A stretch of 64,000 nucleotides of DNA, from positions 28,413 to 92,412 of the forward strand of contig CAMBGQ010000002.1 in the NCBI GenBank assembly GCA_945866215.1, written 5' to 3'. The position numbers and the translations under genes were made by a program. Source of the stretch: Opitutus sp. GAS368 (GTDB taxonomy: Bacteria; Verrucomicrobiota; Verrucomicrobiia; Opitutales; UBA953). Under the pieces are notes generated by a model that saw only the letters and a program-made list of their open reading frames with translations, did not search any database and had not been told where the DNA came from. Of this stretch, positions 1-64,000 are shown piece by piece. The stretch's first letter is position 1. Every line of letters starts with the position of its first letter.

Positions 1-1
1 G

Positions 2-916
2 ATGCATCATTTCGGCGCTGGCATCGTCACCACCCCGGATGATTTCGGCAACATGGCCGAACCCCCGAGCCACCCCGAGCTTCTCGACTGGATGGCCACG
101 GCCTTTGTCGAAGGCGGCTGGTCGATCAAGAAGATGCACAAGCGTATCCTGCTCTCCGCTACGTACCGCCAGTCGGCCAACCCGCAGTCCAATCCGCTCG
201 TCGTGAAGAAGTCCTCCGTCGATCCCACCAAGGTGGACGCGTCGAACCGCTTTCTCTGGCATGCGAATCTCCGGCGGCTCGACTTCGAATCGATCCGCGA
301 CTCGATGCTCCTGCTCTCCGGCAAGCTCGACCGGGCCCTTGGGGGTCGTGCGGTCAACATCACGGACGAACCTTATAGCTACCGTCGCACCATCTACGGT
401 TTCATCGACCGCGATAAGCTGAGCGAATTCCAGATGCAGTTCGACTTCGCGGATCCGAATATGGCCAATTCCGCCCGCGGCTCCACCATCGTTCCGCAGC
501 AGGCGCTGTTCTTCATGAACAATCCGCTGGCGATTGAGGTCGCCCGCAACGTCACCGCCCGGGCGGAGATCACGAAGGCCGGTTCCGATGATGAGCGCAT
601 CACCCAGCTCTATCGCATCATGTACCAGCGCTCGCCGACCGTGCAGGAGCGTCAAATCTCCCGCGAGTTCATCACCCGGATTGCCGGCTACATCGATGAA
701 CCGGTCGTCTCCTCCAAAGAAAAGCGGCGGGATAAGGTCAAAGACAAGGCCCCCGTCGCCAGCAAGACCGCCCCCGAGGTGAAGGTCGAAACCTCGTTAA
801 AAGGCGGGAAAATCGTGAATAACACCGCATTAGTCGACCGGAAGGTGCCAGTGAACCCCTGGGTCATCCTTGCCCAGTCGATGATTTGTTCCAACGAGTT
901 CGTCTACTTGAATTAA
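2..916 (+). CDS. DUF1553 (PSD1-type) domain protein, C-terminal part, truncated by window start
   Basis: Motifs MHHFGxGIV..PDDFGNMAEPPSHPELLDWMA and HKRILLSATYRQSA; frame open to window edge; followed by DUF1501 gene. Confidence 0.85.
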   Translation: MHHFGAGIVTTPDDFGNMAEPPSHPELLDWMATAFVEGGWSIKKMHKRILLSATYRQSANPQSNPLVVKKSSVDPTKVDASNRFLWHANLRRLDFESIRDSMLLLSGKLDRALGGRAVNITDEPYSYRRTIYGFIDRDKLSEFQMQFDFADPNMANSARGSTIVPQQALFFMNNPLAIEVARNVTARAEITKAGSDDERITQLYRIMYQRSPTVQERQISREFITRIAGYIDEPVVSSKEKRRDKVKDKAPVASKTAPEVKVETSLKGGKIVNNTALVDRKVPVNPWVILAQSMICSNEFVYLN

Positions 917-982
917 TTCCCCCAGAAGATACTATTTGAAATCCCTAAATCCCTTAATAACTTAATTAAAACTCTCCCCACC

Positions 983-2371
983 ATGAATGATTCCAACTGC
1001 GGCAACTACGTGCCGACCCCCAACTCCCGCCGCGAGTTCCTGCGCCAGACCGGTCTCGGCATGGGCACGCTCGCCTTCGGCACCATGGTCGCTGATTACC
1101 TGGTCAGCGACGCCCAGGCCGAAACGATGGCCAACCTGAAGCCGCGCAAGGCTCCGCTCTCCGCCAAGGCCAAGCACGTCATCCACATCTTCGCGGGCGG
1201 CGCTCCCTCGCACCTCGATACCTTTGACCCGAAGCCGAAGATGAAGGAACTCGCCGACATGTCGGCCGCCGGCATGAACGGCGTCCTCTTCCCGTCGCCC
1301 TTCGAGTTCAAGAAGTCCGGCCAGTCTGGCCTCGAGATTTCCGAAATCTTCCCGAAGCTCCAAGGCGTGGCTGACGAGCTGTGCGTTATCCGCTCGCTGA
1401 ACCAAGGCATCCCGGCCCACGGCCCGGCGGCCAAGCTCATGCACACCGGCTCGGCGGTCCTCTCCAAGCCCTCCCTCGGCGCTTGGACTCTCTACGGACT
1501 CGGTACCGAAAGCCAGGACCTCCCCGGCTTCGTCTCGCTGGGTGGCAGCTCCGACGCCCGCGCTTCGTCCTTCCTGCCGTCCCTCTTCCAGGGTGCCAAC
1601 ACCTCGTTCCGTCCGGGTGCCCCGGCGAACAAGATCATCGCCAACCTCCAGAGCGAATTCACCACGCAGGATGCGCAGCGCAAGCAGCTCGACCTCGTCC
1701 ACCAGCTCAATGAGCGCCACATGAAGACCGTCCAAAAGGACGAGCAGCTTGAGGCCCGCATCGAATCCTTCGAGCTCGCGTTCCGCATGCAGACCGCCGC
1801 AACCGACGCTTTCGACATCTCCAAGGAGTCCGAAAAGACCCGCGAGATGTACGGCAAGTCCGACCTTGGTGCCAAGCTCCTCTGCGCCCGTCGCCTCGTC
1901 GAGCGCGGCGTCCGCTTCGTCCAAGTCGACGCGGGTGGCTGGGACCATCACACCAACCTCTTCACGGCGATTGCCGGCAAGGCCGAGGCCATCGACGGTC
2001 CGGCGGCCGCCCTCATCGCCGACCTCAAGCAGCGCGGTCTCCTCGACCAGACGCTGATCATCTGGGGCGGAGAATTCGGTCGCACCCCGACCACTGCGGG
2101 CCGCGTCAACGCAGCTTCTGGCCGCGACCACCACTCCAAGGCTTTCTGCTGCTGGATGGCCGGCGGCGGCGTCAAGGGCGGTATGCACTACGGCGAGACC
2201 GACGAAATCGGCTCCCAGGTCGCTGCGGACGGCGTCGACGTGCATGACCTGCATGCCACGATCCTGCGCCTCCTCGGCTTCGATCACACCAAGCTTACGT
2301 ATCGCTACAATGGTCGCGACTTCCGCCTCACCGATAACTTCGGTAAGACGGTCGAGAAGATCATCGCCTAA
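983..2371 (+). CDS. DUF1501 domain-containing protein with N-terminal Tat-like signal
   Basis: SRREFLRQTGLGMGTLAFG signal; HIFAGGAPSHLDTFDPKP, VDAGGWDHHTNLF, WGGEFGRTP, GRDHHSKAF motifs. Confidence 0.92.
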   Translation: MNDSNCGNYVPTPNSRREFLRQTGLGMGTLAFGTMVADYLVSDAQAETMANLKPRKAPLSAKAKHVIHIFAGGAPSHLDTFDPKPKMKELADMSAAGMNGVLFPSPFEFKKSGQSGLEISEIFPKLQGVADELCVIRSLNQGIPAHGPAAKLMHTGSAVLSKPSLGAWTLYGLGTESQDLPGFVSLGGSSDARASSFLPSLFQGANTSFRPGAPANKIIANLQSEFTTQDAQRKQLDLVHQLNERHMKTVQKDEQLEARIESFELAFRMQTAATDAFDISKESEKTREMYGKSDLGAKLLCARRLVERGVRFVQVDAGGWDHHTNLFTAIAGKAEAIDGPAAALIADLKQRGLLDQTLIIWGGEFGRTPTTAGRVNAASGRDHHSKAFCCWMAGGGVKGGMHYGETDEIGSQVAADGVDVHDLHATILRLLGFDHTKLTYRYNGRDFRLTDNFGKTVEKIIA

Positions 2372-2394
2372 GGGACTCTGGTCCTCCGAGCGTA

Positions 2395-2430
2395 GGGCGG
2401 GCGCCGCGAGGCGCCCGCCCTTCCTGTTTT
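2395..2430 (+). terminator. Strong hairpin after DUF1501 gene, weak U tract
   Basis: GGGCGGGCGCC-GCGA-GGCGCCCGCCC then TTCCTGTTTT. Confidence 0.6.
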
Positions 2431-2485
2431 ACGGACGGCCGCGGCTTGCGTTCCCCGCACCGGAGATTCTAATAGAGGTAACCTC

Positions 2486-3013
2486 ATGAGACCCCTCGCG
2501 CTCCTCGTCGCCGGTCTGTTGCTCGCTGTCACGGCTGGGGCCGCGCCGAAGAAGGAAGACGCCCGCAAGGAGCCGGCCAAGCCGGAGCCGAAGCCCGCGG
2601 TCGTCATTAAGGCGGATGTGCGTACGGGCGAAGCCCCGAAAACGGGCGTCAAGGGCACCGATGCCTTTGGGCGAACGCAGACCCGTTACGATAACGGCGT
2701 GACGGCTGTGACCACGCCCAACCCGTTCGGCGGGTCCTCTACGCGCTACAGCAACGGCGTGACCGCCACGACGCGGTCCGACCCGTTCGGCGGGTCCTCT
2801 ACGCGCTACAGCAACGGCGTGACCGCCACGACGCGGCCCGACCCGTTCGGCGGATCGACCACGAGTTACAGCGACGGGACGCGCGCCACGACGCGCACCG
2901 ATCCGTTCGGCAATCAGGTGACGACTTATTCCGACGGCCGTCGCGAGACGATACGTCCCGACCCATTTTCTTCGGCTCCGGCGAAGAAGGATGGGGCGAA
3001 TGAGCGGAAATGA
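2486..3013 (+). CDS. Secreted hypothetical protein with 20-aa tandem repeats
   Basis: Signal peptide MRPLALLVAGLLLAVTAGA; repeats [D/N]PFGGSSTRYSNGVTATTR. Confidence 0.8.
   Translation: MRPLALLVAGLLLAVTAGAAPKKEDARKEPAKPEPKPAVVIKADVRTGEAPKTGVKGTDAFGRTQTRYDNGVTAVTTPNPFGGSSTRYSNGVTATTRSDPFGGSSTRYSNGVTATTRPDPFGGSTTSYSDGTRATTRTDPFGNQVTTYSDGRRETIRPDPFSSAPAKKDGANERK
2660..2975 (+). repeat. About five 60-bp tandem repeats inside the CDS at 2486..3013
   Basis: Exact 60-nt period; adjacent copies around 2730-2850 nearly identical at nucleotide level. Confidence 0.9.
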
Positions 3014-3080
3014 TGCGGGAGTCGCCCAATAGGGCGCTTGAATCCCGCTACCGTCGGTGCAGTCTCCTAAACCTTACCCC

Positions 3081-4157
3081 ATGAAGCGTCATCTCTCCCT
3101 GTGGGCCGCCCTCGCCGCCCTGGTCCTCGTACTCCCGGCCGTCGCCGCGGAGGCCTTCACCGCTGGTCCGGGCTGGCTCGAGTTCCCTGCCGGCAAGGGC
3201 GCCGGCGCTGGTAAGCACGTCGTGCTGCTCGCGGGTGATGAAGAATATCGCTCCGAGGAGGCCTTGCCGATGCTGGCTCGCATCTTGTCCGAACGCCACG
3301 GCTTCAAGTGCACCGTCCTCTTCTCGCACGACGACGGCGTGATCAACCCCAACAACGGCGCCTCCCTGGGCAAGCCCGAGGCTCTGGACACCGCCGACGC
3401 CCTCGTGCTCGGCCTGCGCTTCCGTAAGTGGAACGGCGCCGCCTTGGCGAAGTTCGACGCGGCCCTCAAACGCGGCGTGCCGATCGTCGCTACTCGCACC
3501 AGCACGCACGCTTTCAATGGCATCCCGAAGGAAAGTCCCTTCGCCGCCTATAATTGGAATAATCAAGGCGGCTTCGGGAAGAACGTCCTCGGCGAGACTT
3601 GGGTCAGCCACTGGGGTAGCCACAAGGGCGAAGCCACGCGTACGGCCGTCGAACCCGGCGCCGCCCAGCTCGCGATTCTCAATGGCGTGGGCGTCATCTT
3701 CGGCGACACCGACGTCTACGAGGCTTACCCGCCCGCCGACGCCCAGATTCTCCTTCGCGGCTTGGTCCTCAAGGGCATGAATCCGCAAGACCCGCTGAGC
3801 GAACGCGCGAAGAAGCGCGCCACCGATAAGCAGGAGCAGGGTATCAATTCGCCCGCAATGGCCGTGGCCTGGACCCGCGAGGTGCCGAATGTCGCCGGTA
3901 CCAAGAACCGCGTGCTGACCACCACATTGGCTTCGTCCAGCGACCTTGCCGATGAGTCGCTCCGCCGCCTGCTCGTCAACGGCGTCTTCTGGGGTCTCGG
4001 CCTCGAGGTGCCCGCCAAGGCCGACGTCACCCCGCTGGTGGAATGGAAGCCGAGCAAGTATTCTTTTAATATGTTCCATCCCGGCCTCAAGGCCGAGGAT
4101 TTCGCCGGCGTGCTGCCGCCGCCCCTCACGACCGCGCCGGCCAAGAAGAAGAAGTAA
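3081..4157 (+). CDS. ThuA-like domain secreted protein
   Basis: Signal peptide MKRHLSLWAALAALVLVLPAVAA; KHVVLLAGDEEYRSEEALPMLARIL..HGFKCTVLFS; RNRVLTTTLASSSD pattern. Confidence 0.8.
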   Translation: MKRHLSLWAALAALVLVLPAVAAEAFTAGPGWLEFPAGKGAGAGKHVVLLAGDEEYRSEEALPMLARILSERHGFKCTVLFSHDDGVINPNNGASLGKPEALDTADALVLGLRFRKWNGAALAKFDAALKRGVPIVATRTSTHAFNGIPKESPFAAYNWNNQGGFGKNVLGETWVSHWGSHKGEATRTAVEPGAAQLAILNGVGVIFGDTDVYEAYPPADAQILLRGLVLKGMNPQDPLSERAKKRATDKQEQGINSPAMAVAWTREVPNVAGTKNRVLTTTLASSSDLADESLRRLLVNGVFWGLGLEVPAKADVTPLVEWKPSKYSFNMFHPGLKAEDFAGVLPPPLTTAPAKKKK

Positions 4158-4208
4158 GCCACGGCACCGGTTTCCGCCCGGGCGCCGCGCAGGTTGGGTC
4201 CGGTTTTT

Positions 4209-6041
4209 CTACGGGCGCAGGCCGCGGTTGACCAGCAGCTGGATCAGCGCGTCGTTATAGATGATGTAGGCGCCTTCGCGGGCGGTGGCATCGCGCACCT
4301 CGATATCGTCGGAGACGACGAACCATGGCGCCTCGACGGTCTTATCCTTGGCCACCAGGTCCATGATGTCGTGGTCGGCCTTGGCGCCGGCCCGGCTGAA
4401 GGTCACCCGGACGCGTGAGTTAGTCGTCCGGAGCGTAGTCTGCTGGCCGTCGAAGCTGACCCAGATGTGCAGGCCGGCGGCGTCGTCGGCCAGTTTTTCG
4501 GCGAGCTGCACGATTTTTTGACGGGCGTCGGCGTCGAGTTGGTAGCGGCTTTCGCCTTGGGCGTTCTTCTTCGAAGCCAGCCGGAGGCCGAGGTAATCCT
4601 GCCGGAGGCAGGCGAAATTATTGGCGTCGAGGGCGAGGCGGGCTTTTTCGCCCGTGGCGACGGCGCGTTCGAGTAACGCCAGGGGCCCAGACTGTTTCTG
4701 CTCGTGGAAGGCCTTATCCGCCATGTAGGAGCGGCGGCGATGGAGGTCACGGCGATAAAGGTCCGCATGCCGTGAGTCGACTAAGCCGGCTTGCTCGGCG
4801 AGTAGCAGGGCACCCTCGATCGACTTCAGCTCGCGCGCGTCCGCGCCGTTGATCCGGGCCGAGATGCGTTCCAGGAAAGGGTCCGAGGGCTGGTCACGCT
4901 TCTCAAGGTCGTAGCGGACTTTTTCGATGTGGTCGGTGATACGTTTCTCAAGGAGGACGACTTCCGGCAGGGCTTGGCCGGCGGTACGGAGGTAGCGGCG
5001 AAGCAGCTTGAGCATCTCCTCCATCTGCGGGATGGCTTGGCGGAGCTCGTGTTCCTTGGCGAGAAACGGGTCGGCGTCGCGCTGGGCGCGGCGAATCTTC
5101 TCGACTGTCTCCGTGGTGAGCTGGCGCAACTTGGAGACTTCTTCCGAGGCCGACTTCAAGGTACGGGCGTCGGCCAGCCAGGGGCGAATCTCCTCCGAAA
5201 GGAGGGCTTCGGCGATCTCGCGGGCCTTCTTGGCCACATGCTCGCGGGCTCGGTCCAGCTCGCCGCGGAGCCGGGCGACTTCGGTTTCTTCCGCGGTCAG
5301 CTTGGCTTGGAGGGCCACGATGTTTGCGTCGAGCGCCCCCGCCTGTTTGGCCGCTTCCTGCACCTGTCGCGCCGCGTCCTCGCGCGCCTTGCGGAGCTCA
5401 GCGTCCTTCGCTTCCAGCTCGTTGGCGTGCTGGCGGCGAATCTGGCGGCCTTCGTTCTCACGGGCCGCCTTGCCTTGCGAAATCTCTTGCAGGAGGCGAC
5501 GGACGGTCTTGCCGGCCGAGTCCAGTGCGTCGACGGGCTCGACCGAATCTTTATCCGACGCGCCGCCCAACTTCGCCAAGACCGCCTTCCAGGCGCGGGT
5601 CTCGGGTTTGGTGGACTGCGCCTTGGTGCTCGCAATGAGCTTGCCCAAGAGATCAGCCGACAGGGTGGCGTCTTTCTGGGTAGCTTGGTTATTCCAGAGC
5701 ACGCAGAGCAGGGCGGTACGCGGACCGCCGATGACGCCAGCCAGCTCCTCCAGGTGTTCGAGCAACTTTGCCTTTTCGACTTTCAGCGTTTGGGCAAACC
5801 AGGGAAGGTGTCCGGCGACGGCGGCCGCGTCCACGGCGAGGTGGCCGAGCCGTTTCTTGAACAGCCACTTGGCGTTGCTGAGGAATGGTTTGCGGTGGAT
5901 ATAGCCGCCCGGAATCTGCTTGGCCAAGGCGAGCAGCGGCCCATCGGCGACATGCTGCAAGTCCAGGATAAGCTGTTCGGAGAGGACTTTGCGATGCGGG
6001 TCGATGGCCTCGTTTTTGTAGGAAAATTGTCCCATGGGCAC
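4209..6041 (-). CDS. Long coiled-coil protein with C-terminal YacP/NYN-like (PIN-fold) nuclease domain
   Basis: Heptad-like middle region; C-terminus ALDANNFACLR..WVSFDGQQ..VRVTFSRAGAKADHDIMDLV..WFVVSDDIEVRDATAREGAYII. Confidence 0.75.
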   Translation of the reverse strand: MPMGQFSYKNEAIDPHRKVLSEQLILDLQHVADGPLLALAKQIPGGYIHRKPFLSNAKWLFKKRLGHLAVDAAAVAGHLPWFAQTLKVEKAKLLEHLEELAGVIGGPRTALLCVLWNNQATQKDATLSADLLGKLIASTKAQSTKPETRAWKAVLAKLGGASDKDSVEPVDALDSAGKTVRRLLQEISQGKAARENEGRQIRRQHANELEAKDAELRKAREDAARQVQEAAKQAGALDANIVALQAKLTAEETEVARLRGELDRAREHVAKKAREIAEALLSEEIRPWLADARTLKSASEEVSKLRQLTTETVEKIRRAQRDADPFLAKEHELRQAIPQMEEMLKLLRRYLRTAGQALPEVVLLEKRITDHIEKVRYDLEKRDQPSDPFLERISARINGADARELKSIEGALLLAEQAGLVDSRHADLYRRDLHRRRSYMADKAFHEQKQSGPLALLERAVATGEKARLALDANNFACLRQDYLGLRLASKKNAQGESRYQLDADARQKIVQLAEKLADDAAGLHIWVSFDGQQTTLRTTNSRVRVTFSRAGAKADHDIMDLVAKDKTVEAPWFVVSDDIEVRDATAREGAYIIYNDALIQLLVNRGLRP

Positions 6042-6150
6042 ACCTTACCCGCGGCTTGGCCCGGAGCAAGGGCGAGGCAGGCCGCGGCGGTGCTTTTCTT
6101 GCTTCGGACTCGCCAGCGGGGAGGGGAGGGGGTTCGTTTGCCCCTGTCTG

Positions 6151-7029
6151 ATGCGTTCTGCCGCCGCCACCGTCCTCCCCCTTTTTTCCGCCCTGGGCTA
6201 CACCCTTGCCGCGATGGCCCTTAAGCGGGCCATGGACGGGGGGCATCCTTGGAGGGTCCTGTTCATCGTCAACCTGATCTCGGCTGTTCTGTTCCAGTCT
6301 TGGCTCTTTTATGGCGGGGCTCCCTTCACGCTCACGCATGTCACCCATGCGGTCATGGCCGGGACGGCCTTTTTCATCGGCCAGGTGCTCACGTTCGTCG
6401 CGATCAGCCGGGGCGATATCTCCATCGCGACGCCCGTGCTGGGTACCAAGGTGGTCTTCGTCGCGCTCCTGGTATTCCTCACTGGCGGGGAGGAGTTGGG
6501 TTGGAAACTCTGGGTGGCGACTTTCCTCACGACGCTGGCGTTGGCGCTCTTGGGCGGCGAATGGCAAGCCAACCGCGCGCGTCTGCTCGTCAGCGTCGGC
6601 TTCTCCGTCCTCGCTGCGCTGGCCTTCGCCGCGACCGATGTCATGCAGCAGCTGTGGGCGGGCGATCTCGGGTTCGGCCATTTCGGCCCGGTGATGTTCG
6701 CTACGGTCGGGTTACTTTCGTTCGCGTTGATTCCATTTTTCTCGGCGCCATTGCGGCAGATGCCCCGGCCGATGGTCATCTGGGCCTTCGGCGGCGGCCT
6801 ACTGTTGGCCCTTCAGGCCATGGGCATCGCCTATTGCATCGCGGTCTACCACGAGGTGACCGTCACCAACGTCCTGTATAACACGCGCGGACTCTGGAGC
6901 GTGGCGCTGGTCTGGATCGTCGGGCATTGGTTCGCCAATTCCGAGAAGCAGGTCGGCGGTGCCATCATGACGCGCCGGCTCATCGGCGCCCTGATCTTGC
7001 TGGGCGCGGTCTACTTGAGCCTGAGCTGA
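6151..7029 (+). CDS. EamA/DMT-family membrane transporter
   Basis: Around ten hydrophobic segments, paired repeats; start MRSAAATVLPLFSALGY. Confidence 0.75.
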   Translation: MRSAAATVLPLFSALGYTLAAMALKRAMDGGHPWRVLFIVNLISAVLFQSWLFYGGAPFTLTHVTHAVMAGTAFFIGQVLTFVAISRGDISIATPVLGTKVVFVALLVFLTGGEELGWKLWVATFLTTLALALLGGEWQANRARLLVSVGFSVLAALAFAATDVMQQLWAGDLGFGHFGPVMFATVGLLSFALIPFFSAPLRQMPRPMVIWAFGGGLLLALQAMGIAYCIAVYHEVTVTNVLYNTRGLWSVALVWIVGHWFANSEKQVGGAIMTRRLIGALILLGAVYLSLS

Positions 7030-7872
7030 TTAGAGGTCAGCGTTGTCGATCAGCCGCGTCGCGCCCAAGTGGCAGGCGATGGCAATCGCGCATGGCCGGC
7101 CTGCGGTCGACGTGACCGGTGCCATCGTTTCCAAATCGACGATGGCGCAATACTGCGGTTTCAGCGCGGGCTGGGCGGCCAGTACCGCCTGCGCCGTGGC
7201 CTGCAGGCGGGCGGCGTCGGTGACGCCGCTCCGGGCCAGTGCTTGCGCCGCCGTCAGCGCGGCGGGGATGGCCGTCGCCTGCGACAACTCTTCGGTGGAG
7301 AGATAGCGATTGCGCGAGCTCATCGCCACGCCGTTAGGCTCACGGACGGTCTCGTGGGCGATAATCCGGACGGGCATGTGCAGGTCGCGGACCATGCGGC
7401 GAATCACCGCGAGCTGTTGGAGATCCTTGCGTCCGAAAACGGCGACATCCGCCTGCGCGGCGTTGAAGAGCATGGCGACCACCGTGGCAACTCCGCGGAA
7501 ATGGCCCGGGCGGAATTCACCGCAGAGCTTGGCGGAGATACCTTCGACGTCCACCCAGGTCGAAGCGCCGGTGGGGTAGAAATCGGCCGCCGTCGGTGCG
7601 AAAATCAGGTCGGCGCCCGCGGCTTCGCAGCCGGCGCGATCTTCCGCGAAGGTGCGCGGGTATTTCGCAAAATCCTCGTTGGGGCCGAACTGAGTCGGGT
7701 TGACGAAGATGGACACCACGACAAAGGCGGCCTCTTCCCTGGCCCGGCGAATCAGGCTGAGGTGGCCTTCATGCAGGCAGCCCATTGTCGGCACGAACCC
7801 GATGGCCTTGCCGGCCTGACGGGCCCGGGCGACCGCGGCGCGCAGTTCGGGGATGGTGTGGACGACCTCCAT
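7030..7872 (-). CDS. panC: Pantothenate synthetase
   Basis: GFVPTMGCLHEGHLSLIRRA, SIFVNPTQFGPNEDF, YPRTFAED, GRKDLQQLAVIRRMV. Confidence 0.95.
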   Translation of the reverse strand: MEVVHTIPELRAAVARARQAGKAIGFVPTMGCLHEGHLSLIRRAREEAAFVVVSIFVNPTQFGPNEDFAKYPRTFAEDRAGCEAAGADLIFAPTAADFYPTGASTWVDVEGISAKLCGEFRPGHFRGVATVVAMLFNAAQADVAVFGRKDLQQLAVIRRMVRDLHMPVRIIAHETVREPNGVAMSSRNRYLSTEELSQATAIPAALTAAQALARSGVTDAARLQATAQAVLAAQPALKPQYCAIVDLETMAPVTSTAGRPCAIAIACHLGATRLIDNADL

Positions 7873-8019
7873 ACCGCCAACCTAGGCAGGTCCCGCCAAG
7901 GCGCAAGGCGCAGTTGTATGCGGACACCCAGCCTGTCGTTTTGTTCATAGGCCGACCCCATTCCTTTCTTGGCAGCATGGGGGCGGACTCCAATGTCAGA
8001 AGCCTCCCTCCTATAAGTC

Positions 8020-9330
8020 ATGTCGCACTTCCCTAATGTCCCAGTCATCGAGTTCGAAGGATCGAAGTCCAAGAACCCGTTTGCCTTCAAACACTACAAC
8101 CCGGACGAGAAGATCGGCGGGAAGAAGATGAAGGATCACATGCGCTTTGCCGCGGCCTACTGGCACGTGATGCGCAACAGCCTCTCCGACCCGTTCGGCG
8201 CCGGTACCGCCCTCATGCCTTGGGATGATGGCTCCGATTCCCTCGACAACGCCCTCCGCCGCATCCCGGTCTTCTTCGAGTTCCTCCAGAAGTGCCAAAT
8301 CGACTTCTACTGCTTCCACGACCGCGACATCTCTCCTGAAGGCAAGACCCTCACCGAGACGCATGCGAACCTCGACCGCATCACCAAAGAACTGAAGGCT
8401 TTTCAAAAGGGTACCGGCAAGAAGCTCCTCTGGGGCACGGCTTGTCTCTTCTCCCACCCCCGCTACGCGCAGGGCGCGGGCACCTCGCCCAATGCCGATG
8501 TGTTTGCCTACGGCGCCAGCCAGGTCCGTCACGCTCTCGAGGCCACCAAGGCCCTCGGCGGTGAAGGTTACGTCTTCTGGGGCGGCCGCGAAGGCTATGC
8601 CACGCTGATCAACACCGACATGAAGCGTGAGCTGGACCACCTCGCCGCGCTCCTGCACCTCGCCGTCGACCATGCGAAGAAGATCGGCTTCAAGGGCCAG
8701 TTCCTGATCGAGCCCAAGCCGCGCGAACCCTCGACCCACCAGTACGATTCCGATGCGGCCGCCTGCCTTAATTTCCTCCGCGAATACGGCCTACTGAAGC
8801 ACTTCAAGCTGAACCTCGAGACCAACCACGCCACGCTCGCCGGTCACACGATGGAGCATGAGATGGAAGTCTCGATCGGCGCTAACGCCCTCGGCTCGGT
8901 CGATGCCAACCGCGGCGATACGCTCGTCGGCTGGGATACCGACCAGTTCCCGACCGACCTCTACCTCACGACGAACATCATGCTGCGCATCCTCAAGATG
9001 GGCGGCTTGACCAAAGGCGGCCTTAACTTTGACGCCAAGCGTCGTCGCGAATCGCACGAGCCCGTCGACCTCTTCCATGCCCACATCGGTGGCATGGACG
9101 CCTTCGCCCGCGGCCTTAAAATCGCCCACGCGATCATCAAGGACGGCAAGATGGATAAGTTTGTTTCGAATCGCTACGCCTCCTGGGACAGCGGTATCGG
9201 CAAGAAGGTCGAGTCCCGCAAGGTCACCCTCGCTCAGCTCGACGCCTACGCCCAGGGCATCAAGGCGCCGACGCTCGCGTCCGGCCGCCAGGAGATGCTC
9301 GAGAACCTGATCAACGAGTACATCCGCTGA
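8020..9330 (+). CDS. xylA: Xylose isomerase
   Basis: [58 protein letters not shown]. Confidence 0.97.
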
Positions 9331-9334
9331 GGCC

Positions 9335-10870
9335 ATGGCGATCGTCCTGGGTCTTGACCTGTCCACGCAGAGCGCAACAGCGCTCGTGCTGGATACGGCG
9401 AAAGGCACGACGGTCGCCCGCGCCCGTGCGGCGTTCGGCGCCGACTTCCCCGACCGCGGACATCCGGAAGGATTTATCCGCGGAGGGCAGGGGGGCGAAG
9501 TGCACGCCGATCCGCTCCTCTGGCTGGATGGTCTCGAGCTCGCGCTCGACCGCCTCGCCAAGCTGACCGATCTCTCGCAGGTCAACGCCGTCTCCGTCTC
9601 GGGTCAGCAGCACGGCAGCGTGTACCTTGCCGCCGGCTACGAAGCCGCGCTCGCCGATGGCAATCGTGCCACCTCGCTGTCCGCGAAGATCTCGCCGGTC
9701 CTCTCTCGTCACTCCTCGCCAATCTGGATGGATTCATCCACCTCGACCGAATGCGCCGAAATCGCCGCCGCCCTCGGCGGTGATCAGGCCGTCTGCGACC
9801 TCACCGGCTCCGTGGCCACGCAGCGCTTCACCGGCCCGCAAATCCGCCGCTTCGCCAAGCTCGACCCCGCCGCCTGGGCCAAGACCAAGCGTGTCCACCT
9901 GGTTTCTTCCTTCTTTGCTTCGGTGCTCGCCGGCAAGGATGCCGCTATCGACACCGGTGACGGTGCGGGCATGAACCTGATGGATATTCGCAAGGGTGAT
10001 TGGGCTCCGGCCGCGCTCGCCGCGACCGCGCCTGATCTCGCGGCCAAGCTTCCGCCCGTCCGCCCCGGTTCGACCGTCGCCGGCGGTATCTCCGCTTACT
10101 TCGTCGCGCGTCACGGTTTCTCGCCGAAGTGCCAAGTCGTCATCGGCACCGGCGATAATCCTTCGAGCCTGGTCGGCATGGGCGCTTCGAAGCCCGGCAA
10201 GGTCGTCATCAGCCTCGGTACGAGCGACACACTCTTCGCCGCGATTGAAGGTATCCGTACCGACTCCGCTGGACTCGGTCACGCGTTCGGTAATCCGATG
10301 GGCGGCAGCATGAGCCTCATCTGCGTCCGCAACGGCTCGCTTGCGCGCGAAGCGATCCGCCGCGAATGCGGTCACGCCGACTGGCCTACTTTCTCCGCCG
10401 CCGTCGACGCCACTACCGCCGCCGTTTCCGCCGTGCTCCCGATGGAGGAGCCCGAGATCACCCCGCGTCGTCCCGCCGGCCGTATCGCGCTCGGCCCCGC
10501 CGCCACTCAGGCGACGCTCCCGCGTGCCGCCGTCGAAGGTCAGGCCCTCAGCCTCCGTTATCATAGCCGCTGGGTCGGTACCGCGACCACGCAGCTGCTG
10601 CTGACCGGCGGCGCTTCCGAGAACCCTTCCGTGGCCAAGATCTTCGCCGACGTCTTCGGTGCCCCGGTGCTCCGTCTGGCTGTCTCCGACTCCGCTGCCT
10701 TGGGTGCCGCCCTGCGTGCCGCCGAGGGCGCCTGCGGGGCTAAGATGGCTGATCTGGAGCCTGTTTTCTGCGCCCCGGCCCCGGGTGTCGTCCAGCCGAA
10801 CCCGGCCCTCCGGGCGGCCTACGACAAGCTTGAGGCCGAACTGGGCCAATCGCTGTCGCGTAAGGCATAA
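9335..10870 (+). CDS. xylB: Xylulokinase (FGGY family)
   Basis: VLGLDLSTQSATALVLD, VSVSGQQHGSVYL, LLTGGASENPSVAKIFADVFGAPV; 4-nt gap after xylA. Confidence 0.95.
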   Translation: MAIVLGLDLSTQSATALVLDTAKGTTVARARAAFGADFPDRGHPEGFIRGGQGGEVHADPLLWLDGLELALDRLAKLTDLSQVNAVSVSGQQHGSVYLAAGYEAALADGNRATSLSAKISPVLSRHSSPIWMDSSTSTECAEIAAALGGDQAVCDLTGSVATQRFTGPQIRRFAKLDPAAWAKTKRVHLVSSFFASVLAGKDAAIDTGDGAGMNLMDIRKGDWAPAALAATAPDLAAKLPPVRPGSTVAGGISAYFVARHGFSPKCQVVIGTGDNPSSLVGMGASKPGKVVISLGTSDTLFAAIEGIRTDSAGLGHAFGNPMGGSMSLICVRNGSLAREAIRRECGHADWPTFSAAVDATTAAVSAVLPMEEPEITPRRPAGRIALGPAATQATLPRAAVEGQALSLRYHSRWVGTATTQLLLTGGASENPSVAKIFADVFGAPVLRLAVSDSAALGAALRAAEGACGAKMADLEPVFCAPAPGVVQPNPALRAAYDKLEAELGQSLSRKA

Positions 10871-10946
10871 ATTGGCGTCTGTGAGCATTGCCCACTTGAA
10901 CAAAGTGGGGTGATTGGCTGACAGTGGGGACTCACCCCTACTCACC

Positions 10947-12008
10947 ATGTCACAGCGCCCTGTTACCCTCTTCACCGGCCAGTGGGCCGACCTTAAAATC
11001 GCCGAGCTTCTCCCCAAGGTCAAAGCCATGGGCTACGAAGGCGTCGAGCTCGCCTGCTGGGGCGACCACTTCGATGTCGTCCGTGCCGTCAACGAGCCGG
11101 GCTACGTCGAATCTATCTGGAAACTCCTCGCGCAGCACGACCTCGGCTGCTGGGCGATCTCCTCGCACCTCGTCGGCCAGGCTACCTGCGACAACATCGA
11201 CGAACGCCACCAGTGTATCCTGCCCGCGCACGTCTGGGGTGATGGTAACCCAGAAGGCGTCCGCCAGCGTGCTTGCGCCGAGATGGCCTTGACCGCCCAG
11301 GCCGCTCGCAAATTCTTCGACGCCGGCAAGTCGACTATGGCCAACAAGTCGAAGGGTTCCGGTAAGACCGTCGTCAACGGCTTCACGGGTTCTTCCATCT
11401 GGCACGCGATCTACGCCTTCCCGCCCACCAACCAGGCCTATCTGCAGAAGGGTTACGACGACTTCGCCAAGCGCTGGAAGCCCATCCTCGAGGTCTTCGA
11501 GAAGAACGACGTCTATTTCGGCCTCGAAGTGCACCCGACCGAAATCGCCTTCGACATCGCCTCCGCCCAGCGCGCGCTCGACGCCGTCGGTAACCACAAG
11601 CGTTTCGGCTTCAACTACGACCCGAGCCACCTCGGCTACCAGGGCGTCGACTACGTGAAGTTCATCCGCACCTTCGGCAAGCAGATCCACCACGCCCATA
11701 TGAAGGACGTCTGGTGGGGTCACGGCGATGGCACCGTCGGCGTGTTCGGTGGCCACACCGATTTCTGTGACCCTCGTCGCGCTTGGGATTTCCGTTCCGT
11801 CGGCCGCGGCGACATCAAGTTCGAGGACGTCATCGTCGCCCTCAATGACGTCGGTTACGCCGGCCCGCTCTCCGTCGAGTGGGAAGACGGCCGCATGGAT
11901 CGCTTCTTCGGCGCCGCCGAGTCGGCCGCGTACGTCAAGAAGCTCGACTTCCCGAGCAACAAGGTCGCGTTCGATGCGGCCTTCGACAAGTCCGCTCAGG
12001 GCAAGTAA
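10947..12008 (+). CDS. Sugar phosphate isomerase/epimerase (AP endonuclease 2-like TIM barrel)
   Basis: [52 protein letters not shown]. Confidence 0.88.
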
Positions 12009-12032
12009 TCACCTCTCAACCGAACACATCTC

Positions 12033-13115
12033 ATGGCAACCAAAGTAGGCGTCATTGGAGCAGGTGGTATGCTCCAGTACCACGCCGCTGGCTTCAAGCA
12101 GGCCGGCGCAGAAATCATCGCCGTCGCGGATCCCGCACCGGGCGCCGCCCAGAAGGCCGCCACGAAGTGGGGCATTCCGAATGCTTACGAGTCCGTCGAC
12201 GCCATGCTCGCGGCCCACAAGGACCTCGACGCCGTCAGCGTCATTGTCCCGAACAAGTTTCACGCCGCGCTCGCCATCCAGTGTCTTAACGCAGGTAAGC
12301 ACGTGTTCTGCGAGAAGCCCCCGGCGCTCAGCGCTCCCGAGGTCCTCGAGATCACCGCCGCTTCCAAGAAGTCGGGTAAGCACGTGATGTTCAATTTCAA
12401 CAACCGCGCCCGCCCTGAGTCGCAGGCGATGATCAAGTACGTCGAGCAAGGCCTGGTCGGTAAGATTAACTCCGCCCAGGCGAAGTGGATCCGTCGCACC
12501 GGCATCCCGGGCTTCGGCGGCTGGTTCACCACGAAGGAGCTCTCTGGCGGCGGTCCACTCATCGACCTGCTGCACATGGTCGACCTCGCGATGTATCTCA
12601 TGGGTTACCCTGAGCCGGCGCACGTGCTTGGCCAGACCTTCAACGACTTTATCGAAGACAAGTCCTTCAAGGGTCCGTGGGGCATTCCGGATCGCGTCGG
12701 GGGCGTCACCGACGTCGAGAACGCCGCGCACGGCTTCGTGACCTTCAAGACCGGCCAGGTGCTGACCCTGCAGGTCTCCTGGGCCGAGATGATCAAGCGC
12801 GAGGAAGTCTCCGTCGTCTTCCAGGGCACCAAGGCCGGCGGCAAGGTTGAGCGCCTCTTCGGCATCGACGGCCTCGACAACACCGCGATCGATACCTGCG
12901 AACTCTACGTCCAGGAAAACGGTAACAGCGTCAACCGCTCCATCGTCACGCCCGCATGCGAAGACATGGGCCGCATCGCTTCCGCCGCGAACTTTATCGA
13001 GGCCATCGAAGGCCGCGCGAAGCCGCTGAATACCCCTGAGCAGGCTTACCGCCTGATGCAGGTCATCGACGCCATCTACGCCTCGGCGAAGTCCGGCAAG
13101 CCCGTCTCCCTCTGA
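12033..13115 (+). CDS. Gfo/Idh/MocA-family oxidoreductase
   Basis: KVGVIGAGGMLQYHAAGFKQAGAEIIAVADP, GKHVFCEKPPAL. Confidence 0.92.
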   Translation: MATKVGVIGAGGMLQYHAAGFKQAGAEIIAVADPAPGAAQKAATKWGIPNAYESVDAMLAAHKDLDAVSVIVPNKFHAALAIQCLNAGKHVFCEKPPALSAPEVLEITAASKKSGKHVMFNFNNRARPESQAMIKYVEQGLVGKINSAQAKWIRRTGIPGFGGWFTTKELSGGGPLIDLLHMVDLAMYLMGYPEPAHVLGQTFNDFIEDKSFKGPWGIPDRVGGVTDVENAAHGFVTFKTGQVLTLQVSWAEMIKREEVSVVFQGTKAGGKVERLFGIDGLDNTAIDTCELYVQENGNSVNRSIVTPACEDMGRIASAANFIEAIEGRAKPLNTPEQAYRLMQVIDAIYASAKSGKPVSL

Positions 13116-13126
13116 TTACTACACCT

Positions 13127-14296
13127 ATGGCATCCCTTAATCGTAAACTCCGCATGGGCATGGTCGGCGGCGGTCGCGGCGCCTTCATCGGCGGCGTGCA
13201 TCGCATGGCCGCAGCCCTCGACGGCAAGATCGACCTCGTCGCTGGCGCGTTCTCCTCGGACCCCGAAAAGTCCCGCCTCTCCGGCCAGGATCTCTGCCTC
13301 GATCCCGCCCGCGTGTACGCTTCGTACGCCGAGATGGCTAAGGCCGAGGCCAAGCGCCCGCTCGGCGACCGCATCGACTTCGTGTCAATCGTCGCGCGTA
13401 ATGACCTGCACTACTCCGTGGCTAAGGCCTTCCTCGAAGCCGGTATCCATGTCATCTGCGAGAAGCCCCTCGCGTTTTCCCACGCTCAGGGCAAGAAGCT
13501 CCGCGCCATCGTCAAGAAGAGCGGCCTGATCTTTGCGCTGCTGCATAACTACACCGGCTACCCGATGGTCAAGGAAGCCCGCGATTTCGTGGCCGCCGGT
13601 AAGCTCGGCAAAATCAACAAGGTCCTGGTCGAATACCCGCAGGGCTACGCCATTGGCGCCCTGCAGTCCGGCCAAATCCAGAAGATCGCCAACTGGCGGA
13701 TGGACCCGAACTGCTCCGGCGTCTCGAACTGCGTTGGCGACATCGGCACGCACGCCGAAAACCTCGTCCATTACGTCACTGGCCTCGAGATCAAGGAAAT
13801 CGCCGCCGACCTCAGCACCTACATCCCCGGACGCCTGCTTGACGATGACGCCAACATGCTCGTCCGCTACAAAGGCGGCGCCAAGGGCGTCCTGCACGCC
13901 TCGCAGATCTCCACTGGCGACGAGAATAATCTCAACCTCCGCGTCTACGGCACCCTGGCTTCGCTCGAGTGGCATCAGGAGCATCCGAATGAGCTGATTG
14001 TGAAGTATCTCGACCAGCCCCGCCAAACGCATCGACGTGGCAACTCTTACAACGGCGCTGCCTGTAAGAAGTATAGCCGTACGCCTTTTGGCCACCCCGA
14101 AGCGTTCATCGAAGCGTTTGCGAATATCTATCGCGCTGCCGCGGAAGCCATCACCGACCGCCTCGAAGGCCGCAAGGCTCCAAAGGCTGGCTACGACTTC
14201 CCGTCGATCGATGACGGCGTCACCGGCATGGCCTTCATCGAGGCCGCGGTGAAGTCTTCCAAGGGCAACGCCCGCTGGACCAAGCTCGCCGACTAA
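13127..14296 (+). CDS. Gfo/Idh/MocA-family oxidoreductase
   Basis: RMGMVGGGRGAFIGGVHRMAA, GIHVICEKPLAFS. Confidence 0.92.
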   Translation: MASLNRKLRMGMVGGGRGAFIGGVHRMAAALDGKIDLVAGAFSSDPEKSRLSGQDLCLDPARVYASYAEMAKAEAKRPLGDRIDFVSIVARNDLHYSVAKAFLEAGIHVICEKPLAFSHAQGKKLRAIVKKSGLIFALLHNYTGYPMVKEARDFVAAGKLGKINKVLVEYPQGYAIGALQSGQIQKIANWRMDPNCSGVSNCVGDIGTHAENLVHYVTGLEIKEIAADLSTYIPGRLLDDDANMLVRYKGGAKGVLHASQISTGDENNLNLRVYGTLASLEWHQEHPNELIVKYLDQPRQTHRRGNSYNGAACKKYSRTPFGHPEAFIEAFANIYRAAAEAITDRLEGRKAPKAGYDFPSIDDGVTGMAFIEAAVKSSKGNARWTKLAD

Positions 14297-14317
14297 GGCG
14301 TCCGCCGGTCCGTCACG

Positions 14318-14345
14318 AAGGCCCCGGAATCCGGGGCCTTTTTAT
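14318..14345 (+). terminator. Intrinsic terminator
   Basis: AAGGCCCCGGAATCCGGGGCCTTTTTA. Confidence 0.85.
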
Positions 14346-14845
14346 TTATTCAACCACCAGATGCTCGCGTTGAGCACGGTGGCGAAGCTGACCCAGAGCA
14401 GGTGCGGAAGTTGGAGTAGGGCGGCGACGCGATGTTGCGGCCAGAGCTGGCGAATCCAGAGGATAAGCAGGATGAGGTAGCCGAGGATATCAATCAGCGC
14501 GAGGGCGGGCTGGTGCAGCCCGAAGAAGAGCTGCGACCAAAGGGCGTTCACCAGCACGATGATGAAGAACGTCCGCCGGGCCAGTCGGTCGCCCCAGGCG
14601 GCGTTGGCGGTTAAGGCCATGAGGACGTAGAGCGTCGACCAGACCGGGCCGAAGATCCAGCTGGGCGGGTTGAAGGAGGGCTTTGCCAGGCCGACATACC
14701 AACCCTTGATTTCGGGCAGCGTGGCGGCGGAGCCGACGGCGCCGATGGCCAGGCACAGGAAGAGCAGGCCGCAGAGGCGCCAGACCGGACGAGTGCTGGT
14801 CCTGTCCCGCCGTTCGCGGGCCAGGTCTTCGAGGCTGGGTTCCAT
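14342..14845 (-). CDS. TspO/MBR family protein
   Basis: WYVGLAKPSFNPPSWIFGPVWSTLYVLMALTANAAW and FNPPSW motif; five TM segments. Confidence 0.9.
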   Translation of the reverse strand: MEPSLEDLARERRDRTSTRPVWRLCGLLFLCLAIGAVGSAATLPEIKGWYVGLAKPSFNPPSWIFGPVWSTLYVLMALTANAAWGDRLARRTFFIIVLVNALWSQLFFGLHQPALALIDILGYLILLILWIRQLWPQHRVAALLQLPHLLWVSFATVLNASIWWLNK

Positions 14846-14941
14846 GGGGGCATTTTTATCGTCGATTCACGGCTGGCAAGCCCACGGACGGAGTCCGCTT
14901 GCCATCCGCCCCGTTGCCCCTCTTTTTAAGGCCTTATCACT

Positions 14942-16186
14942 ATGTCCGACTCTTACATCCAGCAGCTTTTCGCCGAACGCATCGGCGGCGTCAATTACGG
15001 CAAGTCGACCGCCATCTATAAGTTCGAGAAGATTAAGCGCGCCAAGGCTGCCGCCAAGCAGGCCAAGCCGGGCGTCGCCCTGATCGACCTCGGCGTCGGC
15101 GAACCCGATGAGATGGCCTTCCCGATGGTCGTGAAGGCGCTGCAGACCGAAGCCGCTAAGCCTGAGAACCGCGGCTACTCAGACAACGGTGGCACGGACT
15201 TCAAACAGGCCGCCGCCCGCTACCTGCAGAACCTCTTCGGAGTGACCGTCGACCCGGAGACCGAAATCCTCCATTCGATTGGCTCGAAGGCCGCGCTATC
15301 CATCCTGCCGGGCTGCCTGATCAATCCCGGCGATTATGTCCTCATGACTACTCCGGGTTACCCGGTGTTCGGTACCCACGCTAAGTATTACGGAGGCCTC
15401 GTTCATAACCTGAAGCTGACCGCCGAAAACCATTTCCTCCCCGACCTGAAGTCGATCCCCGCCGACGTCCTGGCCAAGGCCAAGGTGCTGGTGCTCAACT
15501 TTCCGAATAACCCGACCGGCGCCTGCGCCACGCGCAAGTTCTACGAGGAGGTCGTTGCCTTCGCCAAGCAGCACAACCTCGTCGTGATCCAGGACGCCGC
15601 CTATGGCTCGCTGCACTTCGGTGCCGAGCAGCTGTCGATTCTACAGGTCCCGGGCGCGAAGGACGTCGCCCTCGAACTGCACACGCTCTCCAAGAGCCAC
15701 AACATGACCGGCTGGCGCATCGGCTTCGTCGCCGGCAATGCGTTGCTCGTCCGCGCCTACGGCGACGTGAAGGACAATTCCGACTCCGGCCAGTTCCTCG
15801 GCATCCAGAAGGCCGGCGCCGCCGGTCTCGACGATGTCTCCATCCCGAAGGCCATCTCCGCCAAGTATTCCCGCCGCATGGACAAGCTCGTCGGCGTGCT
15901 CGCCAAGCTCGGCTTCCAGGTGCGCAAGCCTGGTGCTGGTTTCTTCCTCTACATGCCCGCCCCGAAGTCGGCCACCGGCCCGTCCGGCTCGGTGAGCTTC
16001 GATTCCGGCGAAGCCTTCTCGCAGTGGATGATCACCGAGCACCTCATCTCCACCGTTCCGTGGGATGATTGCGGCGCATTCGTCCGCTTCTCCGTGACTT
16101 TCGTTTCCGACAAGGGCGAGGCCGGCGAAGGCGAAGTCATCGCTGAGGTCGAACGCCGCCTCTCGGCTTGGAAATTCAGCTTCTGA
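14942..16186 (+). CDS. dapL: LL-diaminopimelate aminotransferase
   Basis: LIDLGVGEPDEMAFP, PGYPVFGTHAKYYGG, NFPNNPTGACATRKFYEEVV, SKSHNMTGWRIGFVAGN. Confidence 0.92.
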   Translation: MSDSYIQQLFAERIGGVNYGKSTAIYKFEKIKRAKAAAKQAKPGVALIDLGVGEPDEMAFPMVVKALQTEAAKPENRGYSDNGGTDFKQAAARYLQNLFGVTVDPETEILHSIGSKAALSILPGCLINPGDYVLMTTPGYPVFGTHAKYYGGLVHNLKLTAENHFLPDLKSIPADVLAKAKVLVLNFPNNPTGACATRKFYEEVVAFAKQHNLVVIQDAAYGSLHFGAEQLSILQVPGAKDVALELHTLSKSHNMTGWRIGFVAGNALLVRAYGDVKDNSDSGQFLGIQKAGAAGLDDVSIPKAISAKYSRRMDKLVGVLAKLGFQVRKPGAGFFLYMPAPKSATGPSGSVSFDSGEAFSQWMITEHLISTVPWDDCGAFVRFSVTFVSDKGEAGEGEVIAEVERRLSAWKFSF

Positions 16187-16262
16187 GGGCTTTTTTAAGT
16201 TCCCTCGCCTTGTCGGATTGACAGGGCAGGGGGGCTTTGTCCTTCTGAATGTCCAGTTAATT

Positions 16263-16338
16263 GGCCTGATAGCTCAGTTGGTAGAGCAGACGCCTGAAGA
16301 GCGTCGTGTCGTTGGTTCGATTCCGACTCAGGCCACCA
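16263..16338 (+). tRNA. tRNA-Phe (GAA), CCA encoded
   Basis: Cloverleaf GGCCTGA...TCAGGCC-ACCA, anticodon loop CTGAAGA. Confidence 0.95.
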
Positions 16339-16390
16339 TTTAACGCCAGCCCATCTGATTTAACCCAGGTGGGCTGGTCCTTTGGAGGCC

Positions 16391-17161
16391 TCAGCGACCG
16401 AAGATCAGGCGCCAGATCGAGAACTCCTTACCTCGGTCGATCGGTTCGGTCGGCGGCGTCTCCCAGCCGTTGGTCAGCAGGGTCAGGCGGCGGGTTTCCT
16501 CGCGGTTACGGTCTTGCCGCGTGGTCTTTTCGACCCACTCCGCGCGCACGACGCCGAAGGGGGTCGCGTCGGAGCGCCAGACGGTACCCTTGAAATCGAT
16601 GGTCTGTTTGGCGACGACCGGGGGATCAGTCACGGTGCTCGCCAGCATCTTGAGGCGTTCGCTGACGAAGGATTTCCCGGCGGCCTCGACCGTCTCCGTG
16701 GCCGGCGAATCGGCGGTGAGTTCGCTGGCGTAGGTCAGGTTCGCCCACTTGGAGACCCACGCGATGTCCTCGCGGGTCATGTGGTAGGTGCCCTTGACGG
16801 GGTTAGCGAAGACGATTTCCGCGGAATTTTCGATCAGCCGGCTGGCGAGGGCACGGTCCATGTCGTTTCTTACCAGTAGTCGAAGCGCCGCGCGCTCGCG
16901 CGAGCCCAGCCAGCCGACCGGCTCGACCGTGAGCCAGACATAGGCCTTGCCGTCGATGTCCATACCGGAGCGAACCGAGAGGCTCAGTTCGGATTTCGAG
17001 ACGACCTTACCTTCCCGGATCGTCTCGTACTGGTAGCGCGCCCAGGTACCCGGTTTTGGTAATTTTTCTGCGAAAATCTGCCACTGGGCAGGCGAAGAAA
17101 TCGCTCCCGCCAGCAGGAGGAGGAGAACAACGAGGCGGCGCATGGGCTGATTAATGGGCAT
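16391..17161 (-). CDS. Secreted hypothetical protein
   Basis: Signal peptide MRRLVVLLLLLAGAISSPAQ; codon usage consistent. Confidence 0.7.
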   Translation of the reverse strand: MPINQPMRRLVVLLLLLAGAISSPAQWQIFAEKLPKPGTWARYQYETIREGKVVSKSELSLSVRSGMDIDGKAYVWLTVEPVGWLGSRERAALRLLVRNDMDRALASRLIENSAEIVFANPVKGTYHMTREDIAWVSKWANLTYASELTADSPATETVEAAGKSFVSERLKMLASTVTDPPVVAKQTIDFKGTVWRSDATPFGVVRAEWVEKTTRQDRNREETRRLTLLTNGWETPPTEPIDRGKEFSIWRLIFGR

Positions 17162-17250
17162 TTATTGGCCTTTTGGCGAGCATCGACCCGCTGCAGGCTC
17201 CTTTGCCTTTGACTCTGCAAGTCTCCGCCTTTGAAGTCAGGGTCTTCGTC

Positions 17251-17340
17251 ATGGAATCCCTGGCCCAGTCTTCGACCTCCCTCCGCTCCGCGGCCGGTCG
17301 TGCCATCATTCCGGCGATCGTTACCATCATCGGGCTCTAA
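17251..17340 (+). CDS. Candidate leader peptide MESLAQSSTSLRSAAGRAIIPAIVTIIGL
   Basis: 29 codons; 5 Ile plus Val, Thr, Leu in the last 11; stop just before competing hairpins upstream of citramalate synthase. Confidence 0.6.
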   Translation: MESLAQSSTSLRSAAGRAIIPAIVTIIGL

Positions 17341-17408
17341 GCCCGCTGAACGGAACGCCCGACGGGCGACTCCCCGTTCCGCGGCGCCCGGAACGGCCCC
17401 CTCCCTTT
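17341..17408 (+). promoter_or_regulatory. Candidate attenuator with alternative hairpins
   Basis: CGGAAC (17351-17356), CCGTTCCG (17374-17381), CGGAACGG (17389-17396): middle segment can pair with either side; followed by CCCCCTCCCTTT. Confidence 0.55.
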
Positions 17409-17433
17409 ACACCTCTTTCCCACCCACACCACC

Positions 17434-18993
17434 ATGGCACGCTCCATCGAAGTCTATGATACCACCCTCCGCGACGGCTCGCAGGGGCAGGGCATTCATT
17501 TCTCCGTTGATGACAAACTGCGTATCGCCGCCGAGCTCGAGCGGTTCGGCATGACGTACATCGAGGGCGGCTGGCCAGGCTCCAATCCTCGCGACGTCGA
17601 GTTCTTTGTCCGCGCCAAGAAGATCAAGTTCAAGCATGCCAAGCTGGCGGCCTTCGGTTCGACCCGCCGCAAGGGCGTGCGCGCTGCCGAGGATGCCCAG
17701 GTACGCGGCTTGCTCGAGGTCGATACCCCGGTGGTCACGATCTACGGCAAGACCTCCGCCTTGCACGTCCGCGAGGTGCTCCGCTGCTCGCCCGAGGAGA
17801 ACCTGGAGATGATCCGCGACACGGTCGCCTTCCTGAAGTCCCATCGCCGCGAGGTCGTCTACGATTGCGAACACGCGATCGACGGCTGGAAGGATGATCC
17901 GGCCTACGCCATCGCTTCCATGCTCGCCGCCGTCGAAGGTGGTGCCGATCGCGTCGTCCTCTGCGACACCAATGGCGGCTCCTTGCCGGCCGAAGTCGCC
18001 GCGGCCACCCGCGCCGCGATCTCTGCGCTCAAGAAGACCCCCGTCGGCATCCATACACACGACGACGCCGGCCTCGGTCTCGCCAACGCCCTCGCTTCGC
18101 TCGAAGCGGGCGCTTCGCATGTCCAGGGCACTGTCAACGGCATCGGGGAGCGCACCGGCAACTGCGATCTCACCGCCGTCATCCCTTGCGCCCAGCTGAA
18201 GTTCGGCTGGAAGTGCGTCTCCTCGACCGCGCTCAAAAATCTCGCCGGACTTTCCCGTTTCGTCGACGGCGTCGCCAATCTCGCTCCCGATCCGCGTCGC
18301 CCGTGGGTCGGCACCGCAGCCTTTGCCCACAAGGGCGGTACGCACGTCGATGCCGTCCGTAAGTTCTCTGCCGCCTACGAGCACGTCGACCCGACCGTCG
18401 TCGGCAACGAGCGCACGGTGCTCGTCAGCGACCAATCGGGCCGCAGCAACATCGTCCTCAAGGCGAAGTCCCTCGGCATCGACCTCGACCGCGATTCTCC
18501 CGCCACCGCTACCGCGCTCGACGAGCTGAAGAAGCTCGAGCACGAAGGATGGAGCTTCGAAGACGCCGAAGCCTCGCTCGCCCTTCTGCTCCGCCGTCAC
18601 ATCGGCAAGAGCAAGGCCGCGCCCTTTGAGGTCGCCTCCTATCATGTCACCGCGCGCGGGACCAAGGGCTCTGCCTACTGCGAAGCCGTGGTGCGCCTGC
18701 GCATCGGCGGTGAGGAGGCCCTGACGGTGGCCGAGGGCGACGGACCGGTCCACGCTCTCGATCAGGCCCTCCGCTCTGCTCTCGTGAAGTCTTTCCCGAA
18801 GTTGGCGAAGGTCAGCCTCGTGGATTATAAAGTACGCATCCTCGGGGGGGCCGATGGTACCGCGGCCAAGACCCGCGTGGTCATCCGTTCCTCCGACGGC
18901 AAGGCCTCCTGGGGCACGGTCGGCGTCAGCGAAAATCTCGTCGAAGCCTCCCTTCAAGCGATTGTCGACGGTTACGCCCACGCACTATCCTGA
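17434..18993 (+). CDS. cimA: (R)-citramalate synthase (CimA, LeuA-like)
   Basis: YDTTLRDGSQGQGIHFSVDDKLRIA, EGGWPGSNPRD, THDDAGLGLANALASLEAGASHVQGTVNGIGERTGN; C-terminal LeuA-dimer-like region. Confidence 0.92.
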   Translation: MARSIEVYDTTLRDGSQGQGIHFSVDDKLRIAAELERFGMTYIEGGWPGSNPRDVEFFVRAKKIKFKHAKLAAFGSTRRKGVRAAEDAQVRGLLEVDTPVVTIYGKTSALHVREVLRCSPEENLEMIRDTVAFLKSHRREVVYDCEHAIDGWKDDPAYAIASMLAAVEGGADRVVLCDTNGGSLPAEVAAATRAAISALKKTPVGIHTHDDAGLGLANALASLEAGASHVQGTVNGIGERTGNCDLTAVIPCAQLKFGWKCVSSTALKNLAGLSRFVDGVANLAPDPRRPWVGTAAFAHKGGTHVDAVRKFSAAYEHVDPTVVGNERTVLVSDQSGRSNIVLKAKSLGIDLDRDSPATATALDELKKLEHEGWSFEDAEASLALLLRRHIGKSKAAPFEVASYHVTARGTKGSAYCEAVVRLRIGGEEALTVAEGDGPVHALDQALRSALVKSFPKLAKVSLVDYKVRILGGADGTAAKTRVVIRSSDGKASWGTVGVSENLVEASLQAIVDGYAHALS

Positions 18994-19055
18994 GTTCCCG
19001 GCTGACGCGTTGACTGCCTACAAGGGCGGAGTAGAAACCATCACCCCCGTCCTTT

Positions 19056-20054
19056 ATGCGTCCGCTTTTCCTACTCCTCGCTGCTGCGGCGGTCTCTGCC
19101 GCGGATACTTCCAAGTTGCGCATCGGTGAGCTGGCCAAATTCGGCGCGACGGTCGAGATCGCGAAGGGCGCCGCTCTGGCGGCCGAAGTCTATGCCCGCC
19201 CGCATACGAAGGAGTTGCCGAATCCAGTTTATCGGCTGAGCGACATCGCCTTCCTCGGCGCCGCTCGCAAAGAGAAGCTCGATGTTTATTTCCCAGCTGG
19301 CGCTAAGCGCGCGGATCGACCGGCCGTAGTCTTCATTCATGGCGGTGGCTTCACCGGCGGCGACAAGGCGGAGTATCGTTCCGCCAGCGTCAGCGCCGAC
19401 CTCTGCCGCGCGGGCTACGTCGTCGTGAGCTGCAATTACAAGCTCGGCCCGATGACCCAGGCTGGCGTCTGGCCGCAGAACATCGCTGATTGCCGTAATG
19501 CCGTCCGTTGGGTGCGCGCGCATGCGAAGGAACTCGGCGTCAACCCGGACAAGATCGCCGTCGCCGGCGGTTCGGCGGGCGGCTACCTCGCTCTGATGGT
19601 TGGGCTTTCGGACGACAAGACCGGACCCGGCGGCGATCCCGCTGCGAAGCAATCGGCGAAGGTCTCCGCGGTCATCGATATGTATGGCATCGTGAATTTC
19701 GCTAAGCGCGGTAAAGGGGAGGTCCCAGGGACTTCGCCGGCGGAGCAGGCCGCTTACTTCCCTGAGTCCCAGTGCGACGCGCAGGATCCCGCCGTACTTA
19801 TCCTGCACGGCACGGCTGACAGCACCGTCGATATTGCGCAGTCGGATGACATGGCAAAAGCGCTACGCTCGGCGAAGACACCCCATGAGTATATCGTCGT
19901 CGAAGGGGCGCCGCATACGTTCGATCTGCACCCCAAGGGCAAGAGCTGGAAGCGCACCGGCGTCGTCGAGGGAGCCGAAGTCAGCAGCACGTCGGACCAG
20001 CCCGACCTGGTCGCAGTCACCTTGGCGTTCCTCGCTCGGACGATCGGGAAATAA
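19056..20054 (+). CDS. Secreted alpha/beta hydrolase (esterase/lipase-like)
   Basis: VVFIHGGGFTGGDK, VAGGSAGGYLALMVGLS, LILHGTADSTVD, GAPHTFD. Confidence 0.9.
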   Translation: MRPLFLLLAAAAVSAADTSKLRIGELAKFGATVEIAKGAALAAEVYARPHTKELPNPVYRLSDIAFLGAARKEKLDVYFPAGAKRADRPAVVFIHGGGFTGGDKAEYRSASVSADLCRAGYVVVSCNYKLGPMTQAGVWPQNIADCRNAVRWVRAHAKELGVNPDKIAVAGGSAGGYLALMVGLSDDKTGPGGDPAAKQSAKVSAVIDMYGIVNFAKRGKGEVPGTSPAEQAAYFPESQCDAQDPAVLILHGTADSTVDIAQSDDMAKALRSAKTPHEYIVVEGAPHTFDLHPKGKSWKRTGVVEGAEVSSTSDQPDLVAVTLAFLARTIGK

Positions 20055-20057
20055 CGC

Positions 20058-21230
20058 TTACTCCTTCAGGCGGGCCATCACCGTCGAGCCCTGGAGCTGG
20101 ACGTCGAAACGGCCGGTGTCCTCGAGCATGCGGTAGAACTTCGCGTAGCGGGGGGCGTTGGCCTCGAGGCCGGGATGTTCTTGCAGCAGGAATTTCTTAA
20201 TGACCTCGACCTTCAGCCATTCGCCCGGGGGGGCGAGGCCGGACGCGACGTCGACGAGCGCGTCGATGATATCTTGGCGCTGTTGCAGTTGGGCCCGTCG
20301 TTGATCGGCCTCGGCTTTGCCTTGGGCCTGCTGGGCGGAGGTGAGGTTCGGGCGGTCGCGGTAATCTTGGCCGGAGTTTTCCTGCGACGGGCGGGCTTCG
20401 CGCGGGGCGCGTGGTTCGCGGGTCTGGCGGGGTTCGCGCTGGACGCGTTCCGGACGGGGCTCCCGGGCTTCGCGCCGTGGGCCGGGCTCGCGCTGCGGGC
20501 GCGGAGCGTCCGCGAAACGAAGGTCCGGGAGCATCTTATCAAATTGGTCGAGCAAGGCGCCGATTTCCTTGTCCGTCTTCGGCAGGAGCGCACGCAGGGC
20601 TTGGGCGAGCAAGCCGAGGGCCTTGCGCGGATCGGACTTCGCCGCCTGCTCTCCGTCCAGACGATCGCGTAGTTCGGAAAGGTTCAGGTAGTGGTGCGCT
20701 GTGGAGCGGAGGGCCTTGTGCGTGCGTTCGCCCATCACGATGATGCGGACGCCGAGTCGCTTGGCATCCTCGACCACCGGGGTGAAATCACTGTCGTTCG
20801 TGACGAAGATCAGGGTCGTCGGCGGGTTGGTCCCGGCCATCAGCTTTACGGCGTCGATGGTCAGGCGCATGTCGGCGGCGTTCTTGCCGGGCGTGTAGCT
20901 GCGTTGGTCGACGAGTTCGAGCTCGGGCCAGTCCTGGGCGGCGGCGCGCCAGCCGCTGAGACGGCCTTGGAAATCGCCATAGGCGCGGGCCGCGGCGATT
21001 GCCGTCTCGCCGATGAAGCGGCGCAGGGTGGGTAGGTGCTGGTGCGAGACGTTATCCGCGTCGATCAGCACGCCGATGCGCTGATTGGCCTGGGCCTTGG
21101 CGGCCTCGGGCGTGGAGGTGGAGGCGGCGTCGGCTTGGCGACGGGCTGGCTTCACGCTGCGGCGCGAGGAAGGCTTGGTGGAGCGACCGCGCGCGGGAGC
21201 GGCGGCTTTCTTGGGCTTGGGTCGGGGCAC
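20058..21230 (-). CDS. LabA-like NYN domain protein, likely C-terminal OST-HTH/LOTUS-like segment
   Basis: RIGVLIDADNVSHQHLP, NAADMRLTIDAVKLM, FVTNDSDFTPVVEDAKRLGVRIIVMGE; GTG start at 21230 chosen over longer ORF. Confidence 0.85.
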   Translation of the reverse strand: MPRPKPKKAAAPARGRSTKPSSRRSVKPARRQADAASTSTPEAAKAQANQRIGVLIDADNVSHQHLPTLRRFIGETAIAAARAYGDFQGRLSGWRAAAQDWPELELVDQRSYTPGKNAADMRLTIDAVKLMAGTNPPTTLIFVTNDSDFTPVVEDAKRLGVRIIVMGERTHKALRSTAHHYLNLSELRDRLDGEQAAKSDPRKALGLLAQALRALLPKTDKEIGALLDQFDKMLPDLRFADAPRPQREPGPRREAREPRPERVQREPRQTREPRAPREARPSQENSGQDYRDRPNLTSAQQAQGKAEADQRRAQLQQRQDIIDALVDVASGLAPPGEWLKVEVIKKFLLQEHPGLEANAPRYAKFYRMLEDTGRFDVQLQGSTVMARLKE

Positions 21231-21373
21231 GGCGGAAAAGGACCCTATCCGTGCGGCGAAAGGACCGACTCTACAATGCGAAACACCGGCCTCCTTGGTG
21301 GAGGCTAGCCGCCAGGTGCGCGGCATCCCTGCGTCGTCCACTCATTGGAACTTTTGGGGAATTCCTTTGTTAA

Positions 21374-22534
21374 ATGAAGATGGATTGCCTCTTTCGCTCC
21401 TTTGGCCTTTTGGCCGCCGTCTGCTGGGGAGTCGTCGGCGGAGCCGCGGTTGAGCCGATGTGGATGGTCAAATCCGGGGCGTGGGGCGAGCTAGAGGTCC
21501 GGACGGTCTACCTGGAACCTCCGGAAAATCTTTTGGCGCTGGTGGCGAAACCCAGCACCGTGACCCGCTGGACTTTTGAGCAGAACACGCAGGGCGGCGT
21601 CCGCGTGATCCTGGCTAAGGCCGGCGTGCCCTTAGCAGTCATCGAACGTCTGCTCAGCCCGGTTCGGCTCGTGGAGAGCGGCAACAGTATCATCTTGCTA
21701 CCCGAGCGGGAAGACCTCGTCGCCCTTAGCTTGGAGGTACGCAGCGCCCTTTACCTGGAACTCGCCAAGTCGTCGGCGAACGAATACCAGCGCGACCCGG
21801 TCTTCATCCTCGGTGGCGATGTCGACGACTGGCTGGAAGAGGTCCCGCTCACTTCCGGGCAGCGTGCCTTGTTCCGGCAGCTGCTTTGGCGACGTGGTAA
21901 CGCCCTTGTCTTCAGTGATGTGCAGGCCTTGCTCGCCTTGGCCAAGGGGCCTGAGGAGGTGAGCGCCGTGTTCCGGAGTATCACCCGGGTGCGTAGTCTG
22001 GTCATCGGCCTCCGTCTACCGCTGACTGTGAATCGTGATGCTTTCATCGATTACTGGACGGCTGATCAGGTCGGGATGCCGCGTCTGGCGTTCATCCGCG
22101 CGGTGACCCAACGCCGAGCCAAGCAGGTCATCGACGTCACCCACTTTCTTCCTTCGGCGTTCCGACTCCGGATCTACAGTTTCCCGGAGCCTGAACTTGG
22201 TCTCAAGGACCGCTTTCCCGACTGCCATTGGACCTCCCTCAATTTCTTCAATCCAGAGCCCAAGGACATCTACCTCGATACCCGCCAGGCCGCCGAGCAT
22301 CTCCTGAAGGACTACGTCGCGGTCGATGCGCCCTACCGATATGGAGACGTGCTCTGCTTCCTGGATGATGGCGAAGGCCTGCACACCTGCGTCCATATCG
22401 TGGACGACATCGTGCTGACCAAGAACGGAGACAGTATCCTGGCGCCATGGACCCTGATGAGGCTCCGAGATGTCGACGAAATCTATCGTCGCACTCCGAA
22501 TACTCGTATTCAGGCCTATCGGCTCAAGAAGTAG
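21374..22534 (+). CDS. Secreted hypothetical protein, possible divergent NlpC/P60- or papain-like C-terminal domain
   Basis: Signal peptide; C-terminus DCHWTSLNFFNP ... YGDVLCFLDDGEGLHTCVHIVDDIVLTKNGDSILAPW. Confidence 0.7.
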   Translation: MKMDCLFRSFGLLAAVCWGVVGGAAVEPMWMVKSGAWGELEVRTVYLEPPENLLALVAKPSTVTRWTFEQNTQGGVRVILAKAGVPLAVIERLLSPVRLVESGNSIILLPEREDLVALSLEVRSALYLELAKSSANEYQRDPVFILGGDVDDWLEEVPLTSGQRALFRQLLWRRGNALVFSDVQALLALAKGPEEVSAVFRSITRVRSLVIGLRLPLTVNRDAFIDYWTADQVGMPRLAFIRAVTQRRAKQVIDVTHFLPSAFRLRIYSFPEPELGLKDRFPDCHWTSLNFFNPEPKDIYLDTRQAAEHLLKDYVAVDAPYRYGDVLCFLDDGEGLHTCVHIVDDIVLTKNGDSILAPWTLMRLRDVDEIYRRTPNTRIQAYRLKK

Positions 22535-22552
22535 TCCCCCGGTTCGCGTTGC

Positions 22553-22624
22553 TGTCCCCGGCGGGAATCGAACCCACATCCTCGGTTTAGGAAACCAATG
22601 TTCTATCCATTGAACTACGGGAAC
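22553..22624 (-). tRNA. tRNA-Arg (CCT)
   Basis: Cloverleaf on minus strand GTTCCCG...CGGGGAC-A; anticodon loop TTCCTAA. Confidence 0.93.
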
Positions 22625-22716
22625 GCATGGGTAAGTTAGCCCGGCGAGGGGTGGTCGGGCAAGCCTGCAACGGCGGGGGGGCTTGACTCCGGCGGGTTTG
22701 AACCAATTTCTCTCCT

Positions 22717-23760
22717 ATGTCCGTTTTCCTGCCTGTCCTCGCTGAAGCCGCCTTGGTGATCCCCGGCTGGGCCTGGGTCGCCTTCTTGGGCTTCGTCGTC
22801 TTTATGTTGGCCCTTGATTTGGGCGTGTTCAACAAGACGGACCACATGCCCTCCTTCAAGGAAGCGGTGGCCTGGTGTGTCGTCTGGGTCTCACTGGCGG
22901 TCGGCTTTGGTTTCCTGCTGTCTGCTTGGCGGGGACCGGAGGACGCCCAGTTGTTCGCCGCCGGCTATGTCCTCGAACTCGCCCTCTCGGTCGATAATCT
23001 CTTCATCTTCATCCTGGTCTTCGCCCACTTCAAGATCCCGGATCACCTGCAGCACCGCGTCCTTTTTTGGGGCATCATCGGGGCAGTCGTCATGCGGGCG
23101 GCCTTCATCATCGTCGGCGTCGCGGCCGTCGAGAGCTTCACTTGGCTACTCCCGGTCTTCGGTGCTTTCCTCGTCTTCACCGGGGTCAAGCTGGCCCTGT
23201 CGCGGGACGAGCATGAAGGCAAGGGCATGGACGAGAACCTGTTCGTGCGGCTGGCCCGGAAGTTCTTCCCGCTCACGCCCCGTTTACATGGCAACAAGTT
23301 CTGGGTCACGGAAGAGGGCGTCCGCCGGTTCACCCCGCTCTTCCTCGTGCTGCTCGTTGTCGAGGGCACCGACCTGATTTTCGCGATCGATTCCATCCCC
23401 GCCGTGCTGGGCATCCTGCCTCCCGAGATGTCCATCGAGGATAAGCGCTTCATCGCTTTCACCTCCAATATCTTCGCCATCATGGGGCTGCGCTCGATGT
23501 ATTTCGCCTTGGCGGGCTTCATGCACTTATTCCGTTTCCTCAAGCCGGCCTTGTCCTTCATCCTGGTCTTCATTGGCGTTAAGATGATCCTGCCGTGGGC
23601 TGCCGGTCTAGGTCAGCCCGACGGACAGTTCGCCGGCTGGGCGCAGGCCCTCGTCCACGAAGGCCGGTTGCATGTCCCGACTTCGGTCTCCCTCTCCATC
23701 ATCGGCTTCGTCCTGGCCATCGCCATCGCCCTCTCGGTCGCGTTCCCGAAGAAGAAATAG
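22717..23760 (+). CDS. TerC/Alx family integral membrane protein
   Basis: LELALSVDNLFIFILVF, GTDLIFAIDSIPAVLGI, FTSNIFAIMGLRSMYF. Confidence 0.95.
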   Translation: MSVFLPVLAEAALVIPGWAWVAFLGFVVFMLALDLGVFNKTDHMPSFKEAVAWCVVWVSLAVGFGFLLSAWRGPEDAQLFAAGYVLELALSVDNLFIFILVFAHFKIPDHLQHRVLFWGIIGAVVMRAAFIIVGVAAVESFTWLLPVFGAFLVFTGVKLALSRDEHEGKGMDENLFVRLARKFFPLTPRLHGNKFWVTEEGVRRFTPLFLVLLVVEGTDLIFAIDSIPAVLGILPPEMSIEDKRFIAFTSNIFAIMGLRSMYFALAGFMHLFRFLKPALSFILVFIGVKMILPWAAGLGQPDGQFAGWAQALVHEGRLHVPTSVSLSIIGFVLAIAIALSVAFPKKK

Positions 23761-23808
23761 GAAAGATTTGGTGTTTCCACCCGCGCGGCTCGCCGCCACG
23801 CTGGAGGC

Positions 23809-25614
23809 GTGTTCCGAGGCCGCTATAAGCTTTACCTGCCCTACCTGAAGGGTAGCCGTACGCTCCTCTTCTTGTCGTTGCTTGCGGCTATCGTCTTCGC
23901 CGCGGCCAACGCCTTCGGGCTGCCGTTCTTGGTCGGCAAGGTGTTGCCGGCGGTTTTCGGTGATGCCGCGGCACGCGCCGCCCCTCTCTTGTCCTGGCCC
24001 AAGTGGCTCGGCGGCCAGCCGGCGTTCACTCTGCCGGAGGGCTACGAGATGGTCTTCGCCGTCGCGTTCCTGCCCGCAGTCATGCTGGTCCGCGGCCTCG
24101 GCGAATTCTTTTCGACCTACCTACTCAATCTCGCCGGCCTGCGCGTCATCGAGGCGGTGCGTCGCGATGTGTTCGCGAAGCTGCAGCAACTTCATCTCGG
24201 CTTCTTTGGAAAGCTCTCCATTGGCGACTTGCTTTCTCGCCTGATTGCCGACGCCAATTCGGTTCGGCTGGTGCTGGTCGACGTCTCGAACGACCTCATT
24301 GTCCAGCCGCTGTCGATGGTCTTCGCGCTGGCTTACGTGGTGTTCATCTGTTTCTCCCACGAGAGTGGCTATTGGTTCCTGGCTTGCCTCTTGGTCGTCC
24401 CCGCCGCGGTCCTGCTCGTGCGCGGCGTCGCGGTGCGTATTCAGACCCGGATGCGTCAGGGCATGGAGTCGGCCTCCGATTTAAACAGCATTGCGGTCGA
24501 GAATCTCCAGTCCGCCCGCGAGGTCCGTGCCTACGGCCTCCAGGAACGCGAAGCCCAGCGCTTCAACCAAGCCAGCCAAGAAGGCCTGCGCATTCAGGGT
24601 AAGCTGGTGCGCTACGAGAAAGCCCTCTCGCCCTTGGTCGAGATTACCGCCGCCGTGGGGATTTCTGCGGCCATCGCTGTCGGCGCGATGAACGGCTTCA
24701 CGATGAGCGAACTGATCTCGCTCATCATCGCCTTCTATTTCGCCTACGGACCGATCAAGCGGCTGGGCAATGTGAGCAGCCGGCTGAGTATGGCCGCTCC
24801 CGGGCTTGTTCGCCTGGAGGAAATTATCCTCGCCAAAATCGAGGTGGATGACGCGCCCGACGCCCGTCCGCTCGGGCGGGTCCACGGCGATCTCGAGATG
24901 CGCGGCGTCTCCTTCAGCTATGGCGCCGACCCAGTGCTGGCGGACGTCACGTTGAAGATACCCGCTGGCCAGTCCGTCGCGCTCGTCGGCCCAAGCGGTG
25001 CCGGGAAGAGCACCTTCGTGAACCTGGTCCCCCGCTTCTTCGACCCGCAGCAGGGCGCGATTCTTATCGACGGACACGATCTCCGTCAGGTGCGGCAGGC
25101 CGACCTGCGCGCCAACATCGCGTTGGTCTCGCAGGAGCCAGTCCTTTTCAACGAATCGATTCTCGAGAACATCCGTCTCGGCCGGCCCGCCGCCACCGAT
25201 GCGGAAGTCCGCGACGCCGCCCGTCTGGCCGGCGCGCTCGAGTTCATCGAGGCCCAGCCCGAAGGCTTCCTAACCAAGGTCGGCGAGCGGGGCGGGCGTC
25301 TTTCCGGCGGCCAGCGCCAGCGCGTTTCCATCGCCCGCGCCTTCCTCAAGGATGCAACCATCCTCATTCTTGATGAAGCCACGTCCGCGCTCGACACGGA
25401 TACCGAGCGCAGTATCCAGCAGTCTCTCGCGCTCCTGATGAAGGGCCGCACGACGCTCATCGTGGCACACCGATTTAGCACCATCCGCGACGTGGACCGC
25501 GTGCTGGTCTTCGAAGGTGGCCGCATCGTGGCGGACGGCCCGCGCGAAGCCGTCTACGCCTCTTCCGACCTCTTCCGTCGCCTCTGGGATAACCAGGCTA
25601 AGAACCTCGTCTGA
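23809..25614 (+). CDS. ABC exporter, fused TM and ATPase domains (MsbA-like)
   Basis: Walker A GPSGAGKST, signature LSGGQRQRVSIARAFL, Walker B ILILDEATSALD. Confidence 0.93.
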   Translation: MFRGRYKLYLPYLKGSRTLLFLSLLAAIVFAAANAFGLPFLVGKVLPAVFGDAAARAAPLLSWPKWLGGQPAFTLPEGYEMVFAVAFLPAVMLVRGLGEFFSTYLLNLAGLRVIEAVRRDVFAKLQQLHLGFFGKLSIGDLLSRLIADANSVRLVLVDVSNDLIVQPLSMVFALAYVVFICFSHESGYWFLACLLVVPAAVLLVRGVAVRIQTRMRQGMESASDLNSIAVENLQSAREVRAYGLQEREAQRFNQASQEGLRIQGKLVRYEKALSPLVEITAAVGISAAIAVGAMNGFTMSELISLIIAFYFAYGPIKRLGNVSSRLSMAAPGLVRLEEIILAKIEVDDAPDARPLGRVHGDLEMRGVSFSYGADPVLADVTLKIPAGQSVALVGPSGAGKSTFVNLVPRFFDPQQGAILIDGHDLRQVRQADLRANIALVSQEPVLFNESILENIRLGRPAATDAEVRDAARLAGALEFIEAQPEGFLTKVGERGGRLSGGQRQRVSIARAFLKDATILILDEATSALDTDTERSIQQSLALLMKGRTTLIVAHRFSTIRDVDRVLVFEGGRIVADGPREAVYASSDLFRRLWDNQAKNLV

Positions 25615-25615
25615 G

Positions 25616-26614
25616 ATGCGCCTGCTGGTCGTCAAGTTCACCGGGCTGCGCGGCGCGTTGGCCGCGACGGCGGGTTTGCGCACGATCCGCGAACGTCATC
25701 CCGGCGCGCAGGTCACCTTCGTCACCACGCCGGGCGCCGAAGTCGCCCTCGAAGGCTGCCCCGCCGTGGTCGAGGCCATCGGCTTCGGCGACGACGGCTC
25801 AACCCTGGCTTTAGTTTCCCGCCTACGCAGGCAGCGCTTCGATTTTGCCCTCGCGCTCGGCGGCCATCCGCTCGCGCACCGCCTCGTGGCCCTGAGCGGC
25901 GCCACGGTCCGGGCCTGCGGCGGCCAGGCGCCTTTCTATCTCCGCCCCCTGATGCACCGGCAGGTCTTCGGTGCCGTCGTCGACCCGCACGAGGCCGCCC
26001 GCGACCATGAGGTCATGGCCCGCGTCCTCGGTTTCCATGCCGAGACGCCGGCGATGTGGTTCGCCCCGTCGCGTATGCAGGAGCATGGCATGATGCTGGA
26101 GGAGGGACGCTTCGCGATTATTCACCCTGGAGCGACCCGCCCCGAACGCATCCTGGAGATCGATAAGTGGGCACAGGTGGCGCGCGACCTCGTCGCCTCC
26201 CGCACGGTCGAGCGCATCGTTGTCTCGGCCGGGCCCGGCGGCGCCGAGCGCATCATGGCGGAGGCGTTGTGCGGGCTGATCGGTCCGGTGGCGATGTCGA
26301 CTGGCGGCCGACTCCGCTTCTCGCAGCTCGCCCGGCTCATCAAGGAGTCACGCCTCTTCCTCGGCGCGGATTCCTCTGTCTTGCAGCTCGCGGCGGCCGT
26401 CGGCACGCCGGTGGTGGGCGTCTTTGGCCCGTCTGACTACGCGCGGGCCCGTCCGTGGGGCACCGTTAGCCGGGTTGTGCGGGTCGATACGGCGATGTTC
26501 GAGGGTGAGCTACGCTCCGACTACTTGGCGCGCATGGACCGGGCCTTGGCTCGGATCACCGCCCAGCAGGTCACGCAGGCGGCGGAGGAGGTCATCCGCA
26601 TCACGACGCCCTGA
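25616..26614 (+). CDS. Glycosyltransferase family 9 (heptosyltransferase-like)
   Basis: MRLLVVKFTGLRGALAATAGLRTIRERHPGAQVTFVT; FLGADSSVLQLAAAVGTPVVGVFGPSD. Confidence 0.88.
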   Translation: MRLLVVKFTGLRGALAATAGLRTIRERHPGAQVTFVTTPGAEVALEGCPAVVEAIGFGDDGSTLALVSRLRRQRFDFALALGGHPLAHRLVALSGATVRACGGQAPFYLRPLMHRQVFGAVVDPHEAARDHEVMARVLGFHAETPAMWFAPSRMQEHGMMLEEGRFAIIHPGATRPERILEIDKWAQVARDLVASRTVERIVVSAGPGGAERIMAEALCGLIGPVAMSTGGRLRFSQLARLIKESRLFLGADSSVLQLAAAVGTPVVGVFGPSDYARARPWGTVSRVVRVDTAMFEGELRSDYLARMDRALARITAQQVTQAAEEVIRITTP

Positions 26615-26657
26615 GGGCGTCGCTTGACCTGTCGGCGACTTCTGCGACCTTACGCCC

Positions 26658-28079
26658 GTGTCCAGTGCCCCCGCCCATTACGACGCCGTCATCATCGGCG
26701 CCGGCATGTCCGGCCTCGCCGCCGCGGTCCGCTTAGGAATGTTCGGCCGTAAGGTCCTCGTGCTCGAGCGGCATAACTCCCCGGGCGGGCTCAATTCCTT
26801 CTACGCCCGCGGCAAAAGGAAGTATGATGTCGGCCTGCATGCCTTGACGAACTGGGTGCCTGAAGGCGTCAAAGGGGCGCCGCTCGTGAAACTGATGCGC
26901 CAACTGCGAATCCGCCGCGAGGAACTTGACCTGTGTCCGCAACTCGGATCCCGCGTTACCATGGCCGGGAAGAATCTGCGGCTGAACAACGACTACGAAT
27001 CCCTGCTGGCCGATGTCGCCCGCGAATTCCCCCAGTCTGTCGACCGCTTCCGCGCGCTGGATGCCTGGATCGCCGGGCTGGATGAAGCCGCCCTCGAGGC
27101 TCATGGCGGATCGGCTCGCGCTTTACTCGATGAGCGCCTCGGCAATCCATTACTCCGCGACATGCTGCTCTTGCCGACCTGCTTCTACGGCAGCGCGCTG
27201 GAGGATGATATCGAAGTCTCGCAGTTTGCCGTGATGTGGCGCTCGCTTTTCCGCGAAGGCTTTGCGCGTCCGTTCATCGGCGTACGACAGGTCATCCGTT
27301 TGCTTACCGACCGTTGCCGCGAGCACGGCGTGGAGCGCCGCATGAAGTGTGGCGTCATGAAAATCGAAGTGCGCGCTGGCCGGGCGGCTGCGCTCATCCT
27401 AGACGATGGGACCGAAGTCACCGCGGGCGCGGTTTATTCTTCGGCCGGGGCGGTCGAGACGATGCGCTTACGTTCGGACACGGCTCCCACGGCCGCGGCC
27501 TCCGAGATCGGCCGGCTCGGCTATGCCGAGACCATTGCGACCTATGACCCGGCGGCTTTCGCCGGCTTCGGCTGGCAGGACACCATCGTCTTCTTCTGCG
27601 ATGATGAGCGTTTCAGTTATCGTGCGCCCAAAGAATTGGTGGACCCGCGTTCGGGCGTAATCTGCATCCCCAATAACTATCAGTATGGCGAGGGTAGGGC
27701 GTTGGACGAAGGCTGGCTGCGGGTCACTTCCTTGGCTAACCACGACGCCTGGTGTGCGTTGCCGGAGGAAGAGTATCTGGCCCGCAAGCAGGAATGGTGC
27801 GGCCGCCTTAATCGCGTCGCCCGCGCCCATCTGCCCGTCGTGGCCGCCGCGGCCCATGATGCCGCACTCACCTCGACCGATGTCTTCACGCCCCGGACTG
27901 TCCGTAAGTTTACCGGCCACCTCAACGGCGCCATCTACGGCTCGACCGTCAAGCGGCGCGACGGCCGGACCGACCTCGAGAACCTCTTCTTGATTGGTAC
28001 AGACCAAGGTTTTCTGGGGGTTACCGGGGCAATGTTGTCTGGCATTTCCATGGCCAATCTGCACGGTCTGAAGGCGTAA
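26658..28079 (+). CDS. FAD-dependent oxidoreductase (phytoene desaturase/CrtI-like)
   Basis: YDAVIIGAGMSGLAAAVRLGMFGRKVLVLERHNSPGGLNS; C-terminal LFLIGTDQGFLGVTGAMLSG. Confidence 0.85.
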   Translation: MSSAPAHYDAVIIGAGMSGLAAAVRLGMFGRKVLVLERHNSPGGLNSFYARGKRKYDVGLHALTNWVPEGVKGAPLVKLMRQLRIRREELDLCPQLGSRVTMAGKNLRLNNDYESLLADVAREFPQSVDRFRALDAWIAGLDEAALEAHGGSARALLDERLGNPLLRDMLLLPTCFYGSALEDDIEVSQFAVMWRSLFREGFARPFIGVRQVIRLLTDRCREHGVERRMKCGVMKIEVRAGRAAALILDDGTEVTAGAVYSSAGAVETMRLRSDTAPTAAASEIGRLGYAETIATYDPAAFAGFGWQDTIVFFCDDERFSYRAPKELVDPRSGVICIPNNYQYGEGRALDEGWLRVTSLANHDAWCALPEEEYLARKQEWCGRLNRVARAHLPVVAAAAHDAALTSTDVFTPRTVRKFTGHLNGAIYGSTVKRRDGRTDLENLFLIGTDQGFLGVTGAMLSGISMANLHGLKA

Positions 28080-28089
28080 CCCCGCCGTC

Positions 28090-29376
28090 ATGAGTACTTC
28101 CGCATTCCCGGCCGAGCAACGCCCTCTCTGGAGGGACCTCCTCCATCCCGCCGTCATCGTCGGCGCCCTCGGTTATTTCGTCGATATCTACGACCTGACC
28201 CTGTTCATGACCGTGCGCGAGCAGAGCCTGCGCGACCTCGGGCTCGGGCATCTCATCAAGGGAGGGCAGTGGTACCACGACCTGATGTCCTGGCAGATGG
28301 CCGGTATGCTTCTTGGTGGTATCTTCTTTGGGATCCTCGGCGACCGCATGGGCCGGCTCACGACGCTCTTCGGTTCGATTCTGCTTTATTCTGTGGCCAA
28401 CATCGCGAACGGCTTCGTGAACAGCTTCGAAGCCTACGCGGCCTGGCGCTTCATCGCCGGCATCGGACTGGCGGGCGAGCTCGGCGGCTGCATCGCGCTC
28501 GTGTCCGAGTCCCTCTCCAAGGAACGCCGCGGCTACGGCACCGCACTCGTCGCGACCGTCGGCGTCTTCGGGGCTGTGGTGGCAGGCCTGATGGCCGAGG
28601 TCGTGACCTGGCGCACCAACTTCTTCATCGGCGGCGGCCTCGGCCTAGCGCTGCTGGCCATGCGCGTGGGCGTACGCGAGTCTGGGATGTTCAACCAAGC
28701 CAAGGCCGAACAGGCGACTGGGGCGGTCTCGCGCGGCAATTTCTTTGCGCTATTCACCAGCCGCGACCGCTTCGCCCGGTATGCGCGCTGTATCCTAATC
28801 GGGTTGCCGACGTGGTTCATGATTGGCATTCTCGTCCAGCGCGCCGGCACGCACTTCGCCCCGGCCATGGGCGTCGACGGGGCGATCCTGTCCAGCCGCG
28901 CGGTGGCGCTTTTCTACCTCGGCCTCACCTTCGGCGACTTCGGCAGCGGCTTCGGCAGCCAGCTGATCAAGTCCCGCCGCAAGACGGTTTTCGCGTTCCT
29001 AGTCTTCAGCGCCGTCTGCGTGGGCGTCTACCTGCTGGGGACGACGGGCTGGACCTCGACCCGTTTCTACGGACTCATCTTCCTGCTTGGCCTCGGTATG
29101 GGGTATTGGGCGATCTTCGTCACGATTGCCGCCGAGCAGTTTGGCACGAACCTGCGCGCCACCGTGGCGACGACCGTGCCTAACTTCGCCCGTGGTTCCC
29201 TCGTGCCGCTCACCTTGGGTTTCACCTGGCTGACCGGTACGAGCGAACAGCCTTGGCTCAGCGCCCCGCAGGCTGCTGGCGTCTTGGCGCTGATCTGCTT
29301 TAGCGCCGCCTTCCTCGCCCTATGGGGCATGGAGGAGACGTACGGCAAAGATCTGGACTATCAGGAGAAGGAGTAA
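28090..29376 (+). CDS. MFS transporter
   Basis: GILGDRMGRLTTLFGSILLYS, GIGLAGELGGCIALVSE, 12 TM pattern. Confidence 0.88.
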   Translation: MSTSAFPAEQRPLWRDLLHPAVIVGALGYFVDIYDLTLFMTVREQSLRDLGLGHLIKGGQWYHDLMSWQMAGMLLGGIFFGILGDRMGRLTTLFGSILLYSVANIANGFVNSFEAYAAWRFIAGIGLAGELGGCIALVSESLSKERRGYGTALVATVGVFGAVVAGLMAEVVTWRTNFFIGGGLGLALLAMRVGVRESGMFNQAKAEQATGAVSRGNFFALFTSRDRFARYARCILIGLPTWFMIGILVQRAGTHFAPAMGVDGAILSSRAVALFYLGLTFGDFGSGFGSQLIKSRRKTVFAFLVFSAVCVGVYLLGTTGWTSTRFYGLIFLLGLGMGYWAIFVTIAAEQFGTNLRATVATTVPNFARGSLVPLTLGFTWLTGTSEQPWLSAPQAAGVLALICFSAAFLALWGMEETYGKDLDYQEKE

Positions 29377-29379
29377 TCC

Positions 29380-30459
29380 TTACTTCTTTTCGGGCGCCGG
29401 CAGGTCGGCCACGCAGCGGAAGCCGGCGTGGTTCGTCGAGGTCAGCGTATCAAGGCCTTGGCGGGACGTCGCGCGATAACGGAAGCAATAGCCCTCGTCG
29501 CACAGCCAGGAGCCGCCGCGGAGCACGTGCTGGCCGAAGCCGGTCTTCTCGGGGTCGTAGCCGATGGCCGGCCCGATGGGTCCTTCCTTCGGCGAGACCT
29601 TGTAGTATTCGAGGCCGTACCAGTCTTCGCACATCTCCCAGACATTCCCGGCCATATCGTAGAGGCCGTAGCCGTTGGGGGGGAATGATTTCACTGGGGC
29701 GACGCCGGTGAAGCCGTCGATGCCGTTGTCACGCTCAGGGAATTTACCCTGCCAATGATTGCACATGATTTTGCCGCCTGGTTTTTCCTCGTCGCCCCAG
29801 ACAAAGGGCTTGTCCTTGAGCCCGCCGCGGGCGGCGAACTCCCACTCGGCCTCGGTCGGCAGGCGCTTACCAGCCCACTTGGCGTAGGCCTGGACGTCTT
29901 TGTAGGTCAGGCAGAGCACTGGGCGGTCCATGCGCTCCTTGATGGTGGAATTAAGGCCTTCGGGTCGACGCCAGTTCGCGCCGGCGGTGAAGCTCCACCA
30001 AGGCAGGTTGGCGCCGCCGCACTGGAACGGATTGACGCCGGAGACCTTCTTGAAAAGTAGCGAACCTCCCTTGAGGTATTCCGGGGGCGCTTGGGGGAAA
30101 TCCCGCGGGTCGAGGTCCTTCTCGGCGTCGGTGACATATTGGGTCGCGTCAACGAAGTCCTGAAACTGCGCGTTGGTGACTTCGGTGATATCCATCCAGA
30201 AGCCTTTGACGACGACGGCGTGCCCCGGCGCTTCTTCGGCGTGCTTCTCGTCCGCCTTACTGGTGCCCATGGTGAATTCCCCGCCCGGGATCCAGACCAT
30301 GCCGGTGGTTGCCGGGCTTGCGGGCGCGGCGGCCGAGTTGTTCAAGGCGAGGACAATGAAGGGCACCACCATCAGGACGACGGCGATGATGATGATCCAG
30401 GCCTTGGCGTTGCGGGCGGGTTTCGGGCTGTCGGCGGAGTCCATGGGGAGATTGGTCAT
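29380..30459 (-). CDS. Formylglycine-generating enzyme (SUMF1/FGE) family, N-terminal TM anchor
   Basis: MVWIPGGEFTMG, RLPTEAEWEFAARGG, GGSWLCDEGYCFRYR...GFRCV. Confidence 0.9.
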   Translation of the reverse strand: MTNLPMDSADSPKPARNAKAWIIIIAVVLMVVPFIVLALNNSAAAPASPATTGMVWIPGGEFTMGTSKADEKHAEEAPGHAVVVKGFWMDITEVTNAQFQDFVDATQYVTDAEKDLDPRDFPQAPPEYLKGGSLLFKKVSGVNPFQCGGANLPWWSFTAGANWRRPEGLNSTIKERMDRPVLCLTYKDVQAYAKWAGKRLPTEAEWEFAARGGLKDKPFVWGDEEKPGGKIMCNHWQGKFPERDNGIDGFTGVAPVKSFPPNGYGLYDMAGNVWEMCEDWYGLEYYKVSPKEGPIGPAIGYDPEKTGFGQHVLRGGSWLCDEGYCFRYRATSRQGLDTLTSTNHAGFRCVADLPAPEKK

Positions 30460-30553
30460 GTTGGTGGAAGGGCGGGGCAGGGCGAACCTTTTGCGGTACC
30501 CGGTCGGATATCGCCTCGCCCAGCGGGCCCATTTCGCCTTATCCAGAGGCAGC

Positions 30554-31123
30554 ATGAGCTCGTCCCAAGAAGAAGTTCTCCAGATTTTCAAGGATTCGAA
30601 GGCCCTCCTGACTGGTCATTTCGTCCTGCGCTCCGGTCTCCATAGCGGTCACTTCTTCCAGTGCGCCCAGGTTTGCCAGCACATGGATAAGGTCACGCGC
30701 CTGATCGAGCTGCTGCGCCCGAAGCTCGCGGCGCATCCTTGCGACACGGTGCTCGCTCCAGCGATGGGTGGCCTCGTGGTCGGGCAGGAGATCGCCCGCC
30801 AGCTCGGGGTGCGCTTCGTCTTCGCCGAGAAGGAGAACGACAAACTGGTGCTGCGTCGTAACTTCACCTTCCGTCCCGGTGAGCGCGTGCTTGTCGCCGA
30901 GGACGTCGTCACCCGCGGCGGCCGCGCCCAGGAGTGCCTCGACCTGCTCAAGATTGCCGGCGCCTCCGCCGTCGCCGTGGCTTCTCTGGTCGATCGTTCG
31001 GCTGGCCAGACCAAGTTCAGCGTTCCCTTCGTCTCACTGCTGGAACTCAATTTCCCGACTTACGCTGCCGATGCCGTGCCGGCCGAGTTGGCGAAGGTCC
31101 CAGCGTCCAAGCCGGGTTCGTGA
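30554..31123 (+). CDS. pyrE: Orotate phosphoribosyltransferase
   Basis: LRSGLHSGHFFQC, VLAPAMGGLVVGQEIA, RVLVAEDVVTRGG. Confidence 0.92.
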   Translation: MSSSQEEVLQIFKDSKALLTGHFVLRSGLHSGHFFQCAQVCQHMDKVTRLIELLRPKLAAHPCDTVLAPAMGGLVVGQEIARQLGVRFVFAEKENDKLVLRRNFTFRPGERVLVAEDVVTRGGRAQECLDLLKIAGASAVAVASLVDRSAGQTKFSVPFVSLLELNFPTYAADAVPAELAKVPASKPGS

Positions 31124-31249
31124 TTACGGTGGCGGGTGGCGGCACCCATTGTGGGTAAATTCGCCAGAAAACCCTGATTAAGGGTTCTTATCTCCCTTGT
31201 GCCTTGCACCCCGGCGGGCAGTTCCCTACGCCCAACCTTCTCCCTTTCC

Positions 31250-33010
31250 ATGGATCGCAAGAACTTCTTCCTGGGTATGGCCTGCATCATCGCCGCCTTC
31301 GCCTTTTTCTTCCTGACCAAGCCCGTGCCGCCGCCCGTCGCGCCGTCGGCTCCGGTCTCCGCCTCCGCCCCCGTCGCCCCGACGACCCTTGCGGCCAAGG
31401 CGGCTACCGCGTTGGCTCCGTCCGCGCTGGCCGCCCAGCCCGTCCCCCTCGCCGAGGCCAAGAGTTTCTTCATCGAGAACTCCCATCTCAAGGTGACGCT
31501 CACCAGCCGAGGTGGCGCGATCTCGAAGATCGAACTGAAGAAGGAATTCGCGGACGTCGCCAAGTCTGGCATCGTCATCTTCAACGCCGGCAATGCCGAG
31601 TCGGCGCTGGCCCTAGCGGTGAAAGACCAAGCTTCGGGCAAGTTGGAGGCCGTCCTCTCCGAATTCGTCGTCCAGCCGGGTGCCTCGGCCGACGCAATCA
31701 CCCTTGTCGGCGCTCTCGCCGGCGCTCGCGTCGAACGCACCTTCTCCTTCGTCGCCCCGCAGGACGGCGTGACGCCCGAACCTTACTCCCTGCGTTTCGC
31801 CACGAAAGTCATCCCGGTCGACGGTAAGCCAGCCCCTTCGATCTGGATCTCGACCGGTTGCTGGCAGCCGACCGAGGCTGATTCCATTAACCAGTTCCTC
31901 TCCGTGCTCGCCTACGACGGGGACGAGCTGACGCGCGTCGGCCTCGATACCTTCACGGACTCCAGCGGTTTCCTCGGCCTCGGCGCGCACAAGGCGGAGC
32001 TGGAGCACCCGATTGCTTCCGTCGCCAAGCCGCTCCTCTGGGTGGCCTCCGGCAACCAGTTCTTTGCCTCGATTCTTCATCCGGCCGATGCCACCGCCCG
32101 CGGCCAGCGGACCGAGGTTATCGTGCTGCCGGTGCCGCTTACGGGCGATCAGCGGACCCTGCAGGCCTTTGCTTCTTGGGAGACGGTCCCGGCCGCCGAC
32201 CTTTCCCGCACCCTCGCAGGCGACTTCTTCGTCGGCCCCAAGGAATACGCCCGCGTCGCCGCGCTCCCCGATGGTCAGGTCGCCGTGCTCCAGTTCTCAA
32301 AACTGCTCGGCTTCATCTCTTTCGGCGCCATCTGCAAGCTGCTGCTGGCCATTCTCGGCGGCGTCCATTGGCTCATCGATTGGAGCGGCAGCTGGTCCTG
32401 GGGCTGGGCCGTCGTGCTGCTGACTTGTCTCATCAAGGTCGTCACCTGGCCGCTGACCGCGGTCCAGATGAAGGCCGCGAAGAGGATGCAGAAGTTCGCC
32501 AAGCCGATGCAGGATATCCGTGAGAAGCTGAAGGATAATCCGGAGAAGATGCAGAAGGAGCTCATGAAGCTCTACACCGAGAATAAGATCAACCCGTTCG
32601 CTGGTTGCCTGCCGATCCTCATCCAGATGCCGATCTTCTTCGGCCTCTATGTCGCCTTCCAGACCACCGTCGAGCTGCGGCTGCAATCCTTCCTGTGGAT
32701 CAACGACCTTTCCGCTCCGGACACCATCTTCCGCATCGCCGACTTCCCGGTGAATGTGCTCCCGATCCTGATGGGCCTCACGATGTGGCAGTCGATGCGC
32801 ATGACCCCGAACCCCTCGGCGGACAGTTCGCAGAAGACGATCTTCTTGGTGATGACCCTGCTGTTCCCGGTCATCTGTTACCCGATGCCGGCCGCCCTGA
32901 CGCTCTACATGACGATCCAGAATCTGTTGACCATACTCCAGACCTGGCTTACTAAGGATGAACCTGCCGTCACGGTAATCCCGCCGGTGGCGAAGAAGGT
33001 CAAAGGCTGA
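31250..33010 (+). CDS. yidC: Membrane protein insertase YidC
   Basis: N-terminal TM MDRKNFFLGMACIIAAFAFFF; MKAAKRMQKFAKPMQDIREKLKDNPEKMQKELMKLYTENKINPFAGCLPILIQMPIFFGLY. Confidence 0.97.
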   Translation: MDRKNFFLGMACIIAAFAFFFLTKPVPPPVAPSAPVSASAPVAPTTLAAKAATALAPSALAAQPVPLAEAKSFFIENSHLKVTLTSRGGAISKIELKKEFADVAKSGIVIFNAGNAESALALAVKDQASGKLEAVLSEFVVQPGASADAITLVGALAGARVERTFSFVAPQDGVTPEPYSLRFATKVIPVDGKPAPSIWISTGCWQPTEADSINQFLSVLAYDGDELTRVGLDTFTDSSGFLGLGAHKAELEHPIASVAKPLLWVASGNQFFASILHPADATARGQRTEVIVLPVPLTGDQRTLQAFASWETVPAADLSRTLAGDFFVGPKEYARVAALPDGQVAVLQFSKLLGFISFGAICKLLLAILGGVHWLIDWSGSWSWGWAVVLLTCLIKVVTWPLTAVQMKAAKRMQKFAKPMQDIREKLKDNPEKMQKELMKLYTENKINPFAGCLPILIQMPIFFGLYVAFQTTVELRLQSFLWINDLSAPDTIFRIADFPVNVLPILMGLTMWQSMRMTPNPSADSSQKTIFLVMTLLFPVICYPMPAALTLYMTIQNLLTILQTWLTKDEPAVTVIPPVAKKVKG

Positions 33011-33025
33011 TTACCCCCTCTCCCC

Positions 33026-33766
33026 ATGTCTGGTCATAGCAAATGGCACACGACGAAGCGGCATAAGGCCGTGATTGACGCTAAGCGCGGCAAAATCTTC
33101 TCGGTCCTCGCCAAGGAAATTACCCTCGCGGCGCGTGCCGGCGGAGGCAGCCCCGAATCCAATACGCGTCTGCGCGCGCTGATCGATAAGGCCCGCGCCG
33201 CCAACATGCCGGCGGATAACATCAAGCGCGCGGTCCAGAAGGGAACCGGCGAGATTCCCGGCGTGATTTACGAAGAGATTGTCTACGAAGGCTACGCCCC
33301 GGGCGGAGTCGGACTCATCGTCGAAGTCACCACCGACAATAAGAACCGTGCCGCCGCCGAAGTCCGTCAGGCCTTCAATGATAACGGCGGCAATATGGCC
33401 CAGACCGGTGCCGTGTCCCATAGCTTTCTGAAGAAGGGCCAGTTCCTCATCGGTGCCTCCCAGATCGGCGAAGACGCTCTCATGGAGCTCGTGCTCGAGG
33501 CCGGCGCCGAAGATGTCGTGAACAACGGCGACCACTTCGAGGTGCTTTCCCCGATCGCGGCCTTTGACGCCATTTCCAAGGCGCTGCAGGAGAAGTCTAT
33601 CAAGCCTGAGTCGGCCGAACTGGCCTACATCTCCAGCATCCCCGTCCCGGTCGGCGATGCCGCCGTGGCCAAGCAGGTCTTGGAACTCATCGATGCCCTC
33701 GAGACCTTGGACGATGTCAAAGCCGTCCACGGCAACCAGGAGATCGACGATAAGTTGATGTCCTGA
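33026..33766 (+). CDS. yebC: YebC/PmpR (TACO1) family protein
   Basis: MSGHSKWHTTKRHKAVIDAKRGKIFSVLAKEITLAAR; NMAQTGAVSHSF. Confidence 0.97.
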   Translation: MSGHSKWHTTKRHKAVIDAKRGKIFSVLAKEITLAARAGGGSPESNTRLRALIDKARAANMPADNIKRAVQKGTGEIPGVIYEEIVYEGYAPGGVGLIVEVTTDNKNRAAAEVRQAFNDNGGNMAQTGAVSHSFLKKGQFLIGASQIGEDALMELVLEAGAEDVVNNGDHFEVLSPIAAFDAISKALQEKSIKPESAELAYISSIPVPVGDAAVAKQVLELIDALETLDDVKAVHGNQEIDDKLMS

Positions 33767-33831
33767 GTCGGGCGGATTACCGCCCATGCTTTCCGGCTTC
33801 ACTGTACCGCCGTCCCGGGTAGTGTGACCGC

Positions 33832-34326
33832 ATGTCCGCGCCTCGAAGCCAGCCCAGCAGTATCTCCTCCGGCGTCCGGACGGCGGCGCGCGCCGTAATC
33901 CTGCGGGGCGGCGACCTGCTCGCGATTCGCATCCGGTCTGAAGAAGGAGACTTCCTCGTCCTGCCTGGAGGCGGCCAGAACCACGGCGAGACGTTGCGTG
34001 ATACCGTCCGACGCGAAGTCCTCGAAGAGCTCGGCCTCGCGGTCGTACCGCAGGGTCTGCTCTACCTCCGCGAATACGTCGGCAAGAACCATGCCCTGCG
34101 CCGGATTCACAGCCACTTCCATCAGGTCGAGGCGGTCTTCCATTGTCGCTGCGATGATTTCTCCCCCATCGGCGAAGGGAAGGGGCATGACCGCCGGCAG
34201 GTGGGCTTCGAGTGGCTGCCGTTGGCGCAACTGGCGGATTACCCCCTTTCGCCCCGGGGCTTGGGGGAGGTCATCGCGAAGGCCTTGCAGGAAGGGTCCG
34301 CGACCTACCTCGGGGACGTGTATTGA
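33832..34326 (+). CDS. NUDIX hydrolase
   Basis: Nudix box GGGQNHGETLRDTVRREVLEELGL. Confidence 0.92.
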   Translation: MSAPRSQPSSISSGVRTAARAVILRGGDLLAIRIRSEEGDFLVLPGGGQNHGETLRDTVRREVLEELGLAVVPQGLLYLREYVGKNHALRRIHSHFHQVEAVFHCRCDDFSPIGEGKGHDRRQVGFEWLPLAQLADYPLSPRGLGEVIAKALQEGSATYLGDVY

Positions 34327-34374
34327 AGGCTTGCCAGCGGGTGGCCGCCTCCCTTTGTTCATTTTCCCTTTGCA

Positions 34375-35903
<1,529 letters not shown>

Positions 35904-35923
35904 GTCCTGGATATAGGTCAAAC

Positions 35924-35952
35924 AAAGGGCCGCCCAGTGGGCGGCCCTTTTT
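35924..35952 (+). terminator. Intrinsic terminator after eno
   Basis: AAAGGGCCGCCC-AGT-GGGCGGCCCTTTTT. Confidence 0.92.
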
Positions 35953-35973
35953 CGTGGTCCGTACCGGCGGCGC

Positions 35974-36246
35974 TTACTTTGACTCCAGACCGACGGAGTT
36001 CACCGCGACGACTTCGTATTTAGCGCCGGCCTTGGCGCCCTTGTCGATGAAGCGCATCTGGGCGAGCGGTAGTTCTGGCGTATCGCCATAGCTCATGCCC
36101 TGAAAGAGTGGCCGACCATACGGATTGACGAGTTTCTCCGGCACGCGACCGACGACCTGGCCGTCCTTCTTGGACAGCCAGAAACCTCTTTGGTTCAAGC
36201 CAGCGTTGGCTGGACGGCGACCCGGATACGCCTAGGTTCAGGTCAT
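35974..36246 (-). pseudogene. Possible C-terminal remnant of a larger gene
   Basis: Minus-strand frame ...AYPGRRPANAGLNQRGFWLSKKDG...YEVVAVNSVGLESK* reads as coding with a fibronectin-like end, but is cut by in-frame TGA/TAG upstream. Confidence 0.4.
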
Positions 36247-36898
36247 GGACACCCCTAAGCCATTGGCCGGACAACTCGTCGAGTGCGAGCAGTGGTGCGC
36301 CGAGCGGGCGGAGAAGGAGTATCTCGCCGTTGCCACGAAGGGGTTACGCGTCTTGCCGGAACACCACGCCGAACTCTCGACGCCTTTCCCTGGGCAGGAG
36401 CCTCGCGCCAACGGCTGGTTGCTGCGCTCCGACGTCATCGGCTTCGGTAGCTGGCTGCTACTGTCCTTAGTCTTGGTCGCGGGCGTGGGGACGATTTTCG
36501 TCTCGGTCTTCCCGTACGTGCAGAAGACTGCTCATCCCTTCCTTTACGCTACGTTGCTGACCATTCCGGCCTGCCTGCTGATGATCTATTTACCGTTCCG
36601 GATGATCCTGCAGAGCCACGAAGTCGTTTTCGGCGATGATGTCTTGGTCGTCCGCCGTCGCACCTTCGGCTACCTGGCTGGAGAGTGGCGCCTGCCGTTG
36701 GACGGAGAGGTCCACGTCGGACTTGCCTATCGTGGTGTCCAGGTTTCGCGGGGTCCCAAATCGGTCGGGACTTGGGGGCAGTTATCCGTGGTCGTGGGCT
36801 CAGGCGCAGCGGAAGTGGCCTTCGGGACGCAACTGGACCACAATGAGCGGGCCCGGCTCGCCATCCTGATCGACCATTACTTCAACGGCGTTGCCTAA
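36245..36898 (+). CDS. Hypothetical two-TM membrane protein, possible PH-like domain
   Basis: Two TM segments then VVFGDDVLVVRRRTFGYLAGEWRLPL beta-rich tail. Confidence 0.7.
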   Translation: MDTPKPLAGQLVECEQWCAERAEKEYLAVATKGLRVLPEHHAELSTPFPGQEPRANGWLLRSDVIGFGSWLLLSLVLVAGVGTIFVSVFPYVQKTAHPFLYATLLTIPACLLMIYLPFRMILQSHEVVFGDDVLVVRRRTFGYLAGEWRLPLDGEVHVGLAYRGVQVSRGPKSVGTWGQLSVVVGSGAAEVAFGTQLDHNERARLAILIDHYFNGVA

Positions 36899-36924
36899 GC
36901 CCAGCCATCAGGTCATCAACTATC

Positions 36925-37596
36925 ATGGGACTCATCAAAGACCTCGGCACTAAGTTCGTCCGCATGAAGGAAGAGGCAGAGGCGCGGCAGGCGGCGCTGC
37001 AGGCCGGTCGCCCGGCGAAAGCGTTGACGGATGAGGAGTTAGCGAAAGGTCACCCCAGGGTCTCTTCTGAGACCGATTTCCAAGGTGTCCACTATGGCGT
37101 GCGCCTTGGTTCCTGGTTCGGATGGATCTGGCTGATCTTCACCTGTGTCCACTGCGTCGCGCTTTTCTACGGGATGTCCCAGGGGTCGGTGAAGGTGAAC
37201 GGACGGATGGTCACGCAGCCTGACTGGTGGCATTTCGCGCTGTTGGCCCTCTTCTACGTACCGTTCTTCCTCGTGGGCTTCGCCTTTACCGTCGCGCGCT
37301 ATCGCGTGACCCTGAGCGACGCCGCCGTCGTCGTCCGCTGGCGTATCCTGCCGTATCTCGGCTGGACGTGGACGCTTCCGGTGGGCGAAGGGGTCGCGGT
37401 GACGTTGGCCTTCCGTGGGTCGCGTGAAAATAAGAAGCCGGTCGAATCGGTAGTCGTCGCTTCCCTCGGCAAGGAGACGCACTTCGGGGCATTTCTGCCG
37501 GCTGACGTGAAGGAGTTCCTCACGGGTGCCATCCGGCATTATTACGGTGAATCTGTCGCCGAGGTCGTATCGACTCCGTTCATCCCTACCGACTAA
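36925..37596 (+). CDS. Hypothetical two-TM membrane protein, paralogous in layout to preceding gene
   Basis: Same layout; VTLSDAAVVVRWRILPYLGWTWTLPVGE. Confidence 0.7.
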   Translation: MGLIKDLGTKFVRMKEEAEARQAALQAGRPAKALTDEELAKGHPRVSSETDFQGVHYGVRLGSWFGWIWLIFTCVHCVALFYGMSQGSVKVNGRMVTQPDWWHFALLALFYVPFFLVGFAFTVARYRVTLSDAAVVVRWRILPYLGWTWTLPVGEGVAVTLAFRGSRENKKPVESVVVASLGKETHFGAFLPADVKEFLTGAIRHYYGESVAEVVSTPFIPTD

Positions 37597-37599
37597 GCC

Positions 37600-38688
37600 T
37601 CAGCGGTCGGCCGGATCGATGGCGCGGAACTTGATGACGGTGTTGCTGGCGGGCTCATAGAGCACGCCGATGCGTCCGTCCTTGAGGAGCGCCATGCTGC
37701 TGTAAGCGAAGGGGCCAGGGAAGGTGAGGCGCGAACTGGACCAGGTGCGTCCGTCGTCGTTCGTGAGGCGTAGCGTGCCGTTGGCGCGCTTGGGTCCGGC
37801 GGCATTAAGGAAGGCGATGGTACGGTCATCCAGGCGAAGCAGGCTACCTTGGCAGATGGGGTCGGTCAGGACGGCGTCCTCGGCGGCCTGAGTCCGGGTC
37901 TCGCCGGCGTCTTGTGACCAAGAAATCTTGCGCAGGCTGGACCCGCGACGCCAGCTGCGAGAATTCAGGTAAAGGCCGCCGCCGACGGACTCGGCCACCT
38001 GGACTTCGTTCAGCTGGATTGTTTCGGTCTGCGGCACTTTCTCGCCGCGCTTCCACGTGGCGCCAGCGTCGTCGCTATAGGCGATCCAGTTGTAGAAGTT
38101 CTTCTTCGTGTCCTGAGAGTTAAACGGGATGACCAGACGGCCAGCCTTGGGGCCCGACTTGAGCTGGATGCCGATGCCAGGTCCGGAAGCGGTGGTGATA
38201 GCTTCGTCGGGTTTCAGGGTCGCGGAGACGTCGGTCGGCTTGCTCCACGTCACGCCATCGTCATCGGAGGTGATGAAACAAGAGCGATTGCCCTTGGGGT
38301 CGGCGGGCCCGACGGGCAGGCCTCCGAATTCATGGCTACCGCTGGGAAAAACCTGATAGAAAAGGAAGATGCGGCCAGACTTAGTTTCTTGGACGAGGCA
38401 GGGGTTATTGCAGCTGTCCGCACCCTGTTCGTAGGCGATGCGTGGCTTGGACCAGGTGGCACCTTCGTCTTTCGAGAAGGAGATCACCAAGTCGTTGCTG
38501 GCTTGGTCGGTGGGCTTGTCGCGTCCTTCGGCGACGGCGAGCAGCGTGCCCTGCTGCGTGCGTAGCAGCGAAGGGATGCGCACCGAGGGGTGCGAAAGAT
38601 TCTGCTTGGCCTCGAAGACGATGATGTCGGTTCCGTCTGCCGCGAATACGCTGACGGCGAGCAGGCTGAGGAGGAGGGCGAAGCGCAT
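37600..38688 (-). CDS. Secreted sialidase (exo-alpha-sialidase)
   Basis: Signal peptide; RIPSLL; Asp boxes SFSKDEGATWSKP, TSDDDGVTWSKP, YSDDAGATWKRG. Confidence 0.88.
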   Translation of the reverse strand: MRFALLLSLLAVSVFAADGTDIIVFEAKQNLSHPSVRIPSLLRTQQGTLLAVAEGRDKPTDQASNDLVISFSKDEGATWSKPRIAYEQGADSCNNPCLVQETKSGRIFLFYQVFPSGSHEFGGLPVGPADPKGNRSCFITSDDDGVTWSKPTDVSATLKPDEAITTASGPGIGIQLKSGPKAGRLVIPFNSQDTKKNFYNWIAYSDDAGATWKRGEKVPQTETIQLNEVQVAESVGGGLYLNSRSWRRGSSLRKISWSQDAGETRTQAAEDAVLTDPICQGSLLRLDDRTIAFLNAAGPKRANGTLRLTNDDGRTWSSSRLTFPGPFAYSSMALLKDGRIGVLYEPASNTVIKFRAIDPADR

Positions 38689-38690
38689 GT

Positions 38691-39608
38691 TTAGAAATTC
38701 CAGCTAAAGAAGCCGATCGCATCGAGTTCACCGATCATCTTCTTGGTCTCGGCGGCGTCGGGGTTGCCATTAGGCAGGCGGGCGGGGCCGAGCGGCACGC
38801 CGAGGTGCCCCATCAAGGCCTTGGCCGCGCCCATATAGCCACGCTTGGCGAGAATATCGACGACCGGCTGGACCTTGGCCTGTTCGGCTTCGGCCAAGGC
38901 GGTGTCGCCTTTCGCATGCGCCGCAATCGTGCGGAGTAAGGGGCCGGCGTTGAAGTTATAGGTACTACCGACTCCGGCCGTGGCCCCGGCGCGTAGCGCC
39001 AACAGGAAGCGTTCGTCGATGCCGTAGGGTAGGTCGAAGCGGCCGCCTTCGAGCAGTTGGGCCCTACGCATCGCGTCGAGGTCAGGGTTGGAATACTTTA
39101 CGCCCGCAAGGTTCGGGATAATCGGCGAGGCGGCCTTGAGGAACTCATCGACTGGGAAGCCGCTGATGCCGGTCATCCCGGGGATATCGTAATAATAGAA
39201 CGGCGTCCGCGGCGCGGCTTTGGCCACCATCGCGCAGCTGGCGACGAGGTCGACCAGGGTGCGCGGCTTGAAGTAGGACGGCGCAATCATTGACACGGCC
39301 TTGGCGCTATTCTTCTCCGCGTGTGCGGCGAGTTGCGCGGCTTCGGTCAGGCAGTTGGCGCCGACGTGGACGATGACGTCGATGCCGGTAGCCGGGCCGA
39401 CGACGGCCCAGCGGTCATTGAGGGCGGCGCGTTCGCTCGCGGTGAGCGAACTGCTTTCGCCGGTGGTACCGCCGATGAACACGGACGTGATGCCTTTGCC
39501 GCGGAGGAAGGCGGCCTGCTTCTCGACGACGCCGAGGTTGAGCGTGCCGTCCGCCTGGAACGGCGTGTGGGTGGCCGTGCAGAGGCCGGAGAACTTGAAG
39601 GCGGACAT
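38691..39608 (-). CDS. nanA: DapA-superfamily lyase, probable N-acetylneuraminate lyase
   Basis: GITSVFIGGTTGESSSLTASER, FYYYDIPGMTG, AGVKYSNPDL, YGIDERFLLALRAGATAGVGSTYN. Confidence 0.85.
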   Translation of the reverse strand: MSAFKFSGLCTATHTPFQADGTLNLGVVEKQAAFLRGKGITSVFIGGTTGESSSLTASERAALNDRWAVVGPATGIDVIVHVGANCLTEAAQLAAHAEKNSAKAVSMIAPSYFKPRTLVDLVASCAMVAKAAPRTPFYYYDIPGMTGISGFPVDEFLKAASPIIPNLAGVKYSNPDLDAMRRAQLLEGGRFDLPYGIDERFLLALRAGATAGVGSTYNFNAGPLLRTIAAHAKGDTALAEAEQAKVQPVVDILAKRGYMGAAKALMGHLGVPLGPARLPNGNPDAAETKKMIGELDAIGFFSWNF

Positions 39609-39610
39609 GA

Positions 39611-40837
39611 TCAGGAAGTAGTGCTTTCGCGCGGACGGATACGGAGAGCGATAAAGACGGAGAGCAAGGCGATGCCGGCGAAGACGCCGAAGATGGCGTT
39701 CAGGGGCATTTGCTGGTCGCGGAGGGCGCCAAAGATCCAGTCGGCGAAACCGCCACAACTGATGCTCACGAGGTTCATCAGGCCATAGCCCGTGGCGCGA
39801 TGTTCTGGTCCGACGAGCTGACAGAGGATGGGCATGTTATTGCAGTCGAAGAAGCCCCAGCCGAGACCGAAGACGATGAGGAAGAGCACGGCCACGAGGA
39901 GGGTGGACGCGTTACCGACGCCGAAGAGGGCCGGGAGTAGGAGGAACGTGCCAATGGCGCTGACAAAGATACGTCCGCGGATGTTCGTGCGCATCCAGCG
40001 GTCGGCTAACCAGCCGCCGAGTATCGCACCAATAATAGCGGCGAGCTGCCAGTAGAGCACGGCGGAGATGCCGGCCTTACCTTGGGCGAGGTTGAAGCGT
40101 TCGCGGAGGATGTCAGGCATCCAGTCGCGCACGACCCACGCCGCCATGGCGGGCAAGGTGAAGTAAACCACAAGAAGCAGGAAGCTGGGATTCCCGAGCA
40201 GCGAGCGCACGGTCGAGCCGGCGGTTGGCTTGGAAACGACTTCGATCGTGGCTGGTCGATTGCGGAGGAAGAGGAAAAGTGGGAAGGAATAAGCGATGCC
40301 GATCAGACCGCACCACTCGAAGGCGCCGCGCCAGCCGATGGTCGGCTCGTCCGCGGCGTAGCCGGCGAATCCGCCGATGATCACACCGATGTAGATGCCC
40401 ATTTGGTGGAACCCGATAGCACGTGAACGCGTGGGTCCGAGGTGGTAGTCAGCGATAAGAGCGAGCGCGGCGGGAATGTAAAAGGCTTCACTCACGCCCA
40501 TGATGGCGCGCGTCCAGAGGAGCTGTTCGTAGCTTTGGACATGCCCTGTCGCCCACGTGATTGCCGACCAAGCGAAGAGGCTGAAGCAGATGACGTGACG
40601 TCGACTGACCCGGTCCGCCAGGTAGCCACCGATGGGGCTAAAGATTGCGTAGACCCATTTGAAGGAGCCGAGGACGAGGCCCCATTGGGCCTTGGTCTCG
40701 ATGCCCGGAATATCGCCGACCATGGACGCCCTCATCGTCGCGAGCATCTGGCGGTCCAGATAGTTGAGCAACGCGACTGGGATGAGCAGCATGACGACTA
40801 GCCATGCGGTGCGGGAGGCGGAAGGAGTTTCGTTCAT
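39611..40837 (-). CDS. MFS transporter in sialic-acid cluster
   Basis: NYLDRQMLATMR, GGYLADRVSRRHVICFSLF; adjacent to nanA. Confidence 0.88.
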   Translation of the reverse strand: MNETPSASRTAWLVVMLLIPVALLNYLDRQMLATMRASMVGDIPGIETKAQWGLVLGSFKWVYAIFSPIGGYLADRVSRRHVICFSLFAWSAITWATGHVQSYEQLLWTRAIMGVSEAFYIPAALALIADYHLGPTRSRAIGFHQMGIYIGVIIGGFAGYAADEPTIGWRGAFEWCGLIGIAYSFPLFLFLRNRPATIEVVSKPTAGSTVRSLLGNPSFLLLVVYFTLPAMAAWVVRDWMPDILRERFNLAQGKAGISAVLYWQLAAIIGAILGGWLADRWMRTNIRGRIFVSAIGTFLLLPALFGVGNASTLLVAVLFLIVFGLGWGFFDCNNMPILCQLVGPEHRATGYGLMNLVSISCGGFADWIFGALRDQQMPLNAIFGVFAGIALLSVFIALRIRPRESTTS

Positions 40838-41883
40838 CGATATTTAGCCGGGATCGGCCAGCGGGTGAGCTTGGGCGTACGGACGCCGGGGCGGATTTCG
40901 CCGCTCACGGTGACAAGGTCATCGCCCAGCCGCAGGAGCGGCGCCACCGCAACGGGGTGGGGCCATTCGCCAAGATCGGTCACCTCCAAGGATTCGAATT
41001 CGACCGCAAGGATGCGGCGGGTCAGCCCCGTATTCGTCTCATGCGGCTGGCCGTATTGGGAACCATCGTCCCCCCCGACGAAGAACAGGTGCGTCCGGGT
41101 CGCGACTCCTGGACCAGCGGCACCGGCGAGCGCGTGCGGCAGCCCGTGGAAGCGATTGCCGGCGTCGAGCGACGATTGGAAAGCGAGGTTCTCGTGGTAA
41201 TCACGGAAAGGTTTGCCGTCCTTCGCGGAAAGCGAACAGCCCCCCGCCCAGAATAGCAGGTTCGGGCCCGTACCGACGAGCGGGATGATGCGGCCATAGC
41301 TTGGGTCCGCATCGGTCGTTCGCCAACCACCACCGGGTGCGTCGAGGTCGAGCGAGGTCAGCGTCGGCAAGGTTTCCGTCGCGTCAGGATGGGCGCTGCC
41401 GCCGATGACAATCAGGTTACCGTTCGCGGCGGCGAAGCCGGCGTAGGCTCGCGGTTGCGGCAGGTCCGCCCCGAAGCGGGTCACCTTGCCATCGAGCCCA
41501 ATTAGCCAGACGCTGGCGCGGTGGCCGTCGGCCGCGGCGCCGCCGGCGATGATGAGCCCATCGCCCTTGGGCGTCGGGCAGAACGCCGCGCCACCGAGTC
41601 CCTCGGGCAGCTCGCCGATTTTCCGCCAGGCCCAGGCGCCGTCTTGGCGTGAGAGTTTGAGGATTTCTTTATGAAACTTTCGCTGTCCGCCTTGCCAGAC
41701 CGGCTTGTCGGGGAAGTTGGTCCCGCCGGTGGCTACGATGACCTCGCGGCCGTCCGCCTCGCGCAGGACGGCGGCCATCATGCCGGCTCGGCCAAGCGGG
41801 TCGGGGAGATCTGGCAACGGCTCACCCTGTGCGCAGGCGAGCGCCGCCGCAACGAGACCGAGGAATGGGGTGAGGCGGAGCAT
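40834..41883 (-). CDS. Secreted kelch-repeat protein, N-acetylneuraminate epimerase-like
   Basis: GGTNFPDKPVWQGGQRKFHKEI, FVGGDDGSQYG; kelch repeats. Confidence 0.75.
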   Translation of the reverse strand: MLRLTPFLGLVAAALACAQGEPLPDLPDPLGRAGMMAAVLREADGREVIVATGGTNFPDKPVWQGGQRKFHKEILKLSRQDGAWAWRKIGELPEGLGGAAFCPTPKGDGLIIAGGAAADGHRASVWLIGLDGKVTRFGADLPQPRAYAGFAAANGNLIVIGGSAHPDATETLPTLTSLDLDAPGGGWRTTDADPSYGRIIPLVGTGPNLLFWAGGCSLSAKDGKPFRDYHENLAFQSSLDAGNRFHGLPHALAGAAGPGVATRTHLFFVGGDDGSQYGQPHETNTGLTRRILAVEFESLEVTDLGEWPHPVAVAPLLRLGDDLVTVSGEIRPGVRTPKLTRWPIPAKYR

Positions 41884-41938
41884 GGCGCCAGGGTAGAGCC
41901 TTTTTAGCCCTAATCCGGCGTCCTGCCAGCCCCAACGT

Positions 41939-42910
41939 TTATTCGGTGCGGAGCAACCAGCCTTCGGCGGAGCGGACGAACGGACGGAGCTCGCCGTTGG
42001 TCAGCGCATAGCCGCCGGACCACTTGGCGCAGCCGGTGGATAGCACGTTGGCCGAGCCTTCCTTCGCTTCGGTCCAAACATCGGCTGATTTATCGTATGA
42101 AAGAACCGACTTGGCATAGCCCGGGTGCTTGGCGGCTTCGACCTTGCCAGCCAGCTTGCCATCGTCGCCGCCCAGCACGAGGATCTCATTTTCGAAGACA
42201 GGGCAGGGCGAAGGTGCCCCCGCGACTGCGCGGGGCATGGCGGCGAGGCGGCGCCACTCCTTGCCGAGGGTGAAGGCGTGACAGTCGGTGAGGAATTCAC
42301 GATCGACGCCCTTGGCGCCCGGGCTCAGCGCGACGCCGCCGAAAAGGTAGAACGTGTCCTTCGTGCCGGCGGATTGGGCGAGCATGCGTCCGGAGCCGGC
42401 GCAGAGGGGGAGTTCTTTCCAGCCGGCGTTGAGGTTGGCGAGGTCGATCGCAAAGGCGCTGGACGAAGCCGCGGTGGCGTCGGGGCGTTCGGTGCCGCCG
42501 GCGACGATGACCTTGCTGCCGACGAGCGCACCCGTCGCGTAGGCGAGCGGCCGAGGCAGGAAGGGGAAGGGGCGGACTTTGAATTCACCTTCTTCGACCG
42601 AGAGCGTGTAGCAGTCAGCGTAATGGCGATGCGAATCAGCGCCGCCGATCATCAGGAGTCCCTGACGAATCGAGACGCTCACGCCGTAGCCGCAGGGGCG
42701 GGGCAGTTTGCCGAGGCTCGTCCACTTCTTGGAGCGGGTGCTGGCGAGCGAGAAGACTTCGTCGTGCCAAGTCTTGAGGCCGCCGTCCCAGGCCGGCTTA
42801 TCGGGATAATTGGAACCGCCTCCGCAGAGCAAAAGGTCGCCGGTGGTGCCCACGTAGGCGCCGCCTACGCCGGGCGAGTTAGGGGTCTCAGGAAGTCGGG
42901 TCCAGCGCAT
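41939..42910 (-). CDS. Kelch-repeat protein, N-acetylneuraminate epimerase-like
   Basis: GGGSNYPDKPAWDGGLKTWHDEV, LVLGGDDGKLAG; start MRWTRLPETPNSP preferred. Confidence 0.75.
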   Translation of the reverse strand: MRWTRLPETPNSPGVGGAYVGTTGDLLLCGGGSNYPDKPAWDGGLKTWHDEVFSLASTRSKKWTSLGKLPRPCGYGVSVSIRQGLLMIGGADSHRHYADCYTLSVEEGEFKVRPFPFLPRPLAYATGALVGSKVIVAGGTERPDATAASSSAFAIDLANLNAGWKELPLCAGSGRMLAQSAGTKDTFYLFGGVALSPGAKGVDREFLTDCHAFTLGKEWRRLAAMPRAVAGAPSPCPVFENEILVLGGDDGKLAGKVEAAKHPGYAKSVLSYDKSADVWTEAKEGSANVLSTGCAKWSGGYALTNGELRPFVRSAEGWLLRTE

Positions 42911-43111
42911 AGGAATGGGTGCAACAAAGACAGGCCGCACTGGGGTGTCCAGAGATTAGGGGACCCCAGGGGGAATGTCATCGCGTCCCCCGCCAATCCG
43001 GAGCTTTCGTGAGTCAGGGAAGACTTTATCGGCATAAAGCCGCGTGGTCTGGACCGAGGATATGTTTGACAGAGCCGCCCGGACCTTGCCTTGATTGGAC
43101 TCCTTTCGCAC

Positions 43112-43186
<75 letters not shown>

Positions 43187-43277
43187 GAAAGGACTCTTTC
43201 CTTGCCCCGGTCCTCCGGGGAAGGTCCGCAAACCTTCTCCTTGACCATCCAAGGGGTTGCGGGAGGATGCATCCACC

Positions 43278-43397
43278 ATGGGCCAACAGAGCAACAAAGT
43301 CATCAAGCGTCGCCGTCGCCGCGCCTACCTCGAGCGCAAGAAGGACCGCATCAAGGCCGCCCGCGTCGCCGCGAGCAAGAAGAAGGTCAAGAAGTGA
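43278..43397 (+). CDS. 39-aa highly basic protein MGQQSNKVIKRRRRRAYLERKKDRIKAARVAASKKKVKK
   Basis: GGGAGG ribosome-binding site upstream of ATG; stop overlaps GTG start of next gene; absent from supplied ORF track. Confidence 0.7.
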   Translation: MGQQSNKVIKRRRRRAYLERKKDRIKAARVAASKKKVKK

Positions 43398-43909
43398 GGT
43401 GGACGGTGAGCCAGGCCACTGCGTGGGCCGTGCTCGCTGCCCTGCTTTTCACGGCATGTGACACCCACGTGGCATCGTCCGACGAGGTGCCGGGCATCGC
43501 TTACGTCAATGAACGCCGCCGGAGCGAGGCCGATGTCGCCCGTGCTTCCGAAGCCTTTCACGCCAAGGAGCGGCATGGCTCCGATATCGTTTTTCGAACC
43601 GAAGAAGCGGTCCGGCCCGGTTACTATTTCTTCGTGAAGCTCGACGTCACGCCACCCGCCGATGGCCGGCTGGTGCTCGAGGTGGTCCGAACCGAAAACA
43701 CGCCGCCCGAGCGCTATGATTTTGCGGTGAACCTGAAGCCAGAATTCCCGTTCGGTGAATACGTAATCGGGCTCACTGGTAAGCAGGCTGGCGACGCCAA
43801 GTGGCGCCCGATCGCCTGGCGAGTGTCGGTGGTCGATGCGCAGGGCAGGTTCCTCGCCGCCAAGCATAGTTTTCTCTGGGGCTCGCCTTCGGACCTGACC
43901 CGTCGCTGA
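43394..43909 (+). CDS. Predicted lipoprotein, hypothetical
   Basis: MRWTVSQATAWAVLAALLFTAC lipobox; GTGA overlap with preceding ORF. Confidence 0.65.
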   Translation: MRWTVSQATAWAVLAALLFTACDTHVASSDEVPGIAYVNERRRSEADVARASEAFHAKERHGSDIVFRTEEAVRPGYYFFVKLDVTPPADGRLVLEVVRTENTPPERYDFAVNLKPEFPFGEYVIGLTGKQAGDAKWRPIAWRVSVVDAQGRFLAAKHSFLWGSPSDLTRR

Positions 43910-43914
43910 GTCCG

Positions 43915-44835
43915 ATGACCTCGGTGCAGTGGACAACATGGCGGCCGCTCCGGCTGGCCGAGGATGTTCCAGTTGCCACGCTCGCTGAGCAGATGGACGG
44001 CGGTCAGGCTTTCCGCTGGTCGCTGGCCTCCGACGGCAGCTGGGTCGGCGTCTTCGGCCGCACGCTCGCTGCCGTTCGGGCCGGGCCGCAGGGCTTGGAG
44101 TGGCGCGGCCAGAAAGGCGCGACGCAGGCCGAGGAGGCCATGAGACGATATCTCGACGCGGAGGGCGCGCAGGCCCGGCTCTCCGAGGCGCTACCGTGGC
44201 GTTCCGATTCCGTACTTCAGTCCGCGCGCGCGGCCTATCCCGGGCTCCGTATCTTGCGTCAGGATCCGCATGAGGCGTTGATTGGTTTCCTCTGCAGTTC
44301 CAACAAGCGCATCTTGCAGATCCGCGTCATGGTCGCCGCCTTGGCCGCGAAACTGGGCGAACCTTTGGGCGGCGGTTTTCACGCGCTGCCTTCGTGGCAG
44401 GCGATCGCGGGTGCGGATGACGCAGTCCTGCGCGCCTGCTCGTTGGGCTATCGCGCGGCCTACCTGCGCGGTACCGCTAAGAAGCTGCTCGCCCGCCCGC
44501 GCTGGGCCGAAGAATTCGCGGCCCTGACGACCGCCGACCTGCGGGAAGAACTGCAGTCGCTGCCTGGCGTCGGCCCGAAGGTGGCCGCCTGCGTCGCGCT
44601 TTTCGGCTTCGGCCGCTTGGAAAGTTTCCCGGTCGATACCTGGGTCGTACAGGCGCTCGCTGACGCCTACGGCCTGCGCGGATGGAAGCCCGCCCAGCTC
44701 GAGCAGTTTGGTAAGGCGCACTTCGGCGAGGCCGCTGGCCTGGCGCAGCAATATCTCTTCTCCGCCGCGCGTGCGGGCCAATTGCCCCGCGCCAAGGTCA
44801 GCGTCCCGTCGCCGCGCCCCAGGCCTCGGCGATAA
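43915..44835 (+). CDS. 8-oxoguanine DNA glycosylase, OGG1-like HhH-GPD
   Basis: LIGFLCSSNKRILQIRVMV, LPGVGPKVAACVALFGF...PVDTWV. Confidence 0.92.
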   Translation: MTSVQWTTWRPLRLAEDVPVATLAEQMDGGQAFRWSLASDGSWVGVFGRTLAAVRAGPQGLEWRGQKGATQAEEAMRRYLDAEGAQARLSEALPWRSDSVLQSARAAYPGLRILRQDPHEALIGFLCSSNKRILQIRVMVAALAAKLGEPLGGGFHALPSWQAIAGADDAVLRACSLGYRAAYLRGTAKKLLARPRWAEEFAALTTADLREELQSLPGVGPKVAACVALFGFGRLESFPVDTWVVQALADAYGLRGWKPAQLEQFGKAHFGEAAGLAQQYLFSAARAGQLPRAKVSVPSPRPRPRR

Positions 44836-45499
44836 TCCCTGGCGTGAGCGCCGCGGCGGGCTGACCCGTCGCGAGCAAGCGTCCTTCCGCGAGCACGACG
44901 ACGCTGTCGCAGAGGCGCGCGAATTCTAGGTCATGCGTCGCGACGATGCAGGCGGCCCCGGCATGGGCGAAGGCCAAAATGGCCTGACGGACGGACTCTT
45001 GCCGGCCGAGGTCGAGCGCCGCGGCGGGTTCATCCAGGATCAAGGCGCTGCCGAAGGGTTCCGTGAGCGCGGCGAAGGTCATCGCGAGATGAGCCCCCTT
45101 CTGCTCCCCGCCAGAAAGTTCGGAAAGTCGGCGGTCGGCGAAGGCGCCAAGATGCAACTTCGCTAACCAATCCGCGTAGCCGAGGGAATCGCCGACAATC
45201 TCGCCGAGGTCGCTGACGCGATAATCCCAGGCGCTGAGCGGTTTCTGGGCGCAGTAAGCGCGCGTCCGGGCGCAGGTCGCCGGGTCGATGACGCGCGGAT
45301 CATAGCCGCCAACCTCCAGCTCACCGACGGTGGGGAGCAGTCCGGCGAGCGCCCGCAGTAACGTCGTCTTACCGGCCCCATTGGGGCCCACGACCGCTAC
45401 GACTTGGCCGCGTTCGGCGGCCAACGACACCCCGTCGATGAGGCGGCGACCGTTGATCTCGACGCCGAGGCCGAGCGCGCGGATCACGGTCTCACTCAT
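44798..45499 (-). CDS. ABC transporter ATP-binding protein (FecE-like)
   Basis: Walker A GPNGAGKTT, LSGGEQKGAHLAM, LILDEPAAALD. Confidence 0.9.
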   Translation of the reverse strand: MSETVIRALGLGVEINGRRLIDGVSLAAERGQVVAVVGPNGAGKTTLLRALAGLLPTVGELEVGGYDPRVIDPATCARTRAYCAQKPLSAWDYRVSDLGEIVGDSLGYADWLAKLHLGAFADRRLSELSGGEQKGAHLAMTFAALTEPFGSALILDEPAAALDLGRQESVRQAILAFAHAGAACIVATHDLEFARLCDSVVVLAEGRLLATGQPAAALTPGIIAEAWGAATGR

Positions 45500-46433
45500 G
45501 GTTCCTCCTTGCGATCCAGATGAAGAGCGGTGCGCCGAGGACGGCGGTGACCGCCGCGGCGGAGAGCGGTGCCTGGGACCAGACGCCGCGGCCGATGGTA
45601 TCTGCGCCCAGCAGTAAGATGGCTCCGAGTAGAGCCGACAGCGGCAGGACCTTCGCATGGCGCGGGCCGACCATGGCGCGCGCGAGGTGGGGCGCCAGCA
45701 GGCCGATGAAGGCGACCTGGCCGACGAGGCACGTCGCGGCGGCGGCGGCCAGCGCGGTCAAGAGTACCGCTTGTCGCCGCGTCCGTCCGACGTCGCCCCC
45801 GAAGCCCCGGGCGGCGTCTTCGCCGAAGGAGAGTAGGTCGAGCGAGCGAGCGAGCGGTAGCAGCAGCAGCGCCGCAAGCACGCAGAGCAGCGTCGGTAGC
45901 CAAGCCAGTTCGAGCGTGGCCATCCCCAGCCAGTCGCCATAGGCTCCGTTGGTCAGCAGTTCGCGTGATTCACCGCTGCGCGAAGCGATGACCAGCGTAC
46001 CGGCGGCGGTGAAGGCGTTGAGGCCGAGACCGGTGAGCAGCAGGCGAGCGGACGAACCGCCGCTTCCGATGAGTGCGAGCAGCGTCGAGGTGCCGAGGGC
46101 GCCGGCGAACGCGGCGGCAGGGATAAACCAAGCGCGCTGCCAGGCGGATTCCGGCGAGAGTCCCAAGAGGACCGCGATGCCGAAGAGTGCGCCGCCAAAA
46201 ACACCGGTTAGGCCGGGGTCGGCGAGCGGATTACGGAAGACGCCTTGTTGCGCCGCGCCACCGATACCGAGGGCGAGGCCCGCCGCGAGGGCCGCAAGCA
46301 CGCGCGGCAGGCGTAGCTGGGCCCATGAACCGCCTTCGCCCCAGCCGAAAACTCCAGCGCCCACGGAAAGGGCCAGCAGGACTAAGCCCGCCAGGAGGAT
46401 GATACCCGCGCCCCATGCCTTCGTCGCCGTCAT
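45492..46433 (-). CDS. FecCD-family ABC permease
   Basis: RLPRVLAALAAGLALGIGGAAQQGVFRNPLADPGLTGV; GQVAFIGLLAPHLAR. Confidence 0.93.
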   Translation of the reverse strand: MTATKAWGAGIILLAGLVLLALSVGAGVFGWGEGGSWAQLRLPRVLAALAAGLALGIGGAAQQGVFRNPLADPGLTGVFGGALFGIAVLLGLSPESAWQRAWFIPAAAFAGALGTSTLLALIGSGGSSARLLLTGLGLNAFTAAGTLVIASRSGESRELLTNGAYGDWLGMATLELAWLPTLLCVLAALLLLPLARSLDLLSFGEDAARGFGGDVGRTRRQAVLLTALAAAAATCLVGQVAFIGLLAPHLARAMVGPRHAKVLPLSALLGAILLLGADTIGRGVWSQAPLSAAAVTAVLGAPLFIWIARRNHE

Positions 46434-49400
46434 CAGCGGCCGAGTTCCTTGAGCAGATCGCCCAGCGGATTGGCTCTCTTCGTCGCGGGGGCTTTGGGTG
46501 GCGGGATTGGGCTGGAAGGGGCGGCCTGGGAGCCAGGGGCGCCGGCCGCAGCGTTTTCGCGGCGTGCCGCGGACTCCGCGCGAACCTTGTCCAAGGCCGC
46601 CTCCAGTTGTTTCATAAAGTCAGTCTGCACCGCGTTGAGCGAACCGCTGACGTTGACGGCGGGCCCTTCGGTGAAGCCGTCGGTCGCCGACGGACCGTCG
46701 CCGAAGCCGAGCACCTGGAAGTACTGGGCGAACTCGCCCGTTCCGCGCATTTTCGTAGCGAAGACCATCGGCCAGTCAGCGAAGCCGGTTTTCGGATCCA
46801 CGGCGATGCCGCCTTGGGCCGACAACTGCAGGACCTCGTTACGGATTTCAGCCGACTCGAGTTTGATGGCGCCGGAGGCGAGACGCGTCGCCCTGATTTC
46901 CGCGGTGGCATAGGGGAAGTCCGCGACGGCTTTCTGCAGTTTGGCGGCGGCCGACATGGCGGCGCCGATCCGCGTCACTGATTCAGCTTGCCGCTGGTTC
47001 TTCGAGAGGGCGCCGGCGATTAAGGCGAGGGCGCCCAGCGTTTCACCGAGTTCGCCGACCTTGCCCGCCGAGAGGGAGGTGGCGCTATTCTTGTCGCCGA
47101 AGGCACGGATTCGCCCGCCTTTGGAAGTGAGTCGGGTGCTGACTTGGAGCTTGCTGGCGAGTTCGCCGGGCGTGCCGCAGACGCTCGTCAGATCGGCGGT
47201 GGCGTCGGCCCGGCCTTGCAGGAAATCCTTCACCGCCGGGAACGCCTGGGCGACGCTACCGAAATCGAACTGATTGAGTTCCAACGTCGCCCCGAGCGAA
47301 TAAGGTCCGTTGCTGATTGTCGGCTGGAACGCCAGCAGGCCGCGACCCCTCAGCGTTCCGTCGGCGAGCTGGCCCGTAAGCTGCGTCAAGCGGATGCCCT
47401 TTTCCTCGGCGTCCGCCCGGACGACGACTTTCTCGGCCTTGATGCCGTAGGCCTTGGCGGTGCCGATCATCAGTTGTAGCGACCCGCTTTGGTTGGTCCA
47501 GAACGGCGCGCGATCTGGTTTCGGCCTGGTGCCGACGGATAACTCCTCCTCGCGTTTCGGTAACAGCGAGAGGAAGTCGTCCACGTCGACGTTATCGATC
47601 GCCGCGATGGCCTGCCAGTCGCTCCTCGGACCGGCTTTCTTCTGCGTGAGGGTGAACTTACCGGCGCTCAGTTGGGTCGCCTGGAGCTTGAACGAACCCT
47701 CGGCGGTCAGGCCGTCGGCGGTGGGCACATAGCGACCGCTGACGCTGGCCGTCTGGATGCGGCCTTCGCTCTGCCGCAGGCCGACATCGCGGACTTGGGC
47801 GGCGACCTTGATCTCGCCGGTCTGGGCGTACTCGGCGGTCGCGCGATATTGGCCGCCGGTGATGGAGTGGAGGGCTTCGGCGAAGGGCTGTTCGGCGAGC
47901 GCACCGAGATCGCCTTCAAGCTTCAGGGTGGTGCCAGCGTCACCGAGCCCATAGCGGATATCTCCGGCGGCCAGGATGCGGTTGCGATTCTTGAGCTCGG
48001 CCTGGGTGAAGCCGATGACCGTGGATTTTTTGCCTTGGATGAAGTCGAGGCCGGCGGTCAGGTCGCAATCCTTGACCCAAAGCTTGTCGGCCCAGGTGAC
48101 GCTGGTGCGCGTAAACGATAGCGGAGCGCCTTCGGTCCGCACAAAGAACCCGTCGCGATTGAAGCCACCGACGAGTTCGGCGCGCTTGAGGTCGCCGGTC
48201 AGTTTGAGGCCTGGGACGAGCGCGGCGAGGGATTCGAGCGGCAGGTCGCGGGCCGAGGCTTCCGCCAGCACGCCGACGGGCTTGGCTCCTTCGAACGGGT
48301 AGGGCTGACGGAGCTTGAGTGAAAGCAGGTTGAGTCCTTGGCGGAAGATGCGCGCCTGCGCGGCCGCGACGACGGGCGACTGGCCGGCGTCGCAATTGAT
48401 GGAGGCTTGGGCGCTGACGCGGATGCCCTTGAGTTTCTCGACCGGCAGTTCCTCCCAGTTGGGCTGGGAAGCGAGCTCAATCAGGCCGACGTCGATGTTG
48501 GCCAGGACGGACCAGGCGCCATCGGCGCCCGGGCGAAGCGTGAGTGAGCCAGTGGCAATGTCACCGGCGGCGCAAGCGAGGCTGAAAGGGGCAAGGGAGA
48601 TCGCGCCGTCCGCCGACTTGATCGGCAGCATGGCGTCGACCGCACGCATCAGCGGCTTGCCGCCGCGCTCCAGCGTGACGCCGCGGAGGCTGTGCGTGCG
48701 GACGCTCGTGACGTTGGGCTTGCCATCCTTGAAGGAGACCGAGGCTTCGCCGGTCCAGCGGCCGGCCGTCGCGATGATGTCCGCGAGGGCGAGGAATGGA
48801 TTGAGCGCCACGATATCGGCGTCGTTGGCGGCGATGGTCACCGTCGCATCGTTGGCATTTTCGGGGAGGAGGCCGTCTTTCCAGGTCAGGGTCTGCGGGA
48901 TGGCGATCGTCACGCCGTGGCCCGTGACGGCCAGACGGTTGACGGCGAAGCCAGCCTCGGTGCTCTGGGCCTTGGCCGCGAGCTGCCATTCCGAACGGCT
49001 GTTCTTAGGGAGCGATTTCGATAGCTTGCTCAGGTCGGGCCAAGCTGCCTTGAGCTCGGCGCTGGCCTGCCACCGGGGGCCTTTGAGCTCGCCTTCAGCC
49101 GTGCCGGAAAGGCGGATATCGGGCAGCTGCTGGCTAAGGATACCGAAGCGGTTCGGATCGACATCGAGCCGGGCGTTGATGGTCGTGCGGCCGGCCAGAT
49201 GGTTGCCGGTGAGCTTCACCGCCGGGCGGTCGGCGGAATCGCTTAGCGTGCCGGCGAGGGCAAGTCCGGGTTTTCCGGAATCGCTGGTGGCGTCTAAGAT
49301 GAACTTGACGGAGCCAGCAGCGAGGGCGCTGCCGTCCTTGGCGGTAAGTTCGAGCCGGAGGTTACCCAAGTCGGCGAGCAGGTCGTCGACGCCGATACCT

Positions 49401-50020
49401 TCGGCACCGAGCGGACGGCGGAAGTCGGCCTTCAGTATCACTTCACCGCGCGGATCGGTCATCTGTTTACCCACGGCAAAACCTGGCCAGGCGATGCCGG
49501 CGCGAAGATCGGCCCTGCCGCGCGCATCGAATTCGTCGCCCCGCACGCTGAAGCGCAGCACCGTGCCGTCGGCGAGCTTTGCGCGCCCGGCGACAGCGTA
49601 AGGCCCGAGCACGAAGGGCGGCAGGGTCGTCTTGGCGAGGGGGTCAGCCGCGGTGCCGGCGGTCTTCGCGGGCGGCCGGCGCTGGCTCAGGTCGAGCTCG
49701 AGTGATTTGATTTCCAGCCCCTTGAAGGCGTAAGTGCCCATGACGATATCGAAGACGTGCGCTTCGCCCTTAAGGGAGGCGGCGGCGATCTTCGTCCCGT
49801 CCGGCAGAGTGAGATCGATACCTTCGGCGGAGAACTTACCGTCCAGGGAAGCTTCGACGCGGGTGATGTCGCCGGTGATCGCGGCGTCGGCGAGCAGCCC
49901 TTTGAGGCGGCGGCCGAGAGGCTCCGGCTGGAGTTGGGATTCGACCCAGAAAAGGGTGGCTCCGAGGGCGACGGCGAGGATGACGAAGCTCCAGAGGCTG
50001 ATACGGAGAACTCGGGACAT
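46433..50020 (-). CDS. Large AsmA/TamB-like envelope protein
   Basis: Single N-terminal TM MSRVLRISLWSFVILAVALGATLFW; long beta-rich periplasmic region; C-terminal KTGFADWPMVF...GTGEFAQYF. Confidence 0.65.
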   Translation of the reverse strand: MSRVLRISLWSFVILAVALGATLFWVESQLQPEPLGRRLKGLLADAAITGDITRVEASLDGKFSAEGIDLTLPDGTKIAAASLKGEAHVFDIVMGTYAFKGLEIKSLELDLSQRRPPAKTAGTAADPLAKTTLPPFVLGPYAVAGRAKLADGTVLRFSVRGDEFDARGRADLRAGIAWPGFAVGKQMTDPRGEVILKADFRRPLGAEGIGVDDLLADLGNLRLELTAKDGSALAAGSVKFILDATSDSGKPGLALAGTLSDSADRPAVKLTGNHLAGRTTINARLDVDPNRFGILSQQLPDIRLSGTAEGELKGPRWQASAELKAAWPDLSKLSKSLPKNSRSEWQLAAKAQSTEAGFAVNRLAVTGHGVTIAIPQTLTWKDGLLPENANDATVTIAANDADIVALNPFLALADIIATAGRWTGEASVSFKDGKPNVTSVRTHSLRGVTLERGGKPLMRAVDAMLPIKSADGAISLAPFSLACAAGDIATGSLTLRPGADGAWSVLANIDVGLIELASQPNWEELPVEKLKGIRVSAQASINCDAGQSPVVAAAQARIFRQGLNLLSLKLRQPYPFEGAKPVGVLAEASARDLPLESLAALVPGLKLTGDLKRAELVGGFNRDGFFVRTEGAPLSFTRTSVTWADKLWVKDCDLTAGLDFIQGKKSTVIGFTQAELKNRNRILAAGDIRYGLGDAGTTLKLEGDLGALAEQPFAEALHSITGGQYRATAEYAQTGEIKVAAQVRDVGLRQSEGRIQTASVSGRYVPTADGLTAEGSFKLQATQLSAGKFTLTQKKAGPRSDWQAIAAIDNVDVDDFLSLLPKREEELSVGTRPKPDRAPFWTNQSGSLQLMIGTAKAYGIKAEKVVVRADAEEKGIRLTQLTGQLADGTLRGRGLLAFQPTISNGPYSLGATLELNQFDFGSVAQAFPAVKDFLQGRADATADLTSVCGTPGELASKLQVSTRLTSKGGRIRAFGDKNSATSLSAGKVGELGETLGALALIAGALSKNQRQAESVTRIGAAMSAAAKLQKAVADFPYATAEIRATRLASGAIKLESAEIRNEVLQLSAQGGIAVDPKTGFADWPMVFATKMRGTGEFAQYFQVLGFGDGPSATDGFTEGPAVNVSGSLNAVQTDFMKQLEAALDKVRAESAARRENAAAGAPGSQAAPSSPIPPPKAPATKRANPLGDLLKELGR

Positions 50021-50063
50021 GGGGACGGACACGCATCTTGTCCGTCGGCCTTGGCCGGGCAAC

Positions 50064-50094
50064 AAAAAGCCCGGTGGAATTGCTTCCACCGGGC
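50064..50094 (-). terminator. Intrinsic terminator for VWA gene
   Basis: Minus strand GCCCGGTGGAA-GCAA-TTCCACCGGGCTTTTT. Confidence 0.88.
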
Positions 50095-50115
50095 GAAATC
50101 AGCCGTTTGGACCGT

Positions 50116-51498
50116 TTAGGCCTGCGGGGTCTGGCCGCCCGTCGTGCCGCCCTGCGGGGGCTTGGGCTTGGAGGCCCGGCCGTCTGCCCGCTTGCGGCGA
50201 AGGTAGGACGCCTTCATCAACTCGACGCTGTCGTCGACGTCCATGCTGTAGCAGGCCATGGTCGATTCTTTCGTCTGGCTCATGAGGCGACCGCGACCGT
50301 AGCGCATCTCTTTGGCCGCCATGATGGCGTCCTCGTCGAGGAGCTGCTTGAGGTATTCGATCTTCTTCTTGGCCCAATCCGAGAGGCCGGGGCGCTTCAG
50401 TAGCTCTTCGAAGGCCAGTTTGGCTTCGGCAAACTTCTGTTTAAGCGTAAGCACTTCGATGGCTTCGATTTTCTCCGCGACGACCGCTTCGTCGATCAGG
50501 GCGGCCACGTCGGCGTCGACGGGCAGGACGGAGAACGTGGCGAGGTCGACTTCCGGGAGCGCGATCAGGGCGGGACCGAATTGCACCTTTTCGCCGTCCT
50601 TCGTGATGGCCTCGAAGTTGACGGCGGCGAGGGCGTCGGCCTTGGCCAGCCCGCCGATCTTCAGTTCGACGACCGCGACGAGCGAGGCATCCCAGGGCAG
50701 GGTGCCGAGCTTGCGGCTGTGGGCGGCGCCGTTCTTGAGGATCTCGCCGACCAGGCGGGCCTGCACGTCGCTGCCGCCCTGCACGCTGACTTTAACCTGA
50801 CGCAGGAAGGAGTTCGACAGGATGGCGAATTGCTCCTCGAAGGCCTCGTCGAGGTCGTCGGCCGTCTGACCGAAGTTGGCGACGCCTTCGCCAGCGGTGG
50901 CCATGCCGGTCATTAGGGATTCGTTGAAGCCGTGGCCGAGTCCCACCGTCGACGTCGTGATGCCGGCTCCGGCGGCCTTGGTGACACGAGCGAAGATCTC
51001 GCTTTCGTTGACCACGCCTTGGTTGGCCTGTCCGTCGCTGAGCAGGATGATGCGGGCGATCCGATCTTTACGGGTGAAGGGGGCGAGCTGTTTCACGCCT
51101 TCCTCCCAGCCACCGAACAGGTCGGTCGAGCCGCGGGCGTCGATCTCCATGATGCGGGCGACGATGGCTTCGCGGTCGGAGGCCGTCGTCAGCGGTTGGA
51201 CGACTTCGATGGCCGAATCGAAGGCCACGATGGCGACCCGGTCATCGGAACGGAGGCCACGGACGATGCGCGAGGCGCTTTCAAGGGCGGCCGCGAGCGG
51301 TTCACCTCCCATCGAGCCGGAGCGGTCGATGACGAGGGCGAGGTCGAGCGGGGCGCGGGGCGCCGCTTCTTGGTTGGACAGGGGCTGGGCCGGCGAGACG
51401 AGGCGGACGAGGACTTGAGTCGCTTCGGAAGCGGCGCGGAGGAAGCCCTTTTTGAGGGGCAGGATTTCGATCGTGGGTTGGTTCATGGGAGGATTCAT
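50116..51498 (-). CDS. VWA domain-containing protein
   Basis: LVIDRSGSMGG (MIDAS), ARIILLSDGQANQG; GGAGG before ATG at 51498. Confidence 0.9.
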   Translation of the reverse strand: MNPPMNQPTIEILPLKKGFLRAASEATQVLVRLVSPAQPLSNQEAAPRAPLDLALVIDRSGSMGGEPLAAALESASRIVRGLRSDDRVAIVAFDSAIEVVQPLTTASDREAIVARIMEIDARGSTDLFGGWEEGVKQLAPFTRKDRIARIILLSDGQANQGVVNESEIFARVTKAAGAGITTSTVGLGHGFNESLMTGMATAGEGVANFGQTADDLDEAFEEQFAILSNSFLRQVKVSVQGGSDVQARLVGEILKNGAAHSRKLGTLPWDASLVAVVELKIGGLAKADALAAVNFEAITKDGEKVQFGPALIALPEVDLATFSVLPVDADVAALIDEAVVAEKIEAIEVLTLKQKFAEAKLAFEELLKRPGLSDWAKKKIEYLKQLLDEDAIMAAKEMRYGRGRLMSQTKESTMACYSMDVDDSVELMKASYLRRKRADGRASKPKPPQGGTTGGQTPQA

Positions 51499-51539
51499 CC
51501 CCTCCACTCTGACCCATCCCTATCTAATGTCAACACCAA

Positions 51540-51580
51540 GACAGATACTTTTCATAAACTACCATGTAAAAGTTACTGTC
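51540..51580 (-). promoter_or_regulatory. Candidate operator dyad upstream of VWA gene
   Basis: GACAGATACTTTT-N15-AAAAGTTACTGTC, 11 of 13 positions symmetrical. Confidence 0.5.
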
Positions 51581-51584
51581 ATAA

Positions 51585-52418
51585 TTATAAATACTTGTTC
51601 ATCAATGCTTTACTAAAATTATCAACGATTTCTAGCAGTTCTTCCTTCGTCGGATTAATTCGATTATCTATATTAAAGTGAGCTTCGCACCAGTGGGTGA
51701 GACGTAGTTTGCTCCATCTCTCGGTCTTGGGTTCGTCTCCGCGGGCGGTGGGGTTGAAGGCCAGGAGCTGTCCGAAGAGGTTGCGGGCGGCCGGACTGAG
51801 GTCGTCGCGCGCCAGCTCCTTTTTTATCATCAGGCGGAGGGCTTCCGCGGGGCTTTCTTCGCTATCAGCGATCTGCCTGAGCTGTTGGACGGTCGAGTAG
51901 CTGGTCTTGCGGCTCGGTCTCGGCGACGGCATGGCTGAGGGCGAGAAGTCACGCGAGGAGAAGATCGGCGAGGCGTGGCGGTTGGGCTGGACGCTGTCGG
52001 CATCGGGCTCGCTCAACATCAGGGACACTTGATCGCTGCCTCGTGTCCGGAAAAAGAGCTTTTCCGCCTCGGTGGGCGTGGCTAATTCGTCGATGAGCTT
52101 ATTGAGCTGGGCGATGATGCGGTTCTCGTGGAGCAGCGTGCGGATACGGTCAAGATCCCAGCCACGTTCGGCGAGGAGACGGGCGAGCAGGAGCTGGCGG
52201 ACTTGCAGGGGGCCGAAGTTGGCCTTGCGGCGGTCGTCCGGGGCGCGCTCGGGCTTGGAGAGTAAGCCCTCGTAGGCGTAGAAGCGCACTAACCGCTCGG
52301 TCGAGCGGTGACGGTCTCCATAGCCTAAGGAGGCCAGTTTATCCGAGACGAAGGCGGCTAAATCCTCGGCCGTGCCCAGGAATTCTTCGTCGTTCAGTTG
52401 GTCGGAGATCTTAAGCAT
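51585..52418 (-). CDS. MerR-like transcriptional regulator with unknown C-terminal domain
   Basis: STERLVRFYAYEGLLSKPER...FGPLQVRQLLLARLLAERGWDLDRIRTLL. Confidence 0.75.
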   Translation of the reverse strand: MLKISDQLNDEEFLGTAEDLAAFVSDKLASLGYGDRHRSTERLVRFYAYEGLLSKPERAPDDRRKANFGPLQVRQLLLARLLAERGWDLDRIRTLLHENRIIAQLNKLIDELATPTEAEKLFFRTRGSDQVSLMLSEPDADSVQPNRHASPIFSSRDFSPSAMPSPRPSRKTSYSTVQQLRQIADSEESPAEALRLMIKKELARDDLSPAARNLFGQLLAFNPTARGDEPKTERWSKLRLTHWCEAHFNIDNRINPTKEELLEIVDNFSKALMNKYL

Positions 52419-52500
52419 GGGCTTGGAATAGAGACATTCTGCTGTCAGCATCTCGTAAAGGGCAATAATATAGTGAAAACGCGGCTGTCAGATTACCCCT

Positions 52501-52535
52501 AAAAGAAGCAGGCCGTCCGAAATCGGACGGCCTGC
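52501..52535 (-). terminator. Intrinsic terminator after amtB (52556..54061)
   Basis: Minus strand GCAGGCCGTCCGA-TT-TCGGACGGCCTGCTTCTTTT. Confidence 0.88.
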
Positions 52536-52555
52536 GGGACTGCTCCCTGGGGGGC

Positions 52556-54061
52556 TTAAGAGTTGCTGGTATAACCCTCTTCGCCGTGGTCCGTGATATC
52601 CAGGCCGCGGGCTTCTTCTTCTTCGGTCGGTCGGAGGCCAATCACTGCCTTGATTAGGTAGGCGAGGATGGCGGTGGCGACCAGGGAGAGGATCAGCGTG
52701 ACGGCGATGGCCTTGAGCTGTTCGGTCAGGAGCGTCTTTCCGACGATGTCCTTCAGGTTCGTGTTGAGGTTACCGTTGACGTCGGCGGTGGCGTAGATGC
52801 CGGTCAGGATGGCACCGAGGGTACCGCCGACCGCGTGGATGCCGAAGGTGTCGAGGGCATCGTCATAGCCGAACTTCGACTTCATATAGACGACGGCCAC
52901 GAAAGGAATCACTCCGGCCAAGACACCGATCAGTACCGCGGAGCTGGCGGTCACGAAGCCTGCTGCCGGGGTGACCACGACGAGGCCGGCGATGGCTCCC
53001 GAGCAGAGGCCGAGGACGCTGGCGTGCTTGCGGAGAATCCACTCGAGGGCGCCCCAAGTGAAGGCGGCGGTCGCGGCGGCGAGGGTGGTGGTCATGAAGG
53101 CCTGGGCGGAGACACCATCGGCGGCAAGGCCTGAACCAGCGTTGAAACCATACCAACCCACCCAGAGCATGCCCGTACCAATGGCGCAGAGCACCATGCT
53201 GTGGGGCGTCATGGGCTTCTTGCCGAAACCGAGACGAGGCCCCAGGATGATGCAGAGCAGGAGGGCGGACCAGCCCGAGGTCATGTGGACGACCGTGCCG
53301 CCGGCGAAGTCGATCGCCTTGATGGAGGCCTTGGCGTTCCAGACGCCGTTCATCTCACCGGTGATGCCCCAGATATGGTGGGCCATCGGGAAGTAGACGA
53401 GGAACATCCAGCCGAGCATGAAGAGCATAACGGCGGAGAATTTCATGCGTTCGGCGATAGCGCCGACGATGAGGGCCGGGGTGATGATCGCGAACATGAG
53501 CTGGAACATCGAGAAGACGTTCTGGGAGATCCAGTAGGCATAGTCTCCGTTCGGGGCGGCGCCGACTCCGTTCAGGAAGAAGAATTCGCTTCCGCCGAAG
53601 ATCTTGCCGAGGAAGGTGCCGTCGAAGCTCTTACCGAAGACCAGGGAGTAACCCACGGCCCACCAGATAATCGCGACCATACCGGCCAGGCCGAAACATT
53701 GGGCGACGATGGAGAGGACATTCTTCGAACGAACGAGGCCTCCGTAGAAGAGGAAGAGACCAGGCAAGGTCATGAAGAGCACTAAGGCGGCACAGACCAT
53801 CATGAAGGCGTTGTGACCAGGGCCGGCGGAAGCGGCGATGGGGCCGGCCGCGACCTTGTCGTCGCCCGCCTTGGGGCCGACGTTATTAACGTAGGCTTCC
53901 AGGTCGGCCACGCGCTGGTCGAGCGCGGGTGCAGCCGGAGCCGCTTTCGCCGCCTCGACTTTGGCGGGTTCAGCCGCCGGGGCGGGAGCGTTCTGCGCGG
54001 GCGACAGATAAGGCACTGCCGCCAAGGCTAGGATGGTGAGAGTTCGGAGCAGGGAGTTCAT
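52556..54061 (-). CDS. amtB: Ammonium transporter with Ala/Pro-rich N-terminal extension
   Basis: FLFYGGLVRSKNVLS, GGTVVHMTSGWSALL, LGWKFAHS-like GYDDALDTFGIHAVGGTLGAILTG. Confidence 0.95.
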   Translation of the reverse strand: MNSLLRTLTILALAAVPYLSPAQNAPAPAAEPAKVEAAKAAPAAPALDQRVADLEAYVNNVGPKAGDDKVAAGPIAASAGPGHNAFMMVCAALVLFMTLPGLFLFYGGLVRSKNVLSIVAQCFGLAGMVAIIWWAVGYSLVFGKSFDGTFLGKIFGGSEFFFLNGVGAAPNGDYAYWISQNVFSMFQLMFAIITPALIVGAIAERMKFSAVMLFMLGWMFLVYFPMAHHIWGITGEMNGVWNAKASIKAIDFAGGTVVHMTSGWSALLLCIILGPRLGFGKKPMTPHSMVLCAIGTGMLWVGWYGFNAGSGLAADGVSAQAFMTTTLAAATAAFTWGALEWILRKHASVLGLCSGAIAGLVVVTPAAGFVTASSAVLIGVLAGVIPFVAVVYMKSKFGYDDALDTFGIHAVGGTLGAILTGIYATADVNGNLNTNLKDIVGKTLLTEQLKAIAVTLILSLVATAILAYLIKAVIGLRPTEEEEARGLDITDHGEEGYTSNS

Positions 54062-54075
54062 GGCGATACCCCTTT

Positions 54076-54092
54076 CGCAACCCTCGTGCCAA
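54076..54092 (-). promoter_or_regulatory. Sigma-54-like promoter element for amtB (52556..54061)
   Basis: Minus strand TTGGCACGAGGGTTGCG, TGGCAC-N5-TTGC. Confidence 0.6.
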
Positions 54093-54202
54093 CCGCTCCA
54101 TTTTCAGCCGTTGATCTGAATGTGCTTAAAAATAATCTTAAGCCAAAGGCAGGCTTGCTGGGAAAAAAGCAAACCAGTGGCCGGGCGCCCAGTAAAACAG
54201 GC

Positions 54203-55477
54203 TTAATTATGATTATAGCCTTCTTCGCCGTGGTCGGCGATGTCGAGCCCTTGGGCCTCGGCTTCTTCTGAAGCCCGCAACCCAATGGTCGCTGCGACCA
54301 ACTTGGCGATAATCCAAGTCATGATCAGAGAAAATACGATGCAAGCCACGATCGCGATGAGCTGGCCGGTCAGCAGGCCTTTTGAAATCAAGGCACCGCC
54401 GGCGGGGTTCACCTCGGCGCTCATGAGCAACGCCGTCGCCAGCGCGCCGATGGTCCCCCCGACGCCGTGGACGCCGAAGGTGTCGAGCGCATCATCATAC
54501 CCGAACTTGGGTTTGAGGACGGAGCAGGCCCAGTAGGAAAGCGTACCGGCCAGCAAGCCAATGATGACGGCGGAGCCGGCGGAGACGAAGCCGGCGGCGT
54601 TGGTCACGGTGGCCAATCCGGCAATCGCGCCCGAGCAGAGACCGAGCACGGAAATCTTTCCGCGGTGAGCCTTCTCGACGACCGCCCACGCAAGCGTGGC
54701 GGTGGCGGCGCCCAGCGTCGTGGTGAGGAAGGCCTGGAGCGCGATACCGTCGGCGGCCAAAGCGGAACCAGCGTTGAACCCATACCAGCCAGCCCAGAGC
54801 AGGCCCGTGCCGATCACGCAAAGCACCATGCTATGCGGGGTCATCGGGCGTTTGCCGAAGCCCGCGCGCGGACCCACCAGCCAGCATAGCATGAGTGCGG
54901 ACCAACCGGAAGTCATGTGGACGACGATACCGCCCGCGAAGTCCGCAGCCTTGAAGGCGGAGTCGGCGTTCGCGATGCCGGAGAAGTCGCCGGTGGCACC
55001 CCACACGGCGTGCGCGACAGGGTAGTAGACCAGAATCGTCCAGAGGAACGAGAACAGCATCACCGCGGAGAACTTCATCCGCTCGGCGACGGCGCCGATG
55101 ATGAGGGCAGGGGTGATCGCCGCGAACATGGCTTGGAAGAGTCCGAACGTCGCGCCAGAAATCCGGGCATCGTAACCGCTGGAATCGGCGCCGAGGCCGG
55201 CGAAACCGAAGTGTTCACTCCCGCCGAAAAGGTGCCCGAGGAAGCCGCCGGCGTAGCTCTTGCCGAAGACGAGGCTGTAACCGAAGGCCCACCACATGAG
55301 GATGCCCATGGCGGTCAAGGCGAGGCATTGCGCGGCAATCGAGAGCACGTTCTTGCTACGCACCAGGCCGCCGTAGAAGAGAAAGAGGCCGGGAATGCAC
55401 ATCATGAGCACCAGAGCGGTGCTCACCATGACCCAGACATTATCAGCGGCGGCAGCAGGAATGGCAGAAATAAGCAT
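54203..55477 (-). CDS. amtB: Ammonium transporter, second copy
   Basis: FLFYGGLVRSKNVLS, GGIVVHMTSGWSALM, GYDDALDTFGVHGVGGTIGALAT. Confidence 0.95.
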   Translation of the reverse strand: MLISAIPAAAADNVWVMVSTALVLMMCIPGLFLFYGGLVRSKNVLSIAAQCLALTAMGILMWWAFGYSLVFGKSYAGGFLGHLFGGSEHFGFAGLGADSSGYDARISGATFGLFQAMFAAITPALIIGAVAERMKFSAVMLFSFLWTILVYYPVAHAVWGATGDFSGIANADSAFKAADFAGGIVVHMTSGWSALMLCWLVGPRAGFGKRPMTPHSMVLCVIGTGLLWAGWYGFNAGSALAADGIALQAFLTTTLGAATATLAWAVVEKAHRGKISVLGLCSGAIAGLATVTNAAGFVSAGSAVIIGLLAGTLSYWACSVLKPKFGYDDALDTFGVHGVGGTIGALATALLMSAEVNPAGGALISKGLLTGQLIAIVACIVFSLIMTWIIAKLVAATIGLRASEEAEAQGLDIADHGEEGYNHN

Positions 55478-55491
55478 AGTGCTTATTATGA

Positions 55492-55507
55492 AGCAAAAAG
55501 TGTGCCA
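55492..55507 (-). promoter_or_regulatory. Sigma-54-like promoter element for amtB (54203..55477)
   Basis: Minus strand TGGCACACTTTTTGCT, exact TGGCAC-N5-TTGC. Confidence 0.65.
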
Positions 55508-55571
55508 TATATTGTGCAGAATAGGTCTTCTGTTGCTTTGCTAAGAATCTAAGACATTTTAAATTTCACCT

Positions 55572-56471
55572 ATGCAGCACCTGCTTAATGTTAAGCATTT
55601 TGCCATTTTTTACGCACTCTTTTGTGCACGGCTTTTAGCAGTAGAACCTCTTCCCGCTAAGGATTGGGTGCTGGTCGCTGATACCCAGTATCGTGCATCG
55701 GACCAAGTCAGGGATGCCGGCGGCCTAAGCGGTGAGTATGGCCGCTCCCGCACCGGGGTCGAACTCATCTACCAGACCCCGGATCGGGCCGTCGACCTGG
55801 AGTGGTATCGCTACGCCAATCGCTTCCAAGGGGCCATCGCCGGAACGGATCGTTCTTACGGCGATACCACGGATGTCATGGTCACGGGGTTTCGCCAGTG
55901 GGATTGGAACCAGAAATACGGAGTCCAGCTGATCTACGCTTTGGAGTTCGCCGCCGAAGAAGGGGTGAGCTTGGGCAGTTCGCATCGCTGGGGCTTAGGC
56001 GGGGCCATGCGCTGGCGGCCCGACGACGAGACCGATCTCTCCCTCGGAATCGTTTTGCAGGACCGCTTCGAGGCCTCGGTCATGCCAATCCCTTATGTCA
56101 AGGCGGTCTGGCGGCCCTCTTCCTCCGCCGAAGTCGAGCTGCGCGCCACCGGACTGCAGAACGGTATCATCATCCGCGGCTTCCCGACCGAAGACCGGGC
56201 GACGATCATCGATTTTTCGGTCGCCTACGAGACCCTGAGTTTCGCGCTCACCGATGGGAGTTACGGGTCTCGCGCGGTCGCCATCGGCGAGGTGCCGGTC
56301 CGTTTTGGCGTGACGCAATTCTTGGAAAAAACCGGGACCTGGTTCGTGCGCGGGTCGGCCGAATGGATCGCCTTCGCCCGCCATAGCTTCAAGCACGACG
56401 GCGAGACGCAAGGCGCCTTCCAGCCGGGTGCGCAATGGGGGCTGGCCCTTCGTCTCGGCGCTCGCTTCTGA
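55572..56471 (+). CDS. Predicted outer-membrane beta-barrel protein, hypothetical
   Basis: Signal peptide; alternating aromatic strands; C-terminal LRLGARF. Confidence 0.7.
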   Translation: MQHLLNVKHFAIFYALFCARLLAVEPLPAKDWVLVADTQYRASDQVRDAGGLSGEYGRSRTGVELIYQTPDRAVDLEWYRYANRFQGAIAGTDRSYGDTTDVMVTGFRQWDWNQKYGVQLIYALEFAAEEGVSLGSSHRWGLGGAMRWRPDDETDLSLGIVLQDRFEASVMPIPYVKAVWRPSSSAEVELRATGLQNGIIIRGFPTEDRATIIDFSVAYETLSFALTDGSYGSRAVAIGEVPVRFGVTQFLEKTGTWFVRGSAEWIAFARHSFKHDGETQGAFQPGAQWGLALRLGARF

Positions 56472-56702
56472 TTAGCCGGCGGCCGGTTGCAGCCACTCGT
56501 CGCGGCGACGGAGGGCGAGCTCGAGGTCGTGGGTGCGGAGCGAGCGGCGGACGCGACGCTTCGTGAAGTCAGCGAGGTGCTCGGTGTAGTGCAGCCACCA
56601 GGTCCCGTTGTTGTTCCATAGGTGGTGCAGGCGGTTAGCCTCGCTGACTCGGATGGACAGCTTGGCGGAGGGTTGGCGGTTGGCTTCGTGGGTGTTGATC
56701 AT
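56472..56702 (-). CDS. 76-aa protein resembling an integrase N-terminal arm-binding segment
   Basis: NNNGTWWLHYTEHLADFTKRRVRRSLRTHDLELALRRRDEWL. Confidence 0.5.
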   Translation of the reverse strand: MINTHEANRQPSAKLSIRVSEANRLHHLWNNNGTWWLHYTEHLADFTKRRVRRSLRTHDLELALRRRDEWLQPAAG

Positions 56703-56736
56703 GGTGGGCGGCGGTGAGAGGGACGCGCATCACGAT

Positions 56737-56759
56737 CAGTCCACGGGGGACTGTTTTTT
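56737..56759 (+). terminator. Isolated intrinsic terminator
   Basis: CAGTCC-ACGGG-GGACTGTTTTTT. Confidence 0.7.
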
Positions 56760-56772
56760 AGCCTTTCGGCTC

Positions 56773-56937
56773 TCATTTCGGCGCCTTTCGGCTCCGATGA
56801 CCACCGCGGCCTTTGGAAGGCTCGGTTGGTGCAGGTTCGGCTTTCGCCCGTCCTGCTCGTAATGCGGCTAATAATGAACTGACTTCAATATGGTCACCCC
56901 AACCTGAGAAAGCAAGGGCGGTCTGGCCGATAGAGTG
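56773..56937 (-). pseudogene. Start-less open fragment, possible gene remnant
   Basis: Frame HSIGQTALAFSGWGDHIEVSSLLAALRAGRAKAEPAPTEPSKGRGGHRSRKAPK* between stops, no standard start. Confidence 0.35.
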
Positions 56938-57010
56938 TCATAAAAACCTGGGCCGCCGCCCGCCTGGCCCGGGCTTGCCGTGCCCGTGCCGGGCGGCATG
57001 ATACTGCTCG

Positions 57011-57271
57011 ATGGGTTTCTTTCGCTTCCGCAAAATCATCCCCCTCGGAAAATTATTCCGAATCAATCTCTCCAAGACCGGGGCGTCGTTGTCGGCTGGT
57101 CAACCAGGCGCCACGATTAATATCCGGAAGGATCGCGTCGACGGCACGGTGGGGATTCCGGGCAGCGGACTTTCTTATAAGGAGCGGCTTGCGAACCGCG
57201 GCTGCGCTTCGGCGCTCGTATTCGTGCTCATGCTCGCCACCTCGCTCGCCGCCCTCGTCTGGGCGCGCTGA
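57011..57271 (+). CDS. DUF4236-like small protein with C-terminal TM
   Basis: MGFFRFRKIIPLGKLFRINLSKTGASLSAGQPGATINI...GTVGIPGSGLSYKE. Confidence 0.82.
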   Translation: MGFFRFRKIIPLGKLFRINLSKTGASLSAGQPGATINIRKDRVDGTVGIPGSGLSYKERLANRGCASALVFVLMLATSLAALVWAR

Positions 57272-57321
57272 ACGCGGTTTCGTCGGAAGCGTTGCGCGCC
57301 TCCGACGATCGTCGCCGCAAG

Positions 57322-57405
57322 TGCCCGGGAAAGGACTCGAACCTTCATGCCTTTAGAGGGCGGCGGATTTTGAGTCCGCTGCGGCTGCCATTTCGCCACC
57401 CGGGC
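57322..57405 (-). tRNA. tRNA-Leu (CAA)
   Basis: Minus strand GCCCGGG...CCCGGGC-A, long variable arm, anticodon loop CTCAAAA. Confidence 0.93.
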
Positions 57406-57500
57406 GGATTGCGGACATGCATTCACTCCGCGGGCGTCGGTGCGTGCAAGAAAAACCGTGCCTGTCGGTGCGCCGCGCATCATGAAAAAACGCGGGCAAC

Positions 57501-57530
57501 AAAAAAGGCGCTCCTTGCGGAGCGCCTTTT
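57501..57530 (-). terminator. Intrinsic terminator downstream of HU gene
   Basis: AAAAGGCGCTCC-TTGC-GGAGCGCCTTTT, near symmetric. Confidence 0.88.
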
Positions 57531-57550
57531 GGCGTGAATCTCGAGAGAGA

Positions 57551-57838
57551 TTACTTGGCGCCGAGGATCGCGTCCTTGGCGGCCTTGGCCACGCGGAACT
57601 TCACGACCTTCTTAGCCTTGATCTGGATGGTTTCGCCGGTGGCCGGGTTGCGACCGAGGCGAGCCTTGCGGTGGACGAGGACGAGCTTGCCGAGGCCGGG
57701 CAGCGTGAAGGAGTTCTTCGCGTTCTTGTAGGCGAGGTTGGCGATGATCTCGAGGATCGCGACGGCCTGCTTCTTGCTGAGTTCAGCTTTTTCAGCGATG
57801 GCACCGGCGATTTGGGATTTGGTGAGGGCTTTGGACAT
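57551..57838 (-). CDS. HU-family DNA-binding protein
   Basis: MSKALTKSQIAGAIAEKAELSKKQAVAIL...LPGLGKLVLVHRKARLGRNPATGETIQI. Confidence 0.96.
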   Translation of the reverse strand: MSKALTKSQIAGAIAEKAELSKKQAVAILEIIANLAYKNAKNSFTLPGLGKLVLVHRKARLGRNPATGETIQIKAKKVVKFRVAKAAKDAILGAK

Positions 57839-58010
57839 GTGGGTTGTGGGTTGGTTGTGCAGTGATGCGGGTCTATTAAGTATCGAACCGTACGGGTAAA
57901 ACCAGCGAAAAATAAGGGCAGGGTGCAGGTTTCTTGGGGCCCCCGTCTCCCGTTAAAAATCTTTTGCATGCGTCCGCCTTTCAATTTAGGTGTCTTCCAG
58001 TCCTCCCCCC

Positions 58011-59348
58011 ATGAGCATACGTTCGACCTCTGCCCTCGCCCTGACCGCCTTCCTCGGCATAGCCTCCGCCTTCGCCGATGAGACCATCGTCGCCCTGGAA
58101 CCCGCCTTTCCGGAGATGAAGTTCAGCCTCCCGGTCGCAATCTCCCCGTTGCCCGGCAGTAAGGATGTGGTCTTCATCATCGAGAAGGGCGACCCCGCCC
58201 CTTCCGCCGCCGATACCAAGTCCACCGATAAGAAGAAGAAGGGTGGCGATTTTCTCGGCGGGAAGGTTCAGATGATCAGCGGGCTCTCCACCTCCAGTCC
58301 TATTAAGCGCGAGGTCTTCCAGTTGAGCCCTAAGGACGGAAAGTTTGATGCCCAAGGGGAGAGCGGCTTCCTCGGTTTCGCCGTTCACCCGAAGTATGCT
58401 GAAAACAAGCAAGTCTTTGTCTATTATAGTCTTAGGATTGAAGGAAAGCTCCACCAGCGTATCTCCCGGTTCCTGCTCTCGAGCGTGCAACCGTTCACGG
58501 TCGACCCCCGATCCGAACAGGCCCTTATTTCCCAGCTCGACCCAGCGGGCAATCACAACGGCGGCGATCTCCACTTCGGACCTGATGGTTACCTCTACAT
58601 CAGCTGCGGTGATGGCGGCGGCGGCGGCGACCCTTTCGATAGCGGAGGCTTCATCAACAAGGACTTCCATGCTGCTGTCTTCCGTATCGACGTGGACAAG
58701 AAGGCAGGCAACCCCGCCCCCAACCCCCATCCCTCGGTCATCACCGACTCCGCGGGGGTAGCCTTCTACTCCGTTCCTGCCGATAACCCCTTCGTGGCGG
58801 TCACCTCCCACCGCGGCCGCTCCCTGGAGCCCGGCTCCGTCCGGACCGAGACCTGGGCCACCGGCCTGCGTAACGCCTGGCGCTTCTCCTTCGACCCCAA
58901 GACGGGGGCCTGCTTCGCCGGGGACGTCGGTCAGAACCTCTACGAGGAGATCGACATCCTGGTCTCCGGTGGCGACTACGGCTGGCACGACGTCGAGGGT
59001 TTCCACGACTTCAACCAGAAGGACCCCCTTGGTAAAAAGGGCATGCCCGGTAAGGCCAACGCTTCCGGATACCAGCGTCCGATTCACGAATACGGCCACC
59101 AGCTCGGAGGGTCCGTGACCGGTGGCGTCGTCTGCCGTGGCGAGCGCGTCCCCGCCATCGCCGGAGCTTATGTCTTCGCTGACTTCGCCTCAGGCCGTAT
59201 CTTCTCCCTGCATGACCGCGGTGGCAAGTGGGAGTCTCGCGAAGTAGCCCGCGACTCGGCTGTCTCCGGCTTCGGCCACGATCCCAGCAACGGGGACGTC
59301 CTCGTCGCTTCGCTTGCCGGTCAGGTCAAACGTATCGTCAAGAAGTAA
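58011..59348 (+). CDS. PQQ-dependent sugar dehydrogenase-like (glucose/sorbosone type)
   Basis: GFLGFAVHPKYAENKQVFVYYS, GNHNGGDLHFGPDGYLYISCGDGG, ATGLRNAWRFSFD, GDVGQNLYEEID. Confidence 0.92.
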   Translation: MSIRSTSALALTAFLGIASAFADETIVALEPAFPEMKFSLPVAISPLPGSKDVVFIIEKGDPAPSAADTKSTDKKKKGGDFLGGKVQMISGLSTSSPIKREVFQLSPKDGKFDAQGESGFLGFAVHPKYAENKQVFVYYSLRIEGKLHQRISRFLLSSVQPFTVDPRSEQALISQLDPAGNHNGGDLHFGPDGYLYISCGDGGGGGDPFDSGGFINKDFHAAVFRIDVDKKAGNPAPNPHPSVITDSAGVAFYSVPADNPFVAVTSHRGRSLEPGSVRTETWATGLRNAWRFSFDPKTGACFAGDVGQNLYEEIDILVSGGDYGWHDVEGFHDFNQKDPLGKKGMPGKANASGYQRPIHEYGHQLGGSVTGGVVCRGERVPAIAGAYVFADFASGRIFSLHDRGGKWESREVARDSAVSGFGHDPSNGDVLVASLAGQVKRIVKK

Positions 59349-59352
59349 GCCG

Positions 59353-60255
59353 ATGGTCTCCCGCCGCGCGATGCTGGGTCTTTCCGGTTCGTTGATGGCG
59401 GGAGCAATGCTCCGACCGGTGCTCGCGGCCACCCCGTCGCCGAAAGCCCCTGAATTCAGCCTCTTCACGAAGCACCTCGTCGGCCTCCCTTACGACCAAC
59501 TCGCCGAGACCGTCGCTGCGCTCGGCTTCAAAGGCGTCGAGGCGCCAGTGCGTAAAGGCGGGCATGTCGAGCCGGCACGCGTCGAAGAAGATCTCCCTAA
59601 ACTCGTCGAAGCGTTCCAGAAGTGCGGTGTGAAGATCACGCTGATGACGACCGACATCAACGCGGTCAACGCGGACGACCGGACGGAGAAAGTTCTGCGC
59701 ACCGCGGGCGCGCTCGGCATCCCGAGCTATCGCATGAAGTGGTATGGCTATGTGGCTGGTAAGTCGCACTGGGATCAGCTCGACGCCATCAAGCCGCAGT
59801 TGCGCGACTTGGTCGCCTTCAGTCGTGAGGTCCGCGTCTTGCCAGGCTACCAGAATCACTCTGGCGCTAAGTTCGTCGGGGCTGGCATCTGGGACATGGC
59901 GATGCTGATGAAGGACTATCGGGCCGATGAACTGTCCTGGAACTTCGACTTCTTCCATGCGATGGTCGAAGGCGGCCTATCTTGGCCGAACGAACTGGCC
60001 TTGGCTCGTGACCATATCTCGATGGTCTATTTCAAGAACTTCAACTGGCAGGGGAGGCTGGCCGAAGGTTGCCCGCTCGCCGAAGGTAGGGTCGGCAAAG
60101 ACTCCGTCGTGCAGCTGCGCAAAACGGGTTATACGGGCCCAGTTTGCCTCCATGTCGAATACCTGAAGGGCAAGGTCACCGACCAGGGGGGCCTGCAGGC
60201 CGCCATGGATGCCACCCGCAAGGACTTCGCTACACTTAAGGAGTGGTGGGCTTGA
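59353..60255 (+). CDS. Sugar phosphate isomerase/epimerase-like TIM barrel with secretion signal
   Basis: SRRAMLGLSGSLMAGAM; LAETVAALGFKGVEAPVRKGG; NFDFFHAMVEGG. Confidence 0.85.
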   Translation: MVSRRAMLGLSGSLMAGAMLRPVLAATPSPKAPEFSLFTKHLVGLPYDQLAETVAALGFKGVEAPVRKGGHVEPARVEEDLPKLVEAFQKCGVKITLMTTDINAVNADDRTEKVLRTAGALGIPSYRMKWYGYVAGKSHWDQLDAIKPQLRDLVAFSREVRVLPGYQNHSGAKFVGAGIWDMAMLMKDYRADELSWNFDFFHAMVEGGLSWPNELALARDHISMVYFKNFNWQGRLAEGCPLAEGRVGKDSVVQLRKTGYTGPVCLHVEYLKGKVTDQGGLQAAMDATRKDFATLKEWWA

Positions 60256-60332
60256 GGCGGCAGGGCGGGGGGATTCTCAAAAGATAGGCTGGAACTTGCG
60301 GTCTTTCGGGATGTAGAAACATTCTCCCCGTC

Positions 60333-63059
60333 ATGCCCCGCTCCGTCCTCTTCCTGTTTGCCGCGGCCTCCCTGGTCGCTGCGCCTAAGTCCGCCCCGGC
60401 CGACAAGGCTCCGCCGGAACCCTACAAGCCTTCCGAGGGCGGCTCGCTCCCGGCGTCCCTCTTTCAGTTGCCCGAAGGCCTCGAAGCCACGCTTTGGGCT
60501 CGTTCGCCGATGCTGGCCAATCCGACGAATATCGACTTCGACGCTCAGGGCCGTCTCTGGGTCAATGAAGGCGTCAACTACCGTACTTACAACAAGGGCG
60601 GTATGCGTCGCCCCGAGGGCGACCGCGTCATCGTGCTCAGCGACACCAAGGGTCAAGGCTTCGCCGACTCCGTCCATACCTTCGTTCAGAACCCCGAGTG
60701 GACCTCCCCCCTCGGCATCGCCGTCATCGACAACGTCGTCTATGTCTCCCACGCCCCGACCATCACAAAGTACACCGACGTGAATCGCGACGGCAAGTTC
60801 GACGCCGCCGTCGACAAGCAGGAGACTTTCCTTACCGGCTTCGGCGGTCAGGACCATGACCACTCGCTCCACGCGGTTGTCGCAGGCCCCGACGGCAAGC
60901 TCTACATCAACTCCGGCAACTGTGGTGCGGTTGTCACCGACAAGTCGGGCAAGACATTCCGCGTCACCAGCGGCTACGTTGACGAACGTGGCGGCAAGTG
61001 GCCCTTCGACGCCAAGGCCAACATCGGCACCAAGAGCGACGATGGCTTTGTTTGGTCTTCTGGTTTTTCGGGCCGCCTGAACGCCGACGGCACCGGCCTC
61101 GAAATCATCGGCAACGGCTACCGCAATAGCTACGAGAGCGTGCCTTCCTCCCTCGGCGACCTCTTCCAGGGCGACAACGATGACCAGCAGAGCTGCCGCA
61201 CCTCTTTCGTGCTCGAATATGGCACGTCTGGATACACTACTCCAGCCGGCGCCGGCTATCGTTCGGTCATGCGCCTCGGCCAGTCGATGCCTCGGGCTCA
61301 CTGGCGTCAGGACGACCCCGATACGATGGATGTCGGTGACGTCTACGGCGGCGGTTCCCCTACGGGCGTCGCGGTCTATGAGAATGGCGCCCTTGGCACC
61401 GCCTGGGAGGGCACGCTCCTGAACTGCGAACCGTCCCGCAACACGGTCCTGGCTTATAAACTCGCCGCGCAGAAGGGGTCCTACGCCCTCAATGAATCCA
61501 CGCGTCGGAATCTGATTACTTCCAATCCTGCCGGGGAATTCGCAGGTACTGACTTCAAGCGGATCTCTATCGAGGAAGCCGCCAAGCCGAACGAGCGCAT
61601 CCTCTTCCGCCCGTCTGATGTCGCTGTCGGTCCGGACGGTGCCCTCTATGTCGCCGACTGGTATGATCCCCGCGTCGGCGGTCACCAGACCCTCGATGAT
61701 ACCTGCACGGGTGCGATCTATCGCATCGCTCCGAAAGGCTTCAAGTCCGTCATCCCGAAGATCGATGTCTCCACGCCCGAAGGCGCCGCCGCCGTGCTGC
61801 GTAATCCGGCCGTCAACGTCCGTCACCTCGGCTTCAACGCGCTGAAGGGTTTCGGCGCCAAGTCCCTCCCGGTCGTCTCCGAGATTCTCCGCGAAGCGAA
61901 TCCGTATGTCGCCGCCCGCGGCGTCTGGCTCCTGCCTCACCTCGGTGAAGAAGGCGTCACGCGCACCAAGGCCCTGCTTAAGGATCCGAATCCGTCGCTC
62001 CGCCGCCTGGCCTTCCAGTCGCTGCGTCGCGCCGGCCATGACACGATCGGCATCGCCGCTGAACTCGCCAAGGATGCCGACATCGCCGTCCGCCGCGACG
62101 TCGCCACCTCGCTGCACGCCGCGCCGGCCGATAAGGCCGTCCCGATTCTCATCGACCTGGCGCGTCGTCTCGACGTCGCCGACAAGAACTCCATCGCCGC
62201 TTTCGGTGTCGGTTCCACCAACAAGCAGGACGCTGTCTGGTCCGCCGTGAAGTCCGAACTCGCCAAGGATGGCGCCGAAGCCTGGTCCCCTGAAGTCGAG
62301 CGCATCGCCTGGTTGCTCCACCCCGCCTCCGCCGTGCAGGACTTCCTCACGCGCGCCGCTTCCGCGAAGGTCTCGCAGGCCTCCCGCACGCTCGCGGTCG
62401 AGTCTCTCTCCTTCGTCGAGACCCAGGAAGCGGCCCTCGCGATGATCAAGTTGAGCGTCGCTGGTTCGCCTTCCGCCTCCGAAGCCAAGGGCTGGGCGTT
62501 GATGCGTATGACCGGTTCTTGGGCCGCCTTCGATATCCGCAAGGAGCTGAAGAATGCCGGCGTCTACGATGCCGACAAAGTGGTCGTCACCCCCATCGAA
62601 GTGCCGCTGGCACCTGCTCCGACCTATACGGAGCAAGACGTACTTTCTAAGACCGGTGATGCCGTCAAGGGCGCCGCCCTGGCCCAGAGCTGCGTCATGT
62701 GCCACCAGCTTAACGGCAACGGACCGGCCTATGGTCCGGAGCTCAAGGGTTGGGCTTCCCGCCAAAGCCGCGAAGCTCTGGTCCGCTCCATCGTCAATCC
62801 TTCGGCCGACATCGCCCTGGGCTACGAAGGGACCACGGTTAAGCTCAAGGGCTCCGGGTCCATCGATGGGAGACTTCTGTCCAACGGCGACCCGCTGGTG
62901 ATCACCTCCACTGGGGGGCTTACCCAGCTCGTCCCGAAGGCCCAGGTGACCGGCCGTCAGGTTAAGATGGATCGCTCCCTCATGCTTTCGAGCCAGCAGC
63001 TCGGTCTTGGCGCTCAGGATGTAGCCGATATCGCCGCTTATCTGGCCTCTTATAAGTAA
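60333..63059 (+). CDS. PVC-type heme-binding CxxCH / membrane-bound dehydrogenase protein with HEAT-like repeats
   Basis: DFDAQGRLWVNEGVNYRTY; ADWYDPRVGGHQTLD; HEAT-like middle; C-terminal QSCVMCHQLNGNGPAYGP. Confidence 0.92.
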   Translation: MPRSVLFLFAAASLVAAPKSAPADKAPPEPYKPSEGGSLPASLFQLPEGLEATLWARSPMLANPTNIDFDAQGRLWVNEGVNYRTYNKGGMRRPEGDRVIVLSDTKGQGFADSVHTFVQNPEWTSPLGIAVIDNVVYVSHAPTITKYTDVNRDGKFDAAVDKQETFLTGFGGQDHDHSLHAVVAGPDGKLYINSGNCGAVVTDKSGKTFRVTSGYVDERGGKWPFDAKANIGTKSDDGFVWSSGFSGRLNADGTGLEIIGNGYRNSYESVPSSLGDLFQGDNDDQQSCRTSFVLEYGTSGYTTPAGAGYRSVMRLGQSMPRAHWRQDDPDTMDVGDVYGGGSPTGVAVYENGALGTAWEGTLLNCEPSRNTVLAYKLAAQKGSYALNESTRRNLITSNPAGEFAGTDFKRISIEEAAKPNERILFRPSDVAVGPDGALYVADWYDPRVGGHQTLDDTCTGAIYRIAPKGFKSVIPKIDVSTPEGAAAVLRNPAVNVRHLGFNALKGFGAKSLPVVSEILREANPYVAARGVWLLPHLGEEGVTRTKALLKDPNPSLRRLAFQSLRRAGHDTIGIAAELAKDADIAVRRDVATSLHAAPADKAVPILIDLARRLDVADKNSIAAFGVGSTNKQDAVWSAVKSELAKDGAEAWSPEVERIAWLLHPASAVQDFLTRAASAKVSQASRTLAVESLSFVETQEAALAMIKLSVAGSPSASEAKGWALMRMTGSWAAFDIRKELKNAGVYDADKVVVTPIEVPLAPAPTYTEQDVLSKTGDAVKGAALAQSCVMCHQLNGNGPAYGPELKGWASRQSREALVRSIVNPSADIALGYEGTTVKLKGSGSIDGRLLSNGDPLVITSTGGLTQLVPKAQVTGRQVKMDRSLMLSSQQLGLGAQDVADIAAYLASYK

Positions 63060-63083
63060 GCCCAAGGCCAGAAGCGCTGTTTC

Positions 63084-63118
63084 AAGGGGGTTTTCCACCA
63101 GGAAGACCCCCTTTTCAT
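63084..63118 (+). terminator. Intrinsic terminator
   Basis: AAGGGGG-TT-TTCC-ACCA-GGAA-GA-CCCCCTTTT. Confidence 0.85.
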
Positions 63119-63234
63119 TTACCGCTTGCCTCTGGGGCCAGCTTTATCAGGTTCGACCCTCCTTTCCCTAGGCAAGGCACGGCCGCTTAACGCGGGCCCG
63201 CGACTTACTAGGCACCAAAAGACCTTATACCAAC

Positions 63235-63927
63235 ATGAAGCAGCTCACCCTTAAAGTCTCCAGCCGCGCGCTCCATGGCCGCGGTCCCGCCCGCCGCCTC
63301 CGCGTCGAGGGCTCCATCCCAGCCATCATCTACGGCAAGTCTGGCAACCAGAGCGTCGCCGTCGCCCAAGAAGCCTTCCGCGATCTGATGCGCGCCAAGG
63401 GCAACGCCGCCTCCCTCATTGACCTCGAAATCGACGGCAAGAAGATGCTCTCCCTCATCAAGGAGTTCCAGCGCCACCCGATCACCCAGAAGTTCCTCCA
63501 TATCGACATCATGGAGATCGACCCGAATTCCCCGATGACCGCTGCCATCCCGGTACGCGCCATCGGTGAAGCCCATGGCGTCAAGACCGACGGCGGCACG
63601 CTCGCTATCGTTTCTCAGACCATCAACGTGCGCTGTCTCCCGAAGGACCTCCCTGAGTTCATCGAAATCGACGTCACGGAGCTCAAGGTCAACGAGTCCA
63701 TCCACGTCGGCGAAGTCAAGGCCCCCAAGGGCATCACTTTCCCGGGCGACCCCAAGCGCGTCGTCGTCGTCTGCTCCGAGATGGCCGCAGAAGAAGCCGC
63801 GCCCGAGCCGGCCGTCGCCGTCGCTGCCGCCGTTCCTGGCGCCGAAGGTGCCGCCGCTCCTGCGGCTGGTGCTGCTCCCGCCGCTGGTGCCGCTCCGGCG
63901 GCCGCCGCTCCGGCTGCCAAGAAGTAA
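63235..63927 (+). CDS. rplY: Ribosomal protein bL25 (Ctc type) with Ala/Pro-rich tail
   Basis: LHGRGPARRLRVEGSIPAIIYGKSG, FLHIDIMEIDP, GISVRCLPKDLPEFIEIDV-like core. Confidence 0.95.
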   Translation: MKQLTLKVSSRALHGRGPARRLRVEGSIPAIIYGKSGNQSVAVAQEAFRDLMRAKGNAASLIDLEIDGKKMLSLIKEFQRHPITQKFLHIDIMEIDPNSPMTAAIPVRAIGEAHGVKTDGGTLAIVSQTINVRCLPKDLPEFIEIDVTELKVNESIHVGEVKAPKGITFPGDPKRVVVVCSEMAAEEAAPEPAVAVAAAVPGAEGAAAPAAGAAPAAGAAPAAAAPAAKK

Positions 63928-63969
63928 TTTCCGCGCCGGGCGTCCCCGGTACCTGTTCTTTGAAGTCAA

Positions 63970-64000
63970 ATGTCATTCTCGGTCATCGCCGCCCTCGGCA
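63970..64000 (+). CDS. pth: Start of a gene, probably peptidyl-tRNA hydrolase, truncated by window end
   Basis: MSFSVIAALG matches the N-terminal strand of Pth; rplY-pth order is common. Confidence 0.5.
   Translation, partial: MSFSVIAALG

Follow-up and report, generated by a model that had tools for sequence, protein, structure and literature searches.

The leader that precedes the citramalate synthase gene cimA in the analyzed window, a stretch of 64,000 nucleotides, is very probably an isoleucine-responsive, ribosome-mediated attenuator of this gene, as judged from comparative sequence analysis and RNA folding. The open reading frame (ORF), its Ile codons, their place relative to the antiterminator, the mutually exclusive RNA pairings and the link to cimA are conserved, and the main interpretation of an earlier note on this DNA, which had proposed such an attenuator, is supported by the comparison. 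We infer that the leader is transcribed, that ribosomes stall within it, that transcription terminates behind it and that it responds to isoleucine. The window stems from an uncultured member of the Opitutae, whose draft genome comprises 1.9 Mb and is 85.5% complete. For comparison, 80 related loci were used, and cimA was found in 63 of the 80 genomes of the family. The features of the region are as follows.

17209-17237, + strand: candidate promoter with -35 element TTGACT (17209-17214), 17-nt spacer and -10-like element TGAAGT (17232-17237)
17251-17340, + strand: leader peptide ORF of 29 codons, MESLAQSSTSLRSAAGRAIIPAIVTIIGL, stop codon TAA; start and Ile run conserved
17326-17331, + strand: proposed control codons Ile26-Ile27; further Ile codons at 17305-17310 and 17317-17319
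17331-17345, + strand: protector hairpin P1 around the stop codon, CGGGC (17331-17335) with GCCCG (17341-17345)
17343-17384, + strand: putative antiterminator P2, CCGCUGAACGG (17343-17353) with CCGUUCCGCGG (17374-17384), one mismatch
17356-17368, + strand: small hairpin P3 in the antiterminator loop, three pairs changed on both sides
17374-17396, + strand: putative terminator hairpin P4, CCGUUCCG (17374-17381) with CGGAACGG (17389-17396)
17397-17410, + strand: tail after P4, CCCCCUCCCUUUAC, no proper U-tract in the genus
17434-18993, + strand: cimA, citramalate synthase, proposed regulated gene; TIGR00977 equivalog with 646 bits (cut-off 450), PF00682 and PF08502

A conserved leader ORF rich in isoleucine codons

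A check of the sequence recovered the 29-codon ORF, its Ile codons and all motifs quoted in the earlier note exactly where they had been placed. Comparison of the cimA upstream regions revealed that both the Ile codons and the hairpins are kept in relatives. Among genus relatives with a readable upstream region, the leader ORF was present 5' of cimA in nearly all, with its stop codon 75-105 nt 5' of the gene. ORF lengths are 27, 29 and 30 codons, the ATG is kept, and all length changes are multiples of three, while three different stop codons (TAA, TGA and TAG) are used. Close to the end, 3-6 Ile codons are found, arranged in Ile-rich runs such as GRAIIPAIITIIGL, GRAIIPAIIIIGR, GRASIPAMIIIGL, GCALIPAIIIIGL and GRASITAIIGIIGL. 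Across the genus leaders, the Ile codons are ATT (102) and ATC (98) at about equal frequency. Averaged over the 33 distinct peptides of the genus, 5.0 of the final 12 codons are Ile, compared with 0.03 and 0.09 when the other two frames are read. Over the final 16 codons, the Ile total is 165, compared with 15.0 +/- 3.8 in base shuffles, none of 2000 shuffles being as high, demonstrating that the Ile content of the ORF is more than chance. Divergence per column and pair is higher at third codon positions (0.275) than at first and second positions (0.18). Both in the genus and in a distant group of leaders described below, the ORF is short and codons for the end product cluster in it.

Within the ORF, GGTCGTGCC (17296-17304, encoding Gly-Arg-Ala) is nearly invariant at the nucleotide level in the genus, a conservation that exceeds what control codons or the peptide alone demand. 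A pause hairpin or a role of the nascent peptide are candidate functions of this element.

All leaders of the genus contain TTTGACTC, and most of them have the -10-like hexamer at the same spacing (L057, L064 and L065 differ). Transcription would start near 17243-17246, a few bases 5' of the leader ATG. The conserved promoter-like pair at 17209-17237 would thus leave the leader ORF with almost no 5' UTR, and its translation would begin on a nearly leaderless message. A start downstream of 17340, which the earlier note had named as contrary to its proposal, was not indicated, since the promoter-like pair sets the predicted start just 5' of the ORF.

Further upstream, TTTTGGCGAGC (17173-17183) is located between cimA and a divergent gene on the minus strand (16391-17161) for which no Pfam or NCBIfam match was obtained. 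TTTTGGCGAGC is conserved in most genus members and may belong to the start of the divergent gene or constitute an operator.

Mutually exclusive pairings and the predicted switch

In 34 genus leaders, 99.4% of cells in P1, 99.1% in P2 and 95.6% in P4 were paired, whereas the length of P3 differs among relatives. P2 and P4 are mutually exclusive because the arm 17374-17381 is common to both, and three bases of P1 also belong to the 5' arm of P2. In the genus, P2 and P4 are too invariant for strong covariation, and little variation is expected of an arm that has to pair with two partners. In the whole window, only 16 stems are perfect over 8 bp or more and close a loop of 3-8 nt, and the hairpin at 17374-17396 is among them.

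The conservation of P4 supports the putative terminator hairpin of the earlier note, and the comparison likewise upholds its switch between antiterminator and terminator, though in another register: the conserved antiterminator pairs 17343-17353 with 17374-17384. The proposed pairing of CGGAAC (17351-17356) with 17376-17381 is lost in relatives (e.g. CGGGTC in L058), as is that of GCCCG (17341-17345) with 17363-17367, and both were rejected. In place of 17363-17368, which had been suggested as the 5' competitor, the stop-codon hairpin at 17331-17345 competes.

The effect of the ribosome was modeled by masked folds, in which ribosome-covered RNA was barred from pairing and the leading edge was assumed to lie 15 nt past the first P-site base. 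With the ribosome stalled at Ile26 or Ile27 of the window leader, P2 reached 0.95-0.96 and P4 at most 0.01; with the ribosome at the stop codon, P2 was 0.00 and P4 0.97. Folding without a ribosome gave 0.94 for P1, 0.16 for P2 and 0.47 for P4. In these computations antiterminator and terminator are exclusive and the choice between them is set by the position of the ribosome. The expected switch was obtained at equilibrium in 26 of the 31 genus leaders and failed in L042, L065 and L067-L069. When only the RNA up to the terminator loop was folded, pairing of the antiterminator core was 0.80 with the stalled ribosome versus 0.18 with the ribosome at the stop in the 31 genus leaders, and 0.81 versus 0.34 in 33 distant leaders. 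At full length, the terminator of the distant group is more stable than the antiterminator even when the ribosome is stalled, and the switch would therefore have to depend on kinetics (timing) there.

According to the mechanism that we propose, the leader peptide would be translated by a ribosome close behind the RNA polymerase. If charged tRNA-Ile is scarce, the ribosome would stall at Ile26/27 and cover the 5' arm of P1, leaving 17343-17353 free to pair with 17374-17384; formation of P2 would prevent P4, and cimA would be transcribed. If isoleucine is plentiful, the ribosome would reach the stop codon and cover 17343-17350, so that P2 could not form, P4 (17374-17396) would fold and transcription would end before cimA. 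Without translation, P1 would partly block P2 and P4 would again be favored.

Distribution of the leader and its distant relatives

A covariance model of the leader (R1) matched 46 of the 80 family genomes, all in the genus and adjoining cimA, and a whole-genome search returned essentially one locus per genome. Apart from these, R1 gave only two matches, one at the end of a contig and one that was weak (E 0.064). R1 detected no second leader at another gene of the source genome. Five more loci among the cimA relatives (L089, L093, L099, L102 and L109) have the same CGCTGAACG...CCCCGTTCCGCG...CGGAACGGGGTTTT layout. A wider model (R2) was built including them and was run, without regard to gene, on 390 and 385 genomes sampled from the phylum and the class. 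Outside the genus, strong matches (E below 1e-8) were confined to positions immediately 5' of cimA, in two other families of the class, f112 and f114. Of the f114 genomes, R2 matched 42 of 50 at E up to 1e-4, and 26 of the 28 good ones. Weak R1 or R2 matches elsewhere (E above about 1e-6; e.g. L135, L142-L167, L181 and L183-L190) have no cimA nearby and were set aside as plain terminators or chance, as was L141 (E 1e-7), which likewise has no cimA in its vicinity.

All 33 f112 and f114 loci that were checked lie at cimA and carry an Ile-bearing ORF. These ORFs end at a TGA in the antiterminator arm and have their Ile codons before it, e.g. PSLIASIIIGHPGR, GGSIIIAITISPDGRR, IPVIAILIADISAMIPVTPVR and MIGSIIIISGHRPC; L192, L197 and L203 have just one or two Ile codons before the TGA. 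In the distant group the ORF shows no conservation at the nucleotide level, yet its Ile codons persist. P1 is not conserved there, while 92.8% of cells in P2 are paired and one of its pairs shows compensatory changes, from CG to UA and from CG to AU. P4 in the distant group is a stem of about 14 bp followed by a U-tract, again with compensatory changes. Past its own stop, the frame of the window leader reads on as TAA-GCC-CGC-TGA, placing the CGC-TGA at which the distant ORFs end in frame, three codons past the stop. The distance from the Ile codons to this CGC-TGA is 6-10 codons both in the genus and in the distant group, where it holds for 32 of 33 distinct leaders. This common distance indicates that the position of a stalled ribosome with respect to the antiterminator was preserved although the stop shifted by three codons.

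These data bear on two other explanations. The leader could be a conserved structured RNA, such as a riboswitch, a T-box or a protein-binding leader, in which the ORF is incidental, and the near-invariance of GGTCGTGCC beyond the needs of the peptide would fit this idea. However, the persistence of Ile codons in diverged ORFs and the length changes by multiples of three argue against it, and no match to a T-box or other known RNA family in Rfam 15 was obtained for the window leader or six distant loci, making it very improbable. The other explanation, a chance ORF beside a chance hairpin, could draw on the weak promoter match and the missing U-tract, but it is already refuted, since the features are conserved among more than 60 distinct leaders from two groups and every one lies at cimA; we give it practically no weight.

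Putative termination in the genus

The sensor side of the proposed attenuator is much better supported than its outlet. The absence of a U run after the hairpin, which the earlier note had marked as its weak point, is real in the genus, whereas homologous leaders elsewhere have a U-tract. An intrinsic terminator with U-tract is absent from the leader of the window and most leaders of the genus; in the f112 and f114 leaders it is present, the tail after P4 being GGGGUUUU and forming a perfect U-tract terminator. Some genus members (L057, L064 and L067) have T-runs after the hairpin. Within the window, other strong hairpins are followed by T-runs, at 14318-14340, 35924-35950, 50069-50094 and 52508-52535.

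Rho-dependent termination at the C-rich tail was considered and rejected: no Rho (TIGR00767) above the cut-off of 509 was found in 56 genus genomes including the source genome, all of them drafts of which 22 are at least 90% complete, and the best score was 25 bits. Rho has possibly been lost in this streamlined genus. With neither a U-tract nor Rho found, the outlet in the genus would be either intrinsic termination with a poor tail or another effect of P4 that has replaced it.

One form of such an effect would retain the same sensor, with stalling at Ile codons deciding between P2 and P4, and let P4 act post-transcriptionally by lowering translation or stability of the cimA mRNA. The missing U-tract of the genus P4, the failure to find Rho in the 56 genomes and the use of canonical U-tract hairpins elsewhere in the window (e.g. 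14318-14340 and 50069-50094) are in line with this. On the other hand, 37 nt separate the end of P4 from the cimA start, which places the hairpin beyond the usual initiation footprint, and no Shine-Dalgarno sequence that could be hidden was seen before cimA; direct hiding of the cimA start by P4 was rejected on account of this distance. In addition, homologous leaders elsewhere possess perfect terminators and L057, L064 and L067 carry T-runs past the hairpin, and we regard a post-transcriptional P4 as unlikely. More broadly, and still as a tentative suggestion that we hold to be less probable than its contrary, the attenuator of this genus, seemingly devoid of Rho, might stop transcription or otherwise silence cimA through a G+C-rich hairpin that lacks the U-tract of its relatives, with ribosomes starting on an almost leaderless message. 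If true, this would be a working attenuator with a non-standard terminator. The genus leader raises a testable question, namely how termination proceeds without a U-tract and without Rho.

Comparison with known leaders

The enteric leaders of ilvGMEDA and ilvBN consist of a short ORF with branched-chain codons, followed by an exclusive antiterminator/terminator before the biosynthetic gene. The cimA leader shares with them the short codon-biased ORF and the exclusive structures, but here Ile stands almost alone, the target is cimA and the phylum is another one; no kinship in sequence is claimed.

Conserved upstream ORFs (uORFs) rich in regulatory codons, together with a terminator/antiterminator, have been described for the ilvB-II motif and uORF of Corynebacterium ilvBNC (PMC10272879) and for ilvB leaders of Actinobacteria (PMC1262725). 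Those leaders precede ilvB and have mixed Ile/Leu/Val codons, in contrast to the Ile codons before cimA, which gave no Rfam match. The Leptospira ilvB motif and the ilvB-OMG motif have been reread as uORFs (PMC10272879) and are, like the cimA leader, candidate uORF attenuators outside the model phyla. They are located upstream of ilvB and contain branched-chain and Thr codons (Val runs in Leptospira), and again Rfam returned no match for the leader reported here.

An attenuator of cimA, or any attenuator in Verrucomicrobiota, was not found in Rfam or in the open-access literature, a scope outside which most subscription journals fall. The cimA leader very probably represents a new family within classic ribosome-mediated attenuation, a kind of regulation already known. 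It would bring classic isoleucine attenuation to the citramalate branch point of a phylum that is large and mostly uncultured, and its unusually clean association with a single gene could offer a specific sensor of isoleucine supply for metatranscriptomes.

In the source genome, the stretch 5' of ilvB (L212, contig C24) contained no Ile-rich ORF on reading. It carries GGGGTA repeats followed by CCCCTA repeats within about 320 bases, which may form quadruplexes or have a regulatory role.

CimA as the likely route to 2-oxobutanoate

The gene behind the leader makes the amino acid of the control codons, as CimA starts isoleucine synthesis. Threonine deaminase (TIGR01127) was detected with 265-298 bits in many family members of g2-g4, most of which are without a close CimA. 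A threonine deaminase of usual score was not found in this genus (g1) or in g5, where matches reached about 70 bits or less and correspond to fold relatives; CimA is present in both. This distribution points to a switch of the 2-oxobutanoate route between g1/g5 and g2-g4. As the genus lacks the usual threonine deaminase, CimA is likely its sole source of 2-oxobutanoate, which would make isoleucine a fitting signal.

In a CimA tree, the genus groups with distant leader-bearing and leaderless Verrucomicrobiota and not with the g2 CimA of its own family. It is possible that cimA was transferred together with its leader; the long branches forbid a firm claim. When the presence of the leader was mapped on the tree, three changes were needed, compared with a mean of 19.5 after shuffling. 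A sister branch of CimA (L071, L072, L074, L078 and L087) has a short stretch 5' of cimA without a leader, and the attenuator has apparently been lost there.
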